This document shows, one piece after another, positions 1-64,000 of a stretch of 64,000 nucleotides of DNA. The translations under genes were made by a program, and so were the position numbers. The first letter of the stretch is position 1. Each line of letters starts with the position of its first letter. This DNA comes from Phreatobacter stygius (GTDB lineage: Bacteria; Pseudomonadota; Alphaproteobacteria; Rhizobiales; Phreatobacteraceae). The stretch spans positions 1-64,000 of the forward strand of contig NZ_CP039690.1 of NCBI RefSeq assembly GCF_005144885.1. Reading direction: 5' to 3'. The notes under the pieces were generated by a model. That model ran no database searches, was not told where the DNA came from, and worked only from the letters and a program-made list of their open reading frames with translations.

Positions 1-656
1 CTTCGACCGTGCGGACCTCCTCCTCCATGATCTCGGTGACGGTCACCGGCCGCTTGGTGCGCAAACAGCCGGTCGAGCCGGATATGGCCTTGCAGATGAT
101 AACCGGGATCGATCACGAAGACTTCGGTGAAGTCGTCGGGCAGGTCGTCGGCTTCGCGCAGATGGTCGATCACCTGGCCGACGGTCCAGAACGGCGGCAC
201 GGCGATGAAGTCGTCCTTCATGCGCCGGCCGGCGGAATCCTCGGGGTAGTCGAGCGCACGCTTCAGCGCGACCCCGCTCGACCGCCGGCATCTTTTCGAG
301 GATCTCGGAGCGGTCCTCCTCGTCCAGGTCCTGCAGGATCGAGACGGCATCGTCGCTGTCGAGTTCGGCGATGCCTTCCGCCACGGTCTCGGCGGGAAGA
401 TCCTCAGGATCTCGACACGAATCGTTTCGTCGACTTCGGTCAGCACGGCGAAGTCGAAATCTGCTCCGAGCAGTTCGACCAGCTTGCGACGGTCTTCGGT
501 GTCGAGCTGGGCGATCAGATCGCCCATGTCGGCCTCGTGGGCTTCGCCGACGAGATCCTTCAGCCTGGCGGCGTCGTTACTGGCGACGGCGCTGGTCACC
601 GCCTCGACAATGTCCGATCTGAGCGCGCCGTCGTCGTCGCGCCAGTCGTCGGTCAT
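1..656 (-). CDS. mgtE: Magnesium transporter MgtE, N-terminal part (cut by window edge, frameshifted)
   Basis: Read on the minus strand from the ATG at 654-656, the protein starts MTDDWRDDDGAL and gives the MgtE N-domain (LDTEDRRKLVELLG, LDSDDAVSILQDLDEEDR) followed by the start of a CBS domain (VPPFWTVGQVIDHLREA, FVIDPGYHL). MgtE is an inner-membrane Mg2+ channel gated by these cytoplasmic domains; the membrane part would lie left of base 1. The frame is broken at least twice: a missing base in the G run near 394-396 and an extra base in the C run near 272-275. Restoring both gives a continuous family-like sequence, so I regard the breaks as sequence errors. It is divergent from the deacetylase, with a 122 bp shared promoter region. 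Confidence 0.85.
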   Translation of the reverse strand, partial: MTDDWRDDDGALRSDIVEAVTSAVASNDAARLKDLVGEAHEADMGDLIAQLDTEDRRKLVELLGADFDFAVLTEVDETIRVEILRIFPPRPWRKASPNSTATMPSRSCRTWTRRTAPRSSKRCRRSSGVALKRALDYPEDSAGRRMKDDFIAVPPFWTVGQVIDHLREADDLPDDFTEVFVIDPGYHLQGHIRLDRLFAHQAAGDRHRDHGGGGPHGR

Positions 657-778
657 GGTCGGGTGTGGCGTGGGAACGGCCATGGGCGCCTCGCTGATGG
701 CATGCCACGTCGAGCGGCGGAGGGTGGCGCCTTCTTGGGCGTGCGAATGGCATTTGGCAAGGAGGCGGAGACGCCACG

Positions 779-1572
779 ATGAGCAGTTTTGACAGCATGG
801 ATCGCCGCCGCGTCGCGGCCAAGATCGCGGCAGGTGTCGCGGCAGGGGTCGCGCCTCGGCGCTGGCGCCGGCCGCAGCGCTCGCGCCCCCGCCTGCCGGG
901 CCGATGCGCTCGGCACCGCCCGGGTCCTGCCGGTGGCGACCGCGGGTGGCCTGCGTGTCGGGCGCAAGAGCTATCCCCGGACCTTGCCGCTCGGCCCGCG
1001 CGAAGTGGTGCTGACCTTCGACGACGGCCCCCTGCCCGGCCCGACCGACCAGGTGCTGGCGGCGCTCAAGCAGGAATGCGTGCGCGCCCCTTCTTTCTGG
1101 TCGGCCGCATGGCCCATGATGCCCCGGCCTCGCCGGCGGATCCTCGCCGAGGGCCACACCGTGGCGCATCACTCGATGACCCATCCGATGACGCTGGCGC
1201 AATTGCCGGTCGAGCGGGCGCGCGCGATATCGAGGCCGGGTTCGCGGCGGTCGACCGGGCGCTCTACGGCACCTATTCCGGCACGCCGCGCACGCCGTTC
1301 TTCCGCTATCCGGGCTTCGGCGATTCCGACGAATTGAACAACGGGCTGGCGGCGCGCGGCATCGGCGTGTTCGGCTGCGATTTCTGGATCAGCGACTGGA
1401 ACGAGATGACCGTGGAGGCCCAGCTGGATCTGGCGCTGCGCCGGCTCGAACGGACCGGCTCCGCATCATCCTGATGCACGACACCCGGCAGCAGACCGCG
1501 GCCATGCTGCCGGCCTTCCTGCGCGAACTGAAGCAGCGCGACTTCAAGGTCGTGCACATGCAGCCGGCGTGA
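779..1572 (+). CDS. Polysaccharide deacetylase (NodB homology domain), frameshifted
   Basis: Fragments in two frames add up to one polysaccharide deacetylase. The sequence shows an N-terminal MSSFDSMDRRRVAAKIAAG segment that may be a signal region, then VVLTFDDGPLPGPTDQVL (the metal-binding TFDDGP motif), a second metal motif in HTVAHHSMTHP, FFRYPGFGDS, FWISDWNEMT, and a C-terminal RIILMHDTRQQT block ending in KVVHMQPA. This family removes N- or O-acetyl groups from sugars in chitooligosaccharides, peptidoglycan or exopolysaccharide; the substrate cannot be told. At least three or four frame changes lie between 840 and 1470, and the stop at 1570-1572 assumes they are repaired. Its likely partner promoter is shared with mgtE. 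Confidence 0.8.
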
Positions 1573-1587
1573 CGACCAGGGCGGCCC

Positions 1588-1625
1588 AAAAACAAACGGC
1601 GCCCTGGATGGTGTCCAGGGCGCCG
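1588..1625 (-). terminator. Intrinsic terminator after tRNA-Leu
   Basis: Perfect 11 bp inverted repeat (arms 1597-1607 and 1615-1625, CGGCGCCCTGG) followed on the minus strand by the T-rich run opposite 1588-1596. It sits 24 bp beyond the tRNA-Leu 3' end and faces the deacetylase stop. Confidence 0.8.
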
Positions 1626-1648
1626 TCCGGAGACCGAAGTCTCGGATT

Positions 1649-1733
1649 TGGTGCGGTCGAGAGGACTCGAACCTCCACTCGGTTAAGAACTACCACCTCA
1701 AGGTAGCGCGTCTACCAGTTCCGCCACGACCGC
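1649..1733 (-). tRNA. tRNA-Leu (anticodon GAG)
   Basis: The minus strand folds as a class II tRNA of 85 nt with an encoded CCA end. The acceptor arms GCGGTCG and CGACCGC pair, the anticodon arm is CTACC-TTGAGGT-GGTAG with anticodon GAG, there is a long variable arm, and the T arm contains GGTTCGAGTCC. GAG reads CUC/CUU leucine codons. Confidence 0.95.
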
Positions 1734-1818
1734 ATTCGCCAGGCAAGCCCGGCGAGAGCGGCTGTCTAGCAGAGCGATTCACCGGCCGCAAGGCTTGTCC
1801 GCGCTCTTCTCACAGCCG

Positions 1819-3836
<2,018 letters not shown>

Positions 3837-3962
3837 GCAGGGGGCCCTTCGAGGCACGCGACTTCATATGATGCCGCGTTCTAGGGCCCCAGCGCTAGTC
3901 CCGTCCACTCGGCTAATGGGATGACGGCGGGCGGCCTGATCGGGCCGGCCCGCCGCCTCGCC

Positions 3963-4018
3963 TCAGCGCAAGACCTTCAGCGCAGGACCTTCAGCGCAGG
4001 ACCTTCAGCGCAAGACCT
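3963..4018. repeat. 14 bp tandem repeat, four copies, over the end of the FMN reductase gene
   Basis: Four head-to-tail copies of TCAGCGCARGACCT. On the minus strand each copy contains CGCTGA, so the stop codon of the reductase (4005-4007) lies inside the array and is repeated downstream. The unit is not a multiple of three. Confidence 0.9.
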
Positions 4019-4567
4019 TCAGCGCGCCTGCCCACTTGTGCAGCTCGTCGAGCAGCGTCGCGGCGCTGGCATTGATCAGGTCGTTCGGGGTGAACTCGCG
4101 TTCCTCGTTCAACAGGCTGGTGAAAGCCGGAAGGGCGATGCCTTCCGGGATCGGCATCAGCTTCAGCGTGGTCAGCGTCGGCTTGGCCTGCTGAACCGCC
4201 CGGGTGCCGCCGGAAATGCCGCCATAGCTGAGGAAGCCGGCCGGCTTATAGGCCCATTCGGCGGACAGATAGGTCAGCGCGTTGATCAGCGCCGGCGACG
4301 GCCGTAATTATATTCCGGCGTGACGAAGACGATGGCATCGGCCGCCTTGACGCTGGCGCTCCACTTCTTCGTATGCTCATGCTGATAGTCGCCGAGCCTG
4401 GGGTGCTTCGGCTCGTCGAAGATCGGCAGGTTGAAATCGGCCAGGTCGACCAGCGTCGGGTCGAATTTGCCATGTGCCCTGGCGACCCCGTCGAACCATT
4501 TGGCGAAAATCGGCCCGACGCGGCCCGGCCGCGTGCTGGTGATGATGGTGTGAAGCTTCAATGCCAT
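4005..4567 (-). CDS. NADPH-dependent FMN reductase family protein, one frameshift
   Basis: Starts MALKLHTIITSTRPGRVGP at 4567; the TSTRPGRVGP stretch is the flavodoxin-like phosphate-binding loop of the NADPH-dependent FMN/quinone reductase family (PF03358). FVTPEYNYG is the second flavin-binding motif. A missing base near 4304 breaks the frame right after PEYNYG; the repaired reading continues SPALINALTYLSAEWAYKPA and ends ALKVLR. About 187 aa, normal for the family. The reaction would be NAD(P)H-driven reduction of flavin or quinones in the cytosol. It is divergent from an HxlR regulator 130 bp away, a pairing often seen for redox-responsive reductases, so that regulator probably controls it. 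Confidence 0.85.
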
Positions 4568-4697
4568 CGTAACAGGTCTCCTGGTCGGATCATCATCAGC
4601 CGCGGACCTATGCACCCGGGGGCGAAGCCACTAAGTTACTCTTTGTGACCGAGGCTATTTAGAGAACCGGCCACATGGCCCGCAAGGAGGCACATGC

Positions 4698-5155
4698 ATG
4701 GACCTAGGGCACATCGATGTAACCGAGGACGAAGCCTGGTCCCACACCGGCGACTGCAGCGTGGTGAAGCCGATCCTGGCCCGCATCGGCGACAAATGGG
4801 CGGTTCTGGTGGTGCGCCTCCTAGGCGCCGGCCCGATGCGCTTCAATGAGCTGAAGCACAAGATCGGCGTGGTCTCGCAACGCATGCTGACGCTGACATT
4901 GCGCGGTCTCGAGCGCGACGGCCTGGTGTCGCGCACGGTTTTCCCGACCGTGCCGCCGCGGGTCGATTATGCCCTGACGCCGCTCGGCCGCTCGCTGATC
5001 GGTCCGATCCGGGCGCTCAGCGACTGGGCTTTCCGGCATCAGGCCGAGATCGTCGCGGCGCGCGAGCGCTTCGACCACACCTGTCCGCACCTGGCGCCGC
5101 AGCCCAAGCCGCGGTGGCCAAGACGGGCAAGATGGCGGCTGGCAAGATCGCCTGA
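4698..5155 (+). CDS. HxlR-family winged-helix transcriptional regulator
   Basis: MDLGHIDVTEDEAW leads into the HxlR core: CSVVKPILARIGDKWAVLVV (with the conserved cysteine), RFNELKHKIGVVSQRMLTLT (recognition helix region) and FPTVPPRVDYALTPLGRSL. HxlR proteins are small dimeric DNA-binding regulators that often sense electrophiles or disulfide stress through that cysteine. The frame breaks near 5110 where one G is missing; repaired, the protein ends AVAKTGKMAAGKIA at 5155, and the longer open frame into ppx is an artefact. About 150 aa. Divergent from the FMN reductase, which is its likely target. Confidence 0.87.
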
Positions 5156-6699
5156 CGCCCGGCTCTTAAGGAACGCGCGCAATTCGCTGTCGCGCCCCGA
5201 CCATGCGCCCGAGCGTGCGCAGGCGATTGACCAGCCGCTCACCGGCCAATCCCGACAGGTCGCCGGCGAGCGTCAGCACCAGCCGGCGATCCTCGACCGT
5301 CAGCGGCGCGCGCGGCAGGACCCCGGCATGGCCGCCGAGATCAGATAGGCGACCCGCATGGGCGCCGAGCACCCGGGCGCGATCGAGCAGCCTGACCCCG
5401 ACCAGTTCGCGGATCCGGGGCGACATGAACTCGTCGATGATGCCTTCGTGGCGATAGAAGGTCGCCAGCGCCAGATAGGCGCGGCCGGGATGGTCGACGC
5501 CGGCGAAATTGGCGTGGGCGATGATGTTGAGGCTCTGCTCACCGCGATAATCGGGATGGGCGCGCCAGCCGATATCGGCGAGCAGGCAGGCGGCGTGGCG
5601 CAGCCGGCGCTCCTCCGCGGTCTCCTCGAGGTGAGAGACCTCCATGAAGGTCGGTCCAGGCGATCAGCTCCTCGCCATGGCGCGGCGAGCGCGAGCGCAA
5701 CAGGCTGAGTTCGCGCGCCGCCGACAACAGGGGATCCTGGTCGCGCGATCTCGTCGAGCATCGAATAGAGCAGGCCCTCGCGCACGCCGAGCACCGAGAT
5801 CACCACGCGATCGACCTTGGAGGCCCTGACACGGCTTCCAGCACCAGGCGCCATAGGCCAGCAGCGGCCGCCGCTTCCGCGACCACTCGATGCGCGAGAT
5901 CGTATCGGTCGGCTGCCGGCTGACCAGATAGCAGAAGTCGGGATCTCCTTGCCGGTCAGGGCATAGCCATGCATGACGTTCAGGGATAGCCGCGCTGCCC
6001 ATGTGCAGCTTGGCGAGCGAGCGCCACGTGCCGCGACCGCATAGAAGGTGTGGCCCTTGCCCTTCTTCAACAGGTCGACCTTGGCAATGGTCTTGCGGTG
6101 ATCCGCTCGGCCTTCTGACGAATAGCCCGAGGTGTCCTGCAGCGCCGAGCCCGCCGAGCGGCAAGGTCACGCCCGCCGCCGATCCTGCGTCCTTGACGTC
6201 GACCAGCTCGAGCGAGCCGCCGCCGAGATCGCCGACGATGCCATCAGCCGGTAGGTGCCGGAGATCACGCCGGAGCGCCGCGAAATTGGCCTCCTCGCGC
6301 CCGACAGGAGCTTCAGCGGCACGCCGCAGATCGCCTCGCATTCGGCGATGAAGACGTCGCCGTTCTTGGCGTCGCGCACGGGCGGCGGTCGCCAGCACAT
6401 GCAGCTCGCCGACATCAGCTGGTTGCACAGCACGCGGAAACGGCGGATCGAGGCCAGCGCCTTGGCCACCGCGTCATCGGCCAGCCGGCCGCTGATCAGC
6501 ACGTTGCCGGCCGAGCCGCACAACGTCTTTTCGTTGAAGATCGGCGTCGGCGAGCGGGTCAGCGCCTCGTAGACGACGAGGCGAACCGAGTTGGAGCCGA
6601 TATCGATGACGGCGATCGTCGGCCCGAGCTGGAGCCGGCCCGGCCGATCTCGGAAAAATCAGCTCGCTCCACGCTCTGCCCGACGGGAAGGTGGCGGGG

Positions 6700-8900
<2,201 letters not shown>

Positions 8901-8980
8901 GTCTTTCCCTCGGGCGATAGGCGATACCCATCACCTGCGATCATGACGCCGCTGTGACCGGCGTCAAAGAGAAGTCTTCG

Positions 8981-9681
8981 TCAGATCAGGCTCGGCTGCA
9001 TGACCCGCTCGAGCACCTGGGCGGCGAGCGGACGGGTCAGCCGGCGGCCGGTTTCCAGCGTCTCACGATCGAGCTCGGTGACCAGACGGCGCGCGGCATC
9101 GAGCGAGCGCTCCATGCGGCGGGCCAGATATTCGACGATGTCGGCGTCAGCAGCAATTGACGGTCGGCGAACAGCTTGACCAGGACGGCGCGCAGCAGCG
9201 CGTCTTCGGGTTCGGCCAGCGCCACCGCCGGAATGGCGCGCAGCCGCGACGACAGGTCCTTCAGGCCGGTTCCCCAGCTGACCGGCGGCTCACGCGTGGT
9301 CATCAGGACGAAGGCGCCCTCCTCCTTGGCGCTGTTGATCAGGTGGAACAGCGCCAGTTCCGAGGTTTTCGGGCCGGCATCCTCGAGCAGCAGCGCGCCG
9401 GTCGCCAGCGCATCGGCCGGCACGGCGCCGGCCAGGTCGCGCGCCGCCAGCCGGCGGGCCCCGGCATGGTCGGCCCAGATCGCGCCGAGATGGCTCTTGC
9501 CGGCGCCCGGCGGGCCGACCAGGGCAACCACCGGCGCCGGCCATTCCGGCCAGGTCTCGATCAGCGCCAGCGCTTCGGCATTGCACGGCGCCTCGAGAAA
9601 ATCGTCGCGCGCGAGGGACTCGGGCAACGCAAGATCGAGCGCCATCTGGCGCGGGCCGGCACGAAACGCATTCGGGAACAT
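8981..9681 (-). CDS. hdaA: DnaA-related regulator HdaA, one frameshift
   Basis: A short AAA+ protein without the DnaA DNA-binding domain. It begins MFPNAFRAGPRQMALDL, which carries the QxxLDL-type beta-clamp-binding motif near the N-terminus expected for Hda/HdaA. A Walker A motif (GPPGAGKSHL) and a short Walker B (LLLEDAG) follow. Hda proteins promote hydrolysis of DnaA-bound ATP after initiation. The frame breaks near 9148; the repaired C-terminus ends RVMQPSLI at 8981. An upstream GTG (9687) overlaps the previous stop as GTGA and could be the real start. It lies directly downstream of the AI-2E-type permease gene, a conserved arrangement in this order. Confidence 0.82.
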
Positions 9682-9683
9682 GA

Positions 9684-10772
9684 TCACTTTTCCGACCGAG
9701 CCGGACCTTCCCGGGGCACACCCGTATAGAGCGGGCTTGCGAGGTACTGCCTGATGGCGAAGCGGGTCAAGACACCGATCGCAGCCGCCAGCGGCACGGC
9801 CAGCAGAAGTCCGACGAAACCGAACAGGGCGCCGAAGGCGAACAGGGCGAACATCATCGAGACCGGATGCAGGCCGACCGATTCACCGACGAGGTTGGGA
9901 TAGAGCACATAGGCTTCGAGGAATTGCCCGACCACGAAGATGCCGATGATGATCGCCACCATCGACCAGTTCGGCCAGAACTGCACGATGGCGACGCCGA
10001 GCGACAGGATCAGCCCGGTGAGCGAGCCGACATAGGGGATGAAACTGAGGAAACCGATGGATATGCCGATCAGCAGGCCGAAATTGAGCCCCGACGCGGT
10101 CAAGGCGACACCGTAGAAGATCATCAGGATGCCGCAGACCGCGGCCTGGCCGCGCAGGAAGCCGGCCAGCGCCCGGTCGATCTCGCGCATCAGGCCGAGG
10201 ATCGTCTCCCTGTGCTTCAGCGGCAGCCAGGAATCGATCTTGACCATGATCTTCGGCCAGTCGTTCAAGAGATAGAAGGCGACCACCGGCGTCACCACGA
10301 TCAGCGAGAACAGCGAAATGAAGGCGGCGCCGCCGGACCACAGCCCCTGCAGGAAACCCGCGGCCCAGCCGACCGACTGGGAGACCAGGTCGCCGACCGA
10401 GCGCGACACGTCGGGCAGCCGCTCGCCGAGCACCTTCTGGAGCCATTCCCGGTTCTGCTCGGTCGCCAGCGTCTGCAATTGCACGACATAACCGGGCAGC
10501 CGCGCGATGAAGGCGGTGAGCTGATTGGCCAGGATCGGCACGATCAGGAACATCAGGCCAATGAACAGCACGACGAATGTGCCGATCACGAACAGGGCGC
10601 CGAGCGTGCGCGGCAGGCCGAGCTTGGCCAGGCGCCGGACGATCGGGTCGAGGAAATAAGCCAGCGCCAGCCCGGCGACGAAAGGCAGCAGGACACCGCG
10701 CAGGACATAGAGGGACAGGATCAGCAGCACCAGGCCGCCGATCCAGAACCCCACTTGCTTTTGAAGCGTCAA
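9684..10772 (-). CDS. AI-2E family (PerM-type) membrane transporter
   Basis: A 362 aa multi-pass protein of the AI-2E transporter family (PF01594). Hydrophobic segments start at about residue 8 (FWIGGLVLLILSLYVL), and the conserved central region IDRALAGFLRGQAAVCGILM and SFIPYVGSLTGL are present, the latter being the family signature. Members export small solutes or ions; substrate assignment from sequence is not possible and a role in AI-2 export should not be assumed. The stop overlaps or abuts the hdaA start, so the two are likely cotranscribed; the CDP-alcohol transferase lies 85 bp upstream in the same direction. Confidence 0.88.
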   Translation of the reverse strand: MTLQKQVGFWIGGLVLLILSLYVLRGVLLPFVAGLALAYFLDPIVRRLAKLGLPRTLGALFVIGTFVVLFIGLMFLIVPILANQLTAFIARLPGYVVQLQTLATEQNREWLQKVLGERLPDVSRSVGDLVSQSVGWAAGFLQGLWSGGAAFISLFSLIVVTPVVAFYLLNDWPKIMVKIDSWLPLKHRETILGLMREIDRALAGFLRGQAAVCGILMIFYGVALTASGLNFGLLIGISIGFLSFIPYVGSLTGLILSLGVAIVQFWPNWSMVAIIIGIFVVGQFLEAYVLYPNLVGESVGLHPVSMMFALFAFGALFGFVGLLLAVPLAAAIGVLTRFAIRQYLASPLYTGVPREGPARSEK

Positions 10773-10857
10773 CGGTATCCCTCGCGGATCGCCACCGATC
10801 GTACCGACAAGGTCGCAAGACGCCGCGTCGGTTTCAAGGCCTCATGACAAGGGATCG

Positions 10858-11388
10858 TCACGTCGACATGTGGCGCACCCAGGCCACCAGATAGGCGCCG
10901 GCCGAGGCGAGCGTCAGCACCGCGACGGCCCACATCGCCACCTCGATGGCCAGGTCGAGATCGAGCCCCAGCCCCTTGGAGGCCAGCACCAGCGCGGCAA
11001 ACACGATCTGCGCCACCGTATTGGCCTTCGAGACGAGCAGCGGCTGGATCGCCAAGGGCTTGTCGACAAATGTCGACAACAGCACGCCGCCGACGATCAT
11101 GAAGTCGCGCGACACCACCAGAATGACCACCCAGGGCGGAATGAAGCCGAAAATGGCGAGCGAGACATAGATCGAAACGATCAGCGTCTTGTCGGCCAGG
11201 GGGTCGAGATAGGCGCCGAGTTCGGTCCGCTGGTCGAACCGCTTGGCGATATAGCCGTCGACCGCATCGGTAATGCCGGCGAAAACGAAGATGCCGAGCG
11301 CGACGCCCATCCGCCCCTGGGAAATTGCCCAGACCACGACGGGGACGAGCAGGATCCGCAGGATGGTGAGGAGATTGGGAATGCTCAC
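10858..11388 (-). CDS. CDP-alcohol phosphatidyltransferase family protein
   Basis: A 176 aa membrane protein. MSIPNLLTILRILLVPVVV is the usual N-terminal helix, followed by the family catalytic signature DAVDGYIAKRF...GAYLDPLAD, which matches D-x2-D-G-x2-A-R-x8-G-x3-D-x3-D with Lys in place of the Arg. Such enzymes transfer a phosphatidyl group from CDP-diacylglycerol to an alcohol, for example glycerol-3-phosphate or another lipid. The position ahead of the AI-2E-type transporter and hdaA is typical of a second, non-PgsA family member in this order, so I give no symbol. Four to six membrane segments are visible. Confidence 0.85.
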   Translation of the reverse strand: MSIPNLLTILRILLVPVVVWAISQGRMGVALGIFVFAGITDAVDGYIAKRFDQRTELGAYLDPLADKTLIVSIYVSLAIFGFIPPWVVILVVSRDFMIVGGVLLSTFVDKPLAIQPLLVSKANTVAQIVFAALVLASKGLGLDLDLAIEVAMWAVAVLTLASAGAYLVAWVRHMST

Positions 11389-11451
11389 GGTTGCGTTATC
11401 GATCCGGCCCCAGGGACGCGGACACTAAGGCCGGCGCAACGGCTTGCCAAG

Positions 11452-11527
11452 ACTATCAAAATGGAGATCGACTATCAAAATGGAGATCGACCACCAAAAT
11501 GCAGACCGACCGCCGAAATGCGGATCG
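11452..11527. repeat. 19 bp tandem repeat, four copies
   Basis: Unit ACTATCAAAATGGAGATCG; copies one and two are identical, copies three and four have diverged (ACCACCAAAATGCAGACCG, ACCGCCGAAATGCGGATCG). It lies in the 194 bp gap between the transferase start and the hydrolase stop and is more A-rich than its surroundings. Confidence 0.92.
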
Positions 11528-11582
11528 GCACGGAATTTCCGGGCCTTGCGCCGGCGGCACCGGGGCCGGCCGCCGCCCGGCC

Positions 11583-12455
11583 TCAGGCCGGATCGCAGCG
11601 GCGGGCAAATTCGGCGATCCGATCGATCGACGGCCGGTCGGTCAAAAGCGGCGCATGGCCCTGGCCCGGCACATCGAACACCCCAAGGTCCGGCCGGCGC
11701 GCGACCATGGCGGCGACCGTCTCGGCCGAAATGATGTCGGAATGTTCGCCGCGGATCACCATGGCCGGGACATTGGCCAGGCCATCGAATTGCGGCCAGA
11801 GCGTCGGCAGGGGCGCATCGAAATTCATCGTCTCCATCGGCTTGGTCAAGGCCGGGTCGAAGGCCGGCACCAGTCTGCCGTCCCTGGTCATCCACATGCC
11901 CTCGGCCTGCCGATACCAGTCGGCATCGGAAAGTGCCGGAAACTTGGCGCTGCCGATGCTTTTCAGCAGCGCCACTGCCTCGTCGAGGTTTTTCGGCTCG
12001 GGCAATTTGCCGAGATAACTCTTGATCCGGGCCAGGCCGGTGCCGTCGATCACCGGCCCGATATCGTTGAGGATGGCGCCGGCGATCAGGCCCGGCCGCG
12101 CCGCCGACATCAGCATGGTCAGGATGCCGCCGCGCGAGGTGCCGAGGAAGATCGCCTTGTCGATGCCGAGCACGGTGGTGACGGCGAGCAGATCGTTGAG
12201 CTCGACCGGCAGCGCATAATTCTGCCAGTTGGTGTCCCAGTCGGATTGTCCGCGGCCGCGATAATCCGGCGCGACCACTTGGCGCGTCGCCGACAGCGCG
12301 CGGGCGAGCCGGTCGAAATCGGCGGAATTGCGCGACAGGCCGGCGAGGCAGATGAGCGGCCAGCGGCCGGGCTGCGGCACGCCATAGACCCGCACATGCA
12401 GCCTCAGGCCGTCGGTCGCGCCGACGAACCGGCTCTCGTAGCCCGCCTCGCCCAT
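11583..12455 (-). CDS. Alpha/beta hydrolase
   Basis: A 290 aa alpha/beta-fold hydrolase. CLAGLSRNSADF is the oxyanion region, APDYRGRGQSDWD the typical strand-turn, GTSRGG the nucleophile elbow with the catalytic Ser, RGEHSDIIS the acid region and GQGHAPLLTD the catalytic His near the C-terminus. No signal peptide, so cytosolic. The substrate is unknown; related proteins are often annotated as putative lactonases or esterases. The start is only 4 bp beyond the aspS stop, so it probably forms an operon with aspS, though a functional link is not evident. Confidence 0.87.
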   Translation of the reverse strand: MGEAGYESRFVGATDGLRLHVRVYGVPQPGRWPLICLAGLSRNSADFDRLARALSATRQVVAPDYRGRGQSDWDTNWQNYALPVELNDLLAVTTVLGIDKAIFLGTSRGGILTMLMSAARPGLIAGAILNDIGPVIDGTGLARIKSYLGKLPEPKNLDEAVALLKSIGSAKFPALSDADWYRQAEGMWMTRDGRLVPAFDPALTKPMETMNFDAPLPTLWPQFDGLANVPAMVIRGEHSDIISAETVAAMVARRPDLGVFDVPGQGHAPLLTDRPSIDRIAEFARRCDPA

Positions 12456-12459
12456 CGCC

Positions 12460-14235
<1,776 letters not shown>

Positions 14236-14388
14236 GGAAGGCCTCGGCAAACGGAACGGCAGCGCGGATGCGCGCGAAAGAATGTGCGTCCGTTTAGCGG
14301 AAGCGCGCGCCCGCTTCAAACGGAACCGACGCAAAACAGCCGCCGCGACCCTGAGAAAGCGCCCTCCGCCGCCCGGATCCGGGCTCGA

Positions 14389-15003
14389 TCAGGCCTTGGG
14401 CTTGCCCCGCGGCTTGGCGCGCGCGGCTCCCGGAGCCGCCGTCGCCGGCTTTGACGGGCGCTTCGCCGCCCGCGTCTTTCCGGCCGGCTTGCCGTCAGGC
14501 GGCAGGCCCGCCGGCAGCATTGCCGCCGGCGGCTTTTCCCCTTGCGCTTTCCTGGCTCGCGGCTTGGCGACCTTGGCCGGCGCCTCCGGCGACGCCGGTG
14601 CCGCTGCGGCCTCCGGCGGCACAGCCGGAAGCGGCATCGCCTCGACCGGCACAACCGCAGGAACCGGCGGCGAAACAACCGCCAGTTCGGAATCCGGTTT
14701 GGCTGCGCCGCTGCCGAGCCGGCGCAGCACGGCGCCAATGCCGCAGCCGAGCACATAGGCCCCGGTCATTGCCAGCGCCATGTCGAGCCAGAGCCCGTGC
14801 CGCCCCCTGAGCCAATGAAGGATTGCGGCGGCGACCCCGACCGCGAGCAGCGCCGCGATCGCCCAGACCAGCAGATCCAGGGCGAGACCGCTCCGCCGGG
14901 TTTCGCCGGGCTGCCGGGGGCGGCCGGTCGCCGCCCCGACCACCATGCCGAGCAGGATCGCCGCGACGACCCAGGGCCAGAGTGTGGTCACGAGATAAGC
15001 CAT
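14389..15003 (-). CDS. Membrane protein with a basic Ala/Pro/Lys-rich tail (unknown function)
   Basis: A 204 aa protein I do not recognise. It has three hydrophobic segments in the first half (residues about 4-25, 42-62 and 72-92), then a low-complexity Ala/Pro region from about 110 and a strongly basic tail (KPRARKAQG, GKTRAAKRPSKP, KPRGKPKA) that resembles histone H1-like tails in composition. The tail presumably lies on one face of the inner membrane. It starts 10 bp downstream of the BON/OmpA gene stop, so they are likely one transcription unit, suggesting an envelope role. Composition bias makes homology hard to judge. Confidence 0.7.
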   Translation of the reverse strand: MAYLVTTLWPWVVAAILLGMVVGAATGRPRQPGETRRSGLALDLLVWAIAALLAVGVAAAILHWLRGRHGLWLDMALAMTGAYVLGCGIGAVLRRLGSGAAKPDSELAVVSPPVPAVVPVEAMPLPAVPPEAAAAPASPEAPAKVAKPRARKAQGEKPPAAMLPAGLPPDGKPAGKTRAAKRPSKPATAAPGAARAKPRGKPKA

Positions 15004-15013
15004 CGATCCCCCC

Positions 15014-17887
15014 TCACGGCCTGACGACGAAATCGATACGGCGGTTCTTCGCCCGGTTCGCCGCCGAGTCGTTCGGCACCACCGGACGCGTCTGGCCGAA
15101 CCCCTGGGCCGTCAGCCGCGCCGCCGGAACACCCCGCCGGATCAGATATTTGACCACCGACAGGGCGCGCGCCTGCGACAGGTCGAGATTGCGTTCGGCC
15201 GAGCCGGTGTCGTCGGTATGGCCCTCGACAATGAAGGCAGCGGCCGGACATTGCCCGAGGCTGCGCGCGATACGGGTCAGGACGGCAAGGCTGTCCGGCC
15301 GGATGGCATCGCTGTCGGGGCGGAAAGCGACGCTGCCCGTCGTCAGGATTTCGCGGATCTGGACCGCACAGGGATTGCTCGAGGGCGCGGGCGCCAGGCC
15401 GGCCGGCGGCGCGACCGGGCCGATCAGCTCGTGGTGTGTGGCGAAACCTTCCGGCCCGGCCGGCGGCAGCTGGCCGCGGATGTCATTGGCGACCGCTTCG
15501 GACGAAGCCCGCCCGGCGACGCGCAAGGTCCGGTCGAGGATCGAAGCCCGGCCTTCGGCGAGCCGCGCGACCTGCGCCATGGCAAACAATGCAACTTGAG
15601 CGAACCCATCCGGCGCGCCGGCGGCGAGCTCCTGGCTGTCGCGCACGGCGAGCGGCGCGAAGATCCGCTCGGCCGCCTCGCGATTGGCTTGGCGCAGCGT
15701 GTTGGATGGCACGAAGCCCTGCAGCAGGACGCCGCTTTCAGTCTTCTGGACGAACCAGGGGTAAGGCGAAACCACGGGTGGCCTGATATCGACACCGGCG
15801 AGCCGGCCGCCATTCGGAAACGGCTCGGTGCGCACCGCCTGGTTGGCGGCGACAAATCCCGGCCGGTCGATCGCATCGCCTTCGATGGTGAAGGCCTGGT
15901 CCTGGTAGCGGGCGCTGCCTTGCCGGAGCCGCGCGACCTGCATCAGCGCGAAACGGCCCGCTGCCACCCAGTCCATATCGGCCGGCTGGCCCTCGGCAAC
16001 CCTGATCTTGTCGGTCACCGTGACGCCGGGCAGCGTGGCGCGGGCGGCCTCGACCAGCGCCGTCTTGTCCGCCTCGCTCGCGGCAAAACCGTCGAGCGTT
16101 ACCCCTTGCGCAGTCCTGATGATGTTGAGCAGGAACGGCCGGGCCGACAGAATGGTCGCCACCACATCGTTCTGGACGATCCTGGCGCTGCGCGGCAATC
16201 CTTGCGGACCGGACGCGGCAGCCGCCACCTCGGCCGCGCCGACCGTGTCACGCCCGGTACCGGTGATCGCGAAACTGCCGTCGGAGAGCGAGACGGCCCC
16301 GTCCTTCAGCCGCTGCAGCTGGCCGAGGCCGAACAGGGCGGCAGCGGCAAAATCGGCCGATGCGCCCTCGGCGACCCGCATGCGATCGACCACCTTGGCA
16401 TTGCTGGCAATAGAACGCGCGCGCGCAAGGACCTGATCGCGGACGCCGGTCGAAGGCACATGGCCCTCGAGCACCACATCCGCCCCGTCGAGCCGGGCTG
16501 CCCAGGTGAACGGCCGGACCGTCGGCGGCACCAGATCGATGCGTGCAACCGTCAGTCCGGTCGGCGGCTGCCTGAGCATCGCGGTGACCGCATCGAGAAC
16601 GGCGAAGGTCCCTGCCCGGCCCTGAATGGTCAGCGCCGTATCGGCAAGCAGGGCGGAAGCCGGGTCGAGCCGCGCCGCCTGGCCGGCGACGAAAGCCGCC
16701 ATGGGCTGGAACCCCTGCGGCGCGCCAAGGCCGATCTCGGCCCGATCGGCAATGGTCAATGTCGGCGCCGCCGCCCTGATCGCCGCCAGCACATCGGCGC
16801 GGACGTTCTCGTCCGGGATAAAGCCGCCAACGGCAATGGTGTCGCCCTGGCGGATGACCGAGAACCGGTAAGGCGCGATCACCGGCGCGGTGATCGTGGC
16901 GGTGGCCGAACTCAGCACCGCCGGCAGTCCGCTGCGCACGGCCCGCGTCACGGCGGCATAGGTCGCGCCATCGGGCGCCGCGCCGCGCAGCGCCAGGGCG
17001 CCGTCGCGCAGGCTGACCCGGCCCGCGCTCAGCCGGCCGAGCTGGGCCAGCGCGAAACCGGTCATCGCCTCGTAGCCCGACGGTGCGCCTTCGGCGAGCG
17101 TCATCCGGTCGGTGATCGCCACGCCGGGCAGGACCTGCCGCGCCATGGCGAGAACCGAAGCTCTGGTGGCTTCGTTCGGCACATGCCCCGACAGGGCGAG
17201 GCCCGACGGGTCGCGCTCCGCTTCGAACAGATAAGGCGTGGCGCGCGGGGGCCTGATCGTGATCTCGGCGACCGAAAATCCCGCCGGCGGCGCGCCGATC
17301 GCCTGGCTGACGGATGAAATGACTTCCGTCGTGTTTGCAGTGCCTTGCAAGGATATCTTGAGATCGGAAAGGGCGGCGCGGCCTTGCTCGAGACGGCCGA
17401 GTTCGCGCAGCAGCAAGGCCGTGGCATCGGCAAAGCCGTCAGGCGCGCCGCGGGCAAGCTCCAGCCGGTCGACCACTTCGGCGCCACCGGTGAGCCGACG
17501 TGCCTGCGCGATGATCTGGCCGCGGGACGCCTCACTTGGCACCACGCCGGTCAAGGTGATGACCTCGCCGGCCTTGTCCGCGGTCCAGAGATAGGGCTGG
17601 CGAACGGCAATGATGCTGGTCGCGTTGTCGACCAGCCGCGCGCCGGCGACCTCAGCCGCCGCGCGCGCCGCGAGCGCCTGCGCTTCCAGGCTTTCCGCCT
17701 GGCCGGTCATCCTGATATCGCGGCCGATCGCCTCGACCTTGGCCCAGTCGAACCCTTGGCGAGCCAGTTCAGCGCTGACCCGCTTGCCGACATCGGCGGT
17801 GACGGGGGCCTCGGTGAAGGCAATGGCCAGGAGGACGAGCAGCGCCAGCGGCGGCAGACCCCAGATCCATTGCTTCGGCCGAAACAT
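15014..17887 (-). CDS. Large BON-repeat protein with C-terminal OmpA domain
   Basis: 957 aa, start MFRPKQWIWGL at 17887 chosen because one membrane helix (about residues 8-25, LPPLALLVLLAIAF) follows immediately. The body is made of about six related units; each has a GHVPxE-type strand (ALSGHVPNEATRA, LEGHVPSTGVRD, LQGFVPSNTLRQ) and a later block such as AEGAPSGYEAMTGFALAQLG with RLxxGxxSLxD. These look like BON-type repeats. The C-terminus is a peptidoglycan-binding OmpA domain (VEGHTDDTGSAERN, SQARALSVVKYLI, NRRIDFVV) with the Asp and Arg that bind diaminopimelate. Likely anchored in the inner membrane and reaching the wall. The downstream neighbour is the basic-tail membrane protein. Confidence 0.82.
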   Translation of the reverse strand: MFRPKQWIWGLPPLALLVLLAIAFTEAPVTADVGKRVSAELARQGFDWAKVEAIGRDIRMTGQAESLEAQALAARAAAEVAGARLVDNATSIIAVRQPYLWTADKAGEVITLTGVVPSEASRGQIIAQARRLTGGAEVVDRLELARGAPDGFADATALLLRELGRLEQGRAALSDLKISLQGTANTTEVISSVSQAIGAPPAGFSVAEITIRPPRATPYLFEAERDPSGLALSGHVPNEATRASVLAMARQVLPGVAITDRMTLAEGAPSGYEAMTGFALAQLGRLSAGRVSLRDGALALRGAAPDGATYAAVTRAVRSGLPAVLSSATATITAPVIAPYRFSVIRQGDTIAVGGFIPDENVRADVLAAIRAAAPTLTIADRAEIGLGAPQGFQPMAAFVAGQAARLDPASALLADTALTIQGRAGTFAVLDAVTAMLRQPPTGLTVARIDLVPPTVRPFTWAARLDGADVVLEGHVPSTGVRDQVLARARSIASNAKVVDRMRVAEGASADFAAAALFGLGQLQRLKDGAVSLSDGSFAITGTGRDTVGAAEVAAAASGPQGLPRSARIVQNDVVATILSARPFLLNIIRTAQGVTLDGFAASEADKTALVEAARATLPGVTVTDKIRVAEGQPADMDWVAAGRFALMQVARLRQGSARYQDQAFTIEGDAIDRPGFVAANQAVRTEPFPNGGRLAGVDIRPPVVSPYPWFVQKTESGVLLQGFVPSNTLRQANREAAERIFAPLAVRDSQELAAGAPDGFAQVALFAMAQVARLAEGRASILDRTLRVAGRASSEAVANDIRGQLPPAGPEGFATHHELIGPVAPPAGLAPAPSSNPCAVQIREILTTGSVAFRPDSDAIRPDSLAVLTRIARSLGQCPAAAFIVEGHTDDTGSAERNLDLSQARALSVVKYLIRRGVPAARLTAQGFGQTRPVVPNDSAANRAKNRRIDFVVRP

Positions 17888-18083
17888 GTCCCAATTCCCT
17901 CTCCGCCGGATCGCGTCGCCGCGCGACATGGCGAGACCTGCGGGCGCGCAGTGTCTGCGACGCCACCCTCTGACCGCAACCCCCAGCGGCGACCGGCCAC
18001 AGGTTTCGTCGCTTCTGTCCGGACCGGCGTCGCCGGTCGGAGCCATGCTGCGACTGTTGCGGCTGCGAGACGCTGCTTCAAGG

Positions 18084-18116
18084 CAAAAAGAAACCCCGGC
18101 GGTTGCCCGCCGGGGT
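18084..18116 (-). terminator. Intrinsic terminator of porin 1
   Basis: 10 bp stem (ACCCCGGCGG at 18093-18102 with 18107-18116) and a T-rich tail opposite 18085-18092, read on the minus strand 28 bp beyond the porin stop. The same element follows porin 2. Confidence 0.85.
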
Positions 18117-19636
18117 CCTTTAACTCAGGATCTGAGGATCAGATCAGAAGTTGCGCTGAACGCGGAAGGTACCAACCCAGGCACCTTCCTGGCCGCGCGC
18201 CACGCCGCCGCCGGTGATGGCCGGAACGCCACCAGCCTGCGTGCGGGCATTGATGTTGTGATAGACAACTTCAAGGCCGAGGTCGAGGTTACGAACCGGC
18301 GACCAGATCGTGTTGACGCCGACGTTCCAGTACTTGATGTCCGAGAGACCAACACCGGCAGCCGGCTGGTTGATGTCGGAATAAGCACCGAAGATCGACG
18401 AACGCAGAGCCGGGGTCCAGAAGTGACGGAAGCCGGCGGCAACCGACCAGGCCTTGGTGGTCTGGATCGAGGCATTGCCGACGACCGGAACACCACCGAG
18501 GTTGTTGGCGACGACGGCGTCACGCAGGTTGCTGTTCAGAGCATTCACGCCAGCGAGGTTGCCCGCACCGGAGATCGTGCCGCGGTCACCACCCTGGTTG
18601 GCCGTGCCGAAAGCGTAGTCGAGAGCGCCGTCGGCATAGACTGCCTGCAACCACAACACGTCGCCACGGGCGAGCATGTCGAGGTTCAGACGCAGACCGG
18701 CACCAACAGCCCAGCCGAACTTGTCGCCAGCGGCGTTGGTCGGACCACCGAAGTTCAGGCCAGTCGCCGTGGTCACCACGGCAGCGTTATAGCCATAATC
18801 GGTCAGCTGGTGCAGGGCACCCATGATCTGAGCCGAACCCCAGGCCTGATCGACGCGCAGGTTGGCGACGATGTCCGGGAGCTTCTGGGGGCCGTAGGTC
18901 ATGCCGTAGACGCCCGAGAGCGGACGCGCCAGGCCAACCGTGTTGACGCCGACAGTGCCGTCGAGCCAGGTATCGCTGTTCGAGTAGCGGCGATACATGC
19001 TGTCTTCCAACGACACCGTCGCCGAGAAGCCCGAACCGAACGAGGCGGTATAGGCCAGCACGGTGGTCGAGCGCGCGGTCGCGGCGAAGTTGCCGGAGAG
19101 CTGCACGTCGCCCTGGTAGAAGTTGAAGAACGAGGCCGAGAAGCCGAAGGTGAAGCCAGCGAACTGGATGAAGGCACGCTCGACGTTGATGGCGGAAGCA
19201 CGCGGCGACTGATGCACGCCTGAGTTGACCAGGCCCTGCGAAGAGAAGGCGCCGCCGTACTGACCGCGATAGGCCGAGAACTGGCCGAAAGCGCGGAGCA
19301 GGCCGTATTCGGTGTTCGAACGGGCGTCGACGTTCAGCGTCAGACGCACCGAGGTGCCGTAGAGCGAGTCGAAGTACGAGGTGCCGAGAACCTGCTGGCC
19401 GGGGACAGCGGTGCTGCCGTTAGAGCGGCTGCCCGGAGTGGTGTTGACGCCGTAGTCGACACGCACGAAGCCGCCGATACGCAGGCAGGTGTCGGTGCCC
19501 GGGATGAAGAAGAAGCCCGCGCCGTAGGTGTCGCAGATGCGCACGTACTCAGCGGGGGCCGCCTTGCCCGGAAGATCGGCAGCCTGAGCGCCGGCGATGG
19601 CAACGAAGCCCGCCGCGGTGCCGAGAAGAAGGCTCT
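18084..19636 (-). repeat. Inverted duplication, left copy (porin 1 with terminator)
   Basis: About 1.55 kb that matches 24839-26400 in opposite orientation, from the sixth codon of the porin (AGAGCC) through the stop, the 3' flank and the terminator. Long stretches match including silent positions; loops differ. Confidence 0.88.
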
Positions 19637-19649
19637 TGACCGTCTTCAT
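18144..19649 (-). CDS. Outer-membrane porin (Porin_2 family), copy 1
   Basis: 501 aa starting MKTVKSLLLGTAAGF with a classic signal peptide cleaved after AGAQA (residue 23). The mature N-terminus ADLPGKAAPAEYVRIC, the cysteine-containing CDTYGAGFFFIPGTDTC loop and the CLRIGGFVRVDY strand are hallmarks of the alphaproteobacterial general porins (PF02530); the C-terminus ends in FRVQRNF with the terminal Phe needed for barrel assembly. A trimeric diffusion channel is expected. A good Shine-Dalgarno (GGAGG) precedes the ATG and a strong terminator follows. It has a nearly identical inverted copy at 24.8-26.3 kb; this copy is the complete one. Confidence 0.95.
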   Translation of the reverse strand: MKTVKSLLLGTAAGFVAIAGAQAADLPGKAAPAEYVRICDTYGAGFFFIPGTDTCLRIGGFVRVDYGVNTTPGSRSNGSTAVPGQQVLGTSYFDSLYGTSVRLTLNVDARSNTEYGLLRAFGQFSAYRGQYGGAFSSQGLVNSGVHQSPRASAINVERAFIQFAGFTFGFSASFFNFYQGDVQLSGNFAATARSTTVLAYTASFGSGFSATVSLEDSMYRRYSNSDTWLDGTVGVNTVGLARPLSGVYGMTYGPQKLPDIVANLRVDQAWGSAQIMGALHQLTDYGYNAAVVTTATGLNFGGPTNAAGDKFGWAVGAGLRLNLDMLARGDVLWLQAVYADGALDYAFGTANQGGDRGTISGAGNLAGVNALNSNLRDAVVANNLGGVPVVGNASIQTTKAWSVAAGFRHFWTPALRSSIFGAYSDINQPAAGVGLSDIKYWNVGVNTIWSPVRNLDLGLEVVYHNINARTQAGGVPAITGGGVARGQEGAWVGTFRVQRNF

Positions 19650-20342
19650 GTTGTAGACCTCCAAAGTTTCTCCTGAAAGGGAGCTGGGGTTCGTTGATCT
19701 TGCCGGTATCCCGACGAGCCTTCGGCCCTTAATTCCCCGCGAGCCGACTTTCTTGTCTTCGGGGGTTACGAACCTTCGAACCCAAGAAAGGCGGTGCGAC
19801 CGGGGTGCCCCCCTTCGTCGCAGGGTCACCATTGCCGATGGCATCGCGCCAATCAACGGAAACAACAGTCCGCACAGCCTCTGGAGGTGGCTTTGCCCGG
19901 AACTGTTGCAAGAAGGCCACGCCGCCGTTAACCGGCCAGAAAGCCCGCATCGGCACCGCAAGCCCTTAAAGAGATAGATCAATTTCGGCAGCCCGGGCGA
20001 CAGCCGCCATTAACCAATAGGGCGCGGAGCGGCTCTGCGCCCACCCGGCGCCAAGGCCCGGCGGCGGTCCGCGCGCCGCTTGCGGAGAGAGAGCTGGACT
20101 CGGGCGAATCCGGAGCCGAACGGCGGCAATTTTGCGCATTTCACGCCTCCCACCGGCCATTCCGGTGGATTTGCCGTCTTTCGGATCGATCTGGCGGCTT
20201 TGGCATCGGGCCGCGCGGGAATCACCCGGCACGGGCCCAGGCGCGAATCTCACAAGCCTGGATCTCGGCGAACGCCGGATTCGCCCCATCAGCAGATTCG
20301 GGTGCCGAGTCGATATGGCGGCCCGATCCGGCGCTTGGGGTG
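19650..20342. other. Gene-free region upstream of porin 1
   Basis: 693 bp between the porin start and the ABC ATPase stop. It must hold the porin promoter and 5' leader. I see no credible gene, tRNA or repeat; the open frames here have no ribosome site or family resemblance. Confidence 0.6.
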
Positions 20343-21122
20343 TCAGATCGCCGCCCCGTCGATGACGAGATCCCCCTCGAGCGCGGCGCGCACGGCAAGT
20401 GCCGTGTTCTGCAGGCTGTGATCCTGGCGCCGGCGCGGATGCGGCAGGTCGATGCCATGCACGCCGGCAATGCGGCCCGGCGAGCCGGCGAGCACCACGA
20501 TGCGATCAGCGAGATAGGTCGCTTCGTCGATATCATGGGTGACGAACAGCACGGTTTTGCCGGTCGTCTGCCTGACCCGGGTCAACTCGTCCTGCAATCC
20601 CTCGCGGGTGATCGCATCGAGCGCCGAAAACGGCTCGTCCATCAGCAGGACTTCGGGATCGACGGCGAGCGCGCGGGCCAGTGCGACGCGCTGGCGCTGT
20701 CCGCCCGAAAGCTGGTGCGGCCAGCGTTCGGCGAATTCGGCGAGACCGACGACGGCAAGCGCATCGGCCGCCTTGTTGCGCCTTTCGCTCCGTCCGAGGC
20801 CGGTTTTTTCGAGCCCGAAGGCGGCATTGTCGATGACCCGGCGCCAAGGCAGCAGCCGGGCATCCTGAAACACGAAAGCGAGCGCCCGCCGGCCAGGCGC
20901 CGGTTGCGCGACCTCGACTGCGCCGGCGGTCGGCCGCGCCAGATCCATCAGCACGCGGAGCAGGGTCGATTTGCCGACCCCGGACGGTCCGACGATCGCC
21001 AGGAATTCACCGCGCCGGACCGTCAGGTCCAGGCCGGACAAGACTTCGGTGCGCTGGCCGTCGCGCTCGAAGGCGAGCGACAGGCCCTTAATGTCGATCA
21101 CGCCCTCCATCGGAGCAACCAT
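20343..21122 (-). CDS. ABC transporter ATP-binding protein (SsuB/TauB/NrtD type)
   Basis: 259 aa with Walker A (GPSGVGKSTLLR), Q-loop (FVFQDARLLPWR), signature LSGGQRQRVALARAL, Walker B LLMDEPFSALD and H-loop VTHDIDEA. The ARLLPWR text after the Q-loop is typical of the nitrate/sulfonate/taurine import family. It energises uptake with the permease and binding protein encoded just upstream. The start (ATG 21122, or ATG 21110) overlaps the permease 3' end, indicating translational coupling. Substrate not determinable. Confidence 0.92.
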   Translation of the reverse strand: MVAPMEGVIDIKGLSLAFERDGQRTEVLSGLDLTVRRGEFLAIVGPSGVGKSTLLRVLMDLARPTAGAVEVAQPAPGRRALAFVFQDARLLPWRRVIDNAAFGLEKTGLGRSERRNKAADALAVVGLAEFAERWPHQLSGGQRQRVALARALAVDPEVLLMDEPFSALDAITREGLQDELTRVRQTTGKTVLFVTHDIDEATYLADRIVVLAGSPGRIAGVHGIDLPHPRRRQDHSLQNTALAVRAALEGDLVIDGAAI

Positions 21123-21847
21123 CCCTGCAGGGCCACGAAGGCAGTGTCGAGCAGGCCGTAAAGCCCGGCCATGGTCAGCATATAGACCACCACGATATCG
21201 GTCGCGAGCAGGCTGGACGCCTGCATCATGCGCTGGCCGAGGCCGGCCACGCCGAAGATTTCGGCGGCGACCACCGCCATCCAGGCCTGGCCGATGGCGG
21301 TGCGCAGGCCGACCAGGATGCCCGGGGTCGCGGCCGGCAGCAGAACCTTGATCAGCCGTTCCGGTCCGGAGCGGAAGCCGAAGGCATCGGCCACCTCGAT
21401 CAGGTCGCGATCGACATGGCGAACCGCGCCATGAGCGGCAAAATAGACGATCCAGAACACACCGATGGCGATGATGAACACCGCCGCCGAGGGCGCGACG
21501 CCGAACCAGATGATCGCGAACGGCACCCAGGCCAGACCCGGGATCGGCCGGAGCAGGCGCACCACCCAGGAGGTCAGGCTCTCCATTGGCCGATACATGC
21601 CGGTGACCACGCCGAGCCCGACGCCGAGCGCCGAACCGGTGACCAGCCCGGTGGTGTAGTGGCCGAGGCTGCTGCGGATGGCTTCGAGCCAGGCCCCCGA
21701 CGCGAGTTCACGCCAGAACGCCGCCGGCAGCACGCTGGGGGGCGGCAGGAAGGCGGCATTGACCAGGCCAAGCTGCGGCACGGCCTCCCAAAGGCCGAGG
21801 AATGCGGCGAGGCCCGCCAGCGGCAGGAGCAAATTCAACGGCTTCAC
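21098..21847 (-). CDS. ABC transporter permease (SsuC/TauC type)
   Basis: 249 aa with about six membrane segments and the EAA-type cytoplasmic loop (EVADAFGFRSGPERLIKVLLP...GLRTAIGQAWMAVVAAE), as in BPD_transp_1 permeases of the sulfonate/nitrate/taurine group. It lies between the binding protein and the ATPase genes in one operon: 4 bp after the former, overlapping the latter by 25 bp. It forms the inner-membrane channel of the importer. Confidence 0.92.
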   Translation of the reverse strand: MKPLNLLLPLAGLAAFLGLWEAVPQLGLVNAAFLPPPSVLPAAFWRELASGAWLEAIRSSLGHYTTGLVTGSALGVGLGVVTGMYRPMESLTSWVVRLLRPIPGLAWVPFAIIWFGVAPSAAVFIIAIGVFWIVYFAAHGAVRHVDRDLIEVADAFGFRSGPERLIKVLLPAATPGILVGLRTAIGQAWMAVVAAEIFGVAGLGQRMMQASSLLATDIVVVYMLTMAGLYGLLDTAFVALQGWLLRWRA

Positions 21848-21851
21848 GGCG

Positions 21852-22877
21852 TCACTGGCTGGCGGCGGCGTGTTCGAAAAAGCGCGTCTCGAACAGTCCG
21901 TCGAGCGGCAGTTCGCGGTCGAGCGAGCCGAGCTTCACCTGGTAGCGCTGCAGCGCCGCGGTGGCTTCGATGATGCTGCGCGGATCGGCGGTGAATTTCG
22001 ACGCCGGCGACACCAGCGCCTTGGCAATGGTGGCAACATCGACAATGCCCTTGCCCAGCGCCTGCTCGACATGCGGGGCGACGCGGGCCGGATCGCTCTT
22101 GATCAGGGCGACGGCCTTGACCACACCGGTGACCAGCGCCTGGACCTTGTCCGGGTGGCGCTGCAGGAACGCCGCCGTCACCGCGACCACCGTGCCCGGC
22201 TGGTTCGGGAACATCTCGCCGCCCAGTGCGACGATCTTGATGCCGGGATCGCGCTGCGTGACGATGGTCACCGCCGGCTCGCGAATGGTCGCGCCCTCGA
22301 CCGCGCCGACCAGAACCGCCTGCTGGGTGGCATCAATGCCCATCGGCACGACCGTGGCATCGGCCTTGTCGGTCCTGGTCACCTCCCAGAGCCAGTGCTG
22401 CAATGTCGTATTGGGAACCGAGCCGGCCGGCTGCGTGGCCATGCGCGCGGCCTGGCCGGTGGCGGCGCGATAGCGTTTGAACGCCTCGGCCGGCGCGACG
22501 CCGGCCTCGAAGAAGCGGGCGAGCTTGGGCGTCACCACCGCGGTCATCTCCTCGACCGCCGTCGTCGACACCACCTTGATGTCGATGCCGCGGGTGCGCG
22601 CGACGCCAAGCGGCGCGACCCCGGCGACATAGATGTCGATGGTGCCGGAGGCGAGCGCCTGGATCATGTTCGGGCCCGACTCGAAGGTCGTGTAGCTGGT
22701 GTTGAGCCCGGCCTCCTTCAGCCAGCCCTGGCGGTCGGCCACGAAGACCGGCGCCGCCGCCAGGATCGGAATGACGCCGATCCGGGCCGCGACCGGAGCC
22801 GCGCCTTGCGCGCCGGAGCGGGTTGCGAAGGTCACCACCATGGGCGCGGCGAGGACGAGACGGCGGGACAGCGACAT
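21852..22877 (-). CDS. ABC transporter substrate-binding protein (NMT1/SsuA-like)
   Basis: About 341 aa, start MSLSRRLVLAAPMVVTFATR at 22877, with a signal peptide that carries twin arginines (SRRLVLA), so Tat export is possible. RIGVIPILAAAPVFVADRQGW and ALASGTIDIYVAGVAPLGVA are typical for the periplasmic NMT1/THI5/SsuA family that binds sulfonates, nitrate, pyrimidine precursors or similar small organics. First gene of a three-gene operon. The AT-rich 186 bp upstream up to the Lrp gene probably holds the promoter. Ligand unknown. Confidence 0.88.
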   Translation of the reverse strand: MSLSRRLVLAAPMVVTFATRSGAQGAAPVAARIGVIPILAAAPVFVADRQGWLKEAGLNTSYTTFESGPNMIQALASGTIDIYVAGVAPLGVARTRGIDIKVVSTTAVEEMTAVVTPKLARFFEAGVAPAEAFKRYRAATGQAARMATQPAGSVPNTTLQHWLWEVTRTDKADATVVPMGIDATQQAVLVGAVEGATIREPAVTIVTQRDPGIKIVALGGEMFPNQPGTVVAVTAAFLQRHPDKVQALVTGVVKAVALIKSDPARVAPHVEQALGKGIVDVATIAKALVSPASKFTADPRSIIEATAALQRYQVKLGSLDRELPLDGLFETRFFEHAAASQ

Positions 22878-23063
22878 GGTCAATCCATTTGATGGCAGGC
22901 GGCGCGAGGCGGTCATTTCAAGTCAGATAGAATGATATGGTTTCGGATCGCAAGACGGTCGGCATGGGCAGATATTTCATTCTCGAAAATGGCTTGATGA
23001 CGACAATAAAATGCTCTTCAGCGCCGATTCACTGGAATGAACCTGCGACGCCGCTGCCACGCC

Positions 23064-23531
23064 TCAAGGCTTCGGCAAGGCCGGCACCTGATAGGCGGTG
23101 GTCGACTTGATGCGCTCCATCGCGAAACGCGACGTGACGTTCTTCAGCGGGATCGTCTCGATCAGCCGCTTGTAGAAGGCGTCATAGGCGGCCATGTCGG
23201 TCACCACCACGCGCAGCATATAGTCGACGTCTCCGGCCATCCGGTAGAATTCCATCACCTCGGGAAGCGCCGAAACCGTCTCGGCGAACTTGCCGAGCCA
23301 TTCCCGCGAATGGTCCGACGTCTCGATGGAAACGAAAACCGTCAGGCCGAGACCGAGCTTTTCCGGCGAGACCAGCGCGACACGGCGGACGATGAAACCA
23401 TTCGTCTCGAGCTTCTGAATCCGCTTCCAGCACGGCGTCTGCGACAGGTGAACCCGCTCGGCGAGTTCGGCGATCGAGATCGTGGCGTCATCCTGAAGAA
23501 TCGTCAGGATCTTGCGGTCAATGGCATCCAT
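23064..23531 (-). CDS. Lrp/AsnC-family transcriptional regulator
   Basis: 155 aa starting MDAIDRKILTILQDDATISI. The N-terminal helix-turn-helix (LAERVHLSQTPCWKRIQKLE) is followed by the RAM effector domain (FYRMAGDVDYMLRVVVTDMAAYDAFY), complete for the family. Such proteins sense amino acids or related metabolites as octamers. It is upstream of and codirectional with the ABC operon, with its own AT-rich region upstream (23570-23640). It may control the ABC operon, but this is inference from position. Confidence 0.92.
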   Translation of the reverse strand: MDAIDRKILTILQDDATISIAELAERVHLSQTPCWKRIQKLETNGFIVRRVALVSPEKLGLGLTVFVSIETSDHSREWLGKFAETVSALPEVMEFYRMAGDVDYMLRVVVTDMAAYDAFYKRLIETIPLKNVTSRFAMERIKSTTAYQVPALPKP

Positions 23532-23726
23532 TCTCTGCTTAGCCCCGAATGTGACATGGCGTTTCACCAAACTGGGCTTATGAGAAAATAATTTCTGATA
23601 GGCTCAGATTTCATCCGGATATGAGAATATTTATTCTGTTTTGGCAAGAGCGCAGATGCTGGCGCGGCGCCGTGGCGGCGCCTGTTCCGCTGAGGCGGTC
23701 GACCCGTTGACCGCTTCGGTCAGGGC

Positions 23727-23759
23727 AAAAAACAAAAGGCCGGCGCGAGGCCGGCCTTT
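23727..23759 (-). terminator. Intrinsic terminator of the coiled-coil gene
   Basis: 9 bp stem AAAGGCCGG (23735-23743) pairing with 23751-23759, with a T-rich run on the minus strand opposite 23727-23737. It ends transcription from the gene at 23827-24183. Confidence 0.82.
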
Positions 23760-23826
23760 CCAAACTGATCAGATCGCCTTCGATCCCACCGACGGCTTCG
23801 TCGGCGGTCATCGGGCTTGAGAAGAC

Positions 23827-24183
23827 TTAGCGACGCGATCCGCGCTGGGCGCGCTGCGTGGCGTAAAGCACGGCCTCGCGCAGCATGGCTTTCGGCCGGT
23901 CGGCCTCGCGCTGGGCCTGGCGCTCGGCCTCGAGAATACGCTCGGCTTCTTCGCGTTCGGCCCGTTCGGCGGCCTCCTGCGCGGCCTTGGCGGCGCGCTC
24001 GGCTTCGCGCGCGGCCTCGCGGGCCTCGCGCGCTTCGACCACGGCGCGGCGGGCTGCCTCGCGCTTGATGGTCTCCGGATGATCCGGCCCCGGGCGCGAA
24101 CGGAATTTTTCCAGAAGGCTCTGCTTGGCCTTCTCGGCGGTTTCGCGACGTCCGGTAAAAGTGGTCTGCTGGTGGATCGACAA
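23827..24183 (-). CDS. Small charged coiled-coil protein (DUF6481-like)
   Basis: 118 aa: MSIHQQTTFTGRRETAEKAK followed by a long Ala/Glu/Arg helix (AREAREAAREAERAAKAAQE) and a conserved-looking C-terminus MLREAVLYATQRAQRG. It resembles small uncharacterised rhizobial proteins I know as DUF6481, by memory only. The start is TTG at 24183; no ATG lies in frame before the conserved part. No signal peptide or membrane segment. A terminator follows. Function unknown. Confidence 0.72.
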   Translation of the reverse strand: MSIHQQTTFTGRRETAEKAKQSLLEKFRSRPGPDHPETIKREAARRAVVEAREAREAAREAERAAKAAQEAAERAEREEAERILEAERQAQREADRPKAMLREAVLYATQRAQRGSRR

Positions 24184-24535
24184 AGGTTAGCCTTGGTTCG
24201 TGCTGGGTGGGACTTATTTAGGAATTCACTGGCTTCATCGCCATGGCAATCGCGCATTTCCGATAAAGATAATGCGATTTGCCGTGACAGCTTGGGGATT
24301 CGCTTTGGCGGCCGGAATCGGGCCGTTGCGCCGAGGCTGCTTCACATCGCTTATCTTGAATGGCGATCCGCTCCGGCAGTCCATCGAACCTCTGCGCATG
24401 ATTTGCACCGGTTCAACGCGTGGCACTGTCAAATGGTTCCCGCCAAAAGCGCGCTAGATCGAGCAGGGGCGCTCTTGTCACTGATCTTGCAACCGGCCTC
24501 ACATCTCCAGATTATCGTCTGCATTACCTAAAGTC
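24184..24535. other. Gene-free stretch between coiled-coil gene and tRNA-Ser
   Basis: 352 bp, more AT-rich than its surroundings. I see no credible gene or RNA. It includes the upstream region of the coiled-coil gene and the trailer of the tRNA. Confidence 0.55.
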
Positions 24536-24628
24536 TGGCGGAGACGGAGGGATTCGAACCCTCGGTACACCTTTTGAGCGTACACTCGTTTAGCAAACGA
24601 GCGCCTTCAGCCTCTCGGCCACGTCTCC
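24536..24628 (-). tRNA. tRNA-Ser (anticodon GCT)
   Basis: 93 nt class II tRNA on the minus strand with encoded CCA. Acceptor GGAGACG pairs with CGTCTCC, the anticodon arm is CTCGT-TTGCTAA-ACGAG with anticodon GCT, a long variable arm follows, and the T arm has GGGTTCGAATCCC. Reads AGC/AGU serine codons. Confidence 0.95.
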
Positions 24629-24778
24629 GCGATGGCCGTCTCTATGCCCGCGAACGCGGCAATTGGCAAGGCGATCGCCGAACAAGATGGCCAGTTCTTT
24701 TATGCAGGCCGGAGACCGACGGGCCAAGGCGCGGCCCTGCCGTTGGCGCCAGCTTCCGGTCTTGGCCGGCCATCGGCG

Positions 24779-26341
24779 ATGGCGACCGCGCCGGGCGGAT
24801 CGCCAAGGTCTCTCAAGGTACCGAGTCGCCTGTCGGAGCAGAGCCTTCTTCTCGGCACCGCGGCGGGCTTCGTTGCCATCGCCGGCGCTCAGGCTGCCGA
24901 TCTTCCGGGCAAGGCGGCCCCCGCTGAGTACGTGCGCATCTGCGACACCTACGGCGCGGGCTTCTTCTTCATCCCGGGCACCGACACCTGCCTGCGTATC
25001 GGCGGCTTCGTGCGCGTCGACTACACGGTCAACACCACTCCGGGCAGCCGCGCTACCGGCAGCACCGCTGTCCCCGGCCAGCGGGTTCTCGGTACCTCGT
25101 ACTTCGACTCGCTCTACGGCACCTCGGCGCGTCTGACGCTGAACTTCGACGCCCGTTCGAACACCGAATACGGCCTGCTCCGCGCTTTCGGCCAGTTCTC
25201 GGCCTATCGCGGTCAGTTTGACGGCGCCTTCTCCTCGCAGGGCCTCGTCAACTCGGGCACGCATCAGTCGCCGCGTGCTTCCGCCATCAACGTCGAGCGT
25301 GCCTTCATCCAGTTCGCTGGCTTCACCTTCGGCTTCTCGGCCTCGTTCTTCAACTTCTACCAGGGCGACGTGCAGCTCTCCGGCAACTTCGCCGCGACCG
25401 CGCGCTCGACCACCGTGCTGGCCTATACCGCCTCGTTCGGTTCGGGCTTCTCGGCGACGGTGTCGTTGGAAGACAGCATGTATCGCCGCTACGGCAACCA
25501 GGACGTCTGGGTCGACAACGCCGCCGGCGCCAACATCACGCCGCTGACGCGTCCGCTCTCGGGCGTCTACGGCCTGACCTACGGCGCCCAGAAAGTGCCG
25601 GACATCGTCGCCAACCTGCGCGTCGATCAGGCCTGGGGTTCGGCTCAGATCATGGGCGCCCTGCACCAGCTGACCGATTACGGCTATGCCGGCACGACGA
25701 CGACCCAGATCCCCGCCCTTACTGGCCAGAACTTCGGCAATCCGACCAACGCAGCCGGCGACAAGTTCGGCTGGGCTGTCGGCGCCGGTGTCCGTCTGAA
25801 CCTCGACATGCTCGCCCGTGGCGACGTGTTGTGGTTGCAGGCAGTCTATGCCGACGGCGCTCTCGACTACGCCTTCGGCACGGCCAACCAGGGTGGCGAT
25901 CGTCAGACCATCTCCGGCGCCGGCAACCTGTCGGGCGTAAATGCTCTGAACAGCCAGCTGCGTGACGCGGTCGTGGCGAACAACCTCGGTGGCGTTCCGG
26001 TCGTCGGCAATGCCTCGATCCAGACCACCAAGGCCTGGTCGGTTGCCGCTGGCTTCCGTCACTTCTGGACCCCGGCTCTGCGTTCGTCGATCTTCGGTGC
26101 CTATTCCGACATCAACCAGCCGGCAGCGGCTGTTGGCCTCTCGGACATCAAGTACTGGAACGTCGGCGTCAACACGATCTGGTCGCCGGTTCGTAACCTC
26201 GACCTCGGCCTTGAAGTTGTCTACCACAACATCAATGCCCGCACCCAGGCTGGCCTCGTTCCCGCCATCTCGGGCGGCGGTGTGCCGCGCGGCCAGGAAG
26301 GTGCCTGGGTTGGTACCCTCCGCGTTCAGCGCAACTTCTGA
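24779..26341 (+). CDS. Outer-membrane porin (Porin_2 family), copy 2 with altered 5' end
   Basis: Matches porin 1 from SLLLGTAAGFVAIAGAQA to the C-terminal RVQRNF, including the signal-peptide core, the CDTYGAGFFF loop and the beta strands. The MKTVK start is missing; the homology begins at 24839 and the bases before it are unrelated. The open frame runs back, and ATG 24779 would give a 21-residue n-region (MATAPGGSPRSLKVPSR) before the hydrophobic core, but no good ribosome site precedes it. It may be silent or poorly expressed. Differences from copy 1 cluster in three loops (after VNTTPGSR, after YRRY, and after LTDYGY). It could act as a donor for gene conversion. Confidence 0.8.
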   Translation: MATAPGGSPRSLKVPSRLSEQSLLLGTAAGFVAIAGAQAADLPGKAAPAEYVRICDTYGAGFFFIPGTDTCLRIGGFVRVDYTVNTTPGSRATGSTAVPGQRVLGTSYFDSLYGTSARLTLNFDARSNTEYGLLRAFGQFSAYRGQFDGAFSSQGLVNSGTHQSPRASAINVERAFIQFAGFTFGFSASFFNFYQGDVQLSGNFAATARSTTVLAYTASFGSGFSATVSLEDSMYRRYGNQDVWVDNAAGANITPLTRPLSGVYGLTYGAQKVPDIVANLRVDQAWGSAQIMGALHQLTDYGYAGTTTTQIPALTGQNFGNPTNAAGDKFGWAVGAGVRLNLDMLARGDVLWLQAVYADGALDYAFGTANQGGDRQTISGAGNLSGVNALNSQLRDAVVANNLGGVPVVGNASIQTTKAWSVAAGFRHFWTPALRSSIFGAYSDINQPAAAVGLSDIKYWNVGVNTIWSPVRNLDLGLEVVYHNINARTQAGLVPAISGGGVPRGQEGAWVGTLRVQRNF

Positions 26342-26400
26342 TCTGATCCTCAGATCCTGAGTTAGAAGACCCCGGCGGGCAACCGTCGGGGTTTTTCTTT
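24839..26400 (+). repeat. Inverted duplication, right copy (porin 2 with terminator)
   Basis: Partner of 18084-19636 in opposite orientation. It extends past the stop through TGATCTGATCCTCAGATCCT and the terminator. The left limit is sharp at 24839. Confidence 0.88.
26369..26400 (+). terminator. Intrinsic terminator of porin 2
   Basis: Stem ACCCCGGCGG (26369-26378) with CCGTCGGGGT (26383-26392, one G-T pair), followed by TTTTTCTTT. Same element as at porin 1. Confidence 0.87.
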
Positions 26401-26456
26401 AAGTTAAACCCAAACAGATCAGAAAATACGAACAGCGAACAAGCTGTGGCTATCCC

Positions 26457-27875
26457 TCAATGACTGAGAGGGTCAGGAATCTTCTTCAATTCATCGAACA
26501 TGACCGGCACGGATACAGCGCCATAACGCCGCGATATGCTCGCCTGAGCGTGACCAACGATGGCATCCGTGATTTTTTCGGGAATGCCGACCTCGAAAGC
26601 CTTCTCCTTGAACCAATGTCGCCAGGCATGGTTCGGGTCCTTGCCGGAGGATCGGCCAATGTCGAGGCCAAGCGAATGGATCCACTCGGTCAGTCGATTC
26701 CGGGTGGTGCGGCCAGGATTATACGGCGCAGGGATCGACGAAGTCGTCGTCTTCCCGTCCAGAATGAAATCGTCGCGCGTCTTGTTGATGAAAAGACGAT
26801 CGCGCCCTGTCGAATGAACGAAGTCTATAAATCCACGCTCGAGAATAAGCGGATGAATAGGAACAATGCGCTCGGACGCAGCGGTCTTGATTGGCCCCGC
26901 CTGCCGTGAAATACGGATGCACCAGACGTCATCGATCTTCACGACATCTTCGTGTCGCAGATTGACGATGGTAGAAATACGGCTGCCGGTCAGCGCGGTC
27001 AGCCACGGGATCCATCGTCGCGATGGTTTGTCTTCGAGATCGGCGGCGCGCAACAATGTCCGCGCCTCATCATCGGAAAACGCCATCATCTTCCGGCTCG
27101 TCACCAGCCGGCTGCTGCGGAAACGAACGCCGGATGTCGGATCCGCGATCGGCAGCAAACCCTGTTCGATCCCGAAACGGAAGATCGACCGGAGCGCCGC
27201 GAGGTCCGAATGCCGGGCGGTTCGCAACAGCCGGCCGCTCTTGATCAGGTGATCCCGGTAATTCCTGACATCCTGGGTCGAAACGCGCGCCGGATCCGAA
27301 TGCCCGAGATAAGCGACGAAGCGCTGAATCAATGTTTCCCAATAGGGCGGCGTCGTCGGCGCCCCGCCGGACAGCAGATGTTGCTCGCGCCATTGTTCGA
27401 ACAGCTCGTCGAACGACAATTCCGGCTCGCGTCCGGGTGGCGCGGGCTGTCGATCCCGCTTCCGGGGCGGCTCCAGCCCGGCCAGGTGAAAGGTCGGCGC
27501 AGTTTGCGCCGGCGCGAGTTCGTCAAATCGAACGGCAGCCTTGAACGGAACCACCACCCTCGCCTCTCCCCCGCCGGCGAGCTCCTGAGCTGCGACCGTG
27601 GGAGAGGCCGTATTGACCGACGACAATTCACTAACATGGACCAATATCTGAAACGATATCGCCATTGCGAAGTATTTTGCGTCCTGAATCGACCGGCAAA
27701 CCGGAGGGATCTGGATGGAGGAGTCGATTACAACGTTGAAGACAAGACCATCGACGTTGACCCTGACCGAAACTCCAAAAAAATCCTCGACAATGCTCGG
27801 TGCGATAGGCAGCGCAAAGCTGAATGTCCCGTTGGGCGCACAAGTCAATTCGGGTTGTGACGCGACTGAACTCAA
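26457..27875 (-). CDS. Tyrosine recombinase / integrase with N-terminal extension
   Basis: 472 aa. The core-binding domain is at about 150-240 (LSFDELFEQWREQH, YRDHLIKSGRLLRTA). The catalytic domain has the full set: Arg299 (ALTGSRISTIVNL), Lys330, His416 and Arg419 (HAWRHWF), His442 (GHAQASIS) and Tyr451 (SRRYG). The first 110-130 residues (SFALPIAPSIVEDFFGVSVR onwards) are not part of a normal integrase and I do not recognise them; a shorter start further in is possible. It is convergent with porin 2 and borders a gene-free region, with a tRNA-Ser 1.8 kb away, so it is probably a relic of a mobile element. Confidence 0.85.
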   Translation of the reverse strand: MSSVASQPELTCAPNGTFSFALPIAPSIVEDFFGVSVRVNVDGLVFNVVIDSSIQIPPVCRSIQDAKYFAMAISFQILVHVSELSSVNTASPTVAAQELAGGGEARVVVPFKAAVRFDELAPAQTAPTFHLAGLEPPRKRDRQPAPPGREPELSFDELFEQWREQHLLSGGAPTTPPYWETLIQRFVAYLGHSDPARVSTQDVRNYRDHLIKSGRLLRTARHSDLAALRSIFRFGIEQGLLPIADPTSGVRFRSSRLVTSRKMMAFSDDEARTLLRAADLEDKPSRRWIPWLTALTGSRISTIVNLRHEDVVKIDDVWCIRISRQAGPIKTAASERIVPIHPLILERGFIDFVHSTGRDRLFINKTRDDFILDGKTTTSSIPAPYNPGRTTRNRLTEWIHSLGLDIGRSSGKDPNHAWRHWFKEKAFEVGIPEKITDAIVGHAQASISRRYGAVSVPVMFDELKKIPDPLSH

Positions 27876-28933
27876 AGCTTGAATTCCTCAATCCAAGACC
27901 GTCTGCCAACCGAAATCATTCAGCCGACCGACAACCGCTGCGCCTCACATAGGTCCGGAGTCGTCAAAGCGTAAAGGACAGACCAGAAATCGGTCACCTC
28001 GCCACATCCAATTGTCAAATACCCGACATTTGAAGCATCATAGCCATATGGCTGCTGTGATTACAAGCATTGAGTCAGTTCGGTGACAGGTTATGGCCAG
28101 AAACATTGCTTGTTTTTTGGCCAATCACAGGCCTACCAGATTCCAGGTATTCCATCGGGAAGCTGAGGCCGGCCAATTTTCTCGCCCGCACAACCCATGC
28201 GGATACATCACGACCCCAATCTGAAAAATTATCCGCCGACGACGGGCGAGGTGCCGATCAACGGATGAGTCCACCGGCAGGTACCTTGGGCATCGCGGTT
28301 TTCACGGGCCGTTGCAGTTGTGCCACGCTGGGCAACCCGGCGGACTCTCCGGCTGGACCTGGCGGCTCGACCAGCCGCAAATGCCTGCCCGGTCATCATC
28401 TCGCGACCCGTGAGAGGCGAAACAACCCATTGTTATAATTGGCTTATCTGAACGCGCCGCGTCCGGCCCGCCGCCAAGACCGCGAAACCCGACGATCGGC
28501 AAGACCGCGCAATCGGCGGAACCGATCCGGCCATGAATCTGAGCGGGCCGCCACCTTTCACTATGCCGTGATGACCGAGAAGTGCTCCTTGACCACCGCA
28601 ACTGACGCATAGGTTGCATATAAAACACACGTTATAGTTTATCAATTGGATTCTACAACCACGAGACCAAGACGGATGAGGCGGCCCATTTGACCTCGGA
28701 ACGGGCCCGTCGGGCGGAGGCACGAACGCAGCACAGGCTGATCCCGGCAGCACGACGCGGCGATGCGCGCCTTCGGAGAGGCGGCCGCCTCGGCCGGCGA
28801 GGCGAAGCGACCGTCGACCGGCTTCGCGACACCTGCGCCGGAGCGCTCCGCCCGATTGGCGCCTGCCCGCCGCGCTGGGCTTTTCATACGAAGCGGTATC
28901 CACTTCGCGCGGAAATGCTCTAGAACCCCGGGC
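27876..28933. other. Long gene-free region next to the integrase
   Basis: About 1.06 kb, AT-richer than its surroundings up to about 28660, then GC-rich. The open frames present lack ribosome sites and look like chance translations. No RNA gene, repeat or transposase remnant is evident. Probably degraded mobile DNA. Confidence 0.5.
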
Positions 28934-31315
28934 GTGAACGCCGTACCCACGCAACCGCCTGCCGCTAACACCGCCCTCCCCGCCTGGACACGGCGGGAGA
29001 CGCTGCTCGTCGCCTTCGCCATCCTGGTTTTTTGGGGGCTGACGGCGGCCGCCTATCAGATCGGCGGCGTGACCATCCCGTGGGACGCCAAGTCGCAATT
29101 TTATAATTTCTTCCGTTTCGTCGGCCGCGCCTTGTCCCAGGGCGAGCTGCCCCTGTGGAATCCCTATCACTTCTCCGGCTTTCCAAGCGTCGCCGATCCG
29201 CAATCGCTGCTGTTCTCGCCGACCTTCCTGCCCGCCGCCTGGATCCTTCCCCAGGCTTCGATCGGACTGTTCGACACGATCGTACTGGCCCATCTGGCTG
29301 CCGGCAGCGCGGCTGCGGCGGCACTTTGCGCACGGCGCGGCTGGCGTCCCGAGGCCGCGACCCTGGCAGCCGCGATCGTCTTCTTCGGCGGGCCGGCCAT
29401 GGGCCGCCTCCAGCATGTCGGCCTGGTCGTCTCCTACGCCTATTTGCCGGTCTGCCTCCTGCTGCTGGAACTGGCGCTCGATCGCCGCTCCTATGGCTGG
29501 AGCATGGCCTTCGGCGCGACGGCGGCCTTCATGGCACTCGGACGCGACCAGATTGCCTTCCTGAACTGCCTTGTCCTGGTCGCTTTTGTCCTCGCCCGCG
29601 GCCTTCGTGCCCCCGCCGCCGGCCGCTGGTTCCTGGCGCGCCTGCCGCTGCTCGCCGTGATGGGCCTGGTCGGCGCCGCCATCCTGGTCGTCCCGCTGCT
29701 GCTGACACTGCAATTCGCAGCCTTCTCGAACCGGCCCATGGTGGCCTTCCAGACCGCCGCCTACGGCTCGCTCGACCCGTTCAACCTGGTCGGCCTGTTC
29801 GCCGCCGACTTCTTCGGTGGCCTGCACAAGGCCGACCTCTATTTCGGTCCGGGCTCGCCCCATTGGCCGGCGTTCGACTGGACCGACCGCTCGGTCAACT
29901 TCCTGCATGTCGGCGCGGCGGCCACCGTGCTGGTGGCCTGGATCGGCATTGCCACGGGCCTTTGCCTTGCCCCGGGGCTGCGTTTCTTCAGCGCGCTTGC
30001 CGCGGCCAGCCTGGTCTATGCGCTTGGCGCCCACACGCCGGTGTTCCGCCTGATCTTCGACCTGATGCCCGGCATCTCGCTCTACCGGCGTCCGGCCGAT
30101 GCCTGTTTCATCCTGGTCTTCGCCATTGCCATGCTCGCCGGCGGCTGTCTCGACGCAGTTATGCGCGGCAAGACCGGGGCGACCAACCGGGTCCTGCTCG
30201 GCATGCTCGCGGCCGTTGCGGCCGGCCTCGCCCTGTTTGCCCTGACACGCGCGCCGTCGATGACCCACGTGCTGGTCGCCGTGCGCGCGCTCGCAGGCGC
30301 CGTGTTCGCCGGAGCCATTGCCGTCTGGCTCATCAGAACGCTCGCCGCGGGTCGGGCTGGCCGGGCTGGCCCGGCTTTCGGTCTCGGCTTCGTGGCGCTC
30401 GCCGCCGGCGAACTTGCCATCCACAATGTCACGACGCCGATCAATGCCGAGGCGAAAAGCGTCTATGCCGTGTTCAGCGCCGAGCCGTCGCCGGATCGCG
30501 ATGCGCTGCGCCAGTTGCTCGGCAGCCTGGAAGCCGAGCACGCGCGCGGCCGCCGGCCGCGGGTCGAGATCCTCGGCCCCGAGAATGGCTGGCAGAATGC
30601 CGGCATGACCTATGGGATCGAAAGCACGCTCGGCTACAATCCGCTGCGCTTCGCACTCTACGAACGGGCAACCGGCGCCGCCGAAACCGCCCATGAGCCG
30701 CGCCTGCGCCCCTTCCCGAAAACCTTCCGCGGTTACCGCTCGAGGCTCGCCCGCCTGCTCGGCATCGAGCTTCTGGTGTTCGACCAGCCATTCGAGCGCA
30801 TGCCCGCGGCGCTGCCCCGGCCACGCATCGCCGAGCTGCGCGAGGGCCCGCCGCTGTGGATCTACCGGCTGCCGCCGGCAGCCCCCCGCGCCATGCTGGC
30901 CGCTCGCGTCAAACGTGTGAACGTCGAGGCGGCCCTGGCGGCCGGCGAGATCCCGGACGTCGATCTGGCCTCCGAAGTGCTGATTGGCCAGGACGACCCG
31001 ATCGACAGCGTCCCCGCCGCGACCGACGCGCCTGGTCGCGCCACCGCCGGTCGCGTGGCCATCGCCGAATATGGCATCAACCAGGTGCGTCTGGTCGCCG
31101 AGACCGAGGTGGCGGGCGTTCTGGTCCTGCACGACCTCGACTACCCCGGCTGGACCGTCACGGTGAATGACGAAAGGCGGCCGCTGCTGCGCGCCAATGT
31201 TCTGTTCCGCGGGGTCGAGCTGCCGCCGGGCCGGCATGAGGTGGTGTTCCGCTTCGAACCCTTCGGCGGCGAAAATCTGGCCGCCGCGCTGGCCACCGTG
31301 ATGGGCCGCAAATGA
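28934..31315 (+). CDS. YfhO-like polytopic membrane protein
   Basis: 793 aa from GTG 28934 (VNAVPTQPPAANTALPAW). Upstream in-frame Met codons precede unrelated low-complexity sequence, so I prefer the GTG just before the first membrane helix (LLVAFAILVFWGLTAAAYQI). WNPYHFSGFPSVADPQSLLFSP is an extracytoplasmic loop typical of GT-C-like membrane proteins. About 11-12 membrane segments follow, then a soluble C-terminal domain ending in LHDLDYPGWTVTVNDERRP and LPPGRHEVVFRFEP, as in YfhO-type proteins (PF09586). YfhO is linked to lipoteichoic acid glycosylation in Gram-positives; the sugar and acceptor here are unknown. It stands alone next to the recombinase region. Confidence 0.8.
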   Translation: MNAVPTQPPAANTALPAWTRRETLLVAFAILVFWGLTAAAYQIGGVTIPWDAKSQFYNFFRFVGRALSQGELPLWNPYHFSGFPSVADPQSLLFSPTFLPAAWILPQASIGLFDTIVLAHLAAGSAAAAALCARRGWRPEAATLAAAIVFFGGPAMGRLQHVGLVVSYAYLPVCLLLLELALDRRSYGWSMAFGATAAFMALGRDQIAFLNCLVLVAFVLARGLRAPAAGRWFLARLPLLAVMGLVGAAILVVPLLLTLQFAAFSNRPMVAFQTAAYGSLDPFNLVGLFAADFFGGLHKADLYFGPGSPHWPAFDWTDRSVNFLHVGAAATVLVAWIGIATGLCLAPGLRFFSALAAASLVYALGAHTPVFRLIFDLMPGISLYRRPADACFILVFAIAMLAGGCLDAVMRGKTGATNRVLLGMLAAVAAGLALFALTRAPSMTHVLVAVRALAGAVFAGAIAVWLIRTLAAGRAGRAGPAFGLGFVALAAGELAIHNVTTPINAEAKSVYAVFSAEPSPDRDALRQLLGSLEAEHARGRRPRVEILGPENGWQNAGMTYGIESTLGYNPLRFALYERATGAAETAHEPRLRPFPKTFRGYRSRLARLLGIELLVFDQPFERMPAALPRPRIAELREGPPLWIYRLPPAAPRAMLAARVKRVNVEAALAAGEIPDVDLASEVLIGQDDPIDSVPAATDAPGRATAGRVAIAEYGINQVRLVAETEVAGVLVLHDLDYPGWTVTVNDERRPLLRANVLFRGVELPPGRHEVVFRFEPFGGENLAAALATVMGRK

Positions 31316-31330
31316 CCAGGCCCGACCGTC

Positions 31331-31390
31331 GGTTCAGGCAGTGGGCCGATCAGACACCGGGCCGGTCAGGCGATGGGCCGGTCAGGCAAT
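31331..31390. repeat. 16 bp tandem repeat at the Sel1 gene end
   Basis: About 3.7 copies of ATTGCCTGACCGGCCC on the minus strand, partly diverged. The first copy contains the TGA stop of the Sel1-repeat gene. Confidence 0.85.
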
Positions 31391-31702
31391 AGGTTCCTGA
31401 ATCTGCCGGTCGAGCCAGGCGCGCGCGCCCGCAAGCGCCCGGGCAATCTCGTCCTTCGACATCTCGCCGGCGATTTCCTGGCGCTGGCGCGCGGCCTCGC
31501 GGTCGCCCTTCAGCGCCGCGATATTGAGCCACATATGGGCGGCGACCAGATCGCGCGGCACCACCCGGCCGGCGGCATAGAGCATGCCGAGTTCGCGCGG
31601 CGGCCGGTCCGCCAGTTCCAGCGCCGTCAAATCGGCCGTCGTCGGGCCGGCCGGCGCGATGGACGGCGTGTCGCTCTCTGCGAGGATCATCACGGACATC
31701 AT
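31382..31702 (-). CDS. Short Sel1-repeat protein
   Basis: 106 aa from MMSVMILAESDT at 31702. The C-terminal half LGMLYAAGRVVPRDLVAAHM with WLNIAALKGDREAARQR is one Sel1/TPR-like helical repeat, followed by EIAGEMSKDEIARALAGARAW. This short layout is common in the order and its role is unknown; Sel1 repeats mediate protein contacts. No signal peptide. The stop falls within a 16 bp tandem repeat. Convergent with the YfhO-like gene. Confidence 0.75.
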   Translation of the reverse strand: MMSVMILAESDTPSIAPAGPTTADLTALELADRPPRELGMLYAAGRVVPRDLVAAHMWLNIAALKGDREAARQRQEIAGEMSKDEIARALAGARAWLDRQIQEPIA

Positions 31703-31920
31703 GCAACTCCGCGGCCTTCGCGACGGCACCATGGCCGCCTGCTCCATTCCGACGCCGCAGTTTGCTGTCCAGAGGTCAACGATTCATTAACGCTACGATT
31801 CGGGCGCCCGGGGCCGATTCGGCCGCTGGACGGCGGCTTGCCGGTTGAGCGAAACTGTCGCCACGGCGCGCCAGACACCACAGGCCAGCAATCAACGGAC
31901 AAGCGCCGGGAGGGACCCCA

Positions 31921-32331
31921 ATGAAAATCTTGACGATGATCGGCCTCGTCGCGGCGGCGGCCGTCATGCTGAGCGCTCCCGCCCTCGCCAATGATCCGCG
32001 CGGCACCTGGCTCAGCCAATCCGGCGAAACCCGCGTGCGTTTTGCCGATTGCGGCAATCAGCTCTGCGGCACGATCGTCGCGGCATCGGGCCAGGCGCGC
32101 GACGAGAAGAACGAGAACGCCGCGCTCCGCAGCCGCAACCTGGTCGGGATCCGCATGATCACCATGCGCGCCAACGGCGCCAATGCCTGGCAGGGATCAC
32201 TTTATAATTTCCAGGACGGCAAGACCTATAACGGCCGAATGACCATGCCGTCGGCCAATTCGATGAGCCTGTCGGGCTGCGTGCTCGGCGGCCTGATCTG
32301 CCGCAGCCAGACCTGGTCGCGGGTCAACTGA
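31921..32331 (+). CDS. Secreted DUF2147 family protein
   Basis: 136 aa with a clear signal peptide (MKILTMIGLVAAAAVMLSAPALA, cut after ALA). The mature part begins NDPRGTWLSQSGETRVRFAD and has CGNQLCGTIVAAS, the DUF2147 hallmark, plus two cysteines in the C-terminal half (LSGCVLGGLICRSQTW). Periplasmic, function unknown; the fold of this family is a small lipocalin-like barrel as far as I recall. Strong GGGAGGG ribosome site just upstream. Shorter at the C-terminus than many members but complete. Confidence 0.87.
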   Translation: MKILTMIGLVAAAAVMLSAPALANDPRGTWLSQSGETRVRFADCGNQLCGTIVAASGQARDEKNENAALRSRNLVGIRMITMRANGANAWQGSLYNFQDGKTYNGRMTMPSANSMSLSGCVLGGLICRSQTWSRVN

Positions 32332-32410
32332 GACAGGCGGCCGGCAGGCGATGAGCGGGGCCCAAAAACCACCGCCCAGGCCGCCGGCGCCCAAACCGCC
32401 GCGACGATCG

Positions 32411-33109
32411 TCAGCGCGCCGTCTGGCCGAACAGGACGGCGCGCACGCCTGGATCCTGCATGGCCTGGGGGTTGCGGTCTTCCTTGTTGACGGAAAGGCC
32501 CGCCTTGACCGCCGGCCGCGCCAGCATCCGTTCGATCCAGGCCTTCACATTGGGGAACTGCGCGATGTCCTGGCCCTGGCGTTCCCACGCTTTGGCCCAG
32601 CCGATACAGGCCATGTCGGCGATCGAATAGTCGCCGGCGATATAGTCGCGGCCCTCGAGCCGCCGGTTCAGCACGCCATAGAGGCGATTGGCCTCGTTGG
32701 TGTAGCGGTTGATCGCATATTCGATCTTTTCCGGGGCGTAGATACGGAAATGGTGGGTCTGGCCGAGCATCGGGCCGAAGCCGCCCATCTGCCACATCAG
32801 CCATTGATCAACCTCGACGCGCTTGCGCTCGTCAGCGGGATAGAACTTGCCGGTCTTGCGACCGAGATATTGCAGGATCGCGCCCGACTCGAACACCGAG
32901 ATCGGACGGCCGTCCGGCCCGTCCGGATCGACGATGGCGGGGATCCGGTTGTTCGGCGAGATCGCTAGGAATTCCGGCTTGAACTGATCGCCCTTGCCGA
33001 TGTTCACGGTATGCACTGTGTAGGGCAATCCGCACTCCTCGAGCATGATGGAGACCTTCCATCCGTTCGGGGTCGGCCAGTAATAGAGATCAATGGATTT
33101 CTGGGACAT
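32411..33109 (-). CDS. Glutathione S-transferase, Nu class-like (YfcG/YghU)
   Basis: 232 aa starting MSQKSIDLYYWPTPNGWKVS. The TPNGWKV motif supplies the Thr and Asn that activate glutathione in Nu-class enzymes; SPNNRIPAIVDPDG and VFESGAILQYLGRKTGKFYP complete the thioredoxin-like N-domain and the helical C-domain follows (YIAGDYSIADMACIGWAKAW). Such enzymes show disulfide reductase or peroxidase activity. Cytosolic. It is divergent from a small secreted protein gene. Length normal. Confidence 0.9.
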   Translation of the reverse strand: MSQKSIDLYYWPTPNGWKVSIMLEECGLPYTVHTVNIGKGDQFKPEFLAISPNNRIPAIVDPDGPDGRPISVFESGAILQYLGRKTGKFYPADERKRVEVDQWLMWQMGGFGPMLGQTHHFRIYAPEKIEYAINRYTNEANRLYGVLNRRLEGRDYIAGDYSIADMACIGWAKAWERQGQDIAQFPNVKAWIERMLARPAVKAGLSVNKEDRNPQAMQDPGVRAVLFGQTAR

Positions 33110-33322
33110 GGTCCGTCTCAAGCGGCGGTTCTGAACGATTTCTTCGGTGGGCCGCGGTGGCGTGAAGCTAGGCGCATCGAGGCCATCCGCCAAGGGCCCG
33201 AGCCCTCCATCCGTGCGATGCCTCATTTGCACCGGAATAAAATCCTGGCAAGATGCAACCGGTAATAGGCAGCCCCGCCGGCTTGCAGGCTTTGGCGCGG
33301 CCCGCCCCAGGGAGGATTGTTC

Positions 33323-33673
33323 ATGCGCCTTCATCTGATCGCGGCCGCGGCCGCCGTGCTGTTCGTCACCGATATCGCATCGGCCCAGGCCCCGGCCACC
33401 ACGCCGGCAGCCCCAGGGGCGACGGCACCGGCAACCACACCGTCGCGCGCCCGCACCCGCGCTCCGGCCGCTACCGCACCAGCCGCGACCACCCCCGGCG
33501 CCGCCGCGCCGGCAACCACCACCCGCCCGCGCTCAGCCGCTCAGTTGCGCAACGATCAGCTGATGCGCGACTGTGGCGCGGAATGGCGGGCCGGCAGGAC
33601 GCAGTTGCAGGCCGCCGGCAAGACCTGGCGGACATTCCTGCCGGAGTGCCGGGCTCGTCGGCGCGGCGCCTGA
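33323..33673 (+). CDS. Small secreted Ala/Pro/Thr-rich protein with conserved C-terminus
   Basis: 116 aa: signal peptide MRLHLIAAAAAVLFVTDIAS, a Pro/Ala/Thr linker up to about 70, then a short conserved module RNDQLMRDCGAEWRAGRTQL and AAGKTWRTFLPECRAR with two cysteines. Similar modules with an acidic or basic linker are frequent in Hyphomicrobiales. Periplasmic, role unknown. A GGAGG site 7 bp upstream decides the ATG at 33323. An 11 bp tandem array begins 6 bp after the stop. Confidence 0.75.
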   Translation: MRLHLIAAAAAVLFVTDIASAQAPATTPAAPGATAPATTPSRARTRAPAATAPAATTPGAAAPATTTRPRSAAQLRNDQLMRDCGAEWRAGRTQLQAAGKTWRTFLPECRARRRGA

Positions 33674-33679
33674 CGCCAA

Positions 33680-33767
33680 GTCGGTCCAACGTCGGTCCAA
33701 CGTCGGTCCAACGTCGGTCCAACGTCGGTCCAACGTCGGTCCAACGTCGGTCCAACCTCAGTCCAGC
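33680..33767. repeat. 11 bp tandem repeat, seven perfect copies plus a degenerate one
   Basis: GTCGGTCCAAC repeated seven times from 33680 to 33756, then CTCAGTCCAGC, a degenerate copy that contains the stop codon of the GNAT gene read on the minus strand. Seven perfect copies suggest recent slippage. Confidence 0.95.
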
Positions 33768-34246
33768 ACCATCTTGAAGCCCTCATGGCTGCGGGCAAAG
33801 CCCAACCGCTCGTAGAAGCGGTGGGCGGCGCCCCGGCGCTTGTCCGACGACAATTCGAGCAGGCCGACGCCGAGCGCGCGGGCCTGCTCGACCGCATGGC
33901 GCATCATGATGGCGCCGATGCCGCCGCCGCGCAGCTCCGGGTCGACATGGACGCTCTCGATCTTGCCGCGGATACGACCGCGCTGGGCGATGCCCGGCAG
34001 CACGGTGAGCTGATAGGTGCCGATCACCCGGCCCGCCTGTTCGGCGACGAACAGATGATTGGCGGCCGAGCTGCGAATGCGGTCGAACGCCTCGGCATAG
34101 GCCGGATGCCGCGCTTCGGCCTCGGCCGCCACCCGGTCGGCCGCATCCGCCGCGCCGCCCATCGCGATCAGGGCGGCGATGGCGGCGACGTCGGCCGCCA
34201 TGGCCGGCCGGAGGTCCGGCACGGCGGAGGACGGAGCCATGCTCAT
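33758..34246 (-). CDS. GNAT-family N-acetyltransferase
   Basis: 162 aa from MSMAPSSAVPDLRPAMAADV. The GNAT fold is visible: FVAEQAGRVIGTYQLTVLP, ESVHVDPELRGGGIGAIMM (acetyl-CoA-binding RGGGIG loop) and GVGLLELSSDKRRGAAHRFY with ERLGFARSHEGFKMVL. The acceptor is unknown. The ATG overlaps the stop of the upstream GST gene (ATGA), so the two are coupled. The final codons border the 11 bp tandem array. Confidence 0.9.
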   Translation of the reverse strand: MSMAPSSAVPDLRPAMAADVAAIAALIAMGGAADAADRVAAEAEARHPAYAEAFDRIRSSAANHLFVAEQAGRVIGTYQLTVLPGIAQRGRIRGKIESVHVDPELRGGGIGAIMMRHAVEQARALGVGLLELSSDKRRGAAHRFYERLGFARSHEGFKMVLD

Positions 34247-34878
34247 GCGCGGTGCTCCTGCGGCACCACGGCCTGCGCATTGCCGAAGCCCGGAAGGCCT
34301 TCGAAACGCTTGGCCCAGGCCGCGACATTGGCATGGGCGGTAATATCGAAGCCGGCCTGGCCGGCCATGCAGGCCACGCCATAGATGTCGATATCGGCGA
34401 TTGTCGGGCTCTTGCCGACCAGCCAGTCGCGTCCGGCCAGATGATCGTTGAGCGTCTTCAGCGCCAGATTGGCCTCGGCCGCATACATTTCCATGATCGG
34501 CTGGTTGAACGAGCGAAGACCGGCGCGGCAGGCCCGCGACCGGTAGATCGGCGGCGCCAGCTTGTCGAAGTCCCAGAACATCCATTCGCGCGCCCGGATC
34601 AGGTCGCCTGGCTCGTCGCCCTTGAACCGGCCGAGCTCGAGGGCCAGGTGCTCCAGGATCGCCGCCGACTGGCACAACGAAACGCCCAGCTTGGCATCGT
34701 CCAGCGCCGGCACCTGGCCGAAGCGGTTCTTGGCCAGGAAGTCCGGCGTCTTGTGCTCGCCGGCCCTGAGATTGATTTGCCGGAAGGCGAAGGGTTCGCC
34801 GCACAGCGACAGCATGAGCGCGACCTTGTAGGTCGGTCCGGACAACCAGAAACCGTGAAGCGTGAAGCGTTTCGACAT
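34243..34878 (-). CDS. Glutathione S-transferase family protein
   Basis: 211 aa starting MSKRFTLHGFWLSGPTYKVA. The N-domain has LRAGEHKTPDFLAKNRFGQV with PALDDAKLGVSLCQSAAILE (cis-Pro and the glutathione-binding Gln/Ser turn), the C-domain DWLVGKSPTIADIDIYGVA. The N-terminal SGPTYKV replaces the usual catalytic SxxxRKV. Detoxification or thiol transfer in the cytosol. It overlaps the following GNAT gene by 4 bp. Confidence 0.88.
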   Translation of the reverse strand: MSKRFTLHGFWLSGPTYKVALMLSLCGEPFAFRQINLRAGEHKTPDFLAKNRFGQVPALDDAKLGVSLCQSAAILEHLALELGRFKGDEPGDLIRAREWMFWDFDKLAPPIYRSRACRAGLRSFNQPIMEMYAAEANLALKTLNDHLAGRDWLVGKSPTIADIDIYGVACMAGQAGFDITAHANVAAWAKRFEGLPGFGNAQAVVPQEHRA

Positions 34879-35131
34879 GAATATCCTCCCGATGCGGGCG
34901 GCATGGGAAACGAGCTTCTCCTTTCGCGCAAGTGCGCGGCTTGCAAGCGAGGTCAGCTGATAATGCCGATGGGATGAGAACCCCACGAGAGGAACCATCG
35001 CCAGTCCATTGCCGACCCGCAGGCTTTCACTGCGCCATGGCCGCGCTCGTCACGGCCATCCACGTCTTCCCGGTCAGGTCATGCGTTGATGGCCGGGCCA
35101 AGGCCGGTCAAGACGGAGGGGCAGTGCGGTA

Positions 35132-36064
35132 CTACCCGCGCGCCGACCGCACGAAGGCCAGGAGTTCGGCGTTGAAGCGCGGCGCGTCTTCCCAGAATGG
35201 CAGATGGCCGACGCCGTCGTAGAACGACGTCTTGGCGCCCGGAATGGTCGCCGCGGTATATTCGCCGACCGCCGGCACCACCGCCTTGTCGGCGCGGCCA
35301 TGGGTGACCAGCACCGGCAGTTTCAAGGCCTTGAACATCGCCTCATAAGGCGTCGGCCGTCCCAGCATGTTGCGGCGGATGGCGGCCGGCGTCATCGCAT
35401 TGAAGGCCACCATGGTCTCGAACTCCTCCTGGGTCGGCGCCTTGGCGAAACAGGCGCTGAGGAAGGCGCGTGTCTGGCGGATCTGGGTGCCGAGATCAGG
35501 CGCCACCATGCCGGCCGAAACCGGGCCGGCCGGCGCCTGCATGTTCAGGGCGGCATGGGTGACGGCATTGACGAAATTGACGCCCGAGACCGCGTCAGGA
35601 CCATGCACCATGAGGTAATCGGCCATGACCCGGCCGGCATAGGACCAGCCGACCAGCACCGGGCGCACCGCGCCGGTCGCCGCGATCACCGCCTTGACGT
35701 CGTCGGCCCAGACCTTGGCCGGCTGATAGGCGTCCCGCCCCGGCGGCTTGTCGGACAGGCCATGGCCGCGCAGATCGAAGCTGATCAGGCGCAGCTCGGC
35801 CGCGAGCGCCGGATCGGTCACCTGCTTCAACCAGCAGAGATGCGCCTGGCTGAAGCCGTGGATCAGCACGACCGGCAGCCCCGCCGGATTGCCCCATTCC
35901 TGCACGGCGAGCGCGGTGCCGTCGGCCGACATGGCCATCGAGAGCTTGGGCTGGACCGCGGCCGCCACCACTGACGGCCCCTGGGCAAGCGCGGCCGGGC
36001 CAGGCGGGCTCGCCGACATGGCGGCGGCAGCGATCAGCGTCGCGCGGCGGGTCATTGCGGTCAT
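35132..36064 (-). CDS. Exported alpha/beta hydrolase
   Basis: 310 aa. The N-terminus MTAMTRRATLIAAAAMSASP has twin arginines and a hydrophobic stretch, so export is likely. The fold is clear: VLIHGFSQAHLCWLKQ (oxyanion His-Gly), FDLRGHGLSDKPPG, GWSYAGRVMADYL (catalytic Ser), THGRADKAV (acid) and GVGHLPFWED (catalytic His). Similar to epoxide hydrolase/haloperoxidase-type enzymes; substrate unknown. It stands alone, with non-coding DNA on either side. Confidence 0.87.
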   Translation of the reverse strand: MTAMTRRATLIAAAAMSASPPGPAALAQGPSVVAAAVQPKLSMAMSADGTALAVQEWGNPAGLPVVLIHGFSQAHLCWLKQVTDPALAAELRLISFDLRGHGLSDKPPGRDAYQPAKVWADDVKAVIAATGAVRPVLVGWSYAGRVMADYLMVHGPDAVSGVNFVNAVTHAALNMQAPAGPVSAGMVAPDLGTQIRQTRAFLSACFAKAPTQEEFETMVAFNAMTPAAIRRNMLGRPTPYEAMFKALKLPVLVTHGRADKAVVPAVGEYTAATIPGAKTSFYDGVGHLPFWEDAPRFNAELLAFVRSARG

Positions 36065-36287
36065 GGACGGTCTCCCGGAACCTGCCGGCCCATGGGCGGG
36101 CTTCTGGCGCATCAGGATAGGAACGGCCCGGCCGTCGCGGCAATGGTCGAGGCCTTGCCCGGCTGCCCGAAGCGCCATGAAACTCTTATGTCCCCGATAG
36201 ACCGGGGCTATCGCGGCCACGCGAGATCCGGCCCAGGCGGCGGCCCCAGATGACGTCCCCCAATGACGTCGCAAGATGTTTCGGTCT

Positions 36288-36329
36288 TGCAAATGGCTCG
36301 CATGTGCGTGCAAATGATTTGCATGTGCG
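36288..36329. promoter_or_regulatory. Tandem 21 bp operator-like repeat with 15 bp palindrome
   Basis: Two adjacent 21 bp copies of TGCAAATGxxxxGCATGTGCG; the second contains the perfect 7-1-7 palindrome TGCAAAT-G-ATTTGCA at 36309-36323. The layout matches metal-responsive Fur-family boxes (7-1-7 with AATnATT core). It ends 29 bp ahead of the cupredoxin-like gene. Binding protein is inference. Confidence 0.55.
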
Positions 36330-36358
36330 AAAATATCATCCGAACTGGGGAGTGAATC

Positions 36359-36844
36359 ATGTCCTTCTGGAAACGCGCCGTCGCAGTTGCCGCCTTGGTG
36401 GCGCTGAGCTGGGGCGCCGCCCTGCCCGGCCGGGCCGCCGGCAACCTCGCCGGCCAGACGCCGATCGAGGTGGTGGTCGAGCTCGGCGCACCCGGGCGCC
36501 ACGCCTTCTTTCCCGACAAGCTGAGGTTTGAAACCGGCCGGCTGTACAAATTGGTGCTGCGCAATGCCAGCGACGCGCCGCACTATTTCACCTCGCACAG
36601 CTTCAGCCAGATGATCTACACCCGCAAGGTCCAGGTGGTGCAGCGCCAGGGCGAGCGCCTCGTCACCCTCGCCGAATTCAAGGGCGCCATCCGCGAGATC
36701 GAGGTCTATCCGGGCCAGACCGCCGAGTGGTGGTTCGTGCCGGTGGCGACCGGGCGGGTCACCGACCTGCGCTGCGGCATCGTCGGCACCGACGGCAAGA
36801 CCCACGCCGACCACGGCATGGTCGGCGAGATCGTCATCGAATAG
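36359..36844 (+). CDS. Periplasmic cupredoxin-like protein
   Basis: 161 aa with signal peptide MSFWKRAVAVAALVALSWGA ending near GRAAG. The body looks like a cupredoxin barrel: FFPDKLRFETGRLYKLVLRN, SDAPHYFTSHSFSQMI with histidines, EVYPGQTAEWWFVPV, and LRCGIVGTDGKTHADHGMVG supplying Cys, His and Met late in the chain. Type-1 copper ligands are therefore possible though spacing is unusual. No clear substrate; related proteins accompany metal or respiratory systems. A tandem palindromic repeat upstream and a GGGGAGTG ribosome site suggest metal-responsive control. Confidence 0.72.
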   Translation: MSFWKRAVAVAALVALSWGAALPGRAAGNLAGQTPIEVVVELGAPGRHAFFPDKLRFETGRLYKLVLRNASDAPHYFTSHSFSQMIYTRKVQVVQRQGERLVTLAEFKGAIREIEVYPGQTAEWWFVPVATGRVTDLRCGIVGTDGKTHADHGMVGEIVIE

Positions 36845-36889
36845 CCAGGGTCCGCCTCGGCCGGTCGCCGCTTGACCGCGGCGGCCGCC

Positions 36890-38359
36890 TCAGATGCCGA
36901 GCTTCTGCTTCAGAATGTCGTTGACCGCACCCGGATTGGCCTTGCCGCCGGACGCCTTCATCACCTGGCCGACGAACCAGCCGAGCAAGGTCGGCTTGGC
37001 CCTGGCCTGCTCGACCTTGTCCGGATTGGCGGCGATCACCTCGTCGATCACCTTCTCGATCGCGCCGGTATCGGTGACCTGCTTCATGCCGCGCGTCTCG
37101 ACGATAGCGGCGGGGTCGCCGCCCTCTGTGAAGACGATCTCGAACAGGTCCTTGGCGATCTTGCCGGAAATGGTGCCGTCGGCGATCAGGTCGATGATGC
37201 CGCCGATCTGCGCCGGCGAGACCGGCGAGGCGGTGACGTCGTGGCCCTCCTTGTTGAGGCGGCCGAACAGCTCGTTGATCACCCAGTTGGCGGCAGCCTT
37301 GCTGTCGCGGCCCTTGGCCACCTCCTCGAAATAGTCGGCGCTTTCGCGCTCCAGCACCAGGATCGAGGCGTCATAGGGCGTCAGGCCATATTGCGCGATG
37401 AAGCGGGCTTTCTTGCCATCCGGCAGTTCCGGCAGATGCTGGGCGAGATCGTCGACATAGGCCTGGTCGAATTCCAGCGGCAGCAGGTCGGGATCCGGGA
37501 AATAGCGATAGTCATGCGCTTCTTCCTTCGAGCGCATCGATCGCGTCTCGCCCTTGACCGGGTCGAACAGGCGGGTCTCCTGATCGATCGTGCCGCCATC
37601 CTCGATGACGCCGATCTGGCGGCGCGCCTCGTGGTCGATCGCCTGGCCGATGAAGCGGATCGAATTGACGTTCTTGATCTCGCAGCGCGTGCCCAGCTCG
37701 TCGCCGGGCTTGCGCACGGAGACGTTGACGTCGGCACGCAGGTTGCCCTTTTCCATGTCGCCGTCGCAGGTGCCGAGATAGCGCAGGATGGTGCGCAGCT
37801 TGGTCACATAGGCCTTGGCTTCGTCGGCCGTGCGCATATCCGGCTTGGAGACGATCTCCATCAGCGCCACGCCGGAACGGTTCAGGTCGACATAGGACAG
37901 CGTCGGGCTCTGGTCGTGAATCGACTTGCCGGCGTCCTGTTCCAGGTGCAGCCGCTCGATCCGCACGGTGAAGCTTTCGGTCGGCGTCAGGTCGACGGTC
38001 ACCTCGCCCTCGCCGACGATCGGGCTCTTGTACTGGCTGATCTGATAGCCCTGCGGCAGATCCGGATAGAAATAGTTCTTCCGGTCGAACACGCTCTTCA
38101 GATTGATCTCGGCCTTCAGGCCAATGCCGGTGCGGATCGCCTGCCGGACACATTCCTCGTTGATGACCGGCAGCATGCCCGGCATGGCGGCGTCGACCAG
38201 GCTGACCTGGCTGTTCGGCTCGGCGCCGAAGGCGGTCGCCGCGCCCGAGAACAGCTTGGCCTGCGTCGCGACCTGGGCATGGATCTCCAGGCCGATCACG
38301 ACCTCCCAGTCGCCGGTGGCGCCGGGGATGAGCTTCTTCGGATCGACAGGCACGGTCAT
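36890..38359 (-). CDS. gatB: Asp-tRNA(Asn)/Glu-tRNA(Gln) amidotransferase subunit B
   Basis: 489 aa starting [20 protein letters not shown]; an in-frame extension upstream is not conserved-looking. [36 protein letters not shown] and the cradle domain with [20 protein letters not shown] are typical, as are the C-terminal helical and YqeY-like domains ([20 protein letters not shown]). GatB holds the mischarged tRNA and phosphorylates its side chain for amidation with ammonia from GatA. It is 2.7 kb from gatA, with a sigma/anti-sigma unit between. Full length. Confidence 0.96.
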
Positions 38360-38537
38360 GGCGGGCTCGTACAAACTTGGGGTGCTGTGCCGGGAGTAGC
38401 GAATGGAGCGCCCGAGAACAAGGGTCGCCGCATCGCCGCCGGCCGATTGGCCTGTCGCATCGGTTGTTTTTGCGTCATCGCAGCCGGTATCGGCTCGACC
38501 TCTCACCCTACTCGCGCTTCGCTATTCGCCGCTCCGT

Positions 38538-39257
38538 CTAGAGCGGCGTCGCGCCGCGCCCGACAAACAGGATCGGACCGGTCGGCCGGCCGGTCGGCGA
38601 GCCGCCGGCCGGTTCCAGCGTGATCTCATAGAGCTGGTCGGCCACCGGCGCCGGCAAGCCGGATGTCCGGTAGTCCTGGCCGCGCGCGCTGGTCATCAGG
38701 CCGATCGAGCGCGGACCGACGGCGCGATCCCAGAGTGTCCAGACCTGCAGGGTGCGGCCCTCCGGAACCGGGATCGGGGTGAGCGGCACGACCCGGATGC
38801 GACCGTCGGCGAAGGCCTCGACAATGGCGCCGGCGGTCTGTGTGTTCGGCGCGTTGAGCACGGCGACCACCACCGGGCCGGCCGGCGGCCCGAGCGGCCG
38901 GACCAGCAGGACCGCCGCCAGCACGAAGGCCGCCGCGACGCCGGCGAGCGCGGCGATCCTGAGCGCCCTGACATCGGCCCAGAAGGCCTTGGCGCGACCG
39001 ACGAGGCCGGTCGAAGCGGGCGCGGCCGGCGCGGCCGGAGCCGCACCGATGGCGCGCTCGATGCCGGCCCAGAGCTCGGCCGAGGGCTCGATCGGTGGAG
39101 CCGCCTCGTCCAGCGGCAAGAGCCTGGCGCGCCAGTCGGCAACGGCGCGGCGGACCTCCGGATCGGTCACCATCAGCCGCTCGAAGGCCTCGTTCTCGTC
39201 CTTGCTCATGAGCCCCGCCACATATTCGCCAGCGGATGCGATGATCTCGTCGGTCAT
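38538..39257 (-). CDS. Anti-sigma factor (RskA-like)
   Basis: 239 aa from MTDEIIASAGEYVAGLMSKD, the zinc-less anti-sigma N-terminal domain (GEYVAGLM...FERLMVTDPEVRRAVADWRA). A single membrane segment lies at about 100-122 (ALAGVAAAFVLAAVLLVRPL), then a periplasmic RskA-type domain (RTLQVWTLWDRAVGP, FEITLEPAGGSP-like end YEITLEPAGGSPTG). It would hold the adjacent ECF sigma factor until an envelope signal triggers release. The start overlaps the sigma stop by 4 bp (ATGA). Confidence 0.9.
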   Translation of the reverse strand: MTDEIIASAGEYVAGLMSKDENEAFERLMVTDPEVRRAVADWRARLLPLDEAAPPIEPSAELWAGIERAIGAAPAAPAAPASTGLVGRAKAFWADVRALRIAALAGVAAAFVLAAVLLVRPLGPPAGPVVVAVLNAPNTQTAGAIVEAFADGRIRVVPLTPIPVPEGRTLQVWTLWDRAVGPRSIGLMTSARGQDYRTSGLPAPVADQLYEITLEPAGGSPTGRPTGPILFVGRGATPL

Positions 39258-39793
39258 CCCATGCACTCCCTGAGCGAGATCAGCGAGCGGCGGATCCACG
39301 CCTTCACCGTGCCGAGCGGCACGGCGAGCCGTCCGGCGATTTCGCCATGCGAGAAACCGTCGACATAGGCCATCAGGACACTGGTCCGCCGGCGGGGATC
39401 GAGCCCTTCCAGGCAGCGCTTCAGCGCATTGGCCTCGGGCAGCATGTCGGCCGCCGAATAGGCCTGGACGGCATCGGCGGTGTTCTCCGGCACCTCTTCG
39501 ACCAGATCCTCGCGCCGGCCGTCGCGCAGCACGTTCAGCGCCTGGTTGCGCACGATGGCATAGAGCCAGGCCTTGGGCGGGCCGAGTTCCGGATTGAACC
39601 GGTGGGCATTGCGCCAGATCTTGACGAAAGCCTCCTGCACCACCTCTTCCGCCAGTTCGCGCCGTTTCACGATGCGCATGGCAACCCCGATCATGACCGG
39701 GCATTCGCTCTCGTAGATCACGCGCAAGGCCGCGCGGTCACCCTTGGCGCAGCGCGCCAGCGCATCCTTCAGGTCGGCGGCGGGTAGCGCCAT
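39254..39793 (-). CDS. ECF RNA polymerase sigma factor
   Basis: 179 aa. Region 2 is LRVIYESECPVMIGVAMRIV to EEVVQEAFVKIWRNAHRFNP with PPKAWLYAIVRNQALNVLRD; region 4 is TSVLMAYVDGFSHGEIAGRL with PLGTVKAWIRRSLISLRE (helix-turn-helix). The type partnered with RskA-like anti-sigma factors (SigK-like). It directs RNA polymerase to envelope or oxidative stress promoters. It is divergent from the DUF4394 gene 203 bp away, a likely target. Regulation by the coupled anti-sigma factor. Confidence 0.92.
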   Translation of the reverse strand: MALPAADLKDALARCAKGDRAALRVIYESECPVMIGVAMRIVKRRELAEEVVQEAFVKIWRNAHRFNPELGPPKAWLYAIVRNQALNVLRDGRREDLVEEVPENTADAVQAYSAADMLPEANALKRCLEGLDPRRRTSVLMAYVDGFSHGEIAGRLAVPLGTVKAWIRRSLISLRECMG

Positions 39794-39995
39794 GATGCAC
39801 TCCGGAAGCCTCGATTGCGGCCATTACACGCGCGTTCGGCATGTGGATGCAATCGCGCGGGGGAAATTTTGGCGCAGCGCCGCCGCGACCTGCGACCCCG
39901 CGTCTTCACGAACCCGTGATCGACGCATCCGCCGGGCCGGCGCGCCGGGTACCCCTCACGACGGCGCAGCAGCGACCGATCAGGGGAGACCGCCC

Positions 39996-40772
39996 ATGTC
40001 CAGCAAAGCCACGTTTCTTGCCGCCACCTTCGCGCTCGCAGCCCTTGCCGCGCCGGCTCAGGCTGATCGCCTGGTCGGCCTGGTCGACGGCCGGACGCTC
40101 GTCTCCATTGATCCCGCGACCCGCATGGTCTCGCGTCCGGTCGCGATCTCGGGCGTCGGCCAGCTCGTCGGCATCGACCGCCGGCCGGCCGACGGCCTGC
40201 TCTACGGGCTCGCCGCCGACGGCTCGATCGTCACCATCGATCCGCAGACCGGCCGCGCGACGGTGAAATCCAAACTGTCGGAGACGCTGCGCGGCGGCAC
40301 CTCGATCACCGTCGACTTCAATCCGGTGGCCGACCGCCTGCGCGTCATGACCCCCGACGGGGTCAGCCTCAGGGTCAATGTCGATGACGGCAAGGCGACC
40401 GTCGACGGCAGCCACAAGTTCAAGGAGGGCGACGCCAATGCCACCCGCACGCCGCGCGTGGTCGCCGGCGCCTATAGCAATTCGGTGAAAGGGACGACGG
40501 CCACCGCGCTCTACGACATCGATGCCGGCTCGAATGCGCTGGTGACCCAGGTGCCGCCGAACGATGGCGTGCTGAACACGATCGGTGCGCTCGGCATCAC
40601 GCTGTCCGGGCCGGCAGCCTTTAATATCGCCAGCATGAACGGCACCAATGCGGCCTGGCTGGTCACCGCGGGCAATGTCTATTCGGTCGACCTGCAGACC
40701 GGTCGCGCCACCATGAGCGGCGCGCTGCAGGGCCTCACCGGCGCGCTCAGCCACATTGCCTGGGTCGACTGA
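39996..40772 (+). CDS. Exported DUF4394 protein
   Basis: 258 aa with signal peptide MSSKATFLAATFALAALAAP ending AQA. The rest is a DUF4394 beta-propeller-like repeat protein: LVGLVDGRTLVSIDPATR, GIDRRPADGLLYGLAADGSI, DFNPVADRLRVMTPDGVSLR with the typical NxxxDRLR signature, GTTATALYDIDAGSNAL, and ending SHIAWVD. Function unknown; often next to SigK/RskA pairs. GGGGAGA ribosome site upstream decides the start. Probably part of the sigma factor regulon. Confidence 0.88.
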   Translation: MSSKATFLAATFALAALAAPAQADRLVGLVDGRTLVSIDPATRMVSRPVAISGVGQLVGIDRRPADGLLYGLAADGSIVTIDPQTGRATVKSKLSETLRGGTSITVDFNPVADRLRVMTPDGVSLRVNVDDGKATVDGSHKFKEGDANATRTPRVVAGAYSNSVKGTTATALYDIDAGSNALVTQVPPNDGVLNTIGALGITLSGPAAFNIASMNGTNAAWLVTAGNVYSVDLQTGRATMSGALQGLTGALSHIAWVD

Positions 40773-40853
40773 CACCGCTCCCGTTGTGACAGTCGCCTGA
40801 GCCGGAGCGGTCCCCACGCCAATGTGGGGGCCGTTCTCGCGCGTCCCGGACGC

Positions 40854-41075
40854 TCAGCCCCGGGATGGGCCTTCGATGCGGCCGGCGAGATAGCGGCAAA
40901 GCCCGCCGCCGACCAGCGCGCCGGCCGCCAGCACCGTCAGATAGGTCAGCTTCAGCGGCGGATCGCCGCTGTACCAGCCCATCGCCAGCAGGATGCAGAA
41001 CAGGCCCGTCGTCACCCACAGGAGCCAGGCGAACACCGTCAGACAGGCGATCGCGATGGCGCGGGTGATGATCAT
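40854..41075 (-). CDS. Small two-helix membrane protein after gatA
   Basis: 73 aa: MIITRAIAIACLTVFAWLLW begins a first membrane segment (about 5-33), a short loop GDPPLKL, then a second segment (YLTVLAAGALVGGGLC). No family recognised. The ATG lies 1 bp beyond the gatA stop, so it is cotranscribed. Probably an uncharacterised inner-membrane protein. Confidence 0.7.
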   Translation of the reverse strand: MIITRAIAIACLTVFAWLLWVTTGLFCILLAMGWYSGDPPLKLTYLTVLAAGALVGGGLCRYLAGRIEGPSRG

Positions 41076-41076
41076 C

Positions 41077-42588
41077 TCAAGCCCACCACTGGTCCTGCAC
41101 CGGGAACGACCCCTTGGCCTTTTCGATGACGCTGGCCACCGAGAACAGCGTCTCCTCGTCGAAGGCGCGGCCGATCAGCTGAAGCCCGAGCGGCAGGCCC
41201 TGAGGATCGAGGCCGGCCGGAACCGCGATGCCCGGCAAGCCGGCCATGTTGACGGTCACCGTGAAGACGTCGTTCAGATACATCTCGACCGGATCGCCCG
41301 ATCCCTTCTCGCCGATGCCGAAGGCCGCGGACGGCGTCGCCGGCGTCAGGATCGCGTCGACGCCCTGGGCGTAAGCGTCCTCGAAATCCTTCTTGATCAG
41401 GGTGCGCAGCTTCTGGGCCCGGACGTAATAGGCGTCGTAATAACCGGCCGAGAGCACATAGGTGCCGATCATGATGCGGCGCTTGACCTCCTTGCCGAAG
41501 CCCGCGGCGCGGGTCTTCTCGTAGAGGTCGGTGATGTCCTTGCCCGGCACCCGCAAACCGTAACGCACGCCGTCGTAACGGGCGAGGTTGGAGGACGCTT
41601 CCGCCGGCGCCACGATATAATAGGCCGGCAGCGCATATTTGGTGTGCGGCAGCGAAATCTCGACGATCTTGGCGCCGGCGTCCTTGAGGATCGCCGCCCC
41701 CTCTTCCCAGAGCTTCTCGATCTCCGGCGGCATGCCGTCGACCCGATACTCCCGGGGGATGCCGATGGTCATGCCCTTGACCGATTTGCCGACCGCCTTG
41801 GCGTAGTCGGGCACCGGCAGATCGACGCAGGTCGTGTCCTTGGCGTCGGCGCCGGCGAACGAGCGCAGCAGCATGGCGGTGTCCAGCACCGTGCGCGCGA
41901 TCGGCCCGGCCTGGTCGAGCGACGAGGCGAAGGCCACCACGCCCCAGCGCGACACCCGGCCATAGGTCGGCTTGATGCCGACCGTACCGGTGAAGGCGGC
42001 GGGCTGGCGGATCGAGCCGCCGGTATCGGTCGCGGTGGCGCCGGCGCACAGATGCGCCGCGACCGCCGAGGACGACCCGCCGGACGAGCCGCCGGGCACC
42101 AGATAGGTGCCTTCGACACCGCCGGCTCCGCCGCTCACATTCGAGCCCTTGCGCCGCCAGGGGTTGATCGCGCCGGGGAAGCAGCTCGTCTCGTTCGACG
42201 AGCCCATGGCGAACTCGTCATTGTTCAGCTTGCCGAGCATGACCGCGCCGTCGCGCCACAGATTGGTGGTGACCGTCGATTCATAGGTCGGCACGAAATT
42301 GGCGAGGATCTTCGAACAGGCGGTGGTGCGCGTGCCCTTGGTGCAGAACAGGTCCTTGACACCCAGCGGAATGCCTTCGAGCGGCCCGATCTCGCCCTTG
42401 GCGATGCGCTCGTCCGAGGCCCTTGCCATGGCCAGTGCCTTGTCCGGCGTTTCCAGCACATAGGCGTTGAGGCTGCGCGCCTTTTCCATGGCGCCGAGAT
42501 AGGCCTTGGTCAGATCGGTGGCCGAGAAGTCCTTGGCGGCGAGGCCGGCATGGGCCTCGGCGATCGAGAGATGGGTCAGGTCGGTCAC
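41077..42588 (-). CDS. gatA: Asp-tRNA(Asn)/Glu-tRNA(Gln) amidotransferase subunit A
   Basis: About 503 aa. The amidase triad is complete: Lys in [14 protein letters not shown], the two serines in [20 protein letters not shown] and [34 protein letters not shown] is slightly longer than usual before the serine-rich motif. It hydrolyses glutamine to feed ammonia to GatB. Start: GTG 42588 ([16 protein letters not shown]) fits the family N-terminus; GTG 42597 overlaps the gatC stop as GTGA and would add three residues. Operon gatC-gatA-small membrane protein. Confidence 0.95.
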
Positions 42589-42593
42589 CGGTG

Positions 42594-42881
42594 TCACTCC
42601 ACGACCTTGGGAACGGCGAAGAAGGTGCCCTCGTGTTCGGGCGCATTGGCGACGATCTGCTCGGCGATGCCGCCATCGGTGATCGCATCCTGGCGCTTCT
42701 TCATCGCCATCGGCGTGACCGAGGTCATCGGTTCGACGCCTGACACGTCGACCTCGCTCAATTGCTCGACGAAGGAGAGGATGGCGTTGATCTCGCCCTG
42801 GAGGTGCGGCACCTCCGCCTCGGTGACGGCAATACGCGCCAGATGCGCGATACGCCGCACGGTCGCCTGATCGACGGACAT
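42594..42881 (-). CDS. gatC: Asp-tRNA(Asn)/Glu-tRNA(Gln) amidotransferase subunit C
   Basis: 95 aa: [20 protein letters not shown], then [20 protein letters not shown] and the C-terminal [12 protein letters not shown], all typical of GatC. It stabilises the GatA-GatB complex. First gene of the gatCA unit, with stop/start overlap to gatA. Confidence 0.95.
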
Positions 42882-42963
42882 GGAAGTGTTCACCCGGTCG
42901 CGTGAGGAATAACGATCGGGCCTCATAGCACCCGGTCGTTTCGCGCCGCAACCGCGCAGGCGA

Positions 42964-43515
42964 TCAGGTCTCGGCCGCGGGACCTGCCTCGCGCCCGTTG
43001 TCACGCCCGTTGTCACGCCCTTGGGTCTCGCCGTTGCGGCCGACAAATTGCCCGGCAAGTCTCGGCAGCTCGCTCAGTCGGAAGCGCAGAATGGCGGCGG
43101 AGGGAATGCTTGGCCTCGGCCGGCCGTCACCTGGCCCGCCCGGTTCATCGGCCCGGTCGGCGCCTGGTTGAACCGGTGTAAAGGGACCCCGCTCCGCCGG
43201 CCCGCCTGATGACGTGGCCCGCTCCGGCGCAACCGCGCCGCCCTGCGCTCCGGCCGCTCCATTGTTCTCGGAGCGCTGCCGCGTCGTCGAAACCGCCGGC
43301 ATGGCTTGCGCCGCCCGGGTTTCGGCGATCAGCCGGGCCCGCAGGGCCCGGGCAACGGCGGCGCCGCCTTGCGGGATCGGTCGCGGCCGCGCGACGATGA
43401 CGGCCGGCTCTTCGCGAACCGTCGAATCGAGCGCCCCATAAAGCGCGGCATGGGCCTTGAGCGCTGCTGGGTCGGCGATTTCGGAGGTCGAGAATGTGTT
43501 GCGCGGATCGTTCAT
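42964..43515 (-). CDS. Hypothetical protein with Ala/Gly/Pro-rich middle
   Basis: 183 aa starting [20 protein letters not shown] at 43515. The first 70 residues look conserved and helical ([19 protein letters not shown]), then a low-complexity region, then [20 protein letters not shown] and a tail with the short repeat [11 protein letters not shown], which arises from a 12 bp DNA repeat. No signal peptide or membrane helix; no family recognised. It is divergent from hisI. Confidence 0.6.
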
Positions 43516-43688
43516 AGAGCCCTCTCGCATCGGGCTGCATTTTGCCAGCGCACCACCGGCGTCGCGAGTGGAACTATTCGTTAACCCTGACGAACATGGT
43601 TTACCTCAGGTTAAATTCCGTCAGGCTTTGGCTTAAGCGTCTGAGCACGCTAGAACCGGGCGGAAGCCTGTTCCCCGGACTTATCCAC

Positions 43689-44141
43689 ATGTGTGCAGAC
43701 TGCAACGACCTGTTTCCGCTTCCCGGGTCCAAGCCGGACCTGGAGGAAGGCGACCGACTCACTCCGCGATTCGGCCCTGATGGCCTGGTCACGGCGGTCA
43801 CCAGCGATGCCCGGACCGGCGAATTGCTGATGGTCGCGCATATGAACGCCGAGGCGCTGGCCCGCACCGTGGAGACCGGCGAGGCCTGGTACTGGTCGCG
43901 CTCGCGCCAGTCGCTCTGGCACAAGGGCGACACGTCGGGCCAGATCCAGACGGTGGTCGAGATGCGGGTCGATTGCGACCAGGACGCGGTCTGGCTCAAG
44001 GTGACGGTCGGCGGCGACGGCGGCTCCTGTCATACCGGCCGCAGGTCCTGTTTCTATCGCGCCGTGCCGATCGGCAAGCCGGTGAGCGAGGCTCGCCTCG
44101 AACCGCGCGACGCCGAGCGTCTGCGCCCGGCTTTCGGCTGA
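43689..44141 (+). CDS. hisI: Phosphoribosyl-AMP cyclohydrolase
   Basis: 150 aa from [20 protein letters not shown]. Conserved parts: [40 protein letters not shown], and metal ligands in [12 protein letters not shown] and [14 protein letters not shown] (zinc cysteines and magnesium aspartates). It opens the purine ring of PR-AMP in the third step of histidine synthesis. It is the stand-alone HisI, not fused to HisE. A longer in-frame start is possible, but the conserved region begins here. The patatin gene follows after 3 bp. Confidence 0.95.
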
Positions 44142-44144
44142 GCC

Positions 44145-45206
44145 ATGCTGCGTCTCCGTCGCACCCGCAGGCGCCAGAACGAAGAGCCGGCCGAGCCCAA
44201 GGCCGCTCCGGTGCCGCCGCCGCGCCCGACCATTGGCCTGGCGCTCGGCGGTGGCGCGGCCCGAGGCCTGGCGCATATTGGCGTGCTGCGCGCCCTGGTG
44301 CGCGCCGGTTATGCGCCCGACGTCATTGCCGGCACGTCGATCGGCGCGGTGGTCGGCGGCCTCTATGCCGCCGGCAAGCTGGAGGCGCTCGCCGACTGGG
44401 CCGTCGCGCTGAAGCGCCGCGACGTGATCTCGCTCGTCGACATCGCGATTTCCGGCGGCGGGCTGATGGGCGGCTCGCGCATTGCCCAGCTGCTGGAGCG
44501 CGAGATCGGCGACAGCCGCATCGAGGACCTGCCGATCCGTTTCGCCGCGATCGCCACCGAGATCGGCACCGGTCACGAGGTCTGGCTCACCCGCGGCCTC
44601 ATGATGACGGCGCTGCGCGGCTCTTATGCCCTGCCCGGCATCCTGCCGCCGGTGCGGATCGGCGGACGCTGGCTGATGGACGGGGCCTTGTCGAACCCGG
44701 TGCCGGTTTCGGTCACCCGTGCACTCGGCGCCCGCCTGGTGCTCGCGGTCAGCCTCAATGCCGATGCGCTCGGCCGCGCGACCGTCATCCAGGATCACGG
44801 CACCAGCCCGGAAGACGAGGCCTTCCCGCTCATCGAGCGGCGGCCGCGCGTCAGGGCGGTGGTCAATCTCGGCCGGGGTCTCGGCCGCGGGCTGGGCCGG
44901 GCGTTGTCGCGTCCGCTGCGCGCGCGCCTGAGCGAGACGGTCGACGACGGCGCCATCGACCCGCGCATTGCGCTGGCCCGTTCACCCGGCATCCCGACCG
45001 TGCTGGCCAAGGCCTTCAACGCGACCCAGGAGCGTATCGCCCGCACCCGGCTGGCCGGCGATCCGCCGAACGTCCTGATCGGCCCGCGCTTGTCGCGCCT
45101 CGGCCTGTTCGAGTTCCACCGCGCCGCGGACGCCATCGCGCTCGGCGAGGAAGCAACCGAACGGCTGCTGCCCGACATTGCCGAAGCGATGAAGGCGGTC
45201 GCTTGA
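44145..45206 (+). CDS. Patatin-like phospholipase (RssA type)
   Basis: 353 aa. The catalytic dyad is evident: oxyanion loop LALGGGAARGLAHIGVLRAL, nucleophile elbow IAGTSIGAVVGGLYAAG and Asp in WLMDGALSNPVPVSVTRALG. The family releases fatty acids from lipids. A basic, proline-rich N-terminal tail (MLRLRRTRRRQ, residues 1-28) precedes the domain; no signal peptide. It follows hisI with 3 bp spacing, so cotranscription is likely. Convergent with the CBS gene. Confidence 0.9.
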   Translation: MLRLRRTRRRQNEEPAEPKAAPVPPPRPTIGLALGGGAARGLAHIGVLRALVRAGYAPDVIAGTSIGAVVGGLYAAGKLEALADWAVALKRRDVISLVDIAISGGGLMGGSRIAQLLEREIGDSRIEDLPIRFAAIATEIGTGHEVWLTRGLMMTALRGSYALPGILPPVRIGGRWLMDGALSNPVPVSVTRALGARLVLAVSLNADALGRATVIQDHGTSPEDEAFPLIERRPRVRAVVNLGRGLGRGLGRALSRPLRARLSETVDDGAIDPRIALARSPGIPTVLAKAFNATQERIARTRLAGDPPNVLIGPRLSRLGLFEFHRAADAIALGEEATERLLPDIAEAMKAVA

Positions 45207-45260
45207 TCCGGGACCTGCGGTCGATCCCGGGTCCGATCGGCGGCGCGCGGCGCCTGGCGA

Positions 45261-45695
45261 TCAGGAGTTCATGATGTAGTCCTTGAGCGCGCTCTGCTCG
45301 TGCTCCATCTCGGCGACCCGCGACTTGACCACGTCGCCGATCGAAATGATGCCGACCAGCTTGCCGTTGTCGAGCACCGGCAGATGGCGGAACTTGCCTT
45401 CGGTCATGCGCTCCATGAGATCGCCGATCGAGTCGGTTTCGGCGCAGGTCACCACCTTGCTCGTCATGGTCTGCGAGACATTGCTGTCGAGCGCGCCGGC
45501 ACCGAGCTTCGCCACCGCGCGAACGATATCGCGCTCGGACAGGATGCCCGCAATGCCCTTGCCGGAACCGGTGACCACCACGGCGCCGATCTTCATGTCG
45601 GCGAGCATGTGAACGGCATCGGCAAGCGAAGCGTCCGGCGAAATCGTCGCGACGTTGCGGCCCTTGCTGTCGAGTATGTGGCGAACGACACTCAT
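45261..45695 (-). CDS. Two-CBS-domain protein
   Basis: 144 aa from MSVVRHILDSKGRNVATISP. Two CBS domains: VATISPDASLADAVHMLADM with VTGSGKGIAGILSERDIVRA, and TMTSKVVTCAETDSIGDLME with PVLDNGKLVGIISIGDVVKS. Ends MEHEQSALKDYIMNS. CBS pairs bind adenosyl ligands such as AMP, ATP or NADH and act as energy sensors. The partner is unknown; the family is widespread in this order. Start at 45695 matches the domain N-terminus. No regulatory partner adjacent. Confidence 0.9.
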   Translation of the reverse strand: MSVVRHILDSKGRNVATISPDASLADAVHMLADMKIGAVVVTGSGKGIAGILSERDIVRAVAKLGAGALDSNVSQTMTSKVVTCAETDSIGDLMERMTEGKFRHLPVLDNGKLVGIISIGDVVKSRVAEMEHEQSALKDYIMNS

Positions 45696-45834
45696 AGTGG
45701 TTGCCTCCGTTCCCAACGGGACAGTCACGCCGACATGCCCCAGTCATGCCCCGGTCGTTCCGGACGACAAGGATTTACCGAGTAGGCGCCGGACGCAAGC
45801 CGGTTGTCGTGCGCTGCGGCATGACGAAGCTAAC

Positions 45835-46551
45835 TCAGGCAGCCACGGGATCGAAGAGTCGGAATAAGACCAATCCTGCGACAAATCCGCCGAGGTGGGC
45901 TTGCCAGGCGATCTGGCCCTCGGCGCCGGGGATCGGCAGGCTGACCGCGCCGAACACCACGTTCAGCAGGATCCAGACCGTGATCATGCCCATGACCGTG
46001 CCGTTGCGGACCAGGTCCGGCAGGCTGAGCGCCGGGACATGATAGGCGTCCGGATGGGCCGAACGCATGGGGCCGAGCGGACCGCCGCTCTGGAACACGA
46101 AACGCACCGCCGCCGCGGTGAAGCCGGACACGGCGGCTGACGCCCCGATCATCGGCGCAAGCTCGGCGCCATTGGCGGCAAGATGCGCCGCCGCGCCGAT
46201 CGCCGCCGTCACGACGAAGAAGGCCAGGCTGCGCAGCGTGCCGAACCGTCGCGCCACCGGGCTGCCGAACACCACGAACCACAGCACGTTGACGCCCAGA
46301 TGGGTCCAGTCGGCGTGCAGGAACGCATAGGTGACGAAGCTCCAGATATCCGCGGCGATCCCGCCGGGAAACCCCCAGGAGGCCGCCAGCGATCGCTCGA
46401 AACGGGCGGGAATGAAGGCAAAGGTCAGCAGGACCTGGATATCGGTCTCGGGATCGAGCACGAAGACCCGCCAGCAATGGACAAGGATCATCACCCCGGC
46501 GAGCACCGCGATGACGCCGGGAATGTTCAGGATCGGTTCGCGTTGGGACAA
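45835..46551 (-). CDS. Rhomboid-family intramembrane protease
   Basis: About 238 aa. Rhomboid features: FLHADWTHLGVNVLWFVVFG (loop and Asn-containing helix), the Ser helix MIGASAAVSGF with Ser in GASA rather than GASG, and the catalytic His in WQAHLGGFVAGLVLFRLFD. Six membrane segments. It would cut membrane proteins within the bilayer. The start is uncertain: TTG 46551 (SQREPILNIP) is where homology seems to begin; the open frame continues upstream over a terminator-like hairpin. The GASA variant may alter activity. Confidence 0.8.
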   Translation of the reverse strand: MSQREPILNIPGVIAVLAGVMILVHCWRVFVLDPETDIQVLLTFAFIPARFERSLAASWGFPGGIAADIWSFVTYAFLHADWTHLGVNVLWFVVFGSPVARRFGTLRSLAFFVVTAAIGAAAHLAANGAELAPMIGASAAVSGFTAAAVRFVFQSGGPLGPMRSAHPDAYHVPALSLPDLVRNGTVMGMITVWILLNVVFGAVSLPIPGAEGQIAWQAHLGGFVAGLVLFRLFDPVAA

Positions 46552-47031
46552 GTGCAGGGGCTTTCGGCGGCCAAGGCGGCCGCTCGGGGCAGCGGCTTTG
46601 CAAGCCTCACTAGAGCCAATCGGGCCCTCAAGTCGAGAGCCGGCACACCGGAAGGCAGGGCGATGCCGGGCAGTGCCGCAAAAAAGAGGGGGAGATCTCG
46701 CGATCTCCCCCCGGCCGAAGCCGCGCAAGCGGCAAGCCGCCTGCGATGGCCACGTCACCATCTCCTCCGGTCCCCGGAGACAAGATCTTCGTGTCGGATC
46801 GCCGGTGGATCTGTCCCGGCCCCGAAAGGCAACATCGCCACCACATCACGGCGGCTCCGGCCCGGGCAATCGAAAGGTTCTGTTTACCTTAACCCGTCCC
46901 AGGGGCCGTCCCGCCAATGCCTCGGATCGGGGCGGCTTTGCCCTGGCATGGCCCATGCGTAGAGACCGGCAGAAGTGTCCGGCGGACCGAATTTTGTCCC
47001 AGGACGGTACAGTCTGGTTACGAGGAATTCC
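46552..47031. other. Intergenic region with orphan hairpin
   Basis: 480 bp between divergent genes for rhomboid and PAS_5. Apart from the hairpin at 46677-46712 I see no gene. An A/T-rich patch at 46868-46895 may be a promoter. Confidence 0.5.
46677..46712 (-). terminator. Strong terminator-like hairpin without an assigned gene
   Basis: Palindrome GGGGGAGATCTCGCGATCTC... (46688-46712) followed on the minus strand by CTCTTTTTTG (opposite 46678-46687). No annotated gene ends here, so it may end a small RNA or act as an attenuator in the rhomboid leader. Confidence 0.65.
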
Positions 47032-47646
47032 ATGCGACATGCAGCGAGCCGCACCCTGTTCAACTATTGGGACGGCCTGCGCGCCGGCGGGATCGCTCCC
47101 GACCGCGCCGATATCGAGCCGCGCGGCATTGCCGGCATCCTGGGAGACACCTTCATCCTGGAGACCGATCGGCTCGGCGTCGTGCCCTATCGCCTGGCCG
47201 GCTCCCGGGTCTGCGCCATTTTCGGACAGGAGATGAAGGGCCTGCCCTTCCTCGGCCATTTCACCGGACAGGACCGTGCCAGGGTGGCTCAGGGGCTTGC
47301 CGACGCCAATGCCGCACCGACCGGCCTGCTGATCGCCGCCGAAGGCATCAGCGCGGCGGGACAGACGGTGCCGCTGGAACTGGTCGTGCTGCCGCTCGCC
47401 CATCGCGGCCGGATCGGCGCACGCATGGTCGGCGTGATCTCGATGCTGGAGAGCCCCTATTGGATCGGCCGCGACGAAATCACCGAGCTGAAGGTGGTCC
47501 ATGTCAAACTGATCTGGCCGAATTGGCAGGACCAGCAGCCGGCGCAGCCCCGCGTGGCCATCGCCAACGCGGCGAGTTCGGCGATTTCCGCCGTGTTTCC
47601 GTCCCGCCCGGCGCTGCGGGTCATCGAGGGCGGCCGCATGGCCTGA
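47032..47646 (+). CDS. PAS_5-family PAS protein
   Basis: 204 aa from MRHAASRTLFNYWDGLRAGG. The pattern FNYWDGLR...APDRADIEPRGIAGIL...FILE, CAIFGQEMKGLPFLGHFT and LVVLPLAHRGRIGARMVGVI is the PAS_5 (DUF1457) family common in this order. Single PAS-like domain without output domain; role unknown. It begins a run of three plus-strand genes with PilZ and BTLCP. ATG 47032 is preferred over 46975 because the conserved part starts here. Confidence 0.88.
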   Translation: MRHAASRTLFNYWDGLRAGGIAPDRADIEPRGIAGILGDTFILETDRLGVVPYRLAGSRVCAIFGQEMKGLPFLGHFTGQDRARVAQGLADANAAPTGLLIAAEGISAAGQTVPLELVVLPLAHRGRIGARMVGVISMLESPYWIGRDEITELKVVHVKLIWPNWQDQQPAQPRVAIANAASSAISAVFPSRPALRVIEGGRMA

Positions 47647-47732
47647 GGCGTCGCAGGTGACGGGTCGCTGCAACGCAGCGTTAACGACATGACACTAATG
47701 TCCGGGACGTCGGTTCGCGAATATCCCTGATC

Positions 47733-48404
47733 ATGCCAGCGCTCGCCAAAGTCCTGTCCGTCGCCTCGGGCGAAGAGAGCCGCCGCTTTCAGCGCGTGCG
47801 TGTGGATCTGCTCGGCCGTTTCATGCTGAGCGACCGCCGCGAATTCCCCTGCCAGGCCATCGACATGTCGCCCGGCGGCGCCCAGATCGTCGCCCCCGTG
47901 GTCGGCAAGCTCGGCGAGCGGGTGGTTGCCTATCTCGACCATATCGGGCGCATCGAGGGCATGGTCGTCCGGGTCGTCCCGAACGGTTTCAGCATGACCA
48001 TCGAGGCTTCGGCGCGCAAACGCGACAAGCTTGCCGATCAGCTGACCTGGCTGGCCAACCGGCAGATTCTCGGCCTGCCCGAGGATCGCCGGCACGAACG
48101 CATCGTGCCGACCAACCCGTTCACCACCATCACCGTGCCGTCAGGTGAAAAGCTGCCGGTCCGGATCATCGACATCTCGCTGTCCGGCGCCGCCATTGCC
48201 GGAACCGACAGCGTCAAGGTCGGCGACATCGTCCAGGTCTCGCGCACCATGGCGCGTGTCGTGCGCATGCTCGACAAGGGCTTTGCGGTGGAATTCTCCG
48301 GCCAGCAGCCGATCGAGACCATCCTGCAGCTGGCCCGCGAGGTCGGCGCGGACCTCGGCGCCGACATCCGGTCCGACCAGGACGACCGCTTCCCCACGCG
48401 CTGA
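47733..48404 (+). CDS. Protein with two PilZ domains (c-di-GMP receptor)
   Basis: 223 aa. PilZ 1 has the RxxxR motif in SRRFQRVRVDLLGRF and DMSPGGAQI; PilZ 2 has DRRHERIVPTNPF and DISLSGAAIAG, so both halves of both c-di-GMP motifs (RxxxR and D/NxSxxG) are intact. The order domain 1 (about 15-95), linker, domain 2 (about 117-205). No enzyme domain, so it acts as a receptor, through an unknown partner. Upstream PAS_5 gene and downstream BTLCP gene lie in the same direction. Confidence 0.9.
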   Translation: MPALAKVLSVASGEESRRFQRVRVDLLGRFMLSDRREFPCQAIDMSPGGAQIVAPVVGKLGERVVAYLDHIGRIEGMVVRVVPNGFSMTIEASARKRDKLADQLTWLANRQILGLPEDRRHERIVPTNPFTTITVPSGEKLPVRIIDISLSGAAIAGTDSVKVGDIVQVSRTMARVVRMLDKGFAVEFSGQQPIETILQLAREVGADLGADIRSDQDDRFPTR

Positions 48405-48739
48405 GCCCCGGCTACGGTTGGCCACAGGGCTTCGGCTGGTGCTGAACAAGCCCTGAAGATCGCCCCGACATTGCGCCCTATCGGCTTAATCGCAGGCCGC
48501 GCCCGGCCCGTTCTGTCGGCCCCCTCGCGAGCGTCTCGCCGGGCCTCTCGCCGCCGGCGGCCGTTTCACGTCAAGGCCTTAGCCCCGACGCCAACGATTT
48601 TCACCGGATTCCACCGGCTGAATCCACGTCCCGTTAAACTGAACAGACCCTCACCGGATCGCTTAGCCTTTCACCGATCCGCTTCAGCCCCCCGCAAAGC
48701 CCGCCTGCCATGGTGCGGCCATCGACGGAGGGACACGTC
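48405..48739. other. Intergenic region upstream of the BTLCP gene
   Basis: 335 bp without a convincing gene. It contains imperfect direct repeats of TCACCGGATCGCTTAGCC (about 48651 and 48670) that might be protein sites; nothing else seen. Confidence 0.45.
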
Positions 48740-49363
48740 ATGCAGGGCCGGTGGACAACGGTATTGGGAGGCTGCGCCTTGGCGCTGGCGACCGTGCTCG
48801 CGCCCGCCTGGCATGGCGTTCGGGCCGGTCCGCAGCTCGCCTATCTGACCGAGGCCGGCACCACCAGCGTGCCGATCGGCTGGGCCCAGTTCTGCGAGCT
48901 CAATGCCGCGGATTGCCAGGCCCGTCCGGCCCGCGTCGAGAACGTCACGCTGAGCCGCGCGGTCTGGACCCAGCTCGTGCGCATCAACGCCCATGTCAAC
49001 GCAACCGTCGAGCCGGTCACCGACATCGACCAATATGGCGCCGACGAGGTCTGGACCTATCCGATCTCCGGCCGCGGCGACTGCGAGGACTATGTGCTGT
49101 TGAAGAAGCAGATGCTGATCCGCGCCGGCCTGCCGGCCAGCGCCCTGTTGATCACCGTGGTGCGCGACCGCAAGGGCGAGGGCCACGCCATCCTGACCGT
49201 CAAGACCGATCGCGGCGACTACGTGCTCGACAACGAGACCGACGAGATCCGCCTCTGGCATGCGACCGGCTATCGCTTCGTCAAGCGCCAGTCCCAGGAC
49301 GACCCGAACCGCTGGGTGACGGTCGGCCCCGCAACGGCGCCGACCGCCGTCGCGTCCCCATAA
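48740..49363 (+). CDS. Transglutaminase-like cysteine peptidase (BTLCP / LapG family)
   Basis: 207 aa with signal peptide MQGRWTTVLGGCALALATVL ending near VRAG. The Cys-His-Asp triad is GRGDCEDYVLLKKQML, GHAILTVKT and DNETDEIRLW, as in periplasmic BTLCP peptidases (PF06035). The best-studied member, LapG, cuts large adhesins under control of the c-di-GMP receptor LapD. No LapD or adhesin is next to it, so target unknown, but the PilZ gene upstream is suggestive. Length normal; start set by the signal peptide. Confidence 0.9.
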   Translation: MQGRWTTVLGGCALALATVLAPAWHGVRAGPQLAYLTEAGTTSVPIGWAQFCELNAADCQARPARVENVTLSRAVWTQLVRINAHVNATVEPVTDIDQYGADEVWTYPISGRGDCEDYVLLKKQMLIRAGLPASALLITVVRDRKGEGHAILTVKTDRGDYVLDNETDEIRLWHATGYRFVKRQSQDDPNRWVTVGPATAPTAVASP

Positions 49364-49490
49364 ATCAGGAGTTTCGCGTCCTCGGTCACGTCCCACCCCT
49401 CCCCGTCCCCAGACCGGGTTCGCGATCGACGGCCGGTGCCTCAGAATGAGGACCGGCCGTCACCTTTTTTCGATGGCGGCAGCGCCCGGG

Positions 49491-50096
49491 TCACGCGCCC
49501 CGGGCGGCCCAGGCCACCGCCTGGTCGAGCCGGTCATTGCCCCAGAACAATTCGCCGTCGGCGGTCACGAAGCTCGGCGCGCCGAAGATGCCGGCGGCCT
49601 TGGCCGCCTCGACCGCGGCCCTGAGCGCCTGCTTGACCGCGTCGCTGCCGGCCGCCACCAGCAACGGCGCCGGCTCGACGCCGATGTCGCGCAGCAGCCG
49701 GCCAAGCACTTCGGCGTCGGCGATCTGCGCGCCGTCCCCGAACGCGGCGCGATAGACGGCGCGCGAAAAAGCCGCGCGCTTGCCGTCATCCGGCAAGGCG
49801 GTCGCGACGCGCGCCGCCAGCAGGCTGTTCTGCGGGAACGGATCGGGCATCCGGAACGGCAGGCTGGCGGCCGCCATGGTTCGCTGCAGGTCGCGCCACA
49901 TGTAGCGGCCCTTGGCCGGCTGGGTGTTGAAGGGCGACGTGGTCAGGCCGAGATCGGCGAAGATCGGCCCGAGCAGGAAGGGCCGCCAGCGCAAGGTGAC
50001 ACCGGCGCGCTCCGCCACCTCCCCGGCCCGCATCGCGGCCGGATAGGAATAGCTCGAGGCGAACTCATAGAAGAAGTCGATGGACGGTGCCGCCAT
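49491..50096 (-). CDS. 2-hydroxychromene-2-carboxylate isomerase family (DsbA-like)
   Basis: 201 aa. Thioredoxin-like: SIDFFYEFASSYSYPAAMRA (Ser in place of CxxC, which binds glutathione), RWRPFLLGPIFADLGL, then GIFGAPSFVTADGELFWGND with cis-Pro, typical of HCCA isomerases. The named member acts in naphthalene breakdown, but without neighbouring aromatic genes the actual role is unknown; glutathione-dependent isomerase or thiol chemistry likely. Stop lies 3 bp before the start side of the carbonic anhydrase operon partner (50100). Confidence 0.88.
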   Translation of the reverse strand: MAAPSIDFFYEFASSYSYPAAMRAGEVAERAGVTLRWRPFLLGPIFADLGLTTSPFNTQPAKGRYMWRDLQRTMAAASLPFRMPDPFPQNSLLAARVATALPDDGKRAAFSRAVYRAAFGDGAQIADAEVLGRLLRDIGVEPAPLLVAAGSDAVKQALRAAVEAAKAAGIFGAPSFVTADGELFWGNDRLDQAVAWAARGA

Positions 50097-50099
50097 GGT

Positions 50100-50630
50100 T
50101 CACCCGATGACCTTGAGGCCGTTCTTGAACCGGTTGGCGTTCTCGACATAATGCGCCGCGCTCAGCTTCAGGCGGGCAACCGCCGCGTCGTCGAGGCTGC
50201 GCACGGCGCGCGCCGGCGAGCCGACGATCAGTGAATTGTCCGGGAACTCCTTGCCCTCGGTGATCAGCGCATTGGCGCCGACGAGGCAGTTCCGCCCGAT
50301 CTTGGCATTGTTGAGAATGGTTGCGCCCATGCCGACCAGCGTATTGGCGCCGATCGTGCAGCCGTGCAGGATCGCCTTGTGGCCGATGGTGCAGTCCGGC
50401 CCGATCACCAGCGGGTAGCCCATATCGGTGTGCAGCACGCACATTTCCTGGATATTGCTGCGCTCGCCGACCTCGATCCACTCGTTGTCGCCGCGCAGCA
50501 CGGCGCCGAACCAGATGCCGGCATCGGTCTTCAGCCGCACCGCCCCGATCACATGGGCGTCGGGCGCCACGAAGAAGCGCTGATCGGCGGGAAGCTCCGG
50601 CGCAATGCCGTCGAGCGCGTAAATAGGCAT
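50100..50630 (-). CDS. Gamma-class carbonic anhydrase family protein
   Basis: 176 aa left-handed beta-helix protein. Hexapeptide repeats run through WIEVGERSNIQEMCVLHTDM, IGPDCTIGHKAILHGCTIGA and IGRNCLVGANALI. The zinc histidines are those in LHTD, IGHK and LHGC. It resembles YrdA/PaaY-type or gamma-CA proteins; carbonic anhydrase activity is not assured. Ends RFKNGLKVIG. It is in an operon with the isomerase gene (3 bp gap). Confidence 0.92.
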   Translation of the reverse strand: MPIYALDGIAPELPADQRFFVAPDAHVIGAVRLKTDAGIWFGAVLRGDNEWIEVGERSNIQEMCVLHTDMGYPLVIGPDCTIGHKAILHGCTIGANTLVGMGATILNNAKIGRNCLVGANALITEGKEFPDNSLIVGSPARAVRSLDDAAVARLKLSAAHYVENANRFKNGLKVIG

Positions 50631-50699
50631 GGGCTCCTCCAGGGTGTTGGAAGAGCTATGCCACGGCGATCCCGCGAATTGAAGGTGACGAACGGCCGA

Positions 50700-51020
50700 T
50701 CAGAAGCCGAAAGACATGATCACCATGGCGACCACCCGGCCCGACATCAGGCTCCAGATGCCGGCCAGCACGGTGGCCAGGAACACGAATTCGAAACGCC
50801 GGTTCTCGATCAGCCGGCCGCGAATGGTGTTGCGGATGATGATCGCCGGTGCGGCGAAGGCCAGGAACGGCACCGCGAGCACCGCACCGAAACCGCCGGT
50901 CTGCAGCAGCCGGAAGCTCGCCGGCTTTTCCGTCAGCACCCGGTAGAGCGCGACGAACAGCCCGGCGACGGCAAAACCCAGCGCGAGCGAATGGATGAGT
51001 TGCAGGCTCAACAGCGACAT
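50700..51020 (-). CDS. Small three-helix membrane protein (DUF6949-like)
   Basis: 106 aa, MSLLSLQLIHSLALGFAVAG at 51020. Hydrophobic segments at about 5-27, 43-65 and 82-104 with a basic loop IRNTIRGRLIENRRFEF. It resembles a small family in this order I recall as DUF6949; that assignment is tentative. Function unknown. Alternative upstream start at 51074 lacks hydrophobic context. Confidence 0.65.
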   Translation of the reverse strand: MSLLSLQLIHSLALGFAVAGLFVALYRVLTEKPASFRLLQTGGFGAVLAVPFLAFAAPAIIIRNTIRGRLIENRRFEFVFLATVLAGIWSLMSGRVVAMVIMSFGF

Positions 51021-51151
51021 GACGCGGCACTCGACATGATCCGCCGACACGGGTCCCGTGCCGGTTCGGTTCAATTGCTACCGCGTCATTAGGTTTTTGT
51101 TAAGCTTGGGCGCCCGATTCCTTAAGGAACGGTTAATGCGCCGCTCCCCGC

Positions 51152-51367
51152 CTATTCGTCCTCGAGATCGATATCGAGGATCGAGATGGTCACGGTGTAG
51201 GAGGTCTCGCCGTCCTCGACATCCTTGTAGAGCGTGCCGATCTGCTCGTCGCCGATGGTGACCTCGATCATCTCCTTGCGGCGCGGATTGGGCGTGAGCT
51301 TGATCGTCGTGTTGCCGAACTTGCGGCGCAGGTAGTCCTGCAGCTTGGTGATTTCCTGCTTGTCCAC
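51152..51367 (-). CDS. DUF3126 family protein
   Basis: 71 aa beginning VDKQEITKLQDYLRRKFGNT (GTG start at 51367). The rest, EVTIGDEQIGTLYKDVEDGE and VTISILDIDLEDE, matches the DUF3126 family conserved across Alphaproteobacteria. Function unknown. It lies downstream of cysE in the same direction, 143 bp after its stop, a conserved neighbourhood. Longer starts are less likely since family proteins begin here. Confidence 0.87.
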   Translation of the reverse strand: MDKQEITKLQDYLRRKFGNTTIKLTPNPRRKEMIEVTIGDEQIGTLYKDVEDGETSYTVTISILDIDLEDE

Positions 51368-51509
51368 GGCTGATGCCTCCGGTGTTCCGACGCATGTCCT
51401 GCGAAGCGGCAACCGTTTCGCCTCCGGGACATGCGGCAAATCAAAACTGAGACCGCCGTGTGCCATGGTCGCCGGCCGCAGTCAAAGGCCGAGCGGCTTC
51501 ACAACGGCA

Positions 51510-52349
51510 TCAGCCGCCGCAATCCCCGGCGATCATCTGGTCCATGCTGCGCGACGGCTCCGGACAGCCGGCCTCGCCGACGATCTTGGCCGGCACGCCG
51601 GCAACCGTCTTGCAGGGCGGCACGGGCGACAGCACCACCGAGCCGGAGGCGATCCGTGAATGATGGCCGATCTCGATATTGCCGAGCACCTTGGCGCCGG
51701 CGCCGATCATCACCCCGCGGCCGATCTTCGGATGCCGGTCGCCGGTTTCCTTGCCCGTGCCGCCGAGCGTCACGTCCTGCAGGATCGACACCTCGTCCTC
51801 GACCACCGCGGTCGCGCCGACGACCAGGCCGGTGGCATGGTCGAGGAAGATGCCCCGGCCGATCCGGGCGGCGGGATGAATGTCGGTCTGGAACACCACC
51901 GACGAGCGGCTCTGCAGATAGAGCGCGAAATCCTTGCGCCCGGCCGCCCAGAGCCAATGCGCCAGCCGGTGGCTCTGGATCGCGTGGAAACCCTTGAAAT
52001 AGAGCAGCGGCTCGATCGCCCGGTCGGTGGCCGGGTCGCGATCGACCACCGCCATGATGTCGGCGCGCATCGACACGCCGATCTCCGAGGCGGTGTCGAG
52101 CGCATCGTGGAAGGCCTGGCGGATGATCGCCATGGGCACGTCGGGATGATCGAGCCTGGTGGCGACCCGCGAGGCGACCGCCTCCTCCAGCGAATGCTGC
52201 GAGATCACCGAGCCGAACAGGAAGGTCGCCAGCGCCGGCTCGCGTTCGGCCGCGGCACTGGCTTCGGCCCGAATGCGGTGCCAGACCGGGTCGACCGATT
52301 CAAGGCCCTGGACGCGCTGGCGCACGTCCGAACGAAAGCTCGCAGACAT
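51510..52349 (-). CDS. cysE: Serine O-acetyltransferase
   Basis: 279 aa. N-terminal helical domain (WHRIRAEASAAAEREPALAT), then the hexapeptide catalytic domain: FQTDIHPAARIGRGIFLDHA (catalytic His), GLVVGATAVVEDEVSILQDV, TLGGTGKETGDRHPKIGRGV (acetyl-CoA loop) and the C-terminal tail used for cysteine feedback and CysK binding. It makes O-acetylserine for cysteine synthesis. Start ATG 52349, with GTG 52352 as alternative. DUF3126 follows in the same unit. Confidence 0.95.
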   Translation of the reverse strand: MSASFRSDVRQRVQGLESVDPVWHRIRAEASAAAEREPALATFLFGSVISQHSLEEAVASRVATRLDHPDVPMAIIRQAFHDALDTASEIGVSMRADIMAVVDRDPATDRAIEPLLYFKGFHAIQSHRLAHWLWAAGRKDFALYLQSRSSVVFQTDIHPAARIGRGIFLDHATGLVVGATAVVEDEVSILQDVTLGGTGKETGDRHPKIGRGVMIGAGAKVLGNIEIGHHSRIASGSVVLSPVPPCKTVAGVPAKIVGEAGCPEPSRSMDQMIAGDCGG

Positions 52350-52500
52350 CACCGTCTCCTGTCACGCAACAGCGCCGGATGGAGCCCCATCCCGCGCCGG
52401 GCCTTGGCAGGATCGCGACCCTGCAGCAGTGCACGCATCATAACGCAAGGCGTTGGATTTAAGGACCCTCAATCGGAATCAAATCCTGAGGAGCCACGAC

Positions 52501-52554
52501 ATGAAGCATTTGAATCAGAATCAGAACCTGAACAAACCTTCTCTAACAGACTGA
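52501..52554 (+). CDS. Possible 17-residue small ORF with strong ribosome site
   Basis: ATG-to-TGA frame MKHLNQNQNLNKPSLTD preceded by TGAGGAGCC with 7 bp spacing. It lies on the plus strand in the cysE upstream region. Asn-rich, A-rich codon use differs from neighbours. Could be a leader peptide, or chance. Confidence 0.3.
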   Translation: MKHLNQNQNLNKPSLTD

Positions 52555-52592
52555 TTTTACGAAAGGTTGAATGCGAAACGGGCGCCCGGCCG

Positions 52593-53447
52593 TCAGCCGA
52601 GGAAGGCCAGGATGGCGTCGGCGAAGACATCGTTCTTGTCGCCCGCCACCATGTGGCCGGCGCCGCTGACATCGATGAAACGGGCATGCGGCACCAGCGC
52701 CAGGAAAGCCTCGGCGCTTTCCGGGCTGACGATGTCGGACGAGCCGCCGCGCACCAGCAAGGTCGGCATGGTCAACCCACAAGCCGCTCTTTCAAGCCGC
52801 GCCACCAGTTGCTCAGGGTCGCTATTGACGGCGCGCGGTCCGTCGAAAAAGCGCGGGTCCCAGTGCCAGTACCAGCGTCCGTCGGCGCGCTGGCGGAGGT
52901 TCTTGCGCAGGCCCTCATTGGACCGGGGCTTGGTCCGGTGCGGCAGATAGGCGGCCACCGTGTCGGCCGCCTCGTCGATGCTGGCGAAGCCCTCCTTGGC
53001 CCGCGCCATCATGAAATTCTGCACATGGGCAACGCCGCGCTGTTCCATGCGTGGGGTGATGTCGACCAGCACCAGCGCGGAAAAGCACGCGGCGTCGCCA
53101 AGGGCGTGGAGCGAGGCGAGGCCGCCGAGCGAAGCGCCGATCGCCACCGGCTTGGAACCGAATTGCCGCTCGATCTGACGCCCGAGCGCCACCGCGTCGT
53201 CGCCAAAGTCCTGGAAGGCATAGGCGCCGGTGTCGACCCAGGCGCTGTCGCCATGGCCGCGCTGGTCGACCGGAATGGCGGTGAAGCCGCGCTCGGCGAG
53301 CTTGCGCGCGGTCGCCCGCCAGGCGTGCCGGGTCTGGCCGCCGCCATGCAGCAGCAGCGCCGTGCGCTCGCCATGGCCATAGACGTCGCCTTCGAGCCGG
53401 TTGCCCTCGGCGCCGGTGAAACGCGCATGCCGCGGATGGATCGACAT
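52593..53447 (-). CDS. Alpha/beta hydrolase
   Basis: 284 aa. LLLHGGGQTRHAWRATARKL (oxyanion), VDQRGHGDSAW, GASLGGLASLHAL (catalytic Ser), VRGGSSDIVSPESAEAF (acid) and GAGHMVAGDKND (catalytic His). Cytosolic; resembles peroxidase/esterase-type members. It starts 2 bp after the stop of the next hydrolase gene, forming a two-gene operon of related folds. Substrate unknown. Confidence 0.88.
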   Translation of the reverse strand: MSIHPRHARFTGAEGNRLEGDVYGHGERTALLLHGGGQTRHAWRATARKLAERGFTAIPVDQRGHGDSAWVDTGAYAFQDFGDDAVALGRQIERQFGSKPVAIGASLGGLASLHALGDAACFSALVLVDITPRMEQRGVAHVQNFMMARAKEGFASIDEAADTVAAYLPHRTKPRSNEGLRKNLRQRADGRWYWHWDPRFFDGPRAVNSDPEQLVARLERAACGLTMPTLLVRGGSSDIVSPESAEAFLALVPHARFIDVSGAGHMVAGDKNDVFADAILAFLG

Positions 53448-53448
53448 A

Positions 53449-54228
53449 TCAGGGACGACGCGACAGGAACTGGACGACGCCGGCCTTGAACACCTTGTCG
53501 CCGACCGCCGGCATATGGTCGCGGTCCGGGATATCCAGCGCCTCGCCTTTCGGGATGAGGGCTGCCAGCGGCTCCGGCTCGCCAGCGATCTGATCCTTGG
53601 TACCGACCGCGACCAGGGTCGGGCAGCGGATCTCGCCGACCTCCTCGGCCGTCATCAGGTTACGCGAGCCGCGGATGCAGGCGGCCAGCGCCGCCCGGTC
53701 CGACCGGGTCTGGTTGGCGAAGGCGCGGAACATCCGCCCCTGCGGATCGGTGACCTCGTCCAGCGACGGCGCTTCCAGCGCGTCGGCAATGGTCTCGGGC
53801 AGGCCGACGCCGTCGACCAGCTTGATGCCGAGGCCGCCGAGCACGGCGGAACGAACCCGTGCGGGGTGGCGCAGCGCCAGGAAGGCGGTGATCCTGGCGC
53901 CCATCGAATAACCGAGCACGTCGGCCGTCTCGAGGCCGAGATGGTCCATCAGGCCGCGGGCGTCCTCGGCCATGACAGTGGTGTGGTAGGCAGCGGGATC
54001 ATAGAGCTTCTCGGACGCGCCGTGGCCGCGATTGTCGAGCGCGATGACCCGCCGGCCGGCCTTGGTCAGCGTCTCGACCCAGCCGGGATAGACCCAGTTG
54101 ACATGGGCCGAGGAGGCGAAACCGTGAATGCACAGGATCGGCTCGCCCTCGCCGACATCGAAATAGGCGATGGCGACGCCGGCGGAGGCAAAGGTCTGGA
54201 GCGGCAGGGGCGTCGGAAGTGCGGGCAT
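53449..54228 (-). CDS. Alpha/beta hydrolase
   Basis: 259 aa. ILCIHGFASSAHVNWVYPGW, LDNRGHGASEKLYDP, GYSMGARITAFLALRHP (catalytic Ser), VGTKDQIAG (acid) and PDRDHMPAVGDK (His). Upstream gene of the two-hydrolase operon. Not closely similar to its neighbour outside the fold. Substrate unknown. Divergent from the family 3 glycosidase. Confidence 0.88.
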   Translation of the reverse strand: MPALPTPLPLQTFASAGVAIAYFDVGEGEPILCIHGFASSAHVNWVYPGWVETLTKAGRRVIALDNRGHGASEKLYDPAAYHTTVMAEDARGLMDHLGLETADVLGYSMGARITAFLALRHPARVRSAVLGGLGIKLVDGVGLPETIADALEAPSLDEVTDPQGRMFRAFANQTRSDRAALAACIRGSRNLMTAEEVGEIRCPTLVAVGTKDQIAGEPEPLAALIPKGEALDIPDRDHMPAVGDKVFKAGVVQFLSRRP

Positions 54229-54387
54229 GGAGGCTTTCTAGCCGGCTGAAGCGGCCGGCGGAAGAGCTCTGGCGTGGCGCGGCCATGCACGACCCTGCGC
54301 CGCCATGACGCCGGGGGCGGTATGATGACAGGGCCTGCGCCACGCGCTACCCATGGTCCTCATTGTTGCGGAGCACCATCAGACCCC

Positions 54388-56631
54388 ATGCCCACCGTCC
54401 TCGTCCGAGCCCTCGCCTTCACTCTGATGACGCTGTCTCTGGCGACGCTGTCCGCCGTGCCACTGTCGGCCCAGGCCGACCGCGGCCTCGCCTGGAGAAC
54501 CGGCGACGAGGCCCAGGCGATCGAGCGGCGCGTCGAGGCCTTGCTGGCGCGCATGACGCTCGACGAGAAGATCGGCCAGCTCAACCTGACCGGCCGCGGC
54601 GACGGCTTCGATCCTCAGTGGGTGGCGACCGGCCGCTCCGGCGCGGTGATGAATTTCATCGATCCGGCCGAGGTCCGCCGCCTGCAGGATCTGGTCCAGG
54701 CGAGCCGCCTGAAGATCCCGCTGATCATTGGCCTCGACGCGATCCATGGCTTTGCCACCTATTTTCCCCAGCCGATCGGCCAGGCCGCGACCTTCGACCC
54801 GCGCCTGATCGAGCTTGCCGCCTATTGGACCGCCCGGGAATCGCGCGCCGCCGGCGTCAACTGGACCTTCGCGCCGATGGTCGACCTGACCCGCGATCCG
54901 CGCTGGGGCCGGGTCTTCGAGGGCGCCGGCGAAGACGTCCATCTCGCCACCATCGTCGCCGCGGCCCGGGTCCGCGGCTATCACCGCGGTGGGCTTGGCA
55001 CCAGCGTCAAACATTTCGCCGGTTACGGCGAGGCCGAGGCCGGACGCGACTATAACAGCGTCTGGATCCCGCCCTCCAAGCTGCTCGACCTCCACGTGCC
55101 GCCCTTCCTGGCGGCGATCCGCGCCGGCGCCTTCACCGCCATGACCTCGCTCAGCGCCATGAACGGCGTGCCGGCCACCGCCGACCGTCCGCTGCTCACC
55201 GGCCTGCTCAAGGGCCGGCTCGGCTTTCGTGGTTTCGTCGTCTCCGACTTCGCCTCGATCGAGGAGCTGATCAACCACGGCGTCGCCGCCGACGGCGCCG
55301 AAGCGGCGCGCAAGGCCCTGCTCGCCGGCGTCGACATGGACATGTTCTCCGGCCTGTTCATCCGCCATCTCGCCGATGAGGTGCGCGCCGAACGGGTGCC
55401 GGTGGCCGCCATCGACGAGGCGGTCCGGCGGATCCTCCGGGTCAAGTTCCATATGGGCCTGTTCGACGCCCCACCGGTCGACCCGGCGGCAACGGCTGGC
55501 CAGATCACCACCCAGCCGGCGCGCGAGGCGGCCCTCGAGGTCGCGCGCGAGGCCATGGTGCTGCTGAAGAACGACGGCGACATCCTGCCGATCCGTCCCG
55601 ACGTCCGGTCGATCGCCGTCATCGGCGCGCTCGGCATGATCGATGACGACTGGCAATATGGCGACAATGTCGGCCTGCCGCGCATCCGCCGCCCGACCGT
55701 CCAGGGCGAGCTGGCCCGCCAGCTCGGACCGGATGTGAAGATCACCGCCCAGGCCGGGCTGACCACCATTTGCGGCACCGAATTCGCCGATCGCGAAGCC
55801 ACCCTCCGCGCCGCCCGCGAGGCCGACCTGATCGTCGCCGTGCTCGGCGAGGAATGCGAGTTCATGGGCGAAAGCGCCTCACGCACCAGGCTCGACCTGC
55901 CCGGCGTCCAGGGCCAGCTGCTCGACGACCTCATCGCCACCGGCAAGCCGGTGGTGCTGGTGCTGAAGACCGCGCGGCCGCTGGTCCTGACTGATATCGC
56001 GGCGCGCGTGCCGGCGATCATCCAGAGCTTCCATCTGGGATCACAGGGCCGTGTCGCCATTGGCGAAGTGCTGACCGGCCGGGTCAACCCGAGCGGCAAG
56101 CTGCCGATGAGCATGCCGCGTTCGGTTGGCCAGATCCCGGTCTATTACGACCAGTTGCCGACCGGCCGGCCGCTGCGCAAGGGCGAGCGCTACGAGACCT
56201 CCTTCGTCGACGAGCGCAACGAACCGCTGTTTCCCTTCGGTTTCGGCCTCTCCTACACCCGCTTCACGCTTGACGCGCTGACGCTCGACAGCGCCAGCGT
56301 GCCGCTGAACGGCACGATTGCCGGCTCGGTCCGGCTCGCCAATGTCGGCAGCCGCGACGGGCGCGAAGTGGTGCAGGTCTATCTGCGCCAGCGCGTCGGC
56401 TCGCGCTCGCGCCCGCTCCGGCAATTGCGGGCCTTCGACAAGGTGACGCTTGGCGCCGGCGCCAGCCAGACCGTGCGCTTCGCCGTGCCGGTGGAAGCCC
56501 TCGGCTTCCATGACGACCAGGGCCGGCGCCATCTCGAGCCCGGCCTCTACGACGTCTTCGTCGGCACCGATTCGCGCGCCGAACTGACCGCGACCGTGAC
56601 GGTGAGAGGGCGAGTGGCGAATAACGACTAG
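54388..56631 (+). CDS. bglX: Glycoside hydrolase family 3 (beta-glucosidase, BglX-like)
   Basis: 747 aa with signal peptide MPTVLVRALAFTLMTLSLAT ending LSAQA, so periplasmic. GH3 N-domain: FIDPAEVRRLQDLVQASRLK, IIGLDAIHGFATYFPQ, WGRVFEGAGEDVHL, KHFAGYGEAEAGRDYN and VSDFASIEELINHG, in which Asp is the catalytic nucleophile; then the C-domain (ALEVAREAMVLLKNDGDILP, ECEFMGESASRTRLDLPGVQ) and a fibronectin III-like end (VYLRQRVGSRSRPLRQLRAF). It cleaves beta-glucosides or related sugars. No sugar transporter adjacent. The stop adjoins a GAATGGC repeat. Confidence 0.92.
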   Translation: MPTVLVRALAFTLMTLSLATLSAVPLSAQADRGLAWRTGDEAQAIERRVEALLARMTLDEKIGQLNLTGRGDGFDPQWVATGRSGAVMNFIDPAEVRRLQDLVQASRLKIPLIIGLDAIHGFATYFPQPIGQAATFDPRLIELAAYWTARESRAAGVNWTFAPMVDLTRDPRWGRVFEGAGEDVHLATIVAAARVRGYHRGGLGTSVKHFAGYGEAEAGRDYNSVWIPPSKLLDLHVPPFLAAIRAGAFTAMTSLSAMNGVPATADRPLLTGLLKGRLGFRGFVVSDFASIEELINHGVAADGAEAARKALLAGVDMDMFSGLFIRHLADEVRAERVPVAAIDEAVRRILRVKFHMGLFDAPPVDPAATAGQITTQPAREAALEVAREAMVLLKNDGDILPIRPDVRSIAVIGALGMIDDDWQYGDNVGLPRIRRPTVQGELARQLGPDVKITAQAGLTTICGTEFADREATLRAAREADLIVAVLGEECEFMGESASRTRLDLPGVQGQLLDDLIATGKPVVLVLKTARPLVLTDIAARVPAIIQSFHLGSQGRVAIGEVLTGRVNPSGKLPMSMPRSVGQIPVYYDQLPTGRPLRKGERYETSFVDERNEPLFPFGFGLSYTRFTLDALTLDSASVPLNGTIAGSVRLANVGSRDGREVVQVYLRQRVGSRSRPLRQLRAFDKVTLGAGASQTVRFAVPVEALGFHDDQGRRHLEPGLYDVFVGTDSRAELTATVTVRGRVANND

Positions 56632-56922
56632 CGAATGGGGAATGGCGAATGGCGAATGGGGATGATGCGGCGAGCGAAGTGCGCGTAAACCCTCTCCCGC
56701 GAGCGGGAGAGGGTGGCGCCGTCAGGCGCCGGGTGAGGGTCTAAAGCAGCACCCGACCCATCATTTCCGGCGGAAATGCACGGCGCGCGGTGACGCAACC
56801 ACCCTCACCCGGCCGCTCCGCGGCCACCCTCTCCCGCGAAGGCGCGGGCGAGGGTTCGCGCAGCCCTCTTCGCCGGGCTGACGCCTTCCCTACTCGCTAT
56901 TCGCCGCTCGCCATTCGCCCAC
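56632..56922. repeat. REP-like intergenic repeat module
   Basis: 291 bp with nested palindromes: a GAATGGCG run after the bglX stop, the stem CCCTCTCCCGC/GCGGGAGAGGG at 56690-56713, a GGCGCC-GTCA-GGCGCC hairpin, a second CCACCCTCTCCCGCG block near 56823, and an inverted CTATTCGCCGCTCGCCATTC copy near 56893. Similar pieces occur at 38519-38536. Confidence 0.7.
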
Positions 56923-57678
56923 TCACTTGCCCACATTCGACCCCGAATAGGGCGGCGGCGGAATATCCATATGGGCCTTGCGCAGCGCCGCCGACCAGCG
57001 CTCGCGCAGGTCGTGGAAATAGGGCTCGCCCGGCTCGATCCGGTAATTGGTCTCGACCTTCGCCTCGCCGCGCGGCATCACCGCGATGTCGATCGGCATG
57101 CCGACGCCGAGATTGGAGCGCATGGTCGAATCCATCGACACCAGGCCGATCTTCAGGGCGTCGTTGAGGGTGGTGTCGTATTTGATCGCGCGGTCGAGGA
57201 TCGGCTTGCCATATTTGTGCTCGCCGATCTGCAGATAGGGCGTGTCGACCGTGCATTCGATGCAATTGCCCGCAGCATAGATCATGAACAGGCGCAGCCG
57301 CCGCTGGCTGATCTGGCCGCCGAACAGGAACGACGCCTCGAACTTGATGCCGTCCTGGTCGAGGCCGGGACCGTCGAGCGAACGCACCATGCGGATCGCC
57401 CGGCCGACCCGCTGTGCCGCCTGGAACATGGTCGGCGCGTTCATGATCGTCTCGATCTCGCCGGTCTCCTCGTTGCGCAGGCCCTCGTTGAGGAAGCCAA
57501 GCACCGACTGGGTGATCGACAGGTTGCCGGCGGAGGCGAGCGCGATCGCCCGCTCGCCCGGCTTCTCGAACACCTGCAGCTTGCGGAAGGTCGAGATATT
57601 GTCGAGGCCAGCATTGGTGCGGGTGTCGGCGATCATCACCAGACCGTCGCGCACCAGAATGCCGCAGCAATAGGTCAT
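56923..57678 (-). CDS. Anbu: proteasome-related Ntn hydrolase
   Basis: 251 aa. MTYCCGILVRDGLVMIADTR exposes Thr after loss of Met; Asp17 and Lys32 (counted from that Thr) are in place of the proteasome catalytic residues. TNAGLDNISTFRKLQVFEKP and ALASAGNLSITQSVLGFLNE are typical for Anbu (ancestral beta-subunit), which forms open helical rings instead of the closed proteasome barrel. Its proteolytic role is unproven. It is divergent, by 195 bp, from the three partner genes (ATP-grasp, alpha-E, transglutaminase-like) that accompany Anbu in many genomes. Confidence 0.93.
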   Translation of the reverse strand: MTYCCGILVRDGLVMIADTRTNAGLDNISTFRKLQVFEKPGERAIALASAGNLSITQSVLGFLNEGLRNEETGEIETIMNAPTMFQAAQRVGRAIRMVRSLDGPGLDQDGIKFEASFLFGGQISQRRLRLFMIYAAGNCIECTVDTPYLQIGEHKYGKPILDRAIKYDTTLNDALKIGLVSMDSTMRSNLGVGMPIDIAVMPRGEAKVETNYRIEPGEPYFHDLRERWSAALRKAHMDIPPPPYSGSNVGK

Positions 57679-57873
57679 CGGGGTTCTCCAATCGCGATCG
57701 GCATAACCGGCGGGCCTTGCCCACGCAACCGCCCGCCGGAGGCCGTTCGCTGTGCAGATGCGAAAGGCCCCTTCCCTCCGGCGGTATTTTACCGCTAGCT
57801 TGGTCGTCGAAGCATTCAGACCGGTCCGTCAGAGAAAGGCGCTGCTTCGTCTTCCAGAGGGGATCAACTGCGT

Positions 57874-59301
57874 ATGCCGGATGACGTAGCGGCCTTTGAC
57901 GAAATGAACATTGCGGGCGGTGGCGTCCGTCCGGCCTACGAAACTCTGGCGCATTGGCTGAAATCGGTCCCTGAGGGCCTGCTCGAAACCCGGGCCCGCG
58001 AGGCGGAAGCGCTGTTCCGGCGCATCGGCATCACCTTTGCCGTCTATGGCGACGCGGAATCGACCGAGCGGCTGATCCCTTTCGATGTTGTGCCGCGGGT
58101 GCTGACCTATGCCGAGTGGGCGACGCTGTCGGGTGGCCTGACCCAGCGGGTCAAGGCGATCAACGCCTTCCTCAATGACGTCTATGGCCGGCGCGAGATC
58201 TTGCGAGCCGGCATCGTTCCGGAAGACCTGGTCTACCGCAATCCGGCGTTCCGTCCGGAGATGAACCAGCAGCCGGTGCCCCATGGCATCTATGTGATGA
58301 TTGCCGGCATCGACATCGTGCGCGTCGACGGCGACACCTTCTACGTGCTCGAGGACAATGCCCGTACCCCCTCGGGCGTCTCCTACATGCTGGAGAACCG
58401 CGAGGTCATGTTCCGGCTGTTCCCGGAACTGTTCGCCCAGCACCGCGTGGCGCCGGTCGAGAACTATACCGACGACCTGCTGGCGACCTTGAAATCGGTG
58501 GCACCCATTTCGGCTTCCGCCGACCCGACCTGTGTGCTGCTGACGCCCGGCCAGTTCAACTCGGCCTATTACGAGCACACGTTCCTCGCCGACAAGCTGG
58601 GCGTCGAACTGGTCGAGGGCCGCGACCTCTTCGTCAAGGGCGACATCGTCTACATGCGCACCACCCAGGGGCCGAAGCGGGTCGACGTGATCTATCGCCG
58701 CCTCGACGACGAGTTCCTCGACCCGCTCACCTTCCGGCCCGATTCGGCGCTCGGCGTGCCCGGCCTGATCTCGGCCTATCACCACGGCAATGTGACGCTC
58801 GCCAATGCGGTCGGCACCGGGGTTGCCGACGACAAGGCGGTCTACAGCTACATGCCGGAGATCGTGAAATTCTATCTCGGCGAGGAGCCGATCCTGAAGA
58901 ACGTGCCGACCTTCCGCTGCCGTGAGGCCGACGGGCTCGGCTACGTGCTCGACAACCTGAAAGACCTGGTGGTCAAGGAAGTCCATGGGTCCGGCGGCTA
59001 CGGCATGCTGATCGGGCCGAAGGCGACCAGCGCCGAGATCGAGATCTTCCGCCAGAAGCTCAAGAAGGACCCGGAGAACTTCATCGCCCAGCCGACCTTG
59101 GCGCTGTCGACCTGTCCGACGCTGGTCGAGGAAGGCGTCGCGCCGCGCCATGTCGACCTCAGGCCCTTCGTGCTGACCGGTCGCGACAAGGTGCGCATCG
59201 TGCCGGGGGGATTGACCCGCGTCGCGCTGAAACAGGGCTCGCTCGTGGTCAATTCCAGCCAGGGCGGTGGCACCAAGGACACCTGGGTATTGGATTGCTG
59301 A
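57874..59301 (+). CDS. Circularly permuted ATP-grasp protein of the Anbu cluster
   Basis: 475 aa, family COG2308 (DUF404/DUF407). Conserved: GITFAVYGDAESTERLIPFD, NAFLNDVYGRREILRAGIVP, GIDIVRVDGDTFYVLEDNAR, LTPGQFNSAYYEHTFLADKL, and the ATP-grasp KEVHGSGGYGMLIGPKATS loop near the C-terminal side, as expected after circular permutation. It is thought to make peptide-type bonds, but substrate unknown. First of three genes with 9 and 120 bp gaps. Confidence 0.92.
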   Translation: MPDDVAAFDEMNIAGGGVRPAYETLAHWLKSVPEGLLETRAREAEALFRRIGITFAVYGDAESTERLIPFDVVPRVLTYAEWATLSGGLTQRVKAINAFLNDVYGRREILRAGIVPEDLVYRNPAFRPEMNQQPVPHGIYVMIAGIDIVRVDGDTFYVLEDNARTPSGVSYMLENREVMFRLFPELFAQHRVAPVENYTDDLLATLKSVAPISASADPTCVLLTPGQFNSAYYEHTFLADKLGVELVEGRDLFVKGDIVYMRTTQGPKRVDVIYRRLDDEFLDPLTFRPDSALGVPGLISAYHHGNVTLANAVGTGVADDKAVYSYMPEIVKFYLGEEPILKNVPTFRCREADGLGYVLDNLKDLVVKEVHGSGGYGMLIGPKATSAEIEIFRQKLKKDPENFIAQPTLALSTCPTLVEEGVAPRHVDLRPFVLTGRDKVRIVPGGLTRVALKQGSLVVNSSQGGGTKDTWVLDC

Positions 59302-59310
59302 GGTCTCAGG

Positions 59311-60255
59311 ATGCTGTCCCGCACCGCCGATAACCTGTTCTGGCTCGCCCGCTATGTCGAGCGCGCCGAATATCTCGCCCGCATCATCGAAGCCTCGACC
59401 AGGCTCGCCAATCTGCCCTCGGCCTATGCCGGCTCGTCGAATGAATGGGAATCGGCGGTCGCCACCGCCGGCTGCGCGCCGCTGTTCTACCAGAACTACG
59501 ACAAGGCGACGCGCGAGACGGTGATCGATTTCCTGGCCTTTTCGCCGGACAATCCCTCCTCGATCCGCTCCTGTTTCGAGGTCGCCCGCACCAATGCCCG
59601 CTCGGTGCGCACCGCGCTGACCATGGACATGTGGGACGCGATCAATTCGGCCTGGCTCGATCTCGGCAAATACCGCGCGAGCAACCTGAAGCAGGACGAA
59701 CAGCTCGGCGGCTTCCTGTCCTTCGTCAAGGAAACCGGCCTGCGCTTCGACGGCTCGGCCTACCGGACCATGCTCCGGAGCGACGGCTACTGGTTCTCGC
59801 GGCTGGGCGTGATGATCGAACGTGCCGACAACACCGCCCGCATCCTCGACGTCAAATATCATGTGCTGCTGCCCGACGCCGAACATATCGGCGGCTCGCT
59901 CGACTATTTCCAATGGTCGGCGATCCTGCGCGCGGTGTCGGCACTGACCGCCTATCACTGGGTCTACAAGGAGAGCCTCAAACCCTGGCTGGTCGCCGAT
60001 CTGCTGATCCTCAACGACCAGATGCCGCGCTCGCTCGCCGCCTGTTACGAGAGCCTGGTGCGCAATCTCGACAGTCTCTCGCTCGCTTATGGCCGCCAGG
60101 GCCCGGCCCAGCGAGCGGCCCGCGCCATCCGCACCAAGCTCGAAAACGCCCGCATCGACGACGTCTTCCAGTCGGGCCTGCACGAGTTCGTGTCCGACTT
60201 CATTGCCGACAACAACCGGCTTGGCGCCGCGATCACCCAGCAATACCTGACCTGA
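59311..60255 (+). CDS. Alpha-E domain protein (DUF403) of the Anbu cluster
   Basis: 314 aa, all-helical. MLSRTADNLFWLARYVERAE is the family start, with FEVARTNARSVRTALTMDMW, RSDGYWFSRLGVMIERADNT and the C-terminal RNLDSLSLAYGRQG. Family COG2307; the role is unknown, though it always accompanies the ATP-grasp protein, to which it may be a partner. 9 bp after the ATP-grasp stop. Confidence 0.92.
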   Translation: MLSRTADNLFWLARYVERAEYLARIIEASTRLANLPSAYAGSSNEWESAVATAGCAPLFYQNYDKATRETVIDFLAFSPDNPSSIRSCFEVARTNARSVRTALTMDMWDAINSAWLDLGKYRASNLKQDEQLGGFLSFVKETGLRFDGSAYRTMLRSDGYWFSRLGVMIERADNTARILDVKYHVLLPDAEHIGGSLDYFQWSAILRAVSALTAYHWVYKESLKPWLVADLLILNDQMPRSLAACYESLVRNLDSLSLAYGRQGPAQRAARAIRTKLENARIDDVFQSGLHEFVSDFIADNNRLGAAITQQYLT

Positions 60256-60375
60256 GGGCGCGCGCGGCGCCGGCCGCCGCGCCTGTTCATATCCGGCCAG
60301 CGCATATTGACAGGCAGGGCGGCGGTCCCATCCTTCGACCCGTCCCCTCGAGAATCGACCAGCAAGGCCCCGATC

Positions 60376-61203
60376 ATGCGCATCCGCATCGCACATGAGA
60401 CCATCTACAGCTATGGCACGCCGGCCCAGGCGGTGATCCAGACGCTGCGCCTGACGCCGCGCAATTTCAGCGGCCAGCATGTCGCGAAATGGCGCATCGA
60501 GGTCGACCAGGACTGCCGCCTGGACGCCCATGAGGACGCCTTCGGCAACATCACCCATACCTTTTCGGCGACCGGCCCGATCGAGCGGCTGGCGGTCAGG
60601 GTCGAAGGCCTGGTCGAGACCACCGACACGGCCGGCGTCGTGCGCGGCTCGGTCGAGCGCTTCCCGCCCGGCCTGTTCCTGCGCGAGACCGACCTGACCC
60701 GTGCCGACGACGCGGTGCGCGGCTATGCCACCGAACGCCAGGCCGCCGCCGGCGGCGAGAGGCTCGCCACCCTCCATGCCCTGATGGACGGGCTTTACGA
60801 GGACATGCAGTTCGACAAGGACCCGACCCATTCCGCCACCACCGCGGCGGAAGCATTCCACTTGAAGCGCGGCGTCTGCCAGGACTTCGCCCATATCTTC
60901 ATCGCCGCGGCCCGCCACCTGGCGATCCCGGCGCGCTATATCGGCGGCTATTTCCTGCATGACGACGGCACCGTCGACCAGGAAGCGGGACATGCCTGGG
61001 CCGAAGCTTATGTCGACGGCCTCGGCTGGGTCAGCTTCGATCCCGCCAACAATGTCTGCCCGACGGAAGCCCATATCCGCATCGCCGCCGGCCTCGACTA
61101 TCTCAACGCCGCCCCGGTGCGCGGCACCCGTTATGGCGGCGACGGCGAGCACCTGTCGGTCAAGGTGCAGGTCGACCAGGCCGCGCGTCAGGTCCAGAGC
61201 TGA
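60376..61203 (+). CDS. Transglutaminase-like peptidase of the Anbu cluster
   Basis: 275 aa, COG1305 type with an N-terminal beta domain (MRIRIAHETIYSYGTPAQAV, TLRLTPRNFSGQHVAKW). The triad is Cys in FHLKRGVCQDFAHIFIAAAR, His in AGHAWAEAYVDGLGWVSFDP and Asp in the same stretch. No signal peptide, so cytosolic. Probably cleaves or transfers amide bonds made by the ATP-grasp protein. Start ATG 60376 fits the family start; 120 bp after the alpha-E stop. Confidence 0.92.
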   Translation: MRIRIAHETIYSYGTPAQAVIQTLRLTPRNFSGQHVAKWRIEVDQDCRLDAHEDAFGNITHTFSATGPIERLAVRVEGLVETTDTAGVVRGSVERFPPGLFLRETDLTRADDAVRGYATERQAAAGGERLATLHALMDGLYEDMQFDKDPTHSATTAAEAFHLKRGVCQDFAHIFIAAARHLAIPARYIGGYFLHDDGTVDQEAGHAWAEAYVDGLGWVSFDPANNVCPTEAHIRIAAGLDYLNAAPVRGTRYGGDGEHLSVKVQVDQAARQVQS

Positions 61204-61288
61204 CGCGCAATCTTGAACGTGCAGTCGTGCCGGCGCGGGCGTAAGACAGAGCGGCCACCGCCCGAACGCCAGCCTGCCGGAGACCCGC

Positions 61289-62053
61289 ATGCCCGAGACC
61301 GTCACAGCCGCCATCCTCGTCATTGGCGACGAGATCCTGTCCGGCCGGACCAAGGACAAGAATATCGGCTATATCGCCGAATATCTGACCGCTATCGGCA
61401 TCGACACGAAAGAAGTCCGCGTCGTTCCCGACGAGGAGGACGAGATCGTTGCCGCGCTGAACACGCTGCGCGCCAAATTCAATTATGTCTTCACCACAGG
61501 CGGCATCGGCCCGACCCATGACGACATCACCGCCGACGCGGTCGCCAAGGCTTTCGGCGTGTCGATCGATGTCGACCCGCGCGCCCGCGCCCTGCTGCTG
61601 GAGCGGATCCCGGAAAAGGACCTGAACGAGGCGCGGCTCAGGATGGCGCGCATCCCGGCCGGCGCCGACATCGTCGAAAATTCGGTCTCCAAGGCGCCCG
61701 GCTTCATGCTCGGCAATGTCATCACCATGGCCGGCGTGCCGGCGATCATGCAGGTCATGCTCGACGCCGTGGCGCCGAAGCTGAAGACCGGCGCCAAGAT
61801 GCTGCAGGTGACCATCGAGGCGGCCGGCCTGAAGGAAGGCGATATCGGCACGCCCTATGGCGTCATCGCCAAGGCCCATCCCGGCGTCATCATGGGCAGC
61901 TACCCGATGATGAACGACAAGGGCTTCTATACCCGCCTCGTCCTGCGCGCCAAGGACCCGGCCTTGCTGGCGCCGGCCGAGGCCGCGGTGACCGCCATGG
62001 TCGCCGCCTACAAGCCGGCCGGCTCCGAAATCCTCATCACCAGGGGGGCTTGA
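61289..62053 (+). CDS. Molybdopterin-binding (CinA N-terminal-like) protein
   Basis: 254 aa starting MPETVTAAILVIGDEILSGR. ILSGRTKDKNIGYIAEYLT, FTTGGIGPTHDDITADAVAK and KAPGFMLGNVITMAGVPAIM are the MoCF_biosynth domain shared by CinA and MoeA. The CinA nicotinamide mononucleotide deamidase domain is absent, so this is a short member. Role unknown: nucleotide pyrophosphatase-type activity has been reported for CinA N-domains. 85 bp downstream of the Anbu cluster, same direction. Confidence 0.9.
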   Translation: MPETVTAAILVIGDEILSGRTKDKNIGYIAEYLTAIGIDTKEVRVVPDEEDEIVAALNTLRAKFNYVFTTGGIGPTHDDITADAVAKAFGVSIDVDPRARALLLERIPEKDLNEARLRMARIPAGADIVENSVSKAPGFMLGNVITMAGVPAIMQVMLDAVAPKLKTGAKMLQVTIEAAGLKEGDIGTPYGVIAKAHPGVIMGSYPMMNDKGFYTRLVLRAKDPALLAPAEAAVTAMVAAYKPAGSEILITRGA

Positions 62054-62165
62054 GCGCCGACAGCGGTGGATTTCCGGCGGAATCGGCGCCGGCGCGCTTG
62101 TCACGCCCCGCGACGTGGCTAGTGTGCCCGTCCCTTGATCACGCGCCGACCGTGCGGAGTTCTCC

Positions 62166-62660
62166 ATGGCCACGCCGAACCCAGACAAAGCCTTTCCCGT
62201 TTCCTGGGATCAGTTCCACCGCGATGCCCGGGCGCTGGCCTGGCGCCTCGCCGGCCAGGGGCCGTTCCGGGCGATCGTCTGCATCACCCGCGGCGGCCTG
62301 GTGCCGGCAGCCATCGTGACGCGCGAGATCGGCATCCGGCTGATCGAGACGGTCTGCATCGCCAGCTACCACGACTACCAGAACCAGGGTCAGCTGCAGG
62401 TCATCAAGACCATCGCGCCGGACCTGCTGGCCGATCGCGGCGAAGGCATCCTGGTGGTCGACGACCTCGTCGACACCGGCAAGACCGCCAAGGTGGTGCG
62501 CGACATGCTGCCCAAGGCCCATATCGCCACCGTCTATGCCAAGCCGCAAGGGCGCCCGCTGGTCGACACCTTCGTCACCGAGGTGTCGCAGGACACCTGG
62601 ATCTATTTCCCCTGGGACATGGGCTATACGTTCCAGCCGCCGATCCGCGACGGCGCCTGA
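62166..62660 (+). CDS. gpt: Xanthine phosphoribosyltransferase
   Basis: 164 aa. The PRPP motif is [20 protein letters not shown]; the N-terminal part has [39 protein letters not shown], the C-terminal [15 protein letters not shown]. This matches the Gpt family of purine salvage that converts xanthine and guanine to the nucleotides. Stand-alone gene; normal length. Confidence 0.93.
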
Positions 62661-62718
62661 CCGCCAGCAAGCCTTGGTCTCGCCGCGATCGAGACCGGCG
62701 CGCGAAGCCATGGCCGGC

Positions 62719-63411
62719 TCAGAACTCCAGACGGGGTGACGCTGGGCCGAGGACCGCGATCTTTGGCGCGCTCGACCAGATGGCGTCGAGCTCGTCCGCC
62801 AGCGCCGCCATCAGCTTGCCGACATCCTGCCCCGCCGAGGCGTGCAGCGCCTCCGCGACGATCAGCACGGCCTTGGTGTCGTCGCGAACCGCCGACGTGC
62901 CGCTCTGCCGGTTGGTCCAGCGCCGGGCATGAGCCCTGTCGGCACCGTCGGCGAAAATGACCTCCCCGGCTTCGGGATGCTCGATTTCGCCGGCGAAGGT
63001 CAGATAGGTCTCCTGGCCGCCGGCATGGCGAACCTCGAGATGATCGGCGATGTGGGCGACATCGAACACGGCGATCGGAATGGCAAAGGCCATCGAGACC
63101 GCGTTGCACAGGTCGATCAGCGGATGGATCCGCGGCAGCGCCTTGTCCTGCCGGAAGCGCCTGAGCAGTTGCTCCGAGGCGCAGCGATATTGCGTCGGCT
63201 TCAGCCCCATCTTCGAAAAGGCCCGCCGCCAGGCCTGGATCTCCGGCAGTTCGCTTTCCGGCCCCGCGGCGAGGCGTGATTGCGCTGTCGTGTTGAACTT
63301 GCCGATGCGACTTTCGACCGAAACATCCCGGCCAATCCCGGCGGCGAACAATGCGCCGGCGGCGAGCTCGGGAAATGCCGTCCAGATCTCAGGTGAATGG
63401 CCGAAATGCAT
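62719..63411 (-). CDS. B3/4 domain protein
   Basis: 230 aa. SKMGLKPTQYRCASEQLLRR and PRIHPLIDLCNAVSMAFAIP, FADGADRAHARRWTNRQSGT are typical of the free-standing B3/4 domain, which in phenylalanyl-tRNA synthetase beta chain edits Tyr. Stand-alone members are thought to act in trans or on free amino acids; role unproven. Convergent with gpt. No other tRNA-related gene here. Confidence 0.87.
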   Translation of the reverse strand: MHFGHSPEIWTAFPELAAGALFAAGIGRDVSVESRIGKFNTTAQSRLAAGPESELPEIQAWRRAFSKMGLKPTQYRCASEQLLRRFRQDKALPRIHPLIDLCNAVSMAFAIPIAVFDVAHIADHLEVRHAGGQETYLTFAGEIEHPEAGEVIFADGADRAHARRWTNRQSGTSAVRDDTKAVLIVAEALHASAGQDVGKLMAALADELDAIWSSAPKIAVLGPASPRLEF

Positions 63412-63492
63412 GGGCTAACCTCGCCGGCGCGTGGATCGGAAGCGGCCATTGCCGGCCATGCCGCGCGGCGCAGCAAAGCGCCCGCGTCTCCT

Positions 63493-63846
63493 TCAGTCTT
63501 GAACGGAATTGCAGGGCGAAGCGCAATCCTGGAACGCGATCGACACCTCGATGCCCCGCTTCGCCCTGGCCTCTGCGAACAGCCGGCCGATGTTCGACAA
63601 GAGGGTCCGAACCGGCTCGGGGCGACCGCCGGCATGGCTGACCACGATGTGAAACGGCGGCTGGACGCCGTTGATAAGGCATGCCGGGTCCGGCCCGAGC
63701 CGCTGCGCGGCGCCTTCGGTCACCGTATCCCACAGCGCATCCAGGTTGCGGCCATGCCAGCCGGGCGCCTGGAGCGCCGCCAGAACAGCGGAATAGACAT
63801 CGTCTTCGGTTCGCCATTCGCTGGCGTCGAGCGCGATCCGGCGCAT
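63493..63846 (-). CDS. Barstar-family protein
   Basis: 117 aa from MRRIALDASEWRTEDDVYSA. QAPGWHGRNLDALWDTVTEG is the barstar core with the helix that plugs the barnase active site; the end (GRLFAEARAKRGIEVSIAF) fits too. Barstar inhibits secreted ribonucleases; without a barnase gene in view it may defend against a neighbour's toxin. The start at 63846 follows an AGGAGG-like site (CCGGAGGACCG). Confidence 0.82.
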   Translation of the reverse strand: MRRIALDASEWRTEDDVYSAVLAALQAPGWHGRNLDALWDTVTEGAAQRLGPDPACLINGVQPPFHIVVSHAGGRPEPVRTLLSNIGRLFAEARAKRGIEVSIAFQDCASPCNSVQD

Positions 63847-63905
63847 GGCGTCGGTCCTCCGGCCGGCAAGACCATGGCGGAACGCGCCGCCGATGACGAG
63901 CCGCG

Positions 63906-64000
63906 CTAACGCCGGCCCCACATGGCGATCCTGAGGCTCGCCGTGCCGAGCCCATCCTCGATGGCCACGCCGACGCGGCGGCCTTCGGTGCCGAACAGCC
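63906..64000 (-). CDS. C-terminal end of an unidentified protein (cut by window edge)
   Basis: The last 31 codons, ending VAIEDGLGTASLRIAMWGRR at a TAG (63906-63908), are visible and continue to the right of base 64000. The stop is 59 bp ahead of the barstar start, so they may share a transcript. Not recognisable. Confidence 0.5.
   Translation of the reverse strand, partial: LFGTEGRRVGVAIEDGLGTASLRIAMWGRR

Follow-up and report, generated by a model that had tools for sequence, protein, structure and literature searches.

A known Anbu gene set in a divergent layout in Phreatobacter stygius

The first 64,000 nucleotides of the Phreatobacter stygius contig NZ_CP039690.1 (the window) contain the known Anbu gene set, in a form that is not the canonical operon and in a divergent layout that is not the usual state of these genes. 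On balance, we favour the reading that this is a standard Anbu set in which one block was inverted in an ancestor of the genus, and that it consists of a ligase core plus a detachable Anbu hydrolase.

Results

The preliminary description of this DNA had claimed a complete four-gene Anbu set, with anbu on the minus strand divergent from three plus-strand genes across 195 bp, and this was borne out in every part. The reading frames of the Anbu, ATP-grasp, alpha-E, transglutaminase-like (TG) and CinA-like genes were confirmed (Table 1), Pfam and phmmer searches found all four operon families together, and the divergent gap was read directly from the sequence, as was the 85 bp (61204-61288) said to separate TG from the CinA-like gene. 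Because the genes are long and homologous to known families, chance is not at issue for the locus. The dN/dS values (NG86) of the four set genes and the CinA-like gene were 0.09-0.32 against five congeners. When the locus was compared with the Anbu operon of the available parts of PMC5666114 and PMC6376114, we found the same four families, an intact Thr1/Asp17/Lys32 and the same ATP-grasp–alpha-E–TG order; however, Anbu is the last gene of the codirectional operon there, whereas in the window it lies upstream of the block on the opposite strand.

Table 1. Features of the Anbu locus and its downstream flank
Feature	Position	Strand	Basis
anbu, proteasome-like Ntn hydrolase subunit, 251 aa	56923..57678	-	phmmer to solved Anbu 5loy/5nyj
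Intergenic region of window species, 195 bp	57679..57873	.	Read from sequence
Conserved block upstream of ATP-grasp, putative promoter	57757..57873	+	Alignment
Circularly permuted ATP-grasp protein, 475 aa (putative amide ligase)	57874..59301	+	Pfam PF14403/PF04174; 3n6x
alpha-E protein, 314 aa	59311..60255	+	Pfam PF04168
Transglutaminase-like protein, 275 aa	60376..61203	+	Pfam PF08379 and PF01841; solved relative 3isr
CinA-like gene (MoCF/FLAD1_M)	61289..62053	+	Pfam MoCF_biosynth plus FLAD1_M
Xanthine phosphoribosyltransferase (XPRT), usual companion of the CinA-like gene	62166..62660	+	NCBIfam NF006613, 256 bits (cut-off 138)

In Pfam, the Anbu protein matched nothing more specific than the general Proteasome family, at 28 bits against a cut-off of 22.4. 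Using phmmer, it matched the solved Anbu structures 5loy (5e-82) and 5nyj (2.2e-73), and the 5loy match spanned residues 2-244 of 251 including the C-terminal region, placing the protein in the Anbu family by homology. The active-site Thr, Asp and Lys, described earlier as intact, are present as Thr1, Asp17 and Lys32(33), and a check for their loss in relatives found all three kept in 150/150 aligned Anbu proteins (the window and 149 from the order).

The ATP-grasp gene was matched by CP_ATPgrasp_2 (Pfam, E 5.7e-165) and by the solved relative 3n6x (E 2.7e-204), revealing the circularly permuted ATP-grasp domain looked for in an amide ligase; for its counterpart in the Yersinia operon, release of Pi from ATP is the only activity reported (PMC6376114, available part). 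It was adjacent to alpha-E on one strand in 132 of 133 regions of the order, among the genes looked for. The alpha-E protein itself (Pfam, E 1e-94) was aligned with 54 of 132 full-length proteins, selected by a cut at 72% identity, and the 55 sequences shared two invariant Glu-Arg pairs, E17-R18 and E170-R171. Its AlphaFold2 model is confident (pLDDT 91.8); a Foldseek search of the PDB gave 240 matches up to E<=10, 50 of them listed, and none reached E<=0.001, while a sequence search of the PDB returned none at E<=1. The TG-like protein, taken to start at the ATG at 60376, although the frame is also open from a TTG further upstream at 60307, contains Bact_transglu_N and Transglut_core domains. 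The motifs GVCQDFAH, GHAWAEAY and DPAN start at residues 166, 205 and 222, with DPAN at the edge of the Transglut_core match (127-223), and provide the Cys-His-Asp triad of the transglutaminase-like superfamily; the catalytic residues are presumably the Cys, His and Asp of GVCQDFAH, GHAW and DPAN.

We then surveyed Anbu neighbourhoods. A search of the order yielded 163 Anbu places in 161 genomes (two genomes with two matches; weak matches in G108 and G161), and regions of about 8 kb on each side were taken for 149 of the 162 non-window places. ATP-grasp was found in 133 of them, codirectional with anbu in 121, divergent in 11 and convergent in 1; 16 were without ATP-grasp, some of these being ended by contig ends. 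The divergent regions comprised eight Phreatobacter congeners plus L071, L140 and L188. Among 120 non-window places in a phylum sample, 88 were assessable (83 codirectional, 2 divergent, 2 convergent and 1 with ATP-grasp downstream on the same strand), ATP-grasp lay elsewhere only in 13, and it was missing among the matches listed in 19. The suggestion that the divergent order is a conserved property thus failed in the survey (11/133 and 2/88 assessable regions), and the layout looks like a lineage quirk of one genus. Its members were separated from the outgroups in the tree (support 100), with the window species and G065 as sisters (98).

The codirectional operons of relatives gave an indication of how the layout arose. 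Within the 8 kb examined, 22 of the 121 codirectional regions faced CinA, and XPRT was in view in 21. Among 80 named loci, for which GH3, abhydrolase, B3/4 and barstar matches were omitted from the layout strings, 63 had the codirectional set and 30 of these CinA-XPRT, while the single Phreatobacter record had the order anbu-slyX-trhO-ATP-grasp. The pair trhO and slyX was upstream of ATP-grasp in 9/9 congeners and between Anbu and ATP-grasp in all eight that had both genes on one contig; in the window genome a pair of this type is found at 4.71 Mb. Those relatives whose codirectional operon faces CinA–XPRT suggest, as the simplest history, an in-place inversion of the ATP-grasp–alpha-E–TG block, bounded by anbu and cinA, in the ancestor of Phreatobacter. 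In this event trhO and slyX would have ended up in the new junction, from which the window species would later have lost them. We consider in-place inversion very probably the mechanism; a different history, in which Anbu moved while the block stayed, gives the same order.

The preliminary description had also proposed a shared bidirectional promoter, by which the divergent layout would be a regulatory design coupling Anbu to its partners. The anbu and ATP-grasp start codons of the window species are only 195 bp apart, short divergent gaps recur in G337 (197 bp) and G507 (207 bp), and in L140 and L188, also divergent, the match ends are roughly 125 and 160 bp apart. However, the two genes are separated by about 5.2 kb in L071, another divergent region, and most relatives are codirectional. 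Because trhO and slyX, on the anbu strand, separate Anbu from ATP-grasp in 8/8 congeners (the ninth has the pair upstream of ATP-grasp), there is no conserved promoter of this kind. Conservation of the intergenic region was limited to the ATP-grasp side and, together with the congener gene order, led us to reject the conserved divergent promoter; that one bidirectional promoter couples the genes is now quite improbable. The conserved block upstream of ATP-grasp was common to nine aligned Phreatobacter sequences (the window plus eight), and its core, GAAAGNCCC, occurred upstream of ATP-grasp in eight congeners and in 0/124 other regions. A regulon motif was rejected, as the conserved element upstream of ATP-grasp, GAAAGSCCCCTTCCCT (<=2 mismatches), had 4 places in the genome versus 3 for the reversed control. 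A second exact copy of GAAAGSCCCCTTCCCT lies at 4.21 Mb, and its flanks, viewed by translation alone, revealed no link to the Anbu system. Sigma54-type sites numbered 22 in the window versus 24.6 expected, with none in the 195-bp gap; the sigma70 scan (0 found, 0.9 expected) is uninformative outside E. coli-like promoters.

The CinA-like gene, put forward earlier as a possible fifth member, fared no better. It lies close behind TG on the same strand in the window and, 122-211 bp behind it between match ends, in 4/9 congeners, where co-transcription with TG is possible, as it is in the window, and CinA is near the operon in the 22 codirectional regions mentioned above. In the usual layout, however, CinA points away from the operon, and XPRT, its usual partner, stays with it even at loci that lack the ATP-grasp block. 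The gene was present in 151/161 genomes with Anbu versus 80/88 without (Fisher p 0.45), indicating no association, and an opposite-strand gene (in the one case scanned, of the 3-dmu-9_3-mt family) split it from the operon in 5/9 congeners. As it is equally common without Anbu and is separated in these congeners, we rejected it as a fifth component, a role that is now highly improbable; it is probably an old genomic neighbour.

The ATP-grasp family was present in 118/120 Anbu genomes of the phylum sample, paralogues counted, and absent in 2/120, confirming that the set is co-conserved with Anbu; the family also occurred without Anbu in 65/183 genomes. The P. stygius genome itself has a second cluster at ~1.194-1.201 Mb, which shares the ATP-grasp, alpha-E and TG families with the Anbu locus and whose alpha-E copy keeps 17/24 invariant residues, but which differs in its fused ATP-grasp–alpha-E, an added DUF2126 amidoligase and the lack of Anbu. 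Sigma54-type sites around it were at background level (7 versus 6.0 expected). In the available part of PMC5491218, a DUF404/407–DUF403–TG cluster listed without Anbu is NtrC- and sigma54-dependent, and the listed content of the NtrC-dependent Burkholderia cenocepacia I35_5080-83 is similar to the Anbu-less ATP-grasp–alpha-E/TG/DUF2126 cluster.

Discussion

To our knowledge, the Anbu system has no known substrate and no known ligation product. We infer its chemistry as follows. ATP-grasp and alpha-E may together be a ligase that makes amide bonds (peptide or isopeptide) via an acyl-phosphate, and the TG-like cysteine enzyme and the Ntn-hydrolase Anbu may remove or recycle the product, Anbu being a detachable hydrolase on a ligase core that exists without it too. 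Such a cycle would probably run under nitrogen limitation, which raises Anbu (PMC5666114, available part). This ligase/hydrolase cycle is a reading that we hold with slightly less than even confidence. Against it, the available part of PMC6376114 reports neither peptidase nor amidase activity for the Anbu proteins tested and no specific interactions among the operon proteins, and sigma54-type sites were at background level in the window and around the second cluster. More tentatively, alpha-E could adopt a helical fold that has so far gone unrecognised, and its Glu-Arg pairs, which the ATP-grasp-fused paralogue also has, could belong to a conserved functional site rich in Arg and Glu; with ATP-grasp it could make up a two-component amide ligase, from which Anbu as a hydrolase module would have been split and re-coupled several times.

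Anbu could instead be a classical self-compartmentalised protease with the ligase and TG genes as unrelated neighbours. It is homologous to HslV and to the beta subunits of the 20S proteasome (stated for the family in the available part of PMC8665760, and consistent with the weak Proteasome match) and keeps Thr1/Asp17/Lys32 intact, which agrees with this, but the likeness is one of family, the window protein belonging to the Anbu subfamily by sequence. Moreover, an AAA+ domain was found in 0/10 neighbouring proteins scanned, Anbu and the ATP-grasp family co-occur near-obligately (118/120), and the available part of PMC6376114 reports no peptidase activity in vitro, so that a classical protease is improbable. 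Alternatively, Anbu might undo a tag made by ATP-grasp/alpha-E in a deubiquitinase-like manner, rather than degrade the tagged protein, an idea that the same source credits to Iyer et al. 2009. The 65 genomes with the ATP-grasp family and no Anbu are as expected for an optional remover. However, no tag is known, and the small S1 pocket reported for Anbu (PMC6376114, available part) would presumably fit small products equally well; we regard tag removal as a serious but rather unlikely candidate.

Collectively, the survey indicates that ATP-grasp travels with alpha-E and then with TG, and that Anbu is optional and mobile. CinA and the divergent promoter are weakened as clues to the function of Anbu, and experiments on that function are pointed to the ligase core first.

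The Anbu set is complete and under purifying selection

All four genes of the Anbu set were found where the preliminary description had placed them (Table). Anbu was similar to solved Anbu structures over residues 2-244, the ATP-grasp protein was identified by Pfam and by a match to 3n6x, and the alpha-E and transglutaminase-like (TG) proteins were identified by Pfam. The proposed integrity of the Anbu active site was borne out, as Thr1, Asp17 and Lys32 were invariant across the window protein and its 149 counterparts from the order (150 of 150). Pairwise dN/dS (NG86, window versus five congeners, that is, other Phreatobacter genomes) fell in the following ranges: anbu, 0.12-0.19; ATP-grasp, 0.12-0.15; alpha-E, 0.09-0.13; TG, 0.26-0.32; CinA-like gene, 0.21-0.28; and the GH3 gene next door, 0.37-0.44. 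The set has thus been under purifying selection since its rearrangement. Phreatobacter belongs to Hyphomicrobiales; the window lies in a genome made up of a single 7,354,671-bp contig, and the closest named record to the window was a Phreatobacter MAG (L194, 89%).

Coordinates and members of the features described
Feature	Location	Remark
anbu	window 56923-57678 (-)	
ATP-grasp	window 57874-59301 (+)	
alpha-E	window 59311-60255 (+)	
TG	window 60376-61203 (+)	
Interspersed repeat, ~300 bp	window 56631-56918	partly self-complementary; between GH3 gene and anbu
B3/4-domain gene	window 62719-63411	near Barstar-family gene
Barstar-family protein gene	window 63493-63921	
Anbu-less cluster	L158:4295-11030, own genome ~1.194-1.201 Mb	TG-DUF2126 amidoligase, fused ATP-grasp–alpha-E, TG
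f18 genus g59 Anbu genomes without CinA-like match		G064, G100, G159, G183, G206, G226, G245

The repeat beside anbu carries inverted GCGAATGG-type ends. Scoring 40 out of 173 candidates from a first look gave 88 matches in the own genome, a figure in which a single copy may be counted once per strand; nearly all lay at 5.1-7.3 Mb and 0-1.05 Mb, with one place at 2.6 Mb.

The divergent layout is rare

Anbu was present in 161 of 249 genomes of the order, window included. Our survey took in 149 of the 162 non-window Anbu places and, as far as contig ends allowed, about 8 kb of flanking DNA in either direction; ATP-grasp was visible in 133 regions: 121 codirectional (Anbu and partners on one strand), 11 divergent and 1 convergent. 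Eight of the 11 divergent regions were congeners of the window; the others (L071, L140 and L188, from genomes G120, G079 and G114) came from two further families, and in L071 about 5.2 kb separated Anbu from ATP-grasp. For 349 genomes of the phylum, places of Anbu were joined with those of ATP-grasp under a 12 kb distance limit; ATP-grasp lay within that limit at no fewer than 88 of 120 non-window places. Among the matches listed, 83 of these were codirectional, 2 divergent, 2 convergent and 1 downstream on the same strand. Both divergent cases (G337 and G507; regions L291 and L292) had ATP-grasp followed by alpha-E, and searches with TG queries found no TG in either region. The neighbourhood check thus spoke against a conserved divergent order (11/133 order regions, and 2/88 phylum places among the matches listed), indicating an order that is rare, yet present in several lineages. 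Other arrangements were also seen: anbu and the ATP-grasp block were convergent in region L293 and far apart in L297 and L298, and in L294 anbu was flanked on either side by one of two ATP-grasp–alpha-E sets.

The accessible part of one study describes the gene order of the Anbu operon as conserved (PMC6376114). We found no description of a divergent layout in the literature on Anbu and its partner families, a weak statement given that few subscription papers were covered, and we rate the window locus as a known gene set in a variant layout.

Origin of the layout

The CinA-like gene lay past ATP-grasp, facing away from the operon, in 22 of 121 codirectional order regions, with xanthine phosphoribosyltransferase (XPRT) behind it in 21 of the 22. 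Among 80 named loci, ATP-grasp was visible and codirectional in 63 (CinA and XPRT accompanied it in 30, CinA alone in 3 and neither in 29, and in 1 a SlyX match lay on anbu's far side). One further locus had TG and alpha-E alone before the contig end, and another was the Phreatobacter record. The remaining 15, some on short contigs, had no ATP-grasp in view, and in 4 of them CinA and XPRT were still close to anbu.

By parsimony, the ancestral order was anbu(-) TG(-) alpha-E(-) ATP-grasp(-) cinA(+) XPRT(+), and that of Phreatobacter is anbu(-) [slyX(-) trhO(-)] ATP-grasp(+) alpha-E(+) TG(+) cinA(+) XPRT(+). A single inversion of the three-gene block would suffice to convert one into the other; a move of anbu in place of that inversion would explain it too, yielding the Phreatobacter order equally. 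The pair upstream of ATP-grasp, which we take to be trhO (UPF0176_N plus Rhodanese domains) and slyX, was found in 9 of 9 congener genomes, some with additional reading frames between anbu and ATP-grasp; anbu shared a contig with trhO/slyX–ATP-grasp in eight and was on another contig in the ninth (L296). Since the window and the congener G065 were sisters in the tree (98) and G065 has the pair, the 195-bp adjacency of anbu and ATP-grasp in the window is best read as secondary loss of trhO-slyX. A trhO-slyX pair is present at 4.71 Mb of the window genome, either relocated or separate. In nine aligned sequences (window plus 8), about 120 bp upstream of ATP-grasp was kept, and upstream of anbu there was no conservation past its GGAGA.

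The CinA-like gene is judged a neighbour

The suggestion that the CinA-like gene is a fifth member was not supported. It was present in 231 of 249 genomes of the order sample, 151/161 with Anbu versus 80/88 without (p 0.45). TG and cinA were 122 to 1952 bp apart between match ends in nine congeners, five of which had an opposite-strand gene between them, of the 3-dmu-9_3-mt family in L163 and with similar reading frames in L162, L164, L165 and L167. No gene intervened in the window and the other four, so co-transcription is possible there. We judge the CinA-like gene to be a neighbour, with XPRT its usual partner. Seven Anbu genomes of family f18 genus g59 in the order sample had no CinA-like match.

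ATP-grasp and alpha-E as a putative ligase core

Among the genes searched for, ATP-grasp sat next to alpha-E in the same orientation in 132 of the 133 order regions, the exception being L134. In the own genome, the Anbu-less cluster carries the two as a fusion, accompanied by a DUF2126/TG protein and another TG. The ATP-grasp search also picks up this Anbu-less paralogue; with paralogues counted, the family was found in 118 of 120 Anbu genomes, and 65 of 183 ATP-grasp genomes were without Anbu. An alignment of 55 alpha-E proteins gave 24 invariant positions, including E17-R18 and E170-R171, and the fused paralogue keeps 17 of them. The alpha-E model was confident (pLDDT 91.8, pTM 0.90), with a predicted all-helical fold and no PDB match at E<=0.001 in Foldseek, which may have missed one. 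We infer that the conserved residues make up one site.

As far as the accessible parts of the published studies go, the Yersinia ATP-grasp protein releases Pi, the Anbu proteins assayed had no peptidase activity and the operon proteins had no specific interactions with one another (PMC6376114). Likewise, upregulation was reported in Pseudomonas putida under nitrogen limitation, with expression unchanged in various other conditions (PMC5666114), a DUF404/407–DUF403–TG cluster is controlled by NtrC and sigma54 (PMC5491218), and urea metabolism is tied to these domains by correlation (PMC3597751). We infer that ATP-grasp with alpha-E forms a ligase core and that Anbu is an optional hydrolase.
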